Source of the DNA: Acidobacteriaceae bacterium | GTDB lineage: Bacteria > Acidobacteriota > Terriglobia > Terriglobales > Acidobacteriaceae | Direction of reading: 5' to 3' | Assembly: GCA_025355505.1 (NCBI GenBank) | Contig: JANXZM010000008.1 | Location: 1-37,780 of the forward strand | Length of the DNA stretch: 37,780 bases | In this document: piece by piece, positions 1 to 37,780 of the stretch | Layout of the letters: each line of letters begins with the position of its first letter | Position numbering within the stretch: position 1 is the first letter of the stretch | Notes under the pieces: model-generated | What the model saw: the letters and a program-made list of their open reading frames with translations, nothing else | Told to the model about the DNA's origin: nothing | Databases searched by the model: none | Translations under genes and position numbers: made by a program

Positions 1-168
1 CCTTCAGGCATGCCGTAAGTGCTGCCTTGTGAAAGCTCCTTCAGGCGCTGAGGCGGCGCAGTTGCACCACCGGCTGCCAGGTTGGTAAGTTGTCTAAGTT
101 TATCCGCGCATCGAGGGAGAACCCAAAGATGGAGAACACCAAGGAAAGGTAAGACCAGCTTGCGAGGC

Positions 169-227
169 AAAAATCCGGCGGGCTTCAGTCTCGCGAGGGG
201 AACTCGCGCAGCCTGCAGCCCGCCCGG
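169..227 (-). terminator. Rho-independent-like terminator
   Basis: The inverted repeat GGCGGGCT (177-184) / AGCCCGCC (217-224) is extended by CC/GG and encloses a smaller CGCGAG/CTCGCG repeat. On the minus strand the hairpin is followed directly by five T (169-173). It lies just past the stop of the small minus-strand gene at 231, so it should end that transcript. Confidence 0.6.
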
Positions 228-230
228 TGT

Positions 231-476
231 TTAGGCTGCTTTCTTGATCTGTCTGATCTTAGCCCAACGTGCTTTCTGGGCCAGAGAAATTCTCCGGCGC
301 CCTGCTGCGGAGAGCACCCTCTTGGCGCGATGTGGCGTCCCTGCGTGTCCGGTTGCGCCTGCACCTCGGGTAAGCTTTTCCAGAACCGAAATAGCTTCCC
401 CAAGCTTTTGCACTTGGTTTTGCGCGTCCCGGCGTTCCTCGCGGAGCCGGTCGATTGCATTGGCAATATTTGTCAT
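231..476 (-). CDS. Small basic coiled hypothetical protein
   Basis: 81 aa, function not recognised. The N-terminal half is a heptad-like helix rich in Arg, Glu and Gln (starts MTNIANAIDRLREERRDAQ). The C-terminal half is strongly basic and contains SAAGRRRISLAQKARWAK, the kind of short basic tail seen in small acidobacterial proteins of unknown role, possibly nucleic-acid binding. The start at 476 is chosen over an in-frame codon at 509 because GAGGGGG lies about 5 bases upstream on the minus strand. A terminator hairpin follows the stop. It appears to be a single-gene unit. Confidence 0.6.
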   Translation of the reverse strand: MTNIANAIDRLREERRDAQNQVQKLGEAISVLEKLTRGAGATGHAGTPHRAKRVLSAAGRRRISLAQKARWAKIRQIKKAA

Positions 477-651
477 CAAATACCCCCTCGGGTAACTACC
501 GTCGCTCATTGTATTACTAAGTCACCGGTTCTGTGTAGAATTTATTGCTGGTTCGATGAGATTACATGGAGCCCGGCTGAACGAGGATGATCACGCGATA
601 CTGATGACCCGGGGATAACTGTTTCCGTGTCTCCACAGCCCGCCCACTGCT

Positions 652-1399
652 TCATCCCAGGGTTGGTAGAAATCCCGACGACCCGAACAGGAAGAGCGCA
701 CCAACCGCCAGACTATAAATCGCCGTAAGCGCGGTTACTACAAACTGAAAGCGCGGCAGCCGCGAACTGAAGCCGAAAAGCCCTACTGCCGACGCCGTCA
801 TCACCGTGTTCATCACCAGCAGTCCCGCGATAAACGTCGCCAGGCCGACAAATCCCTTGCCGATTCCCCCAAGATTGGCTGCCAATAAGAAGATCATTAG
901 TTGGCTGGGTGTCTCCGCACCGAGCCCATGCACAACCCCGATCATGAGTACGGATTTTGAACTGTAATTCCAGGTCTTGTCTGCGGGGCGCCGCACATCT
1001 TGATCGTGCCAGTAGCTTCTCATCTTCCAATGGACCCACTGCGCTACCGCGGCCATAAGGTGAAAACGGCTGCGCGGTGCCGGGTTCCCTTTAAAAAGCG
1101 ATCCCAGAACATAGACCCCGAGCACAAGCAAAGTCAGTCCCACCAAGCGCTCGGCGATGCGATCGATGCCATGCGGCAGGGAGAGCTGAAACACGATGAC
1201 GGCGCTGCCCAGCAGGGCAACCATGGCCGCGTGTCCCAGAGCGTAGAGCAGACCCAGCCGGCATACCGCGCCAGCGGCTGGTCTGCACACTGGTGATGTC
1301 GGAGATGGCCGCTATGTGGTCGTAGTCGAACCCGTGACGGAACCCAAGGATCGCCGCCGACAGGAGCGCAAGTTGAAGGCTGTTCGGCGTGGCCGTCAT
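652..1399 (-). pseudogene. Frameshifted NicO/UreH-like nickel-cobalt permease
   Basis: Two overlapping reading frames together spell one membrane protein of about 249 aa. The first frame (from ATG 1399) carries LGFRHGFDYDHIAAISD, matching the RHxxDxDHI metal-binding helix of the HoxN/NicO/UreH transporter superfamily. Shortly after SVQTSRWR the similarity jumps to the next frame, which continues CRLGLLYALGHAAMVALLG, then GVHGLGAETPSQ, and hydrophobic helices to the stop at 652. The switch lies at about 1255-1285 and equals one extra base or two missing bases. No strong SD is visible before 1399. It is either a recent pseudogene or a sequencing/assembly error; the rest of both frames is clean. 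Substrate (Ni, Co or other) cannot be fixed from sequence. Confidence 0.7.
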
Positions 1400-1641
1400 A
1401 TATGCATGTAAGGCTCAGCCCGGAGCCACATCATTGTTCCACACGCCGCCAAGAATCGGAAATTCGCCCGGAAACAGAAATTGACGGTGTATTGCCGCCC
1501 GATCGCCTAGTCCCGGATTGCTATATCTGCCTTTAGTACTTTGAGGAAGGTTACCGGCGTGTCGCCTGGGATCGGAAAGCCCCTGCGCGGGAGGGGCAAG
1601 CCGTCTAAAATCAGTTATCCCCTTATGGACCGAAAAGCGGC

Positions 1642-1673
1642 TACAATAGCGGCAATCCAATCGCAATCGGAGG
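1642..1673 (+). promoter_or_regulatory. -10-like hexamer and SD of the 1679 gene
   Basis: TACAAT at 1642-1647 resembles a sigma-70 -10 box, but no convincing -35 box is visible. GGAGG at 1669-1673 sits 5 bases before GTG 1679 and decides the start of the following secreted protein. Confidence 0.35.
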
Positions 1674-1678
1674 TAGTT

Positions 1679-3313
1679 GTGAAGCCAAAGCATCCCTACG
1701 CGACTGTTGCTGTGTGGTGTGTGGTATTTTTCGCTCTCGTGCCGAGTATGTGCGCGCAGGAAGCGACTGCTCCCAGTCACACCGGAGTTCCTCAAGACTG
1801 GTCCCAGCGCCAAATCGTGTTCAGCCGCGACGCGCTCGTAATGCACCCCGACGCGATTTACCGTGAACCGCGTGTTCTTCATCAGGCGATGCAGCGTTGG
1901 CAGGCTCCGAATTCGGATGTCTTCCGCGGTGCCGATCCCCTCCCCAGTTCCGCAGGCAATTCCGGTCACCAGCGCGATTGGAACGTTGCTTTGGGAGGCC
2001 GCCTCGCCCCAAATATGTTTCCGGCCAAGTTTTCCTTTGATCCTGGCGCTCCGCCCGATTGCGTCAATGACTACGTCGTGTTCGGACTGGCAACCGCCGG
2101 TGTCACCGGCGGCCGTACCAATTTTATTGCCTTCAACAATCTCTATGCCGGCAGCCTCCCTGCAGGGCTGTGCGGCGCGGCTCCGACCGTGCTCTTTGCC
2201 TATAACATCAGCACCTCCGGCGTGGGCAAGATCGTAACTTCCCCGATTCTTTCCGAGGATGGGAAGAAGATCGCTTTCGTGGAGAGCCTTGGAACGTCCG
2301 CCGTTTTCCATGTCTTGACTTGGACCGCTGGCCAGGGCACAATCGCCGCCGCCGCCGCGCCCACTATGACTTCACTGACTTTCTCCCCGACCGCCAATAG
2401 CACCACGTCATCGCCGTGGATCGATTACAGCAATGATATTGTCTACCTGGGCTCAGACAAGGGTCAGGTTTACAAAATCACGGGCGCCTTTAAGGGAACG
2501 CCCACGCTTGCGGGAGCTCCCTGGCCGGTTACGGTCAGCAACAATTTCCACTTGACTGCTCCCGTGCTTGACGCGGTTCGGGGCGTGCTGATGGTGGGGA
2601 GCGCGAACGGTACCCTCTACCGGATCAACACCTCAACCGGCGCGCTCTCGACGCTCGTGGTTGGAAAAAGCGGAGCCACCAGCCCCGGTATCGTGGCCCC
2701 GCCGATGGTCGATATCACCAATGGCACAACCTTTGTCGTCAGCGCCAATGACGGCACTTCGGCTGTTCTTGTCGAGGCCGATACCGCCACGATGACTGTT
2801 TTGTCGAAGGCCCGCATCGGCCGGGGCTCCTCTGGTGGCACCGCGCTCAACCTCTTCCAGCCCGCTTTCTCCAACCAGTATTTTAACAATCCATCGAGCG
2901 GAAATATCCGTCTTTGCGGAACCGGCGCCGCCGATACCACCCCATGGCAGTACTCCTTTGGTTTCACCGGGCGCACCCTGAATACGACTGTTTCGTTCTC
3001 GCAGCAACTTCTCACATCCACCCTTTCCCGCTGCACCGCATGGACGGAGTTTTTCAATCCGAATGTCAACGGAGGAACCGATTTCTTCTTCTTCGGGCTG
3101 ACCCAGGACTGTACCGCGCCGGGCACGGGCTTCCCAGGTGGTTGTGTGGTGGCGCGCAGCAGTAATATCACCATCACCAAGGTGAAAATGAACGGAGGTC
3201 CCAGCGGGATTGTGATCGATAACTACAGCACTGCCGCGCAGGCTTCCAGCATTTATATGATGGCTGGGAGGTTAAATACCGCGTATAAGTTTACTCAGAA
3301 CGGCCTGAATTAG
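1679..3313 (+). CDS. Secreted propeller-like protein, function unknown
   Basis: 544 aa. The GTG start at 1679 has SD GGAGG five bases upstream and is followed at once by a signal peptide (KPKHPYATVAVWCVVFFALV, cleavage near SMCAQ). An ATG far upstream (1541) would only add a non-signal extension. The mature part is rich in Gly, Ser, Thr and Asn. It contains blade-like repeats such as DIVYLGSDKGQVYKIT and GVLMVGSANGTLYRINTSTG, typical of PQQ/YVTN-type beta-propellers, plus several Cys that may form disulfides. It is probably exported to the periplasm or outside. No catalytic motif is recognised. It is divergent from the broken permease at 1399. Confidence 0.7.
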   Translation: MKPKHPYATVAVWCVVFFALVPSMCAQEATAPSHTGVPQDWSQRQIVFSRDALVMHPDAIYREPRVLHQAMQRWQAPNSDVFRGADPLPSSAGNSGHQRDWNVALGGRLAPNMFPAKFSFDPGAPPDCVNDYVVFGLATAGVTGGRTNFIAFNNLYAGSLPAGLCGAAPTVLFAYNISTSGVGKIVTSPILSEDGKKIAFVESLGTSAVFHVLTWTAGQGTIAAAAAPTMTSLTFSPTANSTTSSPWIDYSNDIVYLGSDKGQVYKITGAFKGTPTLAGAPWPVTVSNNFHLTAPVLDAVRGVLMVGSANGTLYRINTSTGALSTLVVGKSGATSPGIVAPPMVDITNGTTFVVSANDGTSAVLVEADTATMTVLSKARIGRGSSGGTALNLFQPAFSNQYFNNPSSGNIRLCGTGAADTTPWQYSFGFTGRTLNTTVSFSQQLLTSTLSRCTAWTEFFNPNVNGGTDFFFFGLTQDCTAPGTGFPGGCVVARSSNITITKVKMNGGPSGIVIDNYSTAAQASSIYMMAGRLNTAYKFTQNGLN

Positions 3314-3722
3314 AGAAGCTTCAGAACCCAAAACCCGCTTGCCGGCTGCCCATCTCCCGCAGCTGGCATCCGGGCTGAACTGGCACTCGATGTCGTTGTA
3401 AGAACTGACTGCTGTCTTGATCTTCCCGCAACATTGCGGGAGCACCCCCTCCGCAATCCTGCCGCCGTCGCCGAGTCGAATGCGAGCGAGATTCTTTTCG
3501 AAACCCTCCGTCGGCAACCTGCAAAATGTCTTCGCGCACACCGATGAAGCGCAAGGCTTGCACATCCACGCACCCTCCGCCGGTTGCGGTTCTGTTCAAC
3601 TCATTTGCAACGGATTGCACCCCGTGATCAAGAAGTTAGAAGGGAAGTGTGGCTAAGTTATTGATGGTAAACAAGTTAGTTTTTCAGGAGGCTGGCAGGC
3701 GAATTGCCCACTCCATCTCAGG
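3314..3722. other. Intergenic stretch without a convincing gene
   Basis: No supported gene. There is a small perfect hairpin CCCGCAA/TTGCGGG (3425-3440) without a T-run. The string CTTCAGAACCCAA just after the stop at 3313 recurs near 6592 as CTTCAGAACCCAAC. Short minus-strand frames here lack SD and recognisable similarity. Confidence 0.4.
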
Positions 3723-4205
3723 ATGAAGTGTCTCTGGCCGAGCACGAAGACGACGATCGGGAAGGTGCTCGCAGCGGCCATGCTTCTGGCTGGCCTGAGC
3801 GGCGTTCTTGCCTGGTGCGCGGTGGCGTCCCCGTCGTGCGTTATTCCGCACCGGATCCCGCTCACGCAATTAGAAAAAACCCTGCGTCGTGTCCCCGCCC
3901 ACATCTCCCAGTTCTCTCCAGTGTCGGAACCGCTGGCCCTGCCGAAGTGTGGAAACGTCCGTCCGCCCGAAGCCTTGCTCACTCCGGACCCGTTGCTGAA
4001 TGTTCAGGATGACGATCTGCACGTGCGTGTCAGCTTCATTGTCGGTTCCGACGGACACGTGCATAGCGCCTTCGTCCTGGATAGCGGCGACCCCAAGGAG
4101 GACCAGATTGTGCTGCGCGCAGTCCGCTTCTGGCGCTATCGCCCCGCACTCTGCAACGGCGTTCCCACCGATTCCGAAGCGCTGGTAAGATTCAGCATCC
4201 GCTAG
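3723..4205 (+). CDS. Small exported TonB C-terminal-like protein
   Basis: 160 aa. An N-terminal hydrophobic segment (IGKVLAAAMLLAGLSGVLAW, about residues 12-31) serves as a signal or anchor. The last 60 residues match the TonB C-terminal fold used for energy transduction: VSFIVGSDGHVHSAFVLDSG followed by a helix with AVRFWRYRPALCNGVP and a final strand. Typical TonB has a longer Pro-rich linker, which is missing, so this may be a TonB-like periplasmic domain rather than a working transducer. The start is uncertain: CAGG lies directly before ATG 3723, and an internal ATG at 3780 is possible. Confidence 0.6.
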   Translation: MKCLWPSTKTTIGKVLAAAMLLAGLSGVLAWCAVASPSCVIPHRIPLTQLEKTLRRVPAHISQFSPVSEPLALPKCGNVRPPEALLTPDPLLNVQDDDLHVRVSFIVGSDGHVHSAFVLDSGDPKEDQIVLRAVRFWRYRPALCNGVPTDSEALVRFSIR

Positions 4206-4243
4206 CGCGCGAATTCTCCTACAATGTCAGCGATGAGGTTGCC

Positions 4244-5167
4244 GTGACAGTAGACAATCCGAATTCTCTCGATCCAAAGCCAAAGAAGAAAGGCCCCGTC
4301 GAAGGCCCCGAGATCGAAGAGTTCTTTCAACGGCTCCCCGGCAACTTCCGCTGGCCCAAGCCGAATGCCGAGGCCATGGCTGCCGCCGTAGAAGCGATCC
4401 ATCGCATGTCGGGCAGCGCGGCCGCGCAAGACCTGGCTGCGGCCGGCGACGCGGAGGAACCGGGCAATGCCTGCTCAGTATGCGGAGGTGCGCTGCCAGC
4501 GGGCGCTCGCTTTTGTGTCTGGTGCGGCGTGCCCAACCAGCCCGTCCTCGACGAGGCCACTGCTCAATCTCGATCCGGCGCCGGCCAACATCACATTCAC
4601 CACCACTATCATCATCTTGTCCCCAGCCAGGGGACGGCATCCGGCGAGCCCTCTGCCGAGCCCTCTGTTCCTCGCGGCCGTGCTCCCGGTTCGGCCGGCA
4701 CCTCGACCGGCGGCCGCTCCGAATCCGGCGCCCGTCTGGTTGTCCAGGACTGGGTGCAAGCCTGCAATACCAAACACATCGACGACCTGCTTGAACTCTA
4801 CGCCGCCGACGCTACTCTCATCCGCCCCAGCGTTCCGCCAGTTCGCAGCCTGCCTGCGATCCGGGAATTTCTTGTCTCCCTGCTCGAAGCCGGATTGGGC
4901 GACGTAGAGATGGAATCGCTCCGCATCGAAGTGCTGGGTGAGATTGCTCTTGATCTCGGCCGCTGCAAAATGCTCGTGCCCGTCGCCATGGGCAAGCGCC
5001 GCGAAGAGCGCGGAAAATACCTGGTCGTCCTCGTGCGACAGCCCCTCGGCACATGGAAGATCCTGGCCGATTGCTGGTCCGCCGATCAGGCTGTCAGCGC
5101 CCCGCCGCCCAATACCGCGGCCCAAAAGGAAAGCGAACCGATCCCACCTCTCCGCAAGCCCCGCTGA
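4244..5167 (+). CDS. Zinc-ribbon, His-cluster and NTF2-like protein
   Basis: 307 aa from GTG 4244, with GAGG about six bases upstream. Visible parts in order: a Lys/Pro-rich N-terminus; a helix (about 22-65); a zinc ribbon C77-x2-C80 ... C91-x2-C94; a His cluster at 116-124 (HHIHHHYHH); a Gly/Ser/Pro linker; then from about 165 to 285 an NTF2/SnoaL-like fold (WVQACNTKHIDDLLELYA, DATLIRP, then alternating strands ending in WKILADCWSAD). No signal peptide is seen, so it is probably cytoplasmic. NTF2-like domains may be enzymes or binding modules; no catalytic residue set is evident. It follows the TonB-C-like gene by 38 bases and may be co-transcribed. Confidence 0.65.
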   Translation: MTVDNPNSLDPKPKKKGPVEGPEIEEFFQRLPGNFRWPKPNAEAMAAAVEAIHRMSGSAAAQDLAAAGDAEEPGNACSVCGGALPAGARFCVWCGVPNQPVLDEATAQSRSGAGQHHIHHHYHHLVPSQGTASGEPSAEPSVPRGRAPGSAGTSTGGRSESGARLVVQDWVQACNTKHIDDLLELYAADATLIRPSVPPVRSLPAIREFLVSLLEAGLGDVEMESLRIEVLGEIALDLGRCKMLVPVAMGKRREERGKYLVVLVRQPLGTWKILADCWSADQAVSAPPPNTAAQKESEPIPPLRKPR

Positions 5168-5197
5168 ATTCGAGCGCGTAGGGACAGCCCGTCGTTT

Positions 5198-5298
5198 GTC
5201 GTTGGTCGTTCGCGGTTCGACTCGGGTTTCTCGCTTGAGAAAATCATGGACATCAAAAGCTCTCGCTTGACGGCTCTTGCTTGCCAACGACCAACGAC
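5198..5298. repeat. 13-bp perfect inverted repeat between convergent genes
   Basis: GTCGTTGGTCGTT (5198-5210) is the exact reverse complement of AACGACCAACGAC (5286-5298). It lies in the gap between the convergent zinc-ribbon gene and the DUF3179 gene. The long spacing makes it a poor simple terminator; a dispersed extragenic repeat is more likely. Confidence 0.5.
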
Positions 5299-5319
5299 TG
5301 GGCGGCGAGTCGCAGCTTA

Positions 5320-6537
5320 CTAGTGGCTGTACACAGTGGTCCGAGGGTTGTAGTTCTTCCAGTCAAACCAGTAGTCCTTCAAAAATTTGATTTTCTCCAG
5401 ACACTGGCCCGCTGCCGGGCCGCTCGTCGCGCATCCCGCAAAATTCCACGTGTTGCCTTGCGAATCGAGCAGCCGCCACTGCGGACTCTGCGCATCGCGG
5501 TAGAGTTCGATGTCCGATCCATTCCACTGCGAGCGGAACACGCGCACCGATTCGCCGTCGGGCCCGGTCACCAGCGCCACCGGAACGCCGCCAATCTTGT
5601 CCTCGACCAGGCTCTGTCCGCGCACCTTCGCCAAAGGAAAAGCCCGCGCTTGCCCGCCCATCTCCACTCCCAGAATCACCTCGCGATCCTTTAGTCCCTG
5701 TCCCGGAAAAGTCAGCGGCGCCGGATACTTCGCAACTTCTTTTTCCCACGCCTGGTCGTAATCTTTTTCGCGTCCGGCAACCGGCGCCAGCACCAACCCA
5801 TAGGGCGCCTCGGACTTCCACAAGGCGAACGTGAGCTCGTCAGTCGGCATCAATTCCAGCGCGCTGCCAGTCAGCTCGCCCGCGATCGCGTGTCCCGTGA
5901 CTTGCTGCCACCACGAGCCCGTCTCGCGATCGCGCATCAGAAAATTCTGATTGTTGATCCCCGCCAGATAGAAATGCAGCTCGCGTCCCCGCGCCGTTCT
6001 CTTCCACACCAGACCGGTGTGACAGAGCGTTCAATAGGTGACGACGATCGGTTCCTCCGCCACCGTGTCGTTCAGGATGTGATGGTAGGCCATCTGCACG
6101 ATCGGGTAAGCGCGCGCTTCCCGCCCGATCAGCACCGCCATCACCATTTCCTTGTCGCCGAGATGGGCATCGCTGGCCGAGACGAACCCCGCTGCCGTGA
6201 TGGGATGGAACATCCATTCCAAGTAATTCTGCCGGACCATCACCGCCGACGCCGCGCTCAGCACCAGCGCTGTCACGATGCCCGTCCGCAACCCTCGCGA
6301 CGAGCTCCGCCACAGACGCGCGCCCAGCGCCAGCACACCCACCAGGGCGGCTAATGCGAGTGCGGGCGCAATCCGCTTCACCGCGATCGCCAGCCCCAGC
6401 GCTCCCGCCGACTGGTGCTGGAATGGCCGGATGACAAACGCCGGAACCAGAAACAGGCTCAGCGAAAACAACGCCAGCAGCCCCAGCAGCAGCCATAGCC
6501 CACGATTCTCAGATCGATTCATCACCCGAAGATTCAT
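5320..6537 (-). CDS. Candidate DUF3179 selenoprotein, membrane-anchored
   Basis: 405 codons read through one in-frame TGA (6031-6033; residue 169). The N-terminus has three membrane helices (LWLLLGLLALFSLSLFLVPA; IAPALALAALVGVLALGARL; TGIVTALVLSAASAVMV). A DUF3179 domain follows: EARAYPIVQMAYHHILND, then EEPIVVTY-U-TLCHTGLVW, NNQNFLMRDRETGSWWQQVT, and a C-terminal DYWFDWKNYNPRTTVY. From memory, family members have VTYCxxC here, so UGA replaces the conserved Cys and gives UxxC (U169, C172). Both flanking parts stay in the same frame and have no other stop. A SECIS-like hairpin starts right after the UGA. The domain probably faces the periplasm. Function of DUF3179 is unknown; UxxC suggests redox or metal chemistry. 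The alternative is a nonsense-mutation pseudogene. ATG 6522 is a possible later start. Confidence 0.75.
5999..6033 (-). promoter_or_regulatory. Putative bacterial SECIS element after UGA
   Basis: Immediately 3' of the UGA (minus strand) the mRNA can fold into a 12-step helix with one G-A mismatch and one U-G pair: CUCUGUCACACC pairs with GGUGUGGAAGAG. It encloses the five-base loop GGUCU (6011-6015). The loop begins 16 bases after the UGA. As I recall, the Escherichia coli fdhF SECIS also has a GGUCU loop, about 18 bases after its UGA. The inner six pairs (CACACC/GGUGUG) are perfect Watson-Crick. A bulged U, as in fdhF, is not evident. Confidence 0.7.
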
Positions 6538-6600
6538 TCCTCTGGGTTGCCCAAGCGAATGTAAGCTCGAAGAAAATTGAGGATAACATCTTCAGAACCC

Positions 6601-6630
6601 AACAAAAACCCCGATCCTCGCGGATCGGGG
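6601..6630 (-). terminator. Rho-independent terminator of the minor pilin operon
   Basis: CCCCGATCC (6609-6617) pairs perfectly with GGATCGGGG (6622-6630) around a four-base loop. On the minus strand it is followed by TTTTTGTT. It lies 54 bases past the pilX-like stop (6684) and before the DUF3179 start (6537), so it separates the pilin operon from the candidate selenoprotein gene. Confidence 0.85.
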
Positions 6631-6683
6631 TCAAGTGGCTTCGTTCACCAGTGCGTTTAGTTCGCGCGTGCCGTAAATATGGT

Positions 6684-8237
6684 CTAGTACATCTCTTCCC
6701 GAGAGGCGACCACTGTGTAGTGCAGGCTGTTTCCGATGTTGGCCCAGCAACTGTTGTATTGGATACCATTGGTGCCGCCGCCGTTCCACTGCATTACGGG
6801 AGACCCCAAAGTAACAAGTTGCGCGTACGGGGACGTTGAGGCGTTGGTCACAGCCAGGAATACCGATCCATTGAATTGGCCACTACCTCCACCGTTTTCC
6901 GACAAGATTCCCTGCCCAATAACCAAGATGAGCCCGTTGAAACTCGAGTTGCCGGTGATATTGAGCGTCCCGGTTACGACCAGCACGCCCGCGCCGCTGG
7001 TGCTGCCGAAGTTAAAATCGCCGTTCACATAGGTTACTTGCGGGGCGGCGTCTGTGCCGTAAGGTCCCGTTCCGTTGCACGGCGTTCCTATGGCGCAGTT
7101 GTAAGTAGCGTCGGCTCCATTGGCAATGGAAGCCACCAGGTTGTTTAGTTGTGCGGGGCTTGACCACGTACCGGATAACAGGTTCGTACCTCCCGGTCCC
7201 GAATTGACCACCGACGGAGTACCTCCCGTTCCCGTGTATTCAGCAGAGCGGTCAGGGCTGGTGGTAAGGCTGGCGTCGATGCTAGTCACGCCAGCTGCGT
7301 CGCCAGTGCTCACGGCCGGTGCTTGCGCGGGGCCCGTGACGGTGCAAGCGGCCGGTCCGCCCGGTCCAGTAAATGCGCCAGCACCGCTGTTATTGCCACT
7401 GGCGAAGTAATTGGTCGAACTTGGTCTGGGATTGAAAGTAGCGCCGGGTCCGTCCAATGCCAAAGCTCCCGGGGGTGGCGTGATGTTTAGGGAAGCCGCC
7501 TCATATTGGCCGACGCGTCTGCTCCCCTGCGGGGTGATGGCCAGGGAGGTAACCACGTATACCGGGCCGACATTGAGGCCGGCGGCTTGCGCCGCAGTGC
7601 AGCCGGCATACCCGAGCGCACTCGCCACCGCCTCCTTGCCGTTCGTCGAGTCCCAGCAGACCTGCGAAGCGTTACCCTGGGTAGAATCCACCAGAGCACT
7701 GGGGAAGGTGCCATTCTGTTTCAGCGTGATCCGAACCCACTTGTACTTCAGGGAAGAAGTTGTATTGGTGTACGGCGAAGTGCTGGCCACGTACGCTGCC
7801 ACGGGCGAGGGTGGCGCCAGCGCGGTGCTATTACACGGCGTGCCTGGAGCGGGGTATGGCACCCCCGACCCAACGAAGCGCTCGTGGCAGAACTCATCAT
7901 CGAAGTACTGGTTATTGGCATTGAATGTTTTCGGATCCACCGCCTCCGACGCCCCGGGATTGGTGATATAGACAATGGAATTCGCCGCGCCGGGCATGGC
8001 AGTCGGGAGCGTAAGCGGAGTTACGCTATTGGACCGCATCCGGTCGCGCAATTCTTCCAGCCCGCCGCGCATCGCAAAGAAAGCCAACTGCGTGTCCTTG
8101 TAGTTCTGGTTGATCGAGGTTTCGGTATTTGCCATGAAGATCATTCCCATGCCGACGGCGGCAATCAGAAAAAGCGCCATCAGGACAATGAGAAGGGCGA
8201 TGCCCCGTTCCTTGTTGCGAAGGTTGTGTTTGCGCAT
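6684..8237 (-). CDS. PilX-like type IV pilus minor pilin
   Basis: 517 aa. The N-terminus has the prepilin-like KERG-IALLIVLMALFLIAAVGMG hydrophobic helix followed by an extended helix (TETSINQNYKDTQLAFFAMR) as in PilX/GspK-type minor pilins; as in those, no Glu is seen at the usual position 5. The large C-terminal part is Gly/Ser/Asn/Thr-rich and includes a strand-rich stretch with GVLVVTGTLNITGNSSFNGL, common in acidobacterial PilX-like proteins. Strong SD AAGGAGGA lies about 7 bases before ATG 8237. It is the last gene of a four-gene minus-strand operon and is followed by a clear terminator. It probably belongs to the tip or priming complex of a type IV pilus in the inner membrane and periplasm. 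Confidence 0.75.
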   Translation of the reverse strand: MRKHNLRNKERGIALLIVLMALFLIAAVGMGMIFMANTETSINQNYKDTQLAFFAMRGGLEELRDRMRSNSVTPLTLPTAMPGAANSIVYITNPGASEAVDPKTFNANNQYFDDEFCHERFVGSGVPYPAPGTPCNSTALAPPSPVAAYVASTSPYTNTTSSLKYKWVRITLKQNGTFPSALVDSTQGNASQVCWDSTNGKEAVASALGYAGCTAAQAAGLNVGPVYVVTSLAITPQGSRRVGQYEAASLNITPPPGALALDGPGATFNPRPSSTNYFASGNNSGAGAFTGPGGPAACTVTGPAQAPAVSTGDAAGVTSIDASLTTSPDRSAEYTGTGGTPSVVNSGPGGTNLLSGTWSSPAQLNNLVASIANGADATYNCAIGTPCNGTGPYGTDAAPQVTYVNGDFNFGSTSGAGVLVVTGTLNITGNSSFNGLILVIGQGILSENGGGSGQFNGSVFLAVTNASTSPYAQLVTLGSPVMQWNGGGTNGIQYNSCWANIGNSLHYTVVASREEMY

Positions 8238-8268
8238 GAAGAAGTCCTCCTTAAGTTGTTCGCCAGGC

Positions 8269-9171
8269 TTAGTTATTCACCAGGCGAGCGTCCCCCACCA
8301 ATGTGGTCACTGGCCGGATCTTGGTCTTCAAATCAACGCCAGTGGTTGCGTTTGCCAGAAGATTGATAGTGAGGCGGATCGACTTAACACAAGATGCGGA
8401 ACTGGAGCTGCACGTCAGTATTGCCGTGCCACTTGCGCTGGTGATGTCCTGGGGCAGTGGGACGATGAGGCCGTACTGGTCATAGGCCTGAAAGACCGGA
8501 AAATCCTTGAAGCTGCTAATGGCTGCGTAGTACGAGGTATTGGTGGCCCCCCAGGCCGTATTCCCTGATATCGGCAACCCGCCTCCATAGGCCAAAGAGC
8601 CCCCAGGCACTCCGCTATTGACGACGTTCTGCAATTCCTGACTGAAAGTGGGTTGCTGCGAAAGGGGCAAGATTGAATTCACTTTCGGCGTCTGCGAGCG
8701 CTGGATGGTACAGGGGCAGGTTCCGGTGGGCGGGTAATTGCCGGCGGAATCCACCAGGCGATACCAGACTGTGTCGACAACGCCGTCACCCTCCACGTCA
8801 CCCTCGAAAACAATCTGGGTGTTGGAAACGGAAACCAAGCCAGCCGCCACGAGCGAACTACTCGCTTCGTTAGGATTGCTATAGTCCGCGGGACAGCTGT
8901 ACTTAGTACCCCCGATCACGGGGGTGACCATGCGGCAGTTGGGATATCCCGCCTGATGCAGGTCGCGCTCAAACTCATCCACGAACTCGCGCCCTTCCTG
9001 CGTTAGATCCACCTTGGTCTGCTCTGCCTGACTGCGTTGGGCGACGAGGTTGATCCCATTGAAAACAGACGCCAGCACGATCATCAGAAGTGCGCACACC
9101 ATGACGAGTTCGAGCAGCGAGAAGCCCGCTTGCGACGGAAGTGATCTTTGTCCAGGTGTCTTCATGTTCAT
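8269..9171 (-). CDS. PilW-like minor pilin
   Basis: 300 aa from ATG 9171; the in-frame TTG at 9192 overlaps the previous gene and is less likely. It carries a type III signal sequence: basic leader, SQAG-FSLLELVMVCALLMIVLA, with Gly before Phe as cleavage site and Glu at position 5 of the mature protein. The following helix (AEQTKVDLTQEGREFVDEFE, then RDLHQAGYPN) resembles PilW/PilJ pseudopilins. The body has strand-forming Ser/Thr/Asn-rich sequence. The gene lies 10 bases from the upstream pilV-like stop and 31 bases before pilX, consistent with co-transcription and assembly of a shared minor-pilin complex. Confidence 0.75.
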   Translation of the reverse strand: MNMKTPGQRSLPSQAGFSLLELVMVCALLMIVLASVFNGINLVAQRSQAEQTKVDLTQEGREFVDEFERDLHQAGYPNCRMVTPVIGGTKYSCPADYSNPNEASSSLVAAGLVSVSNTQIVFEGDVEGDGVVDTVWYRLVDSAGNYPPTGTCPCTIQRSQTPKVNSILPLSQQPTFSQELQNVVNSGVPGGSLAYGGGLPISGNTAWGATNTSYYAAISSFKDFPVFQAYDQYGLIVPLPQDITSASGTAILTCSSSSASCVKSIRLTINLLANATTGVDLKTKIRPVTTLVGDARLVNN

Positions 9172-9181
9172 ATCAATACGC

Positions 9182-9817
9182 TCAGTTTTCAATCAGAGTG
9201 CGTAGAGTCCCGGGGGGCGCAAAAAACATGCCAAGCGTGGACCCTTTTGCCACAGTTTCCCGCGACGAGACCGTCAGTAAGCTGATGCGGCTGCTCGGAT
9301 TTGGACTGACTTCCATAATGTTCCAGCGAACTTCATAAATGTCTCCGCTGCACGTCTGGTACTGCATGGCATAACCTTGGGTCGTGGAAGTTGCGAGAGT
9401 AGGAGTCGGTTGAGACCAGTCAATGTCTCCCGCGTTGTACCCTGCAGGTGCCGTCAATGTGGTATATAGGGTCGCGCCGTTTCCGCTCGGACCCGCCGCC
9501 TGAACCAGCAAGGCTTGGTGCTGATTCGCGCTCGCGCCGCTGAGGGCGCAGTCGTAAATAATGACATTTCCCGTTTTCGGATAATTCTTCAAAGTCGCGA
9601 ACATCTCCAGGATCTCTTGATCCAGAACGGTCGCCGTGTTATCCGTTTTGTTCCGCGAGTTCGATTCCATGCCGATTATGATCAGGACCATAGCCCCCAG
9701 CATTCCAACTGTGAGCACGGCCATGGCGATCATAAGTTCGAGCAGCGACATTCCGCTCTGACCGAGTCTCGCCCGGCGCCGGGCACTCCGCGATTGATTG
9801 TTTGGCAACTCAGACAT
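9182..9817 (-). CDS. PilV-like minor pilin
   Basis: 211 aa. The start at 9817 is chosen because GAGGGA lies 5 bases upstream and because the next residues form a short basic prepilin leader (SARRRARLGQSG) before MSLLELMIAMAVLTVGMLG. The Gly-Met junction and Glu at mature position 5 fit prepilin peptidase cleavage and N-methylation. A longer frame to 10000 is only overlap with the preceding gene. Mid and C-terminal parts are Thr/Ser-rich (for example GYAMQYQTCSGDIYEVRWNI). Matches PilV/GspI-type minor pilins. The start lies eight bases after the fimT-like stop. Confidence 0.75.
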   Translation of the reverse strand: MSELPNNQSRSARRRARLGQSGMSLLELMIAMAVLTVGMLGAMVLIIIGMESNSRNKTDNTATVLDQEILEMFATLKNYPKTGNVIIYDCALSGASANQHQALLVQAAGPSGNGATLYTTLTAPAGYNAGDIDWSQPTPTLATSTTQGYAMQYQTCSGDIYEVRWNIMEVSPNPSSRISLLTVSSRETVAKGSTLGMFFAPPGTLRTLIEN

Positions 9818-9825
9818 TTTGTCCC

Positions 9826-10446
9826 TCAATCCCGCTGTATCCAATTCCCACTGCCGTCGCTGGTCCAAATCTGCATGTGTCCGCTCGGGGTGATGATGAC
9901 CGAAGCCCAAGAGATATTTCCCGTAACGGAGGAGTTCGACAGAAAGACGACGAAGCCCATACCGGGATTTTGTGGGCAGGCGCCCGCGGCCGCAACACAA
10001 GGAAGTCCGCGCGCATTGAAGCTCGGGTCGCTCGCCCCCGCATTGAAGGTGCAGCTCGGGCCGCAGGTAAGGGTCCCTTCGTTGGTAGCGCCGCTGCCGG
10101 TTCCGGGGTGGACGGTTATCCGGTTGCCCAGGGGTAGGAGCGGATCGCCGGCGGTGTACGCCGCGCCTTGAAAATGGACATAGTATCCACTGCCGCCCGA
10201 AGGCAATGTGGTCGATTGGAGCGTGTAGTAGGTGTTTTTTCGGACCGCTTGCATGCGAGCCGACTGCAAAAGGCCGCTGTAGTTCGTCGCAAAATATCGC
10301 AGATTGATGTCGCTGACAGTGTTCAACAAGCGAGGCACGGAAATCGATGCCACAATCATGATGATGGCGACGACGATCACCAATTCAAGCAAGGAAAAGC
10401 CCTGACCTTTCTTCTCTTTCTGCTTCGATGTCGTGGAATGCAGCAT
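9826..10446 (-). CDS. FimT/GspH-like pseudopilin
   Basis: 206 aa. Leader MLHSTTSKQKEKKGQG is followed by FSLLELVIVVAIIMIVASIS, a textbook prepilin cleavage site and assembly helix with Glu5. The next stretch, VPRLLNTVSDINLRYFATNY then SGLLQSARMQAVRKNTYYTL, matches GspH/FimT pseudopilins. The C-terminal globular part has four Cys that could pair (LTCGPSC; LPCVAAAGAC). First gene of the minor-pilin operon, followed closely by pilV-, pilW- and pilX-like genes. No major pilin, PilY1 or assembly ATPase is in the window, so these must be encoded elsewhere. Confidence 0.75.
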   Translation of the reverse strand: MLHSTTSKQKEKKGQGFSLLELVIVVAIIMIVASISVPRLLNTVSDINLRYFATNYSGLLQSARMQAVRKNTYYTLQSTTLPSGGSGYYVHFQGAAYTAGDPLLPLGNRITVHPGTGSGATNEGTLTCGPSCTFNAGASDPSFNARGLPCVAAAGACPQNPGMGFVVFLSNSSVTGNISWASVIITPSGHMQIWTSDGSGNWIQRD

Positions 10447-10465
10447 ATTGAGTCCGACCTGCTCT

Positions 10466-10495
10466 TTATCAGTTCGCGGGTACGCCCCGTGTCAA
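10466..10495 (-). promoter_or_regulatory. Candidate sigma-70 promoter of the pilin operon
   Basis: On the minus strand a perfect TTGACA (10490-10495) is followed after 18 bases by TGATAA (10466-10471), about 20 bases before ATG 10446. The -35 box is consensus; the -10 box is weak. Confidence 0.4.
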
Positions 10496-10614
10496 TTTCA
10501 TGGTAGGGGCAGGCTGGACATGGGTCAAAGCACGATAGTCCAATAGCGGCAGATTGGCCTTTTGTAATCCTGCTGGTTACGATTGTCACCTGCGCGACCG
10601 GTTTGCGCTGCGAT

Positions 10615-10769
10615 GCTTTAAGAGGCTGTGGAAAAACTAAATTGAGGGCGTAAAAAGCACACCTCAGGCGCTAAAGCGCGACCACATTTTCAACGACTTA
10701 GCGGCACCGGTAAACCCGTGCCCTCCCCTTTTCGCAGCGAAGTTTGAGTTTTTCCTCAGCCTGTTAAGC
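10615..10769. repeat. MITE-like inverted-repeat element
   Basis: About 155 bp bounded by imperfect terminal inverted repeats. The left end has GGCTGTGGAAAAACT and the right end reads GGCTGAGGAAAAACT on the other strand, with flanking similarity beyond (GCTT-AA). Inside are further palindromes, GCGCTAAAGCGC and GGCAC...GTGCC. No coding capacity. It looks like a non-autonomous or REP-type element of the kind scattered through acidobacterial genomes. Confidence 0.55.
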
Positions 10770-11148
10770 GTGATGGCATCCAATGGAACCCCCCTCGGGG
10801 CCACCGAGCATGGGGTGAAGAATTATTTGCGATTGATCATTCATTTGCGATTGATCCACGACAAGCTGGCACTGTGGGGAACCGCGCCGAGCTGGCGTTG
10901 TGGCTGGAAAGCGCGGCAGCACGAACAGGCCGACCACGCCTCAGTTTCGTCGGGGCAATTTACATCAGCACTGCTCGACCGCCAACAGAACTACGATCAT
11001 GAGATGAAGTTTGTAAAATTACAACAAACCGAACTTTTGGATGCTCTGGGTCGCATGGTTAAGGGTCCGCCGCTACCTGTCATGGCGCTCCCATCGTGAC
11101 ACCGGTAACTTGTCGTTGGCACCGGTCGTCTCTTACCATGCTGTCACT
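10770..11148. other. Gene-poor leader region upstream of the PilZ gene
   Basis: A frame of 109 codons exists (10770-11099) but has no SD and no recognisable similarity, so I do not call it. A short direct repeat TTTGCGATTGATC occurs twice, near 10827 and 10845. The region probably contains the promoter of the following gene, which I cannot place. Confidence 0.35.
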
Positions 11149-12300
11149 ATGGATTTACGCGCCCTCGTGGTGTGCCCGGATCAGGACGCAGAGAACCTGC
11201 TCACGCTCCTCCTCTCCGAGATGGGGATGGCGGCCGAGCATACGCCCTCGATTTCCCGCGGAGTGGAACTGCTCGACAGCCAGCACTTCGACGCCATCGT
11301 CCTCGACTATCGCGCCGACCAGAGTTCCGAAGAATTCCTGACGCGCTTGCGTCGGTCCGCCAAAAACCGCGCCAGCATGCTGATTGCCGTCGTCGACAGC
11401 GAGTTCAACGCCCGCCCCGTGTTCGGGCTCGGCGCCAATTTTGTTCTCTATCGCCCGCTCTCTTCCGAGCGCACCCGCATCAGCCTGCGCGCCGCCCGCG
11501 GCCTCATGCGCCGCGAACGTCGCCGCGCTCCACGCACGCCCGTCAGTGCGACCGCCAACGTCGCTTATCCCGGCGCACCCGAACTGACCGCTCTATTGAC
11601 CGACCTCAGCGACGGCGGAACCTTGCTCCAAACCGCCAACCGAATCCCGCCCGCCTGCAAGGTTTATTTCGAGTTCGCACTTCCCGGCCAGCAGAAACTC
11701 GTCCGTTTGTCGGGGGAGGTTGCCTGGCAGGACGCCAGCGGCCGCACCGGGATTCGCTTCCTCGACGTGCCTCAGTCTTCGCGCCGTCTTGTGCAGACTT
11801 GGCTGCAGCAAAATATTGACCGCCCGGCAACCCTACGGCCGGCCCAGCCGCCGGCAAGCGACCCCTCTGCCACGCAGTCGTTCAAGACTGAGTCTTGCCC
11901 CGGTCGCGAACCGAAGCCTGAGCGGAAGCCCGAATCAAAAGATGCCACCTTCGTCTCCAATGCCGGCAACCGCCGCGGTGAGCTGCGTTTCGCCTGCAAA
12001 CTAGGAGCGGAAGTTTACCGTCTCGGCTCCAGCGTCCCCAATCGCTGCACCCTGTCCGATATCAGCGAGGGCGGTTGCTACGTCGAAATGCCCTCCCCAC
12101 TCTCCGGACAGTCGGGCGTGGATATTCTGGTCCGTACTGCCGACACGAAATTGAGAATCAGGGGTCAGGTGCTGGTTACCCATCCCGGTTTCGGTATGGG
12201 CGTGCGCTTCATGTTCAGTGATTCCGTCGAACGCGAAGAACTTCTGCGCCTGCTCGCAGTGCTCTCCGCCGGTCCAATGCTGGACGAGCAGAACCGCTAA
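11149..12300 (+). CDS. REC-like plus two PilZ domains protein
   Basis: 383 aa from ATG 11149; a longer frame from 11041 is unsupported. Residues 1-120 form a receiver-like domain ([27 protein letters not shown] with D53 at the phosphorylation place), but the usual Lys of the LxKP loop is Arg (FVLYRPLSS), so it may be a degenerate receiver. PilZ domain 1 starts at RRERRRAPR and has DLSDGG. PilZ domain 2 starts at RRGELRF and has DISEGG. Both carry the RxxxR and (D/N)xSxxG signature of c-di-GMP binding. A Pro/Lys/Glu-rich linker joins them. Probably a cytoplasmic c-di-GMP effector; the nearby pilin operon hints at motility or surface control, but this is inference. Confidence 0.8.
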
Positions 12301-13268
12301 GCCACCTGCTCTTTTTCCGCCACTGCCCGGCGAAAGTATTCCAGCGAAAGCTTCAGCCCGCTCTCCAACTCCACTTTCGGTTCCCATCCCAGCAGTCGCT
12401 TCGCTTTCGAAATGTCCGGACGCCGTTGCTTCGGATCGTCTTGGGGCAGCGCTTCGAACTTGATCTGGCTCGCGGACCCGGTCGTTGCAATTACTTTCCG
12501 CGCGCATTCCAGAATCGTAAACTCCGTCGGATTTCCAATATTCACCGGTTCATGCTCCGCCGATCGCGCCAAACGCACAATCCCATCCACCTCATCGCTC
12601 ACGTAGCAGAAACTCCGCGTCTGGCTGCCGTCGCCATACACCGTGAGATTTTCTCCCCGCAGCGCCTGCCACATGAAATTCGGAATTACCCGCCCGTCGT
12701 TGATCTGCATCCGCGGCCCGTACGTATTGAAGATGCGCAGAATCCGCGTGTCCACCCGGTGATATCGGTGATACGCCATGGTCACCGCTTCCGAAAATCG
12801 CTTCGCCTCGTCGTACACCGACCGCGGCCCGATCGGATTCACATTTCCCCAATAAGTCTCCGTCTGCGGATGCTCCATCGGATCCCCATAGCACTCCGAC
12901 GTCGATGCCATCATGAACTTCGCGCCGCACCGCAGCGCCGTTTCCAGCGCTTCAAACGTTCCATACGATCCCACCCGCAGCGTTTCGATCCCGTGTTTGG
13001 CATAGTCCACCGGGCTCGCCGGACTCGCGAAGTGAAACACATAATCCAATGCGCCCCACTCGCCGGGCTGGCAAACATCTTTCTCCACAAACTCAAATCG
13101 CGAATCGTTTCGCAGATGCTCAATGTTCGCCAGTCGCCCCGTCAGCAGATTATCCGCCGCCACCACCGCATAGCCTTCGCCCAGCAGCCCATCGCACAAA
13201 TGCGATCCCAGAAAGCCTGCCCCTCCCGTCACCAGCGCACGTCGCGTGTTCATGGGTCGAGTATTCAT
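12297..13268 (-). CDS. UDP-glucuronic acid decarboxylase (UXS-type)
   Basis: 323 aa. Extended short-chain dehydrogenase: Rossmann loop [42 protein letters not shown], catalytic YDEAKRFSE (YxxxK), and [12 protein letters not shown]. These match UDP-xylose synthase and related UDP-glucuronate decarboxylases, which convert UDP-glucuronate to UDP-xylose using bound NAD. Start at 13268 lies four bases after the UDP-glucose dehydrogenase stop; ATG 13253 is also possible. The gene pair supplies consecutive pathway steps for polysaccharide synthesis. Its stop TAG overlaps the TAA of the convergent PilZ gene by two bases. Confidence 0.85.
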
Positions 13269-13272
13269 TGAG

Positions 13273-14682
13273 TCAGGCGCGCTCCCTTTTCTGCGGCTGC
13301 GCCCTCGCCGGCAACTCCTCCGACAACGCCGCCGGACGCCCCACACTGTAATACGAGAAGCCGTGCTTCACCATCACCGCCGGATCATACAGATTTCGCC
13401 CATCCAGCACGATCGGATACTTCACCAGCGTGCGCAGCCGCTCCAGATCAAGCGCTGCGAACTCTTCCCATTCCGTCAGGATCAGCACGGCATCCGCGCC
13501 CGTCGCCGCCTCATACGCATCCCCCGCAAACTCGACGCCCGATTTCAGCACCTCTTTTGCCCGCTCCATCGCCGCCGGATCGTAGGCGCAAATGTGGCAG
13601 CCTTCGCGCAGCAGTTCCTGCACCAGCAGCAGCGCCGGAGACTCCCGAATATCGTCAGTCCCGCCTTTGAACGCCAGCCCCAGCACGCCCAATCGCTTGC
13701 CGCGGAAAGTCCACAGCACACTCCGCACCTTGCGTAAAAACCGGTGCCGCTGCTCTTCGTTAATGCGAATCACTTCTTCCAGCAGCCGGAAGTCGTATCC
13801 ACTTTCTTTTGCAACCGCCCGGAAGGCCAGCAGATCTTTTGGAAAACACGATCCTCCATACCCGATTCCCGGATTCATAAATTGCGGCCCGATCCGCGAA
13901 TCCGTCCCGATCCCGTCGCTCACCTGCTCCACATTCGCCCCCACCGATTCGCAGATCGACGCCACCGCATTGATAAAGGAAATCTTCATCGCCAAAAATG
14001 CATTGGAAGCGTGCTTGATCAGTTCCGCGCTCTTCGTGCTCGTGATAATCAATCGCGGCGGCACCTTGGCTGCGTCCGGACGCGGAATCGCATCCCCCCG
14101 CCCGTAGTACCATCCGCTCGTCAGCGGCCCGTAGAGCTGGCGCATCACCTCCGCCGCCCGGTCGCTCTCCACTCCCACCACGATGCGGTCGGGATAGAGA
14201 AAATCTGTAACCGCCGTCCCTTCCCGCAGAAATTCCGGATTCGAAGCCACATCGAACAGCGCCGGATCGGTCCCGTTCCTCATAATGATGGTGCGGATCC
14301 ACTGGCTCGTATACACCGGAACCGTGCTCTTCTCCACCACCACCTTGTACTCGTCCACCCCGCCGGAGATTTCCCGCGCCACCGACTCCACATACGACAG
14401 ATCCGCGTCCCCGCTTTCAGTCGGCGGTGTGCCCACCGCGATGATCACAACCTCGCTCTCTCGCGTCGCCGCCTGCAGGTCGCCGGAAAACTTGATGTGC
14501 TGTCCTCGATGCCGCGCCAGCAACTCGGGCAGAAATCGCTCATGAATCGGCACCTCGCCGTTCCTCAGTTCCGCGAGTTTCTTCTCGTCGTTGTCGACCA
14601 GGACAACCTCGTGCCCCATATCCGCAAAACACGCCCCCGTCACCAACCCTACATACCCCGAACCAACCACCGCGATGCGCAT
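13273..14682 (-). CDS. ugd: UDP-glucose 6-dehydrogenase
   Basis: 469 aa. N-terminal Rossmann [20 protein letters not shown]; substrate and oxidation motifs [10 protein letters not shown] and [15 protein letters not shown]; central helix [20 protein letters not shown]; the catalytic Cys in [13 protein letters not shown] (C279); and C-terminal [16 protein letters not shown]. Oxidises UDP-glucose to UDP-glucuronate with two NAD. Start 14682 has AAGGAG/AGAAGG upstream and gives the canonical N-terminus. An in-frame ATG at 14709 with GGAGG five bases upstream is an equally good ribosome site and would add nine residues. It is upstream of the UDP-glucuronate decarboxylase in a two-gene operon. Confidence 0.9.
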
Positions 14683-14943
14683 AGCGAGCCTTCTCCTTTG
14701 AATTTCCATTTGCACCTCCGGCTCGTCGGTGTGCAGATTCTCACTGTAGCAGTCTTTCCCGCCCTTTCAGCCTCTTCATCGCCTTCGCCCCGTCCACCAT
14801 GCCCAGAAACGGGAATTCAATTCTCACAAAAAATAGTGATCTCCATCACCGCGCGAACCGCCAGCATTCCAGCATCCTGCTCGTGCAGCGACCGCCTCCT
14901 CGCGCCCGAAGGTAGTAGCGCTACCGTCAAACAGCCCCCGCTC

Positions 14944-17352
14944 GTGATCGCTGTAAAATATCCCCAAGGCACCCCCCGCCGATCCAGGAGAATCCATCTG
15001 CGCCGCGCCCTGATCAACGCCGCGTTTTTTCTCTTGCTGGTCTCGCCGCTGGCTCGCGCGCAGGATCGCTTCGGCGAACTCCGCCTCTCCGTCGCCGATT
15101 CCGACGGTGCCGCCTTGTCCGCCCACGGCCTTCTCGTCAGCCTGGCCAGCCACTTCGAACTCGCCTTCGACACCTCACCCACCGGCGAATACATCGCCAG
15201 GAAGTTGCCGCTCGGCACTTACCATCTCACCCTCGAGCACCCCGGATTCGCGCCCTATAACTCCTTGTTCGAAATCCGCTCGCAACTGCCGCAGAAAAGT
15301 TCCGTCGTCCTTTCCGTCGCCACCGTCGCCCAGACCGTCGAAGTAAAAGATTCCGACACGCTCCTCGATACCACGAACCCCGGCAACACCTACCAACTCG
15401 GTGCGCCCGCGTTGCGCGATTGGGCCGCCACCATCCCCGGACGCCAGGCCATCGACGTCGTTCAATCGCAACCCGGCTGGGTGCTGGAGGCCAACGGAAT
15501 CGTCCACCCCCGCGCCTCCGAGTACGACACCCAGTATGTCGTCGACGGACTCCCCGTGCTCAACAACCGCTCCCCCAACTTTTCTCCCTCTGACGATCTC
15601 GACGACGCGCAGTCCGTCAAGACGTACACCTCCGGCATCCCTCCCGAATTCGGCCGCAAGGTCGGAGGCGTGGTCGAAACCGTGGCCGACCGCAATCCCG
15701 CGCGCGGCGTGCACGGCACCGCCATCCTCGGCGGCGGCAGTTTCGACACCGAAAACGCTTACCTCGGCACCAGTTATTTCGACGGCCGCAACGTCTTCGG
15801 CCTCTCTATGGACGCGGCTCGCACCGACCGTTTTCTCGATCCCCCGGTGCTCGAAAATTTCACCAACCGCGCCACCCTTGCTGGAATCAAAGCCAGCTTC
15901 GAGCGCGACCTCACTACAAAAGATCGTTTCCGCCTTTCGCTAAGTTTCGATCGCGCCGGTTTTCTCGTTCCGAACGAACTCATCCAGCAGCAGAAGTTGC
16001 AGCGCCAGGATCGCGGCAACAGGGAAGTTTCAGGCCAAATCTCGTATCAGCACACCTTTTCTTCGAACGTCCTTGGCACCGTGCAGGGGCGCGTCCGCGA
16101 CTCCGAGGCCGAACTCGCTTCCAATCCAGCTTCTTGGCCAATTCAGCCGTTTCAGGACCGTGGTTTCCGCGAAGGTTACGTCAGCGCCACTGTCGCTGCC
16201 AATTTCCATAACCACGAAATTAAAGCCGGAGCCGATTCCATCTACAGCTTCGTGCACGAACAATTCTCCTACCACATCACCGCCACCGAAATTTGCCAGC
16301 CCGACGGAACTTGCCAGCCCATCTTCGATCCCTCCACACCGCTCGATTTTTTCTTCCACCAATCCGGTGACGACCGCGAGCAGGCGTTCTTTATCCAGGA
16401 CAACGCACATTTCGGCAACGTGAATTTAAGCGGTGGAATACGATTTGACCACTACAACGTTCGCGTCAGCGACTCCGCCTGGAGCCCGCGCTTCGGTTTC
16501 GCCTGGTACGTCCCCAAACTAGGCATCGTGTTCCGCGGATCCTATGACCGCGCCTTCGGCACTCCCGCCATCGAGAACCTGCTCCTCAGCACCTCCGCCA
16601 AAGTGCGCACCCTCGACGGTACCGCCGCTCAACTCACCCTCCGGCCGTCGCGAGCCAACTATTACGAACTTGGCGCCACCAAGGAACTCTTCCACAAAGC
16701 CCACATCTCCGCCAACATTTTCCAGCGCGACACCCGCAATTTCGCCGACGACGATGTCCTCCTCGATACTGGTGTCAGTTTCCCCATCGCGCTCAGTTCC
16801 GCCCACATTTACGGCGCAGAAAGCCAACTCGCTCTCCCGCAGTTGGGCCACTGGTCGGCCTGGGTCAACTACTCCTACATGGTCGCCTCGGCGCGGCTTC
16901 CCGTGGTCGGCGGATTATTTCTCGGCCAGGACGCTGCCGGTCTCCTCAACTCCAACGCCCGCATCTGGATTTCCCAGGACCAGCGCCACACCGCACACGC
17001 ACAGCTCCGTTACCAGCCCTGGTCGCGTTTTTGGACGTCCATCGGCGCCTCCTACGGTACCGGCCTTCCTGTCGAACTGAACGGCGAGACAACCGCAACC
17101 CTCGTCGAAGAATTCGGCCAGGCCGTAGTCGGCCGCCTCAACCTCAACGCCGGACGCGTGCGCCCATCCTTATCCGTCGATCTCTCCGCTGCCCTCGATC
17201 TCTACAAAAAAGAATCGCGAGCCGTGCGCCTGCAGGGCGATATTCGCAATCTCAACGACCGCCTCAACCTCATCAACTTTGCCAGTGTCTTCTCCGGCAC
17301 CGCCATTGCCTCGCCACGCACCTTCTCTCTCCGTCTCCGCTTCGATTACTAA
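14944..17352 (+). CDS. TonB-dependent receptor-like outer membrane protein
   Basis: About 802 aa if GTG 14944 is used. Order: signal peptide (INAAFFLLLVSPLARAQD); carboxypeptidase-regulatory-like domain (GTYHLTLEHPGFAPYN and following); plug-like domain (ASEYDTQYVVDGLPVLNN; GIPPEFGRKVGGVVE); then alternating strands of a beta-barrel ending in TFSLRLRFDY with terminal aromatic. This is the large acidobacterial TonB-receptor-like group, with unknown substrate. There is no ATG near the signal peptide. AGGAG (14986-14990) lies seven bases before an in-frame CTG (14998), which may be the true start. Upstream codons back to 13744 are only overlap with ugd. Confidence 0.75.
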   Translation: MIAVKYPQGTPRRSRRIHLRRALINAAFFLLLVSPLARAQDRFGELRLSVADSDGAALSAHGLLVSLASHFELAFDTSPTGEYIARKLPLGTYHLTLEHPGFAPYNSLFEIRSQLPQKSSVVLSVATVAQTVEVKDSDTLLDTTNPGNTYQLGAPALRDWAATIPGRQAIDVVQSQPGWVLEANGIVHPRASEYDTQYVVDGLPVLNNRSPNFSPSDDLDDAQSVKTYTSGIPPEFGRKVGGVVETVADRNPARGVHGTAILGGGSFDTENAYLGTSYFDGRNVFGLSMDAARTDRFLDPPVLENFTNRATLAGIKASFERDLTTKDRFRLSLSFDRAGFLVPNELIQQQKLQRQDRGNREVSGQISYQHTFSSNVLGTVQGRVRDSEAELASNPASWPIQPFQDRGFREGYVSATVAANFHNHEIKAGADSIYSFVHEQFSYHITATEICQPDGTCQPIFDPSTPLDFFFHQSGDDREQAFFIQDNAHFGNVNLSGGIRFDHYNVRVSDSAWSPRFGFAWYVPKLGIVFRGSYDRAFGTPAIENLLLSTSAKVRTLDGTAAQLTLRPSRANYYELGATKELFHKAHISANIFQRDTRNFADDDVLLDTGVSFPIALSSAHIYGAESQLALPQLGHWSAWVNYSYMVASARLPVVGGLFLGQDAAGLLNSNARIWISQDQRHTAHAQLRYQPWSRFWTSIGASYGTGLPVELNGETTATLVEEFGQAVVGRLNLNAGRVRPSLSVDLSAALDLYKKESRAVRLQGDIRNLNDRLNLINFASVFSGTAIASPRTFSLRLRFDY

Positions 17353-17619
17353 CTGCTGTGTCACATCAATTCGTGACATAAATTAGGAATGCTCTTAATG
17401 AGCGCGTCTTACCAGGCTGAGCAACTCGGGCCTCGTGTCAGGCACCGCTTTAACAAAGCCGCAAGTTTCTCCGAAATCAGATGGCCTTTCCTGGAGCCTG
17501 TAACCAGACCTTCTATGCCGCAACCGGCGCAGCGGCTAGGATATTCTCCGGCTGCCGGGAGCGTTCTCGGCCCGGAGAGCGTCGTTCGCTAGCGCTCCCC
17601 GCAAACGGGTTGGAAAAGA
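17353..17619. other. Intergenic with small inverted repeat
   Basis: TGTCAC (17359-17364) and GTGACA (17373-17378) form a short inverted repeat just after the receptor stop, without a clear T-run; it may be an operator or weak terminator. A frame at 17389-17592 is in phase with the following methyltransferase but is separated from it by a TAG and has no recognisable domain. Confidence 0.3.
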
Positions 17620-18114
17620 GTGGTTGGAACAGAGTCAATTAGAGTACTCGACCTCGGTTGTGGCGACGGCTTAACGCCCGACAAACTCAGCCTTCCTCTA
17701 GGGTGGCTAATTATTGGTGTCGACATTAAGCAAGCGGCCGTATCCAAAGCGCATACCAATTTCCCGCACCGAGCCTTCGTCTGTCCCGCGGCGGAAATGT
17801 TGCCGTTCCCAGCTTCGAGCTTCGATCGCGTGATCTCAAATGTCGCGTTACCCTATAGGGACATCCCCAAGGCTCTCGCAGAAATCTATCGTGTCTTGAC
17901 TCCTGGCGGGACATTGCTCGCTAGTCTTCACTCCCTGAGCTTTGCCTTCTCAGATCTCCGCAAAGCCCTGCCGAAACCCAAGTCTGCGCTCAACCAAGGT
18001 TTAGTTCTTGCCAATGGGATCTTGTTCCACGTCGCTGGGCGCAGCCTCGGAGAATCTTTTCAGACGGAGAGAGGAGTCAGAATCGCACTCCGGCGCGCTA
18101 GTTTCGCGGCCTGA
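17620..18114 (+). CDS. Class I SAM-dependent methyltransferase (short)
   Basis: 164 aa from GTG 17620, with GGAAAAGA close upstream. Motif I is IRVLDLGCGDG; an acidic end of strand 2 in IIGVDIKQA; CPAAEMLPFPASSFDRVISN matches the motif II/III region of Methyltransf_11 enzymes; YRVLTPGGTLLAS is the post-motif loop. The substrate is unknown. The protein is shorter than usual at both ends. Upstream, the same phase is open but cut by TAG at 17590. Downstream, it stops at AA-TGA just where a final strand is expected. It may be a small real enzyme or a trimmed remnant. Confidence 0.6.
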   Translation: MVGTESIRVLDLGCGDGLTPDKLSLPLGWLIIGVDIKQAAVSKAHTNFPHRAFVCPAAEMLPFPASSFDRVISNVALPYRDIPKALAEIYRVLTPGGTLLASLHSLSFAFSDLRKALPKPKSALNQGLVLANGILFHVAGRSLGESFQTERGVRIALRRASFAA

Positions 18115-18320
18115 AGCAAAACGCGCAATATGTGCAACACTTTGCGCCTAGCCAGAAAGTGGGATTGCGACTCCACAGCCTCCAGGTGTATACAACATCA
18201 TCTGATTGTTACAGTTCACCTAAATATTTCACTATTCCCCATGAGCCCCTTCCCCGGAGCTCCAAGTGCTATTTATCAGGGTGAACCCTGGCCGTTATAT
18301 TTCTGGAGGCAACAAAGGCG

Positions 18321-20834
18321 ATGCGCCACTTTTTGTCACACCAAGTTCGGGAAACCCAATCCGGTGCGTCTTTCCGGTCCGTGTCCAGCTCAACGCCCAA
18401 TTTGACGCCCGCCCGCAATCTTGGCGTGACTCTGCTCGTCGTTTGCATTGCGTTGCTGTCGTCCTCGTTCGCGCAGCAGTCCTTTTTGACCAACCGGGGT
18501 GATAACGCCCGCAGCGGAGCCAATACCAATGAAACTCTGCTCACCCCCGCCAACGTCAGCAAAAACAGCTTCGGTAAGCTCTTCAGCTCTCCCGTCGACT
18601 ATGTCGCGATGGCCCAGCCCCTCTACGTGCCCAGCGTGAACATACCCGGCCAGGGCATACACAACGTCGTTTACGTTGTCACCCAGGCGGATTCGGTTTA
18701 CGCCATTGACGCCGACAACGGCGCCCAGCTCTGGTACGCCAGCATGCTCAACGGTGGCACCACCGCCAGCGGCACCTATCTTCCCTGCGGCACCGCTGCC
18801 GGTTTTAATCAGGAAGGCATTGTCGGAACCCCTGTCATCGATCCCAATACCAACACCATATATCTGGTCGCCAAGACTCTTCTCAACACCACTGTCCGTC
18901 ACCATCTTCACGCCCTCGACATCACCACCGGCAATGAGCAACCGGGCAGCCCAGTGTTGATCCAAGCCCAGAGCACCAGCAATAAGGGACACGTGATGAC
19001 CTTCAACAGCCTCCACCAGAAAAACCGTCCCGGCCTGTTGCTGCTCAACGGTACGCTTTACCTGGGCTTCGGCTCGAACTACTGCAACGACAGCAACAGC
19101 GGCTGGGTTCTGTCCTACGACGCTGCCACTCTGTCCCAAGTAGGTGTCTTCAATGATTCGCCCGACTACGGAGTCACTTCGATTTGGCAGAGCGGCAACG
19201 GCCTCGCTGCCGATGAAGCCGGCAATATTTTTACTGAAACATCTGAAAGCGGCTCCCACGGCTACGATGTCCCAACCGGTGGCCAGACCTACTGCATGAG
19301 CGTCTTGAAGCTTTCCCCCACGCTCACGCTTGCCGATTATTTCACCCCGTGGAACGTGGCCTTCCTCAACTCCCACGATCTTGATCTCAGTTCCGCCGGC
19401 CCCATCGTCCTCCCCGATCAAAATGGCCCCTACCCCCACGAACTCATCGCCAGCGGCAAGTATGGCGCAGTTTACGTTCTCAATCGCGACAACCTGGGGA
19501 TGTACTCCGTAGGGGTAGATAGTCAGATCATCCAGGAAGTCAATCTCGTTCAGCCGAGCGATCCTCCCCTGGACGTAATGATGAGTTCCCCGGCCTACTG
19601 GAACAACACCGTGTACTTCACGCCCAACAGCGCGCCGCTCATGGCGTACCCGTTGAACGGCGGATTGCTCGGCACTCCTCTCACCGTTGGGAAATACGCC
19701 GGCGGCCACTCCGCATCCATTTCCGCCAATGGCAACAGCAACGGGATTCTGTGGGTCATCAGCGGTCCACAACTCCTCGCCTTTGACGCCGTCTCTCTCA
19801 AACTGCTCTACGGCACCAATCAGGCTCTCCTTGGGCGCGACAAGTTGCCCGCCGTCGGCCATTTTTCCACTCAGACCGTCATCAACGGCAAGGTGTTCGT
19901 CGCCACCCGGAATAGTCTTGAAGCTTACGGACTGTTCCACATCGCCAGCATCACTGGAGGCAGCGCCCAGACTGGGACCGTGAATACCACCCTGCCCGTT
20001 CCCGTCCAGGTCAATATCGCCAACCCCTACAACGGACAACCCGACGTCGGTGCCACCGTCAACTTCAGTGATGGCGGCAAGGGCGGCGCATTCAATCCCC
20101 CCTCCGCCGTGACCGACTCCAACGGCAACGTCTCCACGACTTATACCGTTCCCCAAAAAGCTGGCACCTACACCCTGACAATCTCCGGGAACGGCTTCGG
20201 CAATGTCACTACCACCGCCACCGCTACGCCCGCCGCCCCCATTAAGATCGTTGCCTACGGCGGAGCGAAGCAGACCGGCACCGCCGGTTCCAACCTTGCC
20301 AACTCCGTCGTCGCCCAGGCTCAGGACATCTACAAGAACGGCATCGCCGGCGTCACCGTCAACTTTGCCGCCAACAAGGGTGCCATTCCCAATCCGTCTT
20401 CCGTGGTCACCGACGCCACTGGCTTGGCTCGGAGCACTCTGCAGTTGCCCACCACGGCCGCCACCATTACTGTCACCGCCAGTTCCGCCGGCTTCAAGAA
20501 CATCACCTACCCCGAGTACGCCGTTGCCGGACCCGCCGCCAATGTCGCCATCACCAGCGGCAATAATCAGTCCGCTCCTGCCGGAACGCAATTGCCCCAG
20601 TCCCTCACCGTGCTCGTGACCGACCAGTACGGTAATCCCGTTGCTGCCGTCAACGTTGGCTTTGACGACGGTGGCTCCGGAGGCGTTTTCTTCAACTCCA
20701 ATCCCTTCGCCACCAACAACGCTGGAACCGCAACCCAGTTCTATACGCTCCCTGCAACCCCCGGTGTCGTCACCATCAACGCCACCGTCACCGGAGTAGC
20801 GAACCCCGCTGTCTTCTCCGAAACCGGCCAGTAG
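18321..20834 (+). CDS. Secreted PQQ-propeller and invasin-Ig repeat protein
   Basis: 837 aa, exported: a long basic N-terminus and helix LGVTLLVVCIALLSSSFAQQ. Residues about 55-540 hold a PQQ-like beta-propeller (VVYVVTQADSVYAIDADNGA; GKYGAVYVLNRDNLGMYSVG). Three Ig-like repeats of the bacterial Big_1/invasin type follow, each with the pattern GATVNFSDGGKGGAF or AVNVGFDDGGSGGVF and a following GTATQFYTLP-type strand. Likely a surface or periplasmic adhesion or binding protein with no obvious catalytic site. Start ATG 18321 has GGAGG (18305-18309) at slightly long spacing. Single gene. Confidence 0.75.
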   Translation: MRHFLSHQVRETQSGASFRSVSSSTPNLTPARNLGVTLLVVCIALLSSSFAQQSFLTNRGDNARSGANTNETLLTPANVSKNSFGKLFSSPVDYVAMAQPLYVPSVNIPGQGIHNVVYVVTQADSVYAIDADNGAQLWYASMLNGGTTASGTYLPCGTAAGFNQEGIVGTPVIDPNTNTIYLVAKTLLNTTVRHHLHALDITTGNEQPGSPVLIQAQSTSNKGHVMTFNSLHQKNRPGLLLLNGTLYLGFGSNYCNDSNSGWVLSYDAATLSQVGVFNDSPDYGVTSIWQSGNGLAADEAGNIFTETSESGSHGYDVPTGGQTYCMSVLKLSPTLTLADYFTPWNVAFLNSHDLDLSSAGPIVLPDQNGPYPHELIASGKYGAVYVLNRDNLGMYSVGVDSQIIQEVNLVQPSDPPLDVMMSSPAYWNNTVYFTPNSAPLMAYPLNGGLLGTPLTVGKYAGGHSASISANGNSNGILWVISGPQLLAFDAVSLKLLYGTNQALLGRDKLPAVGHFSTQTVINGKVFVATRNSLEAYGLFHIASITGGSAQTGTVNTTLPVPVQVNIANPYNGQPDVGATVNFSDGGKGGAFNPPSAVTDSNGNVSTTYTVPQKAGTYTLTISGNGFGNVTTTATATPAAPIKIVAYGGAKQTGTAGSNLANSVVAQAQDIYKNGIAGVTVNFAANKGAIPNPSSVVTDATGLARSTLQLPTTAATITVTASSAGFKNITYPEYAVAGPAANVAITSGNNQSAPAGTQLPQSLTVLVTDQYGNPVAAVNVGFDDGGSGGVFFNSNPFATNNAGTATQFYTLPATPGVVTINATVTGVANPAVFSETGQ

Positions 20835-20842
20835 GCAAGCAT

Positions 20843-20868
20843 GTGTGGCGCGGGCGCCCCCGCCCGCG
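20843..20868. repeat. GTGTGG-led palindromic repeat, copy 1
   Basis: GTGTGG precedes an 8-bp hairpin, CGCGGGCG (20849-20856) / CGCCCGCG (20861-20868), with a four-base loop. The same design occurs at 23506. It lies just past the stop at 20834 in a 289-bp gap holding no supported gene. Confidence 0.6.
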
Positions 20869-21123
20869 TACCTCTGCGCCAATTCCTCCGTCAGCCCCCG
20901 AAGCCGATCTCACGGCGCCCGTGATCCCCGTGTCCTCTGTGGTTAGCCTTCGCGCTCCGCCACCAAACAAAAAACGCAGATTCCTCCGCGCCCCAAATTA
21001 CAAAATTACTCAATTACCCATTTGCGTAATCTCTCCCGCCTAATTGACTTCCCACTCATTTCGCGGGAAACTCGCCTCTGAGCCTGCTTGCCACCGCATC
21101 ACCGCAGGCTGCCGGAACAAACT

Positions 21124-22443
21124 ATGTTCCTGCAACCTATGTCGAGGTCCGAGTTCCGCCCTGACGATTCGCATCTTGACCTGACCCGCGTCCTCGAGCA
21201 GCACCTCCTCGCCGGTTTTCCGCCCGACCTCGCTCTCGATTTAGTTCTCAACGAACTCGTAGTCCGCGCCGCCCATGCCACCCGCGCCAGCGCCGCCGCC
21301 CTTGCTCTTGCCCGCGGCGATGAAATGGTCTGCCGCGCCTCCACCGGTCGCCTCGCCCCCGATCTCGGCGTCCTACTCAACACCCAAGACGGTCTCTCCG
21401 GCGCCTGCCTTCAAACCCGTCAGCCCCAGCTTTCCGTCGATACCGAGTTCGACCCACGCGTCGACCCCGTCCTTTCCCGCAGCCTCGGCATTCGCTCCAT
21501 CCTCATCGTTCCCGTCTTCGACACCAACGGCAACAACCCTCAGTTCGCCGGAATCCTCGAAGTCTTTTCAACCTCTCCCGCCGCTTTCTCCCACAACGAC
21601 CAGAGAGCGCTGGAAGATTTTGCCGAAGAGTGCGCCCGCATTTGCCAAGCCGCAATCCAACTCTCTCAGCGCAAGCCCGCCGCCCCGGTCGTCCGGCCCG
21701 AGTTCGTTCCGCCCAACTCCATCCCGCCAGAGCGCATCCCATCCGATTTCGTCGCACCACCCAACTCTCTGCCCCCTCGCCGCCCTTCCTACGAAGCCTG
21801 GACCCTGGTCCTCGGAGCCCTAGCCATTCTCGCCACCATCGCTGTCAGCTTACTAATCGGCTCCCGCTTCGGATGGCTCCGCTCCGCCCCATCGCACGCC
21901 CACCTCTCCCAGCCAGCCAACTTAATCCCGGACGAGCCCACAAATTTCACCGTCGTGACAAAATCCGCTGCAACAAAGCCAACCTCTGCAGCACCGGCAA
22001 AATCCGCCCCCCCTGCCAACGACGAACTAGTCGTCTACGAAAAAGGCAAAGTCATCTTCCGCATGAAACCCGCTCCCACCCTGCCCGCTCTTACCAAGCA
22101 AAGCAGCCATGCCATCGTAGAAGCATCGTCCACCACCAAGATCGCCTCATCCCAAATCATCTGGCTAGCTCCCGCGCAGGCCGAAACCCGCCTCCTCAGC
22201 CGCACCGAGCCCCAGTATCCCCCCGAAGCCCTGGCCGTCCATCGCGCCGGCAACGTAGTCCTCGAAGTCCAAGTGGCCGAAGACGGCTCCGTCTCCAACA
22301 TCCGCACCCTAAGCGGAGACCCAGTCCTAGCCGCCGCTGCCGCCCATGCCGTCCGCAACTGGCGCTACCAACCCTACCGCGAGCACGACCACCCCGCCCA
22401 ATTCCAGACCGATGTAACCCTGAGCTTCGCACTGCCTAACTGA
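21124..22443 (+). CDS. GAF-transmembrane-TonB fusion protein
   Basis: 439 aa from ATG 21124 (GGAAC upstream). Residues about 10-185 form a GAF domain (LNELVVRAAHATRASAAALA; GLSGACLQTRQPQLSVDT; SILIVPVFDTNG; FSHNDQRALEDFAEECARIC). A Pro-rich segment with VPPNSIPPERIP and APPNSLPPRRP follows, then one membrane helix (LVLGALAILATIAVSLLIGS), a second Pro/Ala/Lys-rich linker, and a C-terminal TonB domain (RTEPQYPPEALAVHRAGNVV; VRNWRYQPYR). The topology N-in/C-out fits TonB. The combination suggests an inner-membrane energy transducer coupled to a cytosolic sensor. Ligand and partner are unknown; the TonB-dependent receptor lies 4 kb upstream. Confidence 0.75.
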   Translation: MFLQPMSRSEFRPDDSHLDLTRVLEQHLLAGFPPDLALDLVLNELVVRAAHATRASAAALALARGDEMVCRASTGRLAPDLGVLLNTQDGLSGACLQTRQPQLSVDTEFDPRVDPVLSRSLGIRSILIVPVFDTNGNNPQFAGILEVFSTSPAAFSHNDQRALEDFAEECARICQAAIQLSQRKPAAPVVRPEFVPPNSIPPERIPSDFVAPPNSLPPRRPSYEAWTLVLGALAILATIAVSLLIGSRFGWLRSAPSHAHLSQPANLIPDEPTNFTVVTKSAATKPTSAAPAKSAPPANDELVVYEKGKVIFRMKPAPTLPALTKQSSHAIVEASSTTKIASSQIIWLAPAQAETRLLSRTEPQYPPEALAVHRAGNVVLEVQVAEDGSVSNIRTLSGDPVLAAAAAHAVRNWRYQPYREHDHPAQFQTDVTLSFALPN

Positions 22444-22532
22444 GTGGATCAAAACCTGGCTTCATCTCCGGAGAGGAGATATAACGCACCTTGGCGGGTC
22501 GCCCCGCTTTCGCATCCGTCTTAATTTCTAGA

Positions 22533-22560
22533 GGGTGCCCCGTCCAAGCTCCGCTTGGAC
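22533..22560. repeat. GGGTGCCCC palindromic repeat, intergenic copy
   Basis: GGGTGCCCC is followed by a perfect palindrome GTCCAAGC-TCC-GCTTGGAC (22542-22560). It lies between the convergent GAF-TonB and proC genes. A near-identical copy occurs inside the coding sequence of the BNR/Ig protein at 27972. Confidence 0.65.
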
Positions 22561-22570
22561 AAATCCCGCA

Positions 22571-23398
22571 CTACGAGAATGCCAACTCCTTAGCCCGCTG
22601 TACCGCCTTCACCACCGCTTTGATCAAAGTCACGCGCAGCTTACCTTCTTCCAGTTCCATGATGCCGTCAATTGTGCACCCCGCCGGAGTCGTCACCGCA
22701 TCCTTCAGCAGCGCCGGATGATCCCCAGTCTCCAGCACCACCCGCGCCGCGCCCATCGTAGTCTGCGCCGCCAGCAGCGTGGCCACATCGCGCGGCAGTC
22801 CCACCTTTACTCCCGCTTCCGCCAGCGATTCCAAAATAATGTAGATATACGCCGGTCCGCTCGCCGACAATCCCGTGACCGCGTCCATATGTTGTTCATC
22901 CAAGTTTACCGTCCGCCCCACCGCATCGAAAAATTTCGTCGCCATTTCCAGATGCTGTTTCGTCGCAAACTTTCCCTTGCACAGCGCCGTCATTCCCGCT
23001 CCCAGCACGCAAGGAGTATTCGGCATTGCCCGCACCACCGGCACTTCTTTCTCCAGCGCCCGCTCAATCATCTCCGTAGGCACCGACGCCGCCACCGAAA
23101 TCACCAGTTGCTTCGCATGGACGTGCGTCCGAATCTCTCGCACCACGTCCGCCACCACCTGTGGCTTCACGCAAAGAAAAATAATGTCCGCATCCTTTAC
23201 CGCCGCCGCGTTATCGGTCCCCGCGTGCACCTTCAGCTTCTCCTTGAGCATTCGCGCTCGCTCCGGATGCGCCACCGTTACCCACGTCTGCCCCGGCGAC
23301 AGCAATCCATGGCGTAAGAAGGATTGCAACAGAATCGTTCCCATCTTTCCCGCGCCCAACACCGCCACTTTTTTCTTCGCACTCAATCTCTGCGCCAT
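22571..23398 (-). CDS. proC: Pyrroline-5-carboxylate reductase
   Basis: 275 aa; last step of proline synthesis, reducing pyrroline-5-carboxylate with NAD(P)H in the cytoplasm. N-terminal Rossmann VAVLGAGKMGTILLQSFLRH; IIFLCVKPQVVADV; VRAMPNTPCVLGAGMTAL; and the family signature in DAVTGLSASGPAYIYIILES together with AVTTPAGCTIDGI near the C-terminus. Normal family length. The start at 23398 is set by GGGAG about eight bases upstream; the frame continues farther to 23617 but that part is not protein-like. Appears monocistronic. Confidence 0.9.
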   Translation of the reverse strand: MAQRLSAKKKVAVLGAGKMGTILLQSFLRHGLLSPGQTWVTVAHPERARMLKEKLKVHAGTDNAAAVKDADIIFLCVKPQVVADVVREIRTHVHAKQLVISVAASVPTEMIERALEKEVPVVRAMPNTPCVLGAGMTALCKGKFATKQHLEMATKFFDAVGRTVNLDEQHMDAVTGLSASGPAYIYIILESLAEAGVKVGLPRDVATLLAAQTTMGAARVVLETGDHPALLKDAVTTPAGCTIDGIMELEEGKLRVTLIKAVVKAVQRAKELAFS

Positions 23399-23505
23399 AG
23401 AAATTCTCCCAACCGGCAATAAATCAAGAAAGCCCAGACTACACCACGTTAAACCCAACCACGAAAAGAAGAAGGCCGTTAGTCTTTCCTTAGTTATACA
23501 AAGTC

Positions 23506-23531
23506 GTGTGGCGCGGACACTTTTGTCCGCG
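23506..23531. repeat. GTGTGG-led palindromic repeat, copy 2
   Basis: GTGTGG is followed by CGCGGACA (23512-23519), a four-base loop and TGTCCGCG (23524-23531). Relative to the copy at 20843 the stem has paired substitutions that keep base pairing. It lies in the 346-bp gap between proC and the BNR/Ig gene, which otherwise holds no supported gene. Confidence 0.6.
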
Positions 23532-23744
23532 GCCGTTGACTCTCCGGGTGGGGACAGGCAATCCCGTCCAAACCGTACAAAACACCGCAGCCCACCGAAG
23601 ACGATCCTACCTCGCACGATGTCCCATTACCGTGACGCAAAAACAAGAAAATGTGACGCAAGAAAAAGGCGCAGACATGACAGTCCACGCCCCGTCTCCG
23701 CAATGTTCTTCTCCGCGCCCTCCGAGTCTCGGCGATAGATCGCC

Positions 23745-26700
23745 CTACTGCACGATCAACGTCACCACATCCCCGTGCGCCGTTCCGCCTGCAGCCGTAG
23801 CCGTCACCGTAATCTGCGACGTCCCCAACCCCGTCGGAGCCTCCACCGTCACCGCAGCCGACCCCGCCGAAGTCGCCAGCGCCGATGTGGCCGTCACCCT
23901 CACCGCGGCCGGGTTCGGCGTCGCCGCTGGAGTCGTGTACAATCCCGTTCCGTCCACCGTTCCATTCGCGCCCCCGCCCGCGACCGCCCACGTTATGCTC
24001 TGGTTAGTCGAGTTACTAACTGTCGCCGTGAATTGCTTCTCAGTAACTCCCGCCGGCCATGAGTTACCCGCTAAATCCGCAAACAAAGTCGCCGATGCCG
24101 GACTCACCGTAACTGTCACTACCGGTGGCGGGCCACCACCACCCCCGCCCGCGACCCCGCCACACGAAACCTCAACCATCAATCCAAGCCCCAGACAAAT
24201 TCCCGCAATCCCTCCGTAGAGACGCGTCTTGCCCCGTCTCTTTCCCCCCATTCCGACAATTCCCACGAGCACTACCCACGCGAAAGTGAACCATGGCAAA
24301 GCATAGGGGCGGCCGTCCCCGCCCGTCCAAGCCGTGCCCAGCACGGCCCCCGCTCTCAGCTGGGTCCCCGAGTTCGGTCCCGTAGTAGCAATCGTCAGCG
24401 TCACCGCAGTTGTCCCTGCCCCCGCCGCAATCGACGCCGGGCTGAACCCGCAACGAGTCAACGCCGGCAGGCTCCCGCACGCCAGACTCACCCCCGAGCT
24501 AAACGCCCCGCCCCCCGCCGGAGCTGCCGAAAACGTATAGCTAGCGTTCTGTCCCGCCAGCACCGTCACCGTAGCGCTGCCTGTGTCCGTCCACGTCACA
24601 TCCGTTCCCACCGTCAGCGTCGCTGTCGGCGTAGCGTGCGTCAGCGTCCCGTCCGTCCCCTGAATTGCGAGATTAAACGCCCTCGCCGTCGCGCTGCCCA
24701 CCGTCACCGTAAACCCGGCTCCCCCCGCAGTCGGCGTCACCGTCGGCGGCGTGATCCCGCACGTTCCCGGAACTTCCCCCGTACACGTCAACGTCACACT
24801 CCCGCTGTATCCATTGACCACCGTCAGCGTCCCATTCCACGTTACGTTCTGATTGATCACCGTCGCATTCGGAGTCGCCGTCACCGCAATCGTAAAGTCC
24901 GGCGCCGGCGCCGTCACCGTCAGCCTGAACGTCTGCGTCTTGGCCGCCGGCGCTCCCGTTGTCATCGCCGAGATCGTCACCGTGGTCGGACCGCCCACCG
25001 GAGTCCCTGGCGCCGCCGTCACGGTCAGCGTAACCGTCACCGGCGCCGCGGAAGTTGGACTTACCGCGCTCGACGGCGAGAACACGCAAGCCGCTCCCGC
25101 CGGCAACCCCGCCGGACAACTCAGCGCTACCGTCCCCGCAAAACTCCCCGCCCCCGTCACCTGGAACGTGCTCGCTGCCGACGTTCCGCCTTGCGCCACA
25201 CTCACGGAAGTCGGACTGGGCGCCGTCAAATTGAAGTCCACCACATGCAGCGCTACCGCCGCGTCGCGCGTTATTGTGTTTCCATCCGTCCCCACCGCGT
25301 GCGCGTTGAAACTGTAATCGCCCACACTTCCGCCCGCCGTCACCGTGTACATCGCGGTCGGCGTTGGCTGCGTCGGTTGTAGCGCGCAGGTCGCCGGCGC
25401 CGCACCCGTACAATTCAAATTCACCAGGCTTGCGTATCCGTTCCTCGCCGTCAGCGTGCCGTTGAACGTGGCATTCTGCGCCGGAAACACCGTCTGCGGT
25501 GAATTCGAAATCACATTTGTGTAGTCTGCCGAGGTCACCAGCGCGTAGTTCCAAATGCCCCGTCCGTACGTCGACGCCACCAGCGTCTTCGTGCCCGTGT
25601 CAGGATTGAAAAGCTGCAATGCCGTCACCGGCGCGTCCGGCAGAAATCCCGAAACACCTGGTCCCGGCGCCGGACCGGCTTCATTCCAACTTGCAGTCGT
25701 CGTCGAACTAAAAAAAACGCCAACGTCGGTTCCCGCGTAAATCCGCCCCGCTTGCGAATCAACCAGCAGCGCGTTCACCGGAGCATCCGGAAACCCTGTC
25801 CCCGTCCCGCTCCAGTCCGCCCAACTCGCGCCCGCATTCACCGTCTTCCACACATGCGACGTGGGAAACGCCTGCGTGCTGAATCCCATGATCCCCACAT
25901 ACGCCGTCTTTCCCGTCGCATCGGAGCGATCCATCGCGACCGACGAAATCGCATAGCCGTTCGGATTCACATTCTGCGTTGCATTCGCCATCAAGGTGGC
26001 GCCCGCGTTGGTCGTAACCCACACTTCGCCGCCCGGCCTCCCGCTCAGCGGCCCGTATCCATTGGTCACCGCATACACCACTGTCGAATTGTTGTTCAGC
26101 GCTGGACCGCCCGCGGCTAGACCATTCACCAGGTTGATTTCATCGCCCGTGCACGCACCCGTTCCTAACGTGTCGAAGTCATTGCTCAGTTGCAGCGGCG
26201 CGGTTCCGCTGGTGCTGATCCGCCACACCCGGCAGGTTCCCACCAGCAGTTCACCGCTATTCTGCGGGTCCAGAATGTAGGGAGTATAAAAAGCTCCCTG
26301 GTCTCCTCCCAGATTGCTGGAGCTGACGATCTCGAAAAATCCATTGTTGTTACAAGCCGTTCCCAACTCGCATTTCACAATCGTGACGTAGGGATTCGCC
26401 GCAAACCACTCGTTAGGGTTCACAGGGTTGATGGCATTCAATCCGCCATCCCCTCCCAGCGCATTCTGCCATGTACTGCTGCCGGTCGCGCCGCTGGTTT
26501 TGGGAGAGCCGTTGTCCTGCGTCCCCCCCAACAGAATGTCCGCGTTGGTGGGATGAACCGAGATCGAGACGAATTCCGTCATCGAGCCCAGACTCTCGCT
26601 CAGGCTGTCAAACTGATTCGTCCCCGCGCAACTCCCCGCGTTCAGCCCGGCATAGCCATCCAGCGTCCGGCTGATTCCTCCGTCATGCGCGAAGTAGCCC

Positions 26701-28328
26701 ACCGCCTTGCCGCTCGCAACCAGCAACGCCAATCCGTGCTGGTCCGGATGCACGTGCGCCGGCGCTCCCAGCGGGCCGGGGTTGCATCCATACACGTGAG
26801 TCAAATTGATCCAGTCGCCTTGCGTGCAGGTCGTGCCGGAAGCAATCGTGCACTTGTAAAGATTGATCGCACCCGCGTAGACATCCGTTCCCGCCGCATT
26901 GGGGATTGCCGCCAACTCCAGGTTGTAATAACCCTGCTCCACTCCGCAGCCGCTGTTTTGCCCAAACGCGCTGTCCCCGCAGTTCGTGATGCCGTTGTCC
27001 AGAATCGCTGTCCAACTAGTCCCCCCGTTCGTCGATCTCCATATACCCTCGTCAACCGGCGTCGGGCTTCCATTGTTGTTTGTCTGCACATCGACGACCC
27101 ACACATACATCTCGTTGCGCCCCGGTACCACCGCAAACTCGCCGCGATAGAGCAGGCAACTGCTCGCGTTCGAACCCGCCGAGCACACTCCGGATGCAAG
27201 ACCCGCGCTCGGTTGCGTAGTCAGCCGCGTGAAATGCTGTCCATCCGTCGATGAGTACAGCCCGTGTCGCCGGATGAAAGCGTAGAAAGTCCCGCTCGTT
27301 CCCTGGCTCGGGTTGTACACCACCGCCGTAGCCGAAGCTTGAACCGCGCCGTCCGAGAGGATGACGCGGTTCCACGTCACTCCGCCATCCTGCGAGTAGT
27401 AAAGTCCGCGCGCCGTCGAATTTCCATCTTCTTCCAGCCCGACGTACAAGCCGCTGTCTCCAGCGGTAGCCGCCACCACCAGGCTGGAATTTGCCGTGCT
27501 GAAAGCCATCTTGCTGAAACCGATCCCAAGAAAAGATTGCCCCGTCCCCGCGTTCTGGATCTGCGTCCACGTCGATCCTCCATCCGCCGAGCGCAAAATT
27601 CCCAGGCCGTAATATGAGTCGCCCGAACTGTTCGTCTCTCCGGTCCCCACCAGAATCACGTTGCTGTTGCCAGGCTGCAATGCAATCGCCCCCACCGCCA
27701 GAGTCGGCTGATCGTCAATCAAAGCCTGCCAGGTGACCGAAGCGGGATTCGAATTCAGACTGCCCGCGTTCGTGGATTTCCAAAGACCGCCATACGCGCC
27801 GCCCAGCAACACCGTGTTTCCCGTGCTGTCCAACGGATCGATTACTACCGAAGCAGCTCGTCCCGAGACCCAGTTGTAGTCCTGCGCTCCATCTCCCGTG
27901 GCATCGGAAGCAAGCGGAGCCGGTCCGAGCGGTACCCACACCGCAGAGGCTGCCGCCGCCGGCGTTAGTGCGGGTGCCCCATCCAAGCTCCGCTTGGGTG
28001 GGGGCGTTGACTTTGCACTCGCCGCCGCCCGCTCCGCCCGCATCGCCATCTTCTGCTGGTAAGCCCGAAACCGCAGCCCCGCCGCCGATTCCCCGCCAGG
28101 CACACTCCGCCCGCGTTGGTTCCAGTTCCAACTCAATTGGTCCCGCAGATAAGCACGATTCCCGTCGCGCTCCTCGGCAGCGGAGCGTGTAGTTTTCCTG
28201 TCAGACTCCTGACCGAAGGCGCTGCCCAAAAACCCGCCGTTGATCATTCCCCCGAGAAAAAAAACGAAAATCGCAAAGAAAATAACCGAGACAATCAAAC
28301 GAGAAGAACCCAAACCACGGCTGACCAT
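23745..28328 (-). CDS. Giant secreted BNR/sortilin-like and Ig-repeat protein
   Basis: About 1527 aa. Signal or anchor helix (LIVSVIFFAIFVFFLGGMIN). From about residue 120 to 900 there is a propeller with sortilin/BNR blades (GGLWKSTNAG; GILRSADGGSTWTQ; GIWRSTNGGTSWTAI; GAYGGLWK) as in VPS10/BNR glycosidase-like proteins. Ig-like repeats follow (FNLTAPSPTSVSVAQGG; GYSGSVTLTCTG). Near residues 1345-1390 come hydrophobic stretches (LPWFTFAWVVLVGIVGMGG; LYGGIAGICLGLGLMVEVSC) and a Gly run, then another Ig domain to the end. A helix-basic-helix block inside a chain is unusual. It is probably surface exposed. Start 28328 or GTG 28343; no clear SD. Confidence 0.7.
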   Translation of the reverse strand: MVSRGLGSSRLIVSVIFFAIFVFFLGGMINGGFLGSAFGQESDRKTTRSAAEERDGNRAYLRDQLSWNWNQRGRSVPGGESAAGLRFRAYQQKMAMRAERAAASAKSTPPPKRSLDGAPALTPAAAASAVWVPLGPAPLASDATGDGAQDYNWVSGRAASVVIDPLDSTGNTVLLGGAYGGLWKSTNAGSLNSNPASVTWQALIDDQPTLAVGAIALQPGNSNVILVGTGETNSSGDSYYGLGILRSADGGSTWTQIQNAGTGQSFLGIGFSKMAFSTANSSLVVAATAGDSGLYVGLEEDGNSTARGLYYSQDGGVTWNRVILSDGAVQASATAVVYNPSQGTSGTFYAFIRRHGLYSSTDGQHFTRLTTQPSAGLASGVCSAGSNASSCLLYRGEFAVVPGRNEMYVWVVDVQTNNNGSPTPVDEGIWRSTNGGTSWTAILDNGITNCGDSAFGQNSGCGVEQGYYNLELAAIPNAAGTDVYAGAINLYKCTIASGTTCTQGDWINLTHVYGCNPGPLGAPAHVHPDQHGLALLVASGKAVGYFAHDGGISRTLDGYAGLNAGSCAGTNQFDSLSESLGSMTEFVSISVHPTNADILLGGTQDNGSPKTSGATGSSTWQNALGGDGGLNAINPVNPNEWFAANPYVTIVKCELGTACNNNGFFEIVSSSNLGGDQGAFYTPYILDPQNSGELLVGTCRVWRISTSGTAPLQLSNDFDTLGTGACTGDEINLVNGLAAGGPALNNNSTVVYAVTNGYGPLSGRPGGEVWVTTNAGATLMANATQNVNPNGYAISSVAMDRSDATGKTAYVGIMGFSTQAFPTSHVWKTVNAGASWADWSGTGTGFPDAPVNALLVDSQAGRIYAGTDVGVFFSSTTTASWNEAGPAPGPGVSGFLPDAPVTALQLFNPDTGTKTLVASTYGRGIWNYALVTSADYTNVISNSPQTVFPAQNATFNGTLTARNGYASLVNLNCTGAAPATCALQPTQPTPTAMYTVTAGGSVGDYSFNAHAVGTDGNTITRDAAVALHVVDFNLTAPSPTSVSVAQGGTSAASTFQVTGAGSFAGTVALSCPAGLPAGAACVFSPSSAVSPTSAAPVTVTLTVTAAPGTPVGGPTTVTISAMTTGAPAAKTQTFRLTVTAPAPDFTIAVTATPNATVINQNVTWNGTLTVVNGYSGSVTLTCTGEVPGTCGITPPTVTPTAGGAGFTVTVGSATARAFNLAIQGTDGTLTHATPTATLTVGTDVTWTDTGSATVTVLAGQNASYTFSAAPAGGGAFSSGVSLACGSLPALTRCGFSPASIAAGAGTTAVTLTIATTGPNSGTQLRAGAVLGTAWTGGDGRPYALPWFTFAWVVLVGIVGMGGKRRGKTRLYGGIAGICLGLGLMVEVSCGGVAGGGGGGPPPVVTVTVSPASATLFADLAGNSWPAGVTEKQFTATVSNSTNQSITWAVAGGGANGTVDGTGLYTTPAATPNPAAVRVTATSALATSAGSAAVTVEAPTGLGTSQITVTATAAGGTAHGDVVTLIVQ
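27972..27998. repeat. GGGTGCCCC palindromic repeat inside a gene
   Basis: GGGTGCCCC-ATCCAAGC-TCC-GCTTGG matches the intergenic copy at 22533 with one substitution over about 26 bases. Here it is translated on the minus strand as part of PPPKRSLDGAPALTP, a linker between the N-terminal helix and the propeller, so the repeat is tolerated as in-frame coding sequence. Confidence 0.65.
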
Positions 28329-28506
28329 AAATTGAAACGCCACTTTGCGCCGGCGCGACGCAGCGCACCTCTACAGTTTCAACGATTAGACAAAGATTTC
28401 CATGTCCTCGAAAGTCCCCCCGTCCTTGGTAGCCACCCGTTGAAAACACAAAAGCCAAAAGCGAAAGGCCAAAAGCTGACGGCTGACACACGATGACGGC
28501 ATCCGC

Positions 28507-28536
28507 TTGCTCTTGCCGGTTGCGCCCTTCTATACT
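28507..28536 (+). promoter_or_regulatory. Candidate promoter of menC-type gene
   Basis: TTGCTC (28507-28512), an 18-base spacer and TATACT (28531-28536), about 60 bases before ATG 28598. The -10 box is good; the -35 box is weak. Confidence 0.35.
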
Positions 28537-28597
28537 TGCCGGTCTCAATCTTGGTTGACTATTGAAGGGTAAGTCTGGGTTCATCCACAGCTAAATC

Positions 28598-29713
28598 ATG
28601 AAAATCGAATCGGTAACTCTGCGTGAAATTCATATGCCGCTCGTGCATTTTTTTGAAACGAGCTTCGGGCGTATTTACAGCCGCCGCATCCTGCTGGTCA
28701 GTGTCGAGGCCGATGGAGTGCGCGGCTGGGGTGAGTGCGTCGCCGGAGAAGACCCGTACTACAGCGCGGAATGGACCGAAACCGCGTGGCCCACGATCAA
28801 GCATTACCTGGCGCCGCTGCTGCTGCAGGGCGAGTTGTCCGCGGGGCGGGATTGTGCGGCGCGGTTTGCCAGAGTGCGGGGCCACCGCATGTCGAAGGCC
28901 GCGCTTGAAAACGCGGTGTGGGACGCGGAGGCTCGGCAGAAGCAACAGCCGCTCTGGAAGTTGTTGGGAGGAACGCGGCGCGAAATCGCATGCGGCGTTT
29001 CGATTGGCATTCAGGACACGCCGGAACAACTTCTACAGAAGATCGAAACCGAGTTGGCGGCGGGATACCGGCGGATCAAGATCAAGGTGAAGCCGGGGTG
29101 GGATCTGAATGTGCTGGAGAAGATCCGCGCGCGCTGGGCGGATATTGTTCTCAGTGTGGATGCGAATTCGGCCTACACGCTCGACCAGGTCGAGCATTTG
29201 CGCAAATTCGATGCCTTTAACCTGCTCATGATCGAGCAGCCGTTGTGGAACGACGAAATCTATCTTCATGCGCGGTTGCAGAAAGCCATCCGCACGGCAA
29301 TCTGCCTGGACGAATCGATTCTTAATGCGCGAGACGCCAACTTTGCCTTGGAGACCGGAGCCTGCCGGATCGTCAATATCAAGGTTGGCCGCGTGGGTGG
29401 CTTCAGCGAGGCGAAGAAAATACACGATGTCGCCCTGCGGCACAACGTTCCGGTGTGGTGCGGCGGGATGCTGGAATCGGGAGTGGGACGGGCGCACAAT
29501 ATCGCTTTGTCAACGCTTGAGAATTTCCGCTTGCCCGGAGATGTGTCGGCATCGAAGCGTTATTGGAAAGAAGACATCATCGAGCCCGAAGTGCAAGTGC
29601 GCGCCCATGGGATGATTGCCGTCAGTGACGCGCCGGGAACGGGCTACCAAGTGCGTGAGGACCTGGTGCGGAAGTTCACCGTGCGCGAAGAGACGTTTCG
29701 CGCTGGAAAGTAA
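28598..29713 (+). CDS. menC: o-Succinylbenzoate synthase / enolase-superfamily enzyme
   Basis: 371 aa, mandelate-racemase/enolase fold. The capping domain has GWGECVAGEDPYYSAEW; the barrel has RRIKIKVKPGWD with KxK at K161/K163, then metal ligands in VDANSAYT, LMIEQPL and CLDESI, the second catalytic Lys in IVNIKVGRVGGF, and WCGGMLESGVGRAHN. These match MenC type 2, which dehydrates SHCHC to o-succinylbenzoate in menaquinone synthesis; close relatives are N-succinylamino-acid racemases, and the two cannot be told apart without context. No other men gene is in the window. SD before ATG 28598 is weak. Single gene. Confidence 0.8.
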   Translation: MKIESVTLREIHMPLVHFFETSFGRIYSRRILLVSVEADGVRGWGECVAGEDPYYSAEWTETAWPTIKHYLAPLLLQGELSAGRDCAARFARVRGHRMSKAALENAVWDAEARQKQQPLWKLLGGTRREIACGVSIGIQDTPEQLLQKIETELAAGYRRIKIKVKPGWDLNVLEKIRARWADIVLSVDANSAYTLDQVEHLRKFDAFNLLMIEQPLWNDEIYLHARLQKAIRTAICLDESILNARDANFALETGACRIVNIKVGRVGGFSEAKKIHDVALRHNVPVWCGGMLESGVGRAHNIALSTLENFRLPGDVSASKRYWKEDIIEPEVQVRAHGMIAVSDAPGTGYQVREDLVRKFTVREETFRAGK

Positions 29714-29778
29714 AGTGTAATTTTCCCGTTGAGACGCGGCTTGCCTTGTCTCTACAGGTGGATTGTTAGCCTCTTTTG

Positions 29779-30726
29779 TCAATCGCTGGTGGGGCGAGTT
29801 TGCTGGCAGCTGGGCTTGTCGGTGGCCACCGAGGATTCTTCCTTCTTCAGCAGTTCCAGCGCCTGGGCGAATGTCAGGTCCGAGGCAACCCGCTTAAAGC
29901 CGCTGAAAATCTCCGTCGAACTGATGGAGAGATTCTTGAACAGCAAAATCTTTCCGGTGAAGCTCAAGCTCACGCTTGAAATTTCCCAAAAATCGTCGCC
30001 AACCTCTTGCTGCTGAACCATGAAGCGGCCGCCGCGATCGAGGTGTCCGAGAATTCCCCAGCCGAAACTAACTTCCTCGAAGAGCGTGCTGTCAATGCTG
30101 GCAATGCGGTACCGGACGGCGTCCACCAGCACGTAGCCCTGCATGCCGGTCAGGACCCCTTCTACGCGCGACGGCGGCTCGTAGCGGGGATTGGGCCGAA
30201 ACTTCAATTTCACTAGAAGGGAGCCGGCCCGGCCGATGCCTTCCGAGCCCTGATCTTCTCCTGCATACTCAAACAGGAAGGCATCGGGCAGTGCGCGCAC
30301 GATACGCATCGTGCGCTCGGCGTTCTCTTGCTCCTGTGCGCGTTTTTTTCGCAGTTCGTCGGGATTGTTGATGAAACGTTCGACGCGTGCTTCTTCCCCA
30401 TGGCGTTGCTTGGCAGTGAGAGGTTTGCCGTTGTAGGCGACCACCAAGCCGGCCGTAGCGTCCTTGGTTTCAATATAGATTTTCGTGGTGGATCCCTTCG
30501 GCGTGGTCTTGGTGCCGCGAAACCGGAAGCGGGCGGTACCATCGTTGGCCGCCTTAATTTCGTTCTGCACGGCTTTGCGCACCAGTTCCGCGGGATCGTG
30601 ATACGGAGAAACTGTGGCTGGCTGTCCGGCAAAACTGGCCGTCGTGAGCAGCAGAATCCAGGCGCTGGTTTGGACGACGCTGTGGGTGCTGGCATTGTGC
30701 GAGATCGAGTTCACGGCCGCCATCAT
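29779..30726 (-). CDS. Exported protein of unknown function
   Basis: 315 aa from ATG 30726 (ATG 30723 also possible; a TTG at 30744 less likely). An N-terminal hydrophobic segment (SAWILLLTTASFAGQPATVS) looks like a signal peptide. The mature part has a charged helix (NNPDELRKKRAQEQENAERT), then strands with KLKFRPNPRYEPPSR, VEGVLTGMQGYVLVDAVRYR and GWGILGHLDRGGRF. This strand pattern resembles outer-membrane lipoprotein-sorting-like (LolA/LppX) folds, but that is only a guess. Conserved-looking, no catalytic motif. It is convergent with the menC-type gene. Confidence 0.6.
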   Translation of the reverse strand: MMAAVNSISHNASTHSVVQTSAWILLLTTASFAGQPATVSPYHDPAELVRKAVQNEIKAANDGTARFRFRGTKTTPKGSTTKIYIETKDATAGLVVAYNGKPLTAKQRHGEEARVERFINNPDELRKKRAQEQENAERTMRIVRALPDAFLFEYAGEDQGSEGIGRAGSLLVKLKFRPNPRYEPPSRVEGVLTGMQGYVLVDAVRYRIASIDSTLFEEVSFGWGILGHLDRGGRFMVQQQEVGDDFWEISSVSLSFTGKILLFKNLSISSTEIFSGFKRVASDLTFAQALELLKKEESSVATDKPSCQQTRPTSD

Positions 30727-30938
30727 GGGACTAAATAAGTGCAATCTGGTCTACGCCATGGTAGCAAACGTGGGCAGCAAACCGAAGGTTGCATCGAGGT
30801 AAAGCCGCGCTTCCGACCGCCGCTGTAAGTTCCTGATGGAGAACGATTTCCAGCCATCGGGCCGACCGCTAGAGGGGGTAATGATTTACAATCGGTTCAT
30901 TCGCGGCGAACAGAGCGCGAGGAGATGGAGGCCAAGCT

Positions 30939-31307
30939 ATGGATGCTCCGCAGACCGGTGAGTTCGCCCATATCGGCAAGTCGGTCGTAATCAAGGGAGA
31001 GCTGTCGGGATCCGAAGACTTGTACGTGGATGGCAGCGTCGAAGGGAAAATTGAGCTGCGCAACCACAGCCTGACGGTTGGGCCGAACGGCAATGTGAAG
31101 GCCGACGTCACCGCCAAGGCGGTTGTGATTCAGGGTAAGTTGGACGGTGCCGTGGTCGCCTCCGAGCGCGTCGAGCTGCGAAAGTCAGCGGTGGTAACCG
31201 GCGACGTGACCACGCAGCGCATCGCCATTGAAGAGGGCGCCTTCCTGAAAGGGAAGGTCGAGATTCAGAAAGAGGCCGGAAAGGCGACGGGGTCCGCGAC
31301 TTCGTAA
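30939..31307 (+). CDS. Bactofilin
   Basis: 122 aa; polymerising cytoskeletal protein with a right-handed beta-helix core. Typical start of the domain FAHIGKSVVIKGELSGSEDL followed by DGSVEGKIELRNHSLTVGPN, then six-residue rung repeats (AKAVVIQGKLDGAVVASERV; SAVVTGDVTTQRI; EGAFLKGKVE) and a short unstructured tail. GGAGG lies upstream of ATG 30939, and TACAAT at 30887-30892 could be its -10 box. Bactofilins act in cell shape or localisation of wall enzymes and polysaccharide machinery. It is followed 39 bases later by a methyltransferase-like gene, probably in one operon. Confidence 0.85.
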   Translation: MDAPQTGEFAHIGKSVVIKGELSGSEDLYVDGSVEGKIELRNHSLTVGPNGNVKADVTAKAVVIQGKLDGAVVASERVELRKSAVVTGDVTTQRIAIEEGAFLKGKVEIQKEAGKATGSATS

Positions 31308-31346
31308 TCGAGGGCGGACTGGTTGCGCAACCGGGTGCATTGATCC

Positions 31347-32036
31347 ATGGCATCTGTTTCTGACAACGTAATGAAATTCTTTCGGAGCTCTTCGAACACC
31401 GCAGGTTCCGCGGTCCCGCAGAAGCTGACCCGCCGGTCGAGTGGGATGGGGGAGATTTCACGGCTGCTGAATTCGCAGGAGACGCTGTGCGTGCTCGACA
31501 TGGGCGCGACCTCCGCCAATAACATTCGTTTTTTTACCGGCAAGGGGCATAAGAATTACAGCGAAGATCTGTTGCGGTCGTCACTTGACCCGGCGCTGCG
31601 CGTTCAGGACGGCGCAGGAAACACGGTAGTGGACAGCAAAAAATTTTTGGATGAGAACCTGGTGTACGCGACCGCTCAGTTCGACGTGGTGCTGTGCTGG
31701 AATCTGCCGGATTACATGGAAGAGAGCCTGGTGAAGCCGACCATCGACCGTTTGTGGTCGGTGATGAAGCCGGGCGGATTCCTGCTGGCGTTCTTTCACA
31801 CCCGCGACGCGGGCCCCGATTCGACCTGCTATCGCTATCACGTGACCGGTACCGACATGCTGGAGATGCAAGAGATCAAGTTCGCACCCCCCGGCCGTCC
31901 CGCGGCCGACAAGCAATCCCCGCGCCTGCAGCGCGTCTTCAACAACCGGCACATTGAAAACCTCTTCCGGGATTTCGCTTCCATCAAGTTTTTCCTGGCG
32001 CGCGACGCCATCCGGGAAGTGCTGGTGGTGCGCTAG
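31347..32036 (+). CDS. Methyltransferase-like protein downstream of bactofilin
   Basis: 229 aa. Class I methyltransferase-like pattern: ETLCVLDMGATSANNIRFF replaces the usual GxGxG loop with GATSAN, FDVVLCWNLPDYMEE is strand 4 and following, and DRLWSVMKPGGFLLAFFHTR is the post-strand PGG loop. The weak motif I leaves SAM binding uncertain. The C-terminus has RVFNNRHIENLFRDFASIKF. No signal peptide. The substrate is unknown. It is in tandem with bactofilin, so a shared role in cell envelope organisation is possible but only inferred from position. No good SD before ATG 31347; ATG 31371 is an alternative. Confidence 0.65.
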   Translation: MASVSDNVMKFFRSSSNTAGSAVPQKLTRRSSGMGEISRLLNSQETLCVLDMGATSANNIRFFTGKGHKNYSEDLLRSSLDPALRVQDGAGNTVVDSKKFLDENLVYATAQFDVVLCWNLPDYMEESLVKPTIDRLWSVMKPGGFLLAFFHTRDAGPDSTCYRYHVTGTDMLEMQEIKFAPPGRPAADKQSPRLQRVFNNRHIENLFRDFASIKFFLARDAIREVLVVR

Positions 32037-32107
32037 TCAAGCTTGCTGGTGGAGTGCCAAGCGTCCCCGCCCGGCCACGACGCTCTAAAGCGGGCCCATC
32101 GGACTTA

Positions 32108-32410
32108 TCAGCCTTTGGACATGCAAGTCGAACAAGTCTTCACGTGAGCCAAGCGCGCTTTGTGAGCCTGCTGATAAGCTTCCATTTCCTCTTTCTGGTG
32201 CTTCCGTTTTGCTTTCTCGGAGAGCCTGGGCTTCACTTCATTGCGGTATAAGAAAGAAGTCCATGCTGCGTGCGTACGGGTCTCGCGATCTTTTAGCTTT
32301 TTGTAGGTGGCGCATTCCGATTCAGACATAGCGTGATTGATGATAGTCGAAAAGCGCCTTTGTCCATTCCTGTTTTCCGCGATCTCTTGATAGTATGTAG
32401 TGTCAGGCAT
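32108..32410 (-). CDS. Small charged helical hypothetical protein
   Basis: 100 aa from ATG 32410 (or 73 aa from ATG 32329). Highly charged helix (KPRLSEKAKRKHQKEEMEAY then QQAHKARLAHVK) ending in TCSTCMSKG with a CxxC pair. Not recognised. Its longer start overlaps the first nine bases of the SRP RNA gene on the opposite strand, which favours the shorter form or careful regulation. No clear SD for either start. The absence of low-complexity shadow character supports a real gene, but confidence is moderate. Confidence 0.45.
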   Translation of the reverse strand: MPDTTYYQEIAENRNGQRRFSTIINHAMSESECATYKKLKDRETRTHAAWTSFLYRNEVKPRLSEKAKRKHQKEEMEAYQQAHKARLAHVKTCSTCMSKG

Positions 32411-32506
32411 CGGTTCCGCGCGACGTTTTCCCGCCAATCCCGCCAGGTCCGGAAGGAAGCAACGGTAACGGGCTCTTTCGTGTGCAGTGGAGCGCCGGTG
32501 CCTGAC
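32402..32506 (+). ncRNA. ffs: Signal recognition particle RNA, small bacterial type
   Basis: About 105 nt. The invariant domain IV is visible: CCAGGTCCGGAAGGAAGCAA with the GGAA tetraloop, flanked by CCCG/CGGG. The ends pair as GTCAGGCATCGG (32402-32413) with CCGGTGCCTGAC (32495-32506), giving the closing helix of the 4.5S-type RNA. A T-rich tract (TTTTGTCCTTTTT) follows directly and should end transcription. TAGTAT (32391-32396) six bases upstream fits a -10 box. The RNA binds Ffh and directs membrane proteins to the translocon. Confidence 0.92.
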
Positions 32507-32520
32507 TTTTGTCCTTTTTC

Positions 32521-32590
32521 GGTGGAGCGCCGGGCGTCCTCACCCGGCTACCTGTGCCTCAGGCCGGGCGTCCCGCCCGGGCGCTCCACC
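32521..32590. repeat. GGTGGAGCGC palindromic REP-like element
   Basis: Perfect 10-bp ends GGTGGAGCGC (32521-32530) and GCGCTCCACC (32581-32590). They enclose two hairpins: CCGGG/CCCGG, and CCGGGCG (32564-32570) with CGCCCGG (32574-32580). It lies between the SRP RNA and the AlaX-type gene. A diverged relative is at 36480. Confidence 0.65.
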
Positions 32591-32619
32591 AGCAAAATCT
32601 TGTTACCAATTCTTTCATC

Positions 32620-33858
32620 ATGACCAAGCGTCTTTACTACGACAGTTCGGAACTTTGCGAGTTCGATTCGGTGGTCGAGGAGGTCGCGCCTCTCTCGCCT
32701 GACGAATCGCGCCCGGGCCTCATCCTGCGCGAAACCGCGTTCTATCCCACCAGCGGCGGTCAGGTGCACGACACTGGGTGGCTCACGCTTGACGGGGCCG
32801 AGCGCCTCAGAGTCACCGAAGTTGCGGATGCCGAAGACGGCAGGATCGTCCACTACCTGGAAGCGCCGGCCACCATGCCGCTTGTGGGTGCCGCGGTGCG
32901 CGGCTGCATCGACCTCGAACGCCGCCGCGACCACATGCAGCAGCACTCCGGGCAGCATGTACTCTCGGCGGCTTTTCTCGAGCTTTACCAGATGCAGACC
33001 GTCTCCTTCCACATGGGTGAAGATTATTGCTCGATCGATCTGGAGACGCCGTCACTAACTTCCGGGCAGATTGCTGGAGCCGAGAAGCGCGCCAATCAAA
33101 TTGTGTTTGAGAATCGTCCGCTGCGGATTCGCTATGTTTCGCGCGCGGAAGCGGAGAGGCTTGGCCTGCGGAAACTGCCTCCCGCCGAGCGCGATGAGCT
33201 GCGTCTGGTCGAGGTTGCGGACTTCGATCTGTCGGCGTGTGGCGGAACGCACGTCAGCGCCAGCGGGCAGATTGGTTCCATCCTGCTGCGCAAAACCGAG
33301 AAGGTACGCCAGGGAACACGAGTCGAGTTTGTCTGTGGCGAGCGCGCGGTCCGCATGGCGCGGCGTGACTACATCTCCCTCAGTGAGGCGGCCGCGCTAT
33401 TTTCAGCGAAGCTCTGGGATGTGCCGGATCAGATTCGCAAGAGTGTCGAACAGAGCAAGCTAACCCGCAAGCAATACGACGATGCGCTCGATCAACTCGC
33501 CGAGCTCATGGCTTTGGCCGCTCTCAAAGATCAGCCAGAGACCAACGGGCGGAAGATAGTCGTGCGCGCGTTTTCCCATCGCGACATCAGCTACGCCAAA
33601 CTGTTCGCCCAGAAAGTGACCCGAGCGGCTGTGCCCTCCATCGCACTGGTGGCCAGCGCCGTGGATCCACCCGGTCTGGTGTTCGCGCAGACAGTTGGCG
33701 GCTCCGCCGACATGGGGGCGTTGCTCAAGCACGTGCTCTCGTCGGTAGGAGGCCGCGGCGGTGGCAGCCGCGATTTCGCCCAGGGCGGTGTTCCGGCGGG
33801 CTGCAATGTCAACGTCGAGCAGCTTTTGCGCGAGGCAGCGGGTACAATCGGAGCCTGA
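32620..33858 (+). CDS. AlaX-type alanyl-tRNA editing protein
   Basis: 412 aa from ATG 32620; upstream in-frame codons lie in the repeat element. N-terminal domain starts like the second half of AlaRS (ETAFYPTSGGQVHDTGWLTL). Editing site H105-M-Q-Q-H109 (HMQQHSGQH) and C207-GGTH211 (SACGGTHVS) supply the zinc ligands that hydrolyse mischarged Ser- or Gly-tRNA-Ala. A C-terminal DHHA1-like domain follows (ALVASAVDPPGLVFAQTVGG; GGRGGGSRDFAQGG). This is the full-length AlaX-L type lacking the aminoacylation domain. It acts free in the cytoplasm. It is followed 40 bases later by a histidine kinase gene. Confidence 0.85.
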   Translation: MTKRLYYDSSELCEFDSVVEEVAPLSPDESRPGLILRETAFYPTSGGQVHDTGWLTLDGAERLRVTEVADAEDGRIVHYLEAPATMPLVGAAVRGCIDLERRRDHMQQHSGQHVLSAAFLELYQMQTVSFHMGEDYCSIDLETPSLTSGQIAGAEKRANQIVFENRPLRIRYVSRAEAERLGLRKLPPAERDELRLVEVADFDLSACGGTHVSASGQIGSILLRKTEKVRQGTRVEFVCGERAVRMARRDYISLSEAAALFSAKLWDVPDQIRKSVEQSKLTRKQYDDALDQLAELMALAALKDQPETNGRKIVVRAFSHRDISYAKLFAQKVTRAAVPSIALVASAVDPPGLVFAQTVGGSADMGALLKHVLSSVGGRGGGSRDFAQGGVPAGCNVNVEQLLREAAGTIGA

Positions 33859-33898
33859 TCCCGACCGCACGCGCCATTTCCCGGGAAGAATTCATTCG

Positions 33899-35320
33899 AT
33901 GCTGGAACCGCGGCTGATACTCGTCAACCTCCTCATCAAGCTGGGCGTGGCCGCAGCCGTGTCGAGCGCACTGGTGCGCTCCAAAGAATTCAAAGGCCTG
34001 CTCTTCCGTGAGCAGCGCGAAACCCGGCGCAAGATTTATCTGGCGTTGTGGATGGCGATCCCCATCGCACTCGGCGTCTGGATTCGATGCAGCGTCAAAA
34101 GCTTCCTCGCTGGCGATTTGGCCCTCGAAACCGCGCTGCTGCTGGGCGTGATCGGCGGGCGCTTGTCGGGTGGGCTCGGCGGAGCGCTGATGTCCCTGCC
34201 CGCCCTGTTGCATGGCGAGTGGGCCAGCTTGCCGTTGAATGTGTTTGCCGGAATTGTTGCCGGGCAGTTGCGCCGGCTCGCGCCCGAACAGGAAGATATC
34301 TGGTCGTTCTCACCCTTCATCGACCTCAGCCTCTATCGCTGGATTCGCCGCAATCTCCCGCGGCCGCGCCTGTTCGATTGGCAGATTGCTTTTTTCGTAA
34401 CCATCGTCGGCTTGCGGTTCCTGCAGACCGAAATCTGGCGTTTCTGGCCCAACTCCATCTTCAGCCTCGAAAGCCCGGGCCTGTGGATCAAGGGCGACGG
34501 CGGAACTCTGAACGGATATCTGGTGGAGAGCGCCATCTACCTCGCCCTGGTCATGGTGGTGGGCACGGAACTAAAAATCTTTAACAGCGTCCGCATTCAG
34601 ATCAAGCTCGAAGAACAGGAACGCCTGTTGCTGCAGGCCCGCATGGCGGCGTTGCAGAATCAGATCAACCCACACTTCCTCTTCAATACCCTGAATTCCA
34701 TTTCGTCGCTCGTGCGCTTCGATCCCGATACGGCGCGGGAGATGATCCTCAAGCTCGCTACCATTCTTCGCCGCCTGCTGCACAGTACGGATTCGTTTGT
34801 TCCGCTACGCGAGGAAGTGGAGTTCATCGACAATTATCTGGATATTGAAGTCGTGCGCTTTGGACCGGACAAGCTCAAGGTCGTCAAGGATCTGGATCCG
34901 GCCTCTCTCGAAGCCATGGTTCCCAGCATGCTCTTGCAGCCGCTCGTCGAAAACTGCATCAAGCACGGTCTTTCTCCCAAAGTTGAAGGCGGCCGCATCA
35001 CCCTGCGCAGCCGCCTCATCAAGTCGCGACTGGTGGTTGAAGTAGAGGATGACGGCGTGGGCATGCAGTCGGCCCAGAACTTGCTTCGAGAGCACGGGCA
35101 AGCCCATGGCTTGGGCGGTATGGGGATCGGCATGGCGAACGTCGCGGAGCGCCTGAAGGTACTCTACGGCGATACTGCCAGGATGATGATCGAATGTCCC
35201 GAAGGCGGCGGCACCCTCATCCGGTTGCGCCTGCCCATTCTGCCCAATCCCGAAGAGCTGATGACCACTACGACGACTGCTCCAGCACCTTTCGGTAAAA
35301 GCCTTCGTAAAGCGGAATAA
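33899..35320 (+). CDS. LytS-type membrane sensor histidine kinase
   Basis: 473 aa. The N-terminal half has several membrane helices (LILVNLLIKLGVAAAVSSAL; IYLALWMAIPIALGVW; GLGGALMSLPALLHGEW; YLALVMVVGTELKIF), resembling 5TM-LYT sensors. A linker (QIKLEEQERLLLQARMAALQ) leads to the His_kinase box NQINPHFLFNTLNSISS (His259), then ATPase motifs LLQPLVENCIKHGL, VEDDGVGM and GGMGIGMANVAERL. It probably phosphorylates a LytTR-type regulator, not present in the window. Start ATG 33899 with GGGAAGAA upstream. Its last 53 bases overlap the convergent bshA gene. Confidence 0.85.
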   Translation: MLEPRLILVNLLIKLGVAAAVSSALVRSKEFKGLLFREQRETRRKIYLALWMAIPIALGVWIRCSVKSFLAGDLALETALLLGVIGGRLSGGLGGALMSLPALLHGEWASLPLNVFAGIVAGQLRRLAPEQEDIWSFSPFIDLSLYRWIRRNLPRPRLFDWQIAFFVTIVGLRFLQTEIWRFWPNSIFSLESPGLWIKGDGGTLNGYLVESAIYLALVMVVGTELKIFNSVRIQIKLEEQERLLLQARMAALQNQINPHFLFNTLNSISSLVRFDPDTAREMILKLATILRRLLHSTDSFVPLREEVEFIDNYLDIEVVRFGPDKLKVVKDLDPASLEAMVPSMLLQPLVENCIKHGLSPKVEGGRITLRSRLIKSRLVVEVEDDGVGMQSAQNLLREHGQAHGLGGMGIGMANVAERLKVLYGDTARMMIECPEGGGTLIRLRLPILPNPEELMTTTTTAPAPFGKSLRKAE

Positions 35321-36410
35321 TCTTGCTCGAACAGAATTTTTCCCGGGCCGCCGCGCGCGCCCGTTTGCCCATCGCCCGCAGCGCGGATTCATCGCTCAGC
35401 AGATCAATGGCGTAACGCGCCATGGTTTCCACGTCGCCGACATCCGCCATAAATCCGGTCACGCCATGCTCGATCACTTCCGGCACTCCTCCCGAGCGGG
35501 TGGCAATCGGGACGACTTCGCAGGCCATTCCCTCCAGTGCCGCCAGTCCAAACGATTCCAGTTCGCTCGGTATTAACATCACGTCTGCGATGGCCAGTTT
35601 TTCCCGAATCTGATCCTGCTTCCCAAGAAAAGATACGTGCTCGTGAATACCTTTCTGCACCGCCAGCCACTCCGCCTGGGATCGATCCGGCCCGTCGCCT
35701 ATCAGTAACAGCTTGGAAGGAATTTTCTTGCGCACGCGATCGAAAATTTCAATCACATCGAGGACGCGTTTCACCGGCCGGAAGTTGGAAAGGTGCACCA
35801 GCAGCCGCTCGTCGTTGGATACATACTCGCCGCGTTTTTCCAGCCATTCCGGTTTGCGCAGATACTCGTCGCAGTTCACAAAGTTTGGGATCACTTCGAT
35901 GTGGTTCTTGATGTCGAAAATACTAATGGTCCGGTTGCGCAAATATTGCGAGATTGCCGTCACCCCGTCGCTTTGCTCGATGGAGTAACGCGTAATCGGT
36001 AGATACGAGCGGTCGAGCCCCACCAGGGTGATGTCGGTGCCGTGCAAGGTCGTAACAAAAGGTAAATGCCGCCGCGGCGGAGTTGCCGCCAGCATCTGCT
36101 TGGCCAGCATCGCGCTCACCGAGTGCGGGATCGCGTAGTGCACGTGCAGCAGATCCAGTTCGTAGAGTTGCGAGACCTCGGCCATGCGCGTCGCCAGCGC
36201 CAGATCGTACGGAGGATATTCAAACAGCGGATAGCGCGTGACCTCGACCTCATGATAGTGAATGTTGGGTTCCGGTCCGGTCAGACGAATGGGCTGCGAA
36301 TACGAAATGAAATGAATTTCGTGGCCGCGGCGCGCCAGCTCAAGCCCCAGTTCGGTGGCCACAACTCCGCTCCCGCCGTACGTTGGATAACAGGTGATGC
36401 CAATCTTCAT
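35268..36410 (-). CDS. bshA: N-acetyl-alpha-D-glucosaminyl L-malate synthase
   Basis: 380 aa, GT4 family retaining glycosyltransferase with GT-B fold. N-terminal MKIGITCYPTYGGSGVVATE, ELGLELARRGHEIHFISYSQ, DLLHVHYAIPHSVSAMLAKQ and TTLHGTDITLVGLD are characteristic of BshA; the C-terminal sugar-nucleotide site has HLSNFRPVKRV and ELESFGLAALEGMACEVVPI (the ExFGLxxLE motif). It joins UDP-GlcNAc and L-malate, the first step of bacillithiol synthesis. bshB and bshC are not in the window. Full family length. Its 3' end overlaps the LytS-type kinase gene tail to tail. Confidence 0.9.
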   Translation of the reverse strand: MKIGITCYPTYGGSGVVATELGLELARRGHEIHFISYSQPIRLTGPEPNIHYHEVEVTRYPLFEYPPYDLALATRMAEVSQLYELDLLHVHYAIPHSVSAMLAKQMLAATPPRRHLPFVTTLHGTDITLVGLDRSYLPITRYSIEQSDGVTAISQYLRNRTISIFDIKNHIEVIPNFVNCDEYLRKPEWLEKRGEYVSNDERLLVHLSNFRPVKRVLDVIEIFDRVRKKIPSKLLLIGDGPDRSQAEWLAVQKGIHEHVSFLGKQDQIREKLAIADVMLIPSELESFGLAALEGMACEVVPIATRSGGVPEVIEHGVTGFMADVGDVETMARYAIDLLSDESALRAMGKRARAAAREKFCSSKIIPLYEGFYRKVLEQSS

Positions 36411-36479
36411 GCGCCCCCCACAATACCATCATTGGATTCGCAGGAATCGCTGAGGATGCGGGGAAAGCCCGCCATACGA

Positions 36480-36532
36480 TGGAGCGACGGGCGTCTCGCC
36501 CGTCCAGCCGGGCGGGGACGCCCGGCTCTCCA
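36480..36532. repeat. Second GGAGCG REP-like palindrome
   Basis: Short ends TGGAG/CTCCA enclose two hairpins: ACGGGCG/CGCCCGT (36487-36503) and GCCGGGCG/CGCCCGGC (36507-36526). Same two-hairpin layout as the element at 32521. It lies in the 161-bp gap between bshA and the exported protein. Confidence 0.6.
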
Positions 36533-36571
36533 CCAGCTAGATTGGATCAGCAGCGGTCGCGGCGCTAATCC

Positions 36572-37177
36572 TTAGCTCGGCTTCTTCGGTGTCAGATCGC
36601 ACGCTTCTCTGATTCGATCCAGATTCAGCCCGCCGGGAGAAAACTCCGCGATCTGCCGGCCGCTCTGAGTTCGCAGTTCCACTTTGAAGACTTGTGCCCC
36701 CATCATGCCGCGAACGCTACCTTTGTCCATTGACAGGAATCGCCCGCGCATCCAGTTCCAGCCTTTAAAGTAGTGAGCCTCGTCAACGCGGACCATCACT
36801 TCCAACTGGGGTTGTCCCCAGAAGCCAGGGCGGTTCGGCCGAGCCAGTCTCACTCCGGGATTGAAGTCTGCCAGCTTTAGCTTTCCCTCACTGCAATACA
36901 AATTGACTCTGGGCTTGTACTCCGGGTCTTCGCGAAAATAATTGTCCGATTGAATCTCAAATCGCACTTTCTTCGCGCCCGTCATCTTGTTGGTGGAGTG
37001 GAACTCCAGCCATTTTCCTCCGGCACTGACCCCGTCCGATTCGTCCTGATAAGGAGTCATGGCGCCACTCTGGGCCAAAGCCAACGCTGCTGCCGCGCCA
37101 ACCAGAAAGAACAAAAGAACCGCTCTCGCCGCCAACCCGGAACCGTTTGCTTTACAAATCCAGCCCAATGCTTTCAA
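36572..37177 (-). CDS. Exported protein of unknown function
   Basis: 201 aa. TTG start at 37177 with SD GGAGG and a five-base spacer (GGAGG-AGATA-TTG). Signal peptide: basic start, AARAVLLFFLVGAAAALALA, cleavage near ALAQS. The mature part is small and strand-rich (KWLEFHSTNKMTGAKKVRFE; FWGQPQLEVMVRVDEAHYFK) and ends with NLDRIREACDLTPKKPS. Not recognised; resembles small periplasmic beta-sandwich proteins in character only. It stands alone, between a repeat element and a tRNA-Leu gene on the other strand. Confidence 0.6.
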   Translation of the reverse strand: MKALGWICKANGSGLAARAVLLFFLVGAAAALALAQSGAMTPYQDESDGVSAGGKWLEFHSTNKMTGAKKVRFEIQSDNYFREDPEYKPRVNLYCSEGKLKLADFNPGVRLARPNRPGFWGQPQLEVMVRVDEAHYFKGWNWMRGRFLSMDKGSVRGMMGAQVFKVELRTQSGRQIAEFSPGGLNLDRIREACDLTPKKPS

Positions 37178-37355
37178 TATCTCCTCCAGACAATCACACC
37201 CCTACATACTATTGAACCCCCAGGCCCGCGAAAAGTTGTATGGAATGTTCGAGGAGTTTCGCGCGCGATTCCTATGCGGAGTTGGGACGATCCCAACCTC
37301 GCCGCGGGCAACTGATGTATTCTCTTCGATAGGTTAGTGGATAAAATAGCTGCCG

Positions 37356-37397
37356 GCCCGGATGGCGAAACTGGCAGACGCACGGGACTTAAAATCC
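37356..37397 (+). tRNA. 5' part of tRNA-Leu(UAA), interrupted
   Basis: Acceptor strand GCCCGGA, D-arm GGCGAAACTGGCAGACGC, and anticodon arm CGGGA-CTTAAAA-TCC with anticodon TAA at 37390-37392 match tRNA-Leu(UAA). After TCC the match ends: expected CG of the stem is TC, and no variable arm, T-loop (TTCGA) or acceptor 3' strand follows. TAAAAT (37342-37347) upstream can serve as its -10 box. An integrase gene starts 131 bases later, so the site is probably an attachment junction of an integrated element. Confidence 0.75.
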
Positions 37398-37446
37398 TCA
37401 ACAGCCAGTCACATGTTAGTGTATGTATCTGTAAACAAGAATGTTA

Positions 37447-37475
37447 TTGACATGACTTTGAAGGTGGAATAGCTT
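37447..37475 (+). promoter_or_regulatory. Candidate promoter of integrase gene
   Basis: Perfect TTGACA (37447-37452), 17-base spacer and a weak TAGCTT (37470-37475), in sequence noticeably AT-richer than its surroundings, 53 bases before the integrase ATG. Confidence 0.35.
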
Positions 37476-37528
37476 CACATTCACTACACATTTTCACGTT
37501 CTCGCGCCACTTTGCACGAGGAACGAAG

Positions 37529-37780
37529 ATGACCGAACACCACACGATTCTGGGCGGCACGGTCCACGTCTACAAACGCCCAAACAGCAGTCTCTGGCAG
37601 TGCTCAAGCTATTTCGCGGGCAAAAATCGTCGCTCTAGTACGAAAGAAGAGAGCCTCTCCAAAGCCAAGGAAATCGCCGAGGACTGGTACCTCCAGCTTC
37701 GCGGAAAACTCCGCGGTGGCGAGATCAAGAGCGAAAAGACCTTTCGCGAGGTGTCTGAGCACTACCTGCGCGAGTTCGAC
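37529..37780 (+). CDS. Tyrosine recombinase/integrase, N-terminal part
   Basis: Open at the window end; 84 codons visible. GAGGAACGAAG precedes ATG 37529. The N-terminus (GGTVHVYKRPNSSLWQCSSY; RRSSTKEESLSKAKEIAEDW) is the Arg/Trp-rich arm-type DNA-binding region seen in phage-like integrases, and TFREVSEHYLREFD begins the SAM-like core-binding domain. The catalytic domain lies beyond the window. The position next to a cut tRNA-Leu gene strongly supports site-specific integration of a prophage or genomic island extending to the right. Confidence 0.75.
   Translation, partial: MTEHHTILGGTVHVYKRPNSSLWQCSSYFAGKNRRSSTKEESLSKAKEIAEDWYLQLRGKLRGGEIKSEKTFREVSEHYLREFD

Follow-up and report, generated by a model that had tools for sequence, protein, structure and literature searches.

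Members of the DUF3179 family (Pfam PF11376) already stand among the prokaryotic selenoproteins in excerpts of PMC9312934, where the entry carries a UxxC/T motif and is credited to a 2007 paper on an Olavius symbiont, and excerpts of PMC13188914 give the same entry (PF11376, UxxC/T) under "Predicted with high confidence". These two lists overturn the statement, made in a preliminary description of the locus studied here, that no DUF3179 selenoprotein had been described. The family is also a table entry in the excerpt of one genome paper, and excerpts of PMC1794560 report 4 acidobacterial selenoproteins of 3 families. The string "acidobacteri" has zero occurrences in PMC9312934 and PMC13188914, and no DUF3179 report is found among the matches listed for papers on acidobacterial selenoproteins, a set that covers few subscription papers. 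The gene described below lies in a window of 37,780 nucleotides, the whole stretch of Acidobacteriaceae DNA that we analyzed, and shares with the listed entries the Pfam family and a very likely selenocysteine (Sec) in a UxxC/T motif. Its differences from these entries, as far as the excerpts of PMC9312934 and PMC13188914 go, are the spread across Acidobacteriota, a candidate SECIS with two registers, UxxA and UxxV forms, a division of Sec and Cys forms by selB, and the fold, none of which is found there. Because the family is already listed, we regard the window gene as a well-supported acidobacterial member with some fresh detail; the additions made here are the Acidobacteriota spread, the candidate SECIS, and the Sec genes whose partner residue is Ala or Val. 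For comparison, the Cys-form DUF3179 proteins of Edaphobacter lichenicola (L132, L137, L140, and L147) are 46-48% identical over the domain and have CTLC in the Sec column, with a TGC codon and no GGUCU pentaloop, unlike the window gene.

The gene occupies positions 5320-6537 of the minus strand (the preliminary description gave no strand), with an ATG start at 6537, a second ATG five codons inside as an alternative start, and, when the frame is translated with TGA as Sec, 405 codons followed by a TAG stop codon at 5322-5320. Translation bears out the earlier observation of a lone TGA at VVTY-U-TLCHTG in an otherwise intact gene: it is codon 169 (6031-6033, minus strand), occupies the Cys column of the family, and is the only stop across 405 residues. 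Under the standard code, the gene is cut into two open reading frames, 6031-6537 (168 aa) and 5320-6009 (229 aa), and is thus easily misannotated. The Pfam DUF3179 match spans the TGA (residues 113-400, E 1e-62) and scores 212.7 bits against a gathering cut-off of 27, while no NCBIfam model matched the product; within its own genome, this is the one copy that a search for DUF3179 detected. From the comparisons that follow, the UGA of the window gene is very likely to encode selenocysteine, an assignment roughly as firm as purely comparative evidence permits, and we hold with high confidence the account of a genuine selenoprotein gene with Sec at UGA169, a predicted membrane anchor, and a probable redox role.

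Ahead of the domain, three hydrophobic segments (6235-6504, minus strand; residues about 12-39, 46-77, and 83-101) are probably membrane-spanning by Kyte-Doolittle hydropathy only, so that the product would be membrane-anchored and would expose the DUF3179 domain on the extracytoplasmic side, in agreement with the placement proposed earlier. The domain itself (5338-6201, minus strand; residues 113-400) is an internal duplication of two homologous halves (hhalign probability 99.8, E 1.8e-28) with the Sec in the first. For modelling, 19 of 80 loci from named genomes were excluded because of their length, an unknown residue, or another TGA in the stretch; of the 61 that were left, 48 entered the alignment (47 for the half), with Sec modelled as Cys; AlphaFold2 gave a pLDDT of 93.4 and pTM of 0.90 for the domain, and 93.0 and 0.87 for the first half alone. 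Foldseek against the PDB returned no match at E <=0.001 for either. The best E-value for the whole domain was that of RseB (0.012, probability 0.09), followed by Rieske entries from E 0.015 (5cxm with E 0.016 and probability 1.00), and the first half reached a best E of 0.024 with probability 1.00; among the 50 matches listed for it, all those with a probability of at least 0.9 were Rieske proteins or nitrite-reductase small subunits. The Sec-bearing half is most like Rieske ferredoxins and the small subunits of nitrite reductases (5cxm, 5bok, and 3c0d), with TM-scores by target of 0.56-0.62. At the sequence level, the C-terminal half reached 34.0 with a profile built from 30 Rieske proteins of relatives, compared to at most 16.0 for 40 permuted controls (1 reversed and 39 shuffled), whereas the N-terminal half, at 16.8 against a control maximum of 17.5, did not rise above controls; the corresponding hhalign Rieske probabilities were 53 (whole), 78.5 (C-terminal half), and 1.0 (N-terminal half). 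Rieske proteins bind their cluster through C-x-H and C-x2-H ligands, but by eye no such pair stands among the conserved columns of DUF3179. Together, this resemblance of the halves to a Rieske fold without its ligands is suggestive, and the domain may be a duplicated beta fold akin to Rieske/NirD domains. No solved structure related to DUF3179 by sequence was found. Foldseek also matched the DUF3179 model to an uncharacterized giant-virus protein, BFVD A0A1V0SD44 of Indivirus ILV1, with an E of 3.6e-6 and a TM-score by target of 0.53, and the viral contigs searched held no DUF3179 relative.

What the selenocysteine would do in this fold is the point on which an alternative survives best. We infer an extracytoplasmic thiol/selenol redox role: the Sec or Cys of the first half would most likely make the protein a redox enzyme or reductant acting on an extracytoplasmic substrate. 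A minority possibility, unlikely and still to be taken seriously, is that Sec is inserted and that this Sec/Cys serves as a metal ligand or structural residue instead of belonging to a redox enzyme, as the Rieske-like fold, the conservation of His at columns 53, 54, and 74 of the domain model, and a Sec without a fixed partner might suggest. Against this stand the missing Rieske ligand set and the fact that Sec is costly to make and usually marks a catalytic nucleophile. In the profile alignment, the Rieske ligands miss the Sec column, so that plain conversion of a cluster ligand does not account for the Sec. The partner residue itself had been read as part of a UxxC redox motif. Position +3 after the Sec is Cys in the window's kin, that is, in all 29 Sec genes of the order set and all 69 of the named-genome set, but the motif is weakened by the distant Sec genes of the phylum, 6/9 of which (L159, L161, L170, L172, L176, and L180) lack the second Cys and have Ala (in 4), Val (in 1), or Thr (in 1) instead. 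Since some Sec genes encode Ala or Val in the partner's place, UxxC is not essential family-wide. Three other loci (L034, L037, and L040) form a second Sec DUF3179 subfamily with the motif TWUSYC, and genome G007 carries both kinds. The window's own subfamily has two nearly invariant Cys near the C terminus (columns 270 and 280), between which a disulfide would be speculation. Binding of a c-type cytochrome heme through C-x2-C-H was considered and rejected because the His varies (N, G, or Y in relatives); the Sec would take the place of the first Cys there.

UGA means stop by default, and codons 1-168 make up a complete open reading frame containing the three hydrophobic segments, so the gene might be a pseudogene or end at 168 residues by design. 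We consider such a true stop very improbable: the frame stays open for 236 more codons, which hold the bulk of the Pfam domain, and the codon differences in this part are mostly synonymous, in line with the more than 220 conserved codons noted before. Synonymous differences exceed nonsynonymous ones 3' of the TGA in 4/4 close relatives (L071-L074), and this excess is stronger after the TGA than before; compared to L071, the window gene shows 57 synonymous to 24 nonsynonymous differences after the TGA and 22 to 29 before it.

A true stop is further contradicted by the recurrence of TGA at the identical column in many species. In the order, PF11376 matches 48 of 200 genomes at 49 loci, 47 of which span the Sec/Cys column (2/49 are fragments that lack it and were left out of the count), with TGA in 29/47 and TGC in 18/47; 28 genomes hold the 29 one-TGA genes and 18 genomes have TGC, and the remaining matches are a fragment without the column in G160 and a weak match in G052. 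TGA is the only in-frame stop reported within a match in this order table. The best 80 of 104 relatives from named genomes (79 acidobacterial and 1 labelled only "bacterium"), a set that partly overlaps with that of the order, divide into 69 with TGA and 11 with TGC, and a search of the phylum matched 133/396 genomes, whose 30 best-scoring loci comprise 9 with TGA and 21 with TGC or TGT. Cys also occupies this column in Thiothrix, Deinococcus, and the haloarchaea Haloferax and Haloarcula. Both expectations raised earlier, namely that the UGA falls on the family's Cys column and that other acidobacterial homologs share it, are thereby borne out, the homolog alignments having either TGA or a Cys codon at this place. 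In a midpoint-rooted tree of 127 sequences, from which 1 was dropped for its short length and 10 as identical duplicates, a single branch separates the 28 Cys rows, all on its one side, from Sec rows on the other; a single Sec-to-Cys switch in DUF3179 is only suggested by this, in view of the weak branch support (88/42) and the midpoint rooting.

The genome that carries the gene has the machinery for selenocysteine. Its draft assembly (4.16 Mb, 119 contigs, 96% complete) holds selA, selB, selC, and selD, the four genes whose presence had been named as a check: SelA scores 540 bits (cut-off 268), SelB 387 bits (cut-off 242), SelD 360 bits when joined (cut-off 125), and the tRNA-Sec 69.7 bits with the anticodon tca according to ARAGORN. 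The tRNA-Sec model also cross-matches other tRNAs, such that the second match in the same genome, at 47.2 bits, is a tRNA-Ser. SelB and the Sec-tRNA would thus read UGA169 as selenocysteine. The selD gene of this genome (L018, C57:28311-29327) has an in-frame TGA of its own at GUASK, and its product looks like a selenoprotein too; SelD is among the selenoproteins tabulated in excerpts of PMC13188914, and such forms are known.

Across the order, selB was found in 87/200 genomes, and its presence follows the codon closely: 28/28 TGA genomes have it compared to 1/18 Cys genomes (Fisher p 1e-11, uncorrected for kinship), 17/18 of the latter lacking it. The single Cys-form genome with selB, G156 (L036), has a tRNA-Sec as well. 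With stricter filters, a tRNA-Sec of at least 63 bits was found in 24/28 TGA genomes. The remaining four (G015, G025, G101, and G117, all TGA-form and selB-positive) yielded no tRNA-Sec; a deeper search of them reached at most 49.6 bits, and the top match in each was a tRNA-Ser or tRNA-Leu. Assembly gaps may be the cause, with two of these genomes at 75 and 89% completeness, but the absence stays a loose end because the other two are 97 and 100% complete. These 4/28 genomes, and a frame that would be open under any reading of TGA as sense, are what speaks for decoding as another amino acid through a changed code or a suppressor tRNA. We deem this highly improbable, even more so than a true stop, in view of the Cys at this column in relatives and of the tca-anticodon tRNA-Sec, SelA, SelB, and SelD of the own genome.

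Directly 3' of the UGA, the transcript can form a SECIS-like hairpin (5999-6027, minus strand) that would direct Sec insertion. It consists of a 7-bp upper stem, which pairs nucleotides 12-18 with 24-30 as numbered from the T of TGA, an apical GGUCU pentaloop (6011-6015, minus strand), a 1x1 internal loop, and a 4-bp lower stem, and folds with -15.2 kcal/mol for 39 nt. We take its loop to resemble that of the E. coli fdhF SECIS. Set against shuffled sequences, the fold is weak evidence by itself (z -1.73, with 12/200 shuffles folding equally well), and Rfam gave no match above its cut-offs for the hairpin; when this stretch of the window was recoded synonymously 5000 times, 81 versions were at least as stable and 191 had the pentaloop. 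Among homologs, the GGUCU pentaloop occurs in 26/29 Sec genes of the order set and 67/69 of the named-genome set but in 0/18 and 0/11 Cys genes, respectively. Furthermore, codons +4 (CAC), +6 (GGT), and +8 (GTG) are invariant, at synonymous sites, in 26/26 main-subfamily Sec genes, and codons +5 and +7 each deviate in a single gene, L046 in both cases; in the 18 Cys genes, which encode a nearly identical peptide, the codons of the hairpin region vary (GGT in 1/18). The weakest alternative, a TGC read as TGA through a sequencing or assembly error, would suit a draft assembly of 119 contigs and is extremely improbable against a TGA that repeats in other genomes (29/47, 69/80, and 9/30 loci), with a linked hairpin absent from every TGC gene tested.

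According to excerpts of PMC13188914, bacterial SECIS elements have 16-37 nt between the UGA and the loop, and a subset of them fails the model of this review; the 15 nt in the window are one under that range. The spacing is 20 nt in nine distant Sec genes and in L095 and L106, the two pentaloop exceptions of the named-genome set, which have a 7-bp GGUCU stem 5 nt further downstream. In both L095 and L106 (6196-6234 in each), the Sec-flanking peptide equals that of the window, and the stem sits in the register of the distant genes. This second register (17-23 with 29-35) is paired in 63/63 cells of the nine distant genes, with two-sided changes in 10 cells and 4/7 pairs, and slid versions of the stem pair 20.6 to 50.8% of cells. 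No shuffle out of 500 reached its paired cells, two-sided cells, or covariation score; the number of two-sided pairs and the pair types, both weaker measures, were reached by 4/500 and 36/500. Because the nine genes are relatives and the stem was derived from their own rows, the shuffle test favors a stem kept by compensatory changes somewhat. It belongs to the minimum-energy fold of 6/9 genes, with L163, L170, and L180 folding differently. The USYC genes L034, L037, and L040 do not fit the second register (1/7 pairs each), and a candidate version of the hairpin with a 7-nt loop can be seen in them by eye. That the SECIS shifted from one register to another (15 or 20 nt after the UGA) with the loop kept is a tentative proposal. 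It is one element of a joint reading that we put forward as possible and would not expect to hold in full: a duplicated, ligand-less Rieske-type fold with a lone Sec/Cys nucleophile and a dispensable partner, making up an extracytoplasmic selenoenzyme that is widespread in soil Acidobacteriota and has two SECIS registers.

The gene neighborhood, compared across the 80 named-genome loci and the window, gave no pointer to the function of DUF3179. Clustering of open reading frames of at least 120 aa from these loci and from the window's first 13 kb revealed a convergent SnoaL-like gene in 19 loci and a TonB_C gene in 17 (window counted). Two upstream families on the same strand, averaging 913 and 376 aa, recurred in 20 and 18 loci, respectively. 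The window has three prepilin-type N_methyl genes (8272-10446, minus strand) upstream of its DUF3179 gene, and these pseudopilin-like genes stayed outside both upstream families at the clustering cut-off. A weak terminator-like hairpin (6607-6632, minus strand) between the upstream gene and the DUF3179 gene suggests separate transcripts; the stretch that was scanned contains 2 sites of this kind compared to 1.5 expected in shuffles. Elsewhere in the window, two opposite-strand open reading frames of more than 800 codons each overlap (18321-20834, plus strand, and 18390-20882, minus strand).

For the family as a whole, the Sec forms in genomes with selB and the Cys forms in Edaphobacter-like genomes constitute a natural set for asking what selenocysteine buys, and this comparison covers an uncharacterized, probably extracytoplasmic family. 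Should the duplicated Rieske-like fold hold up, it would provide a structural handle on DUF3179.
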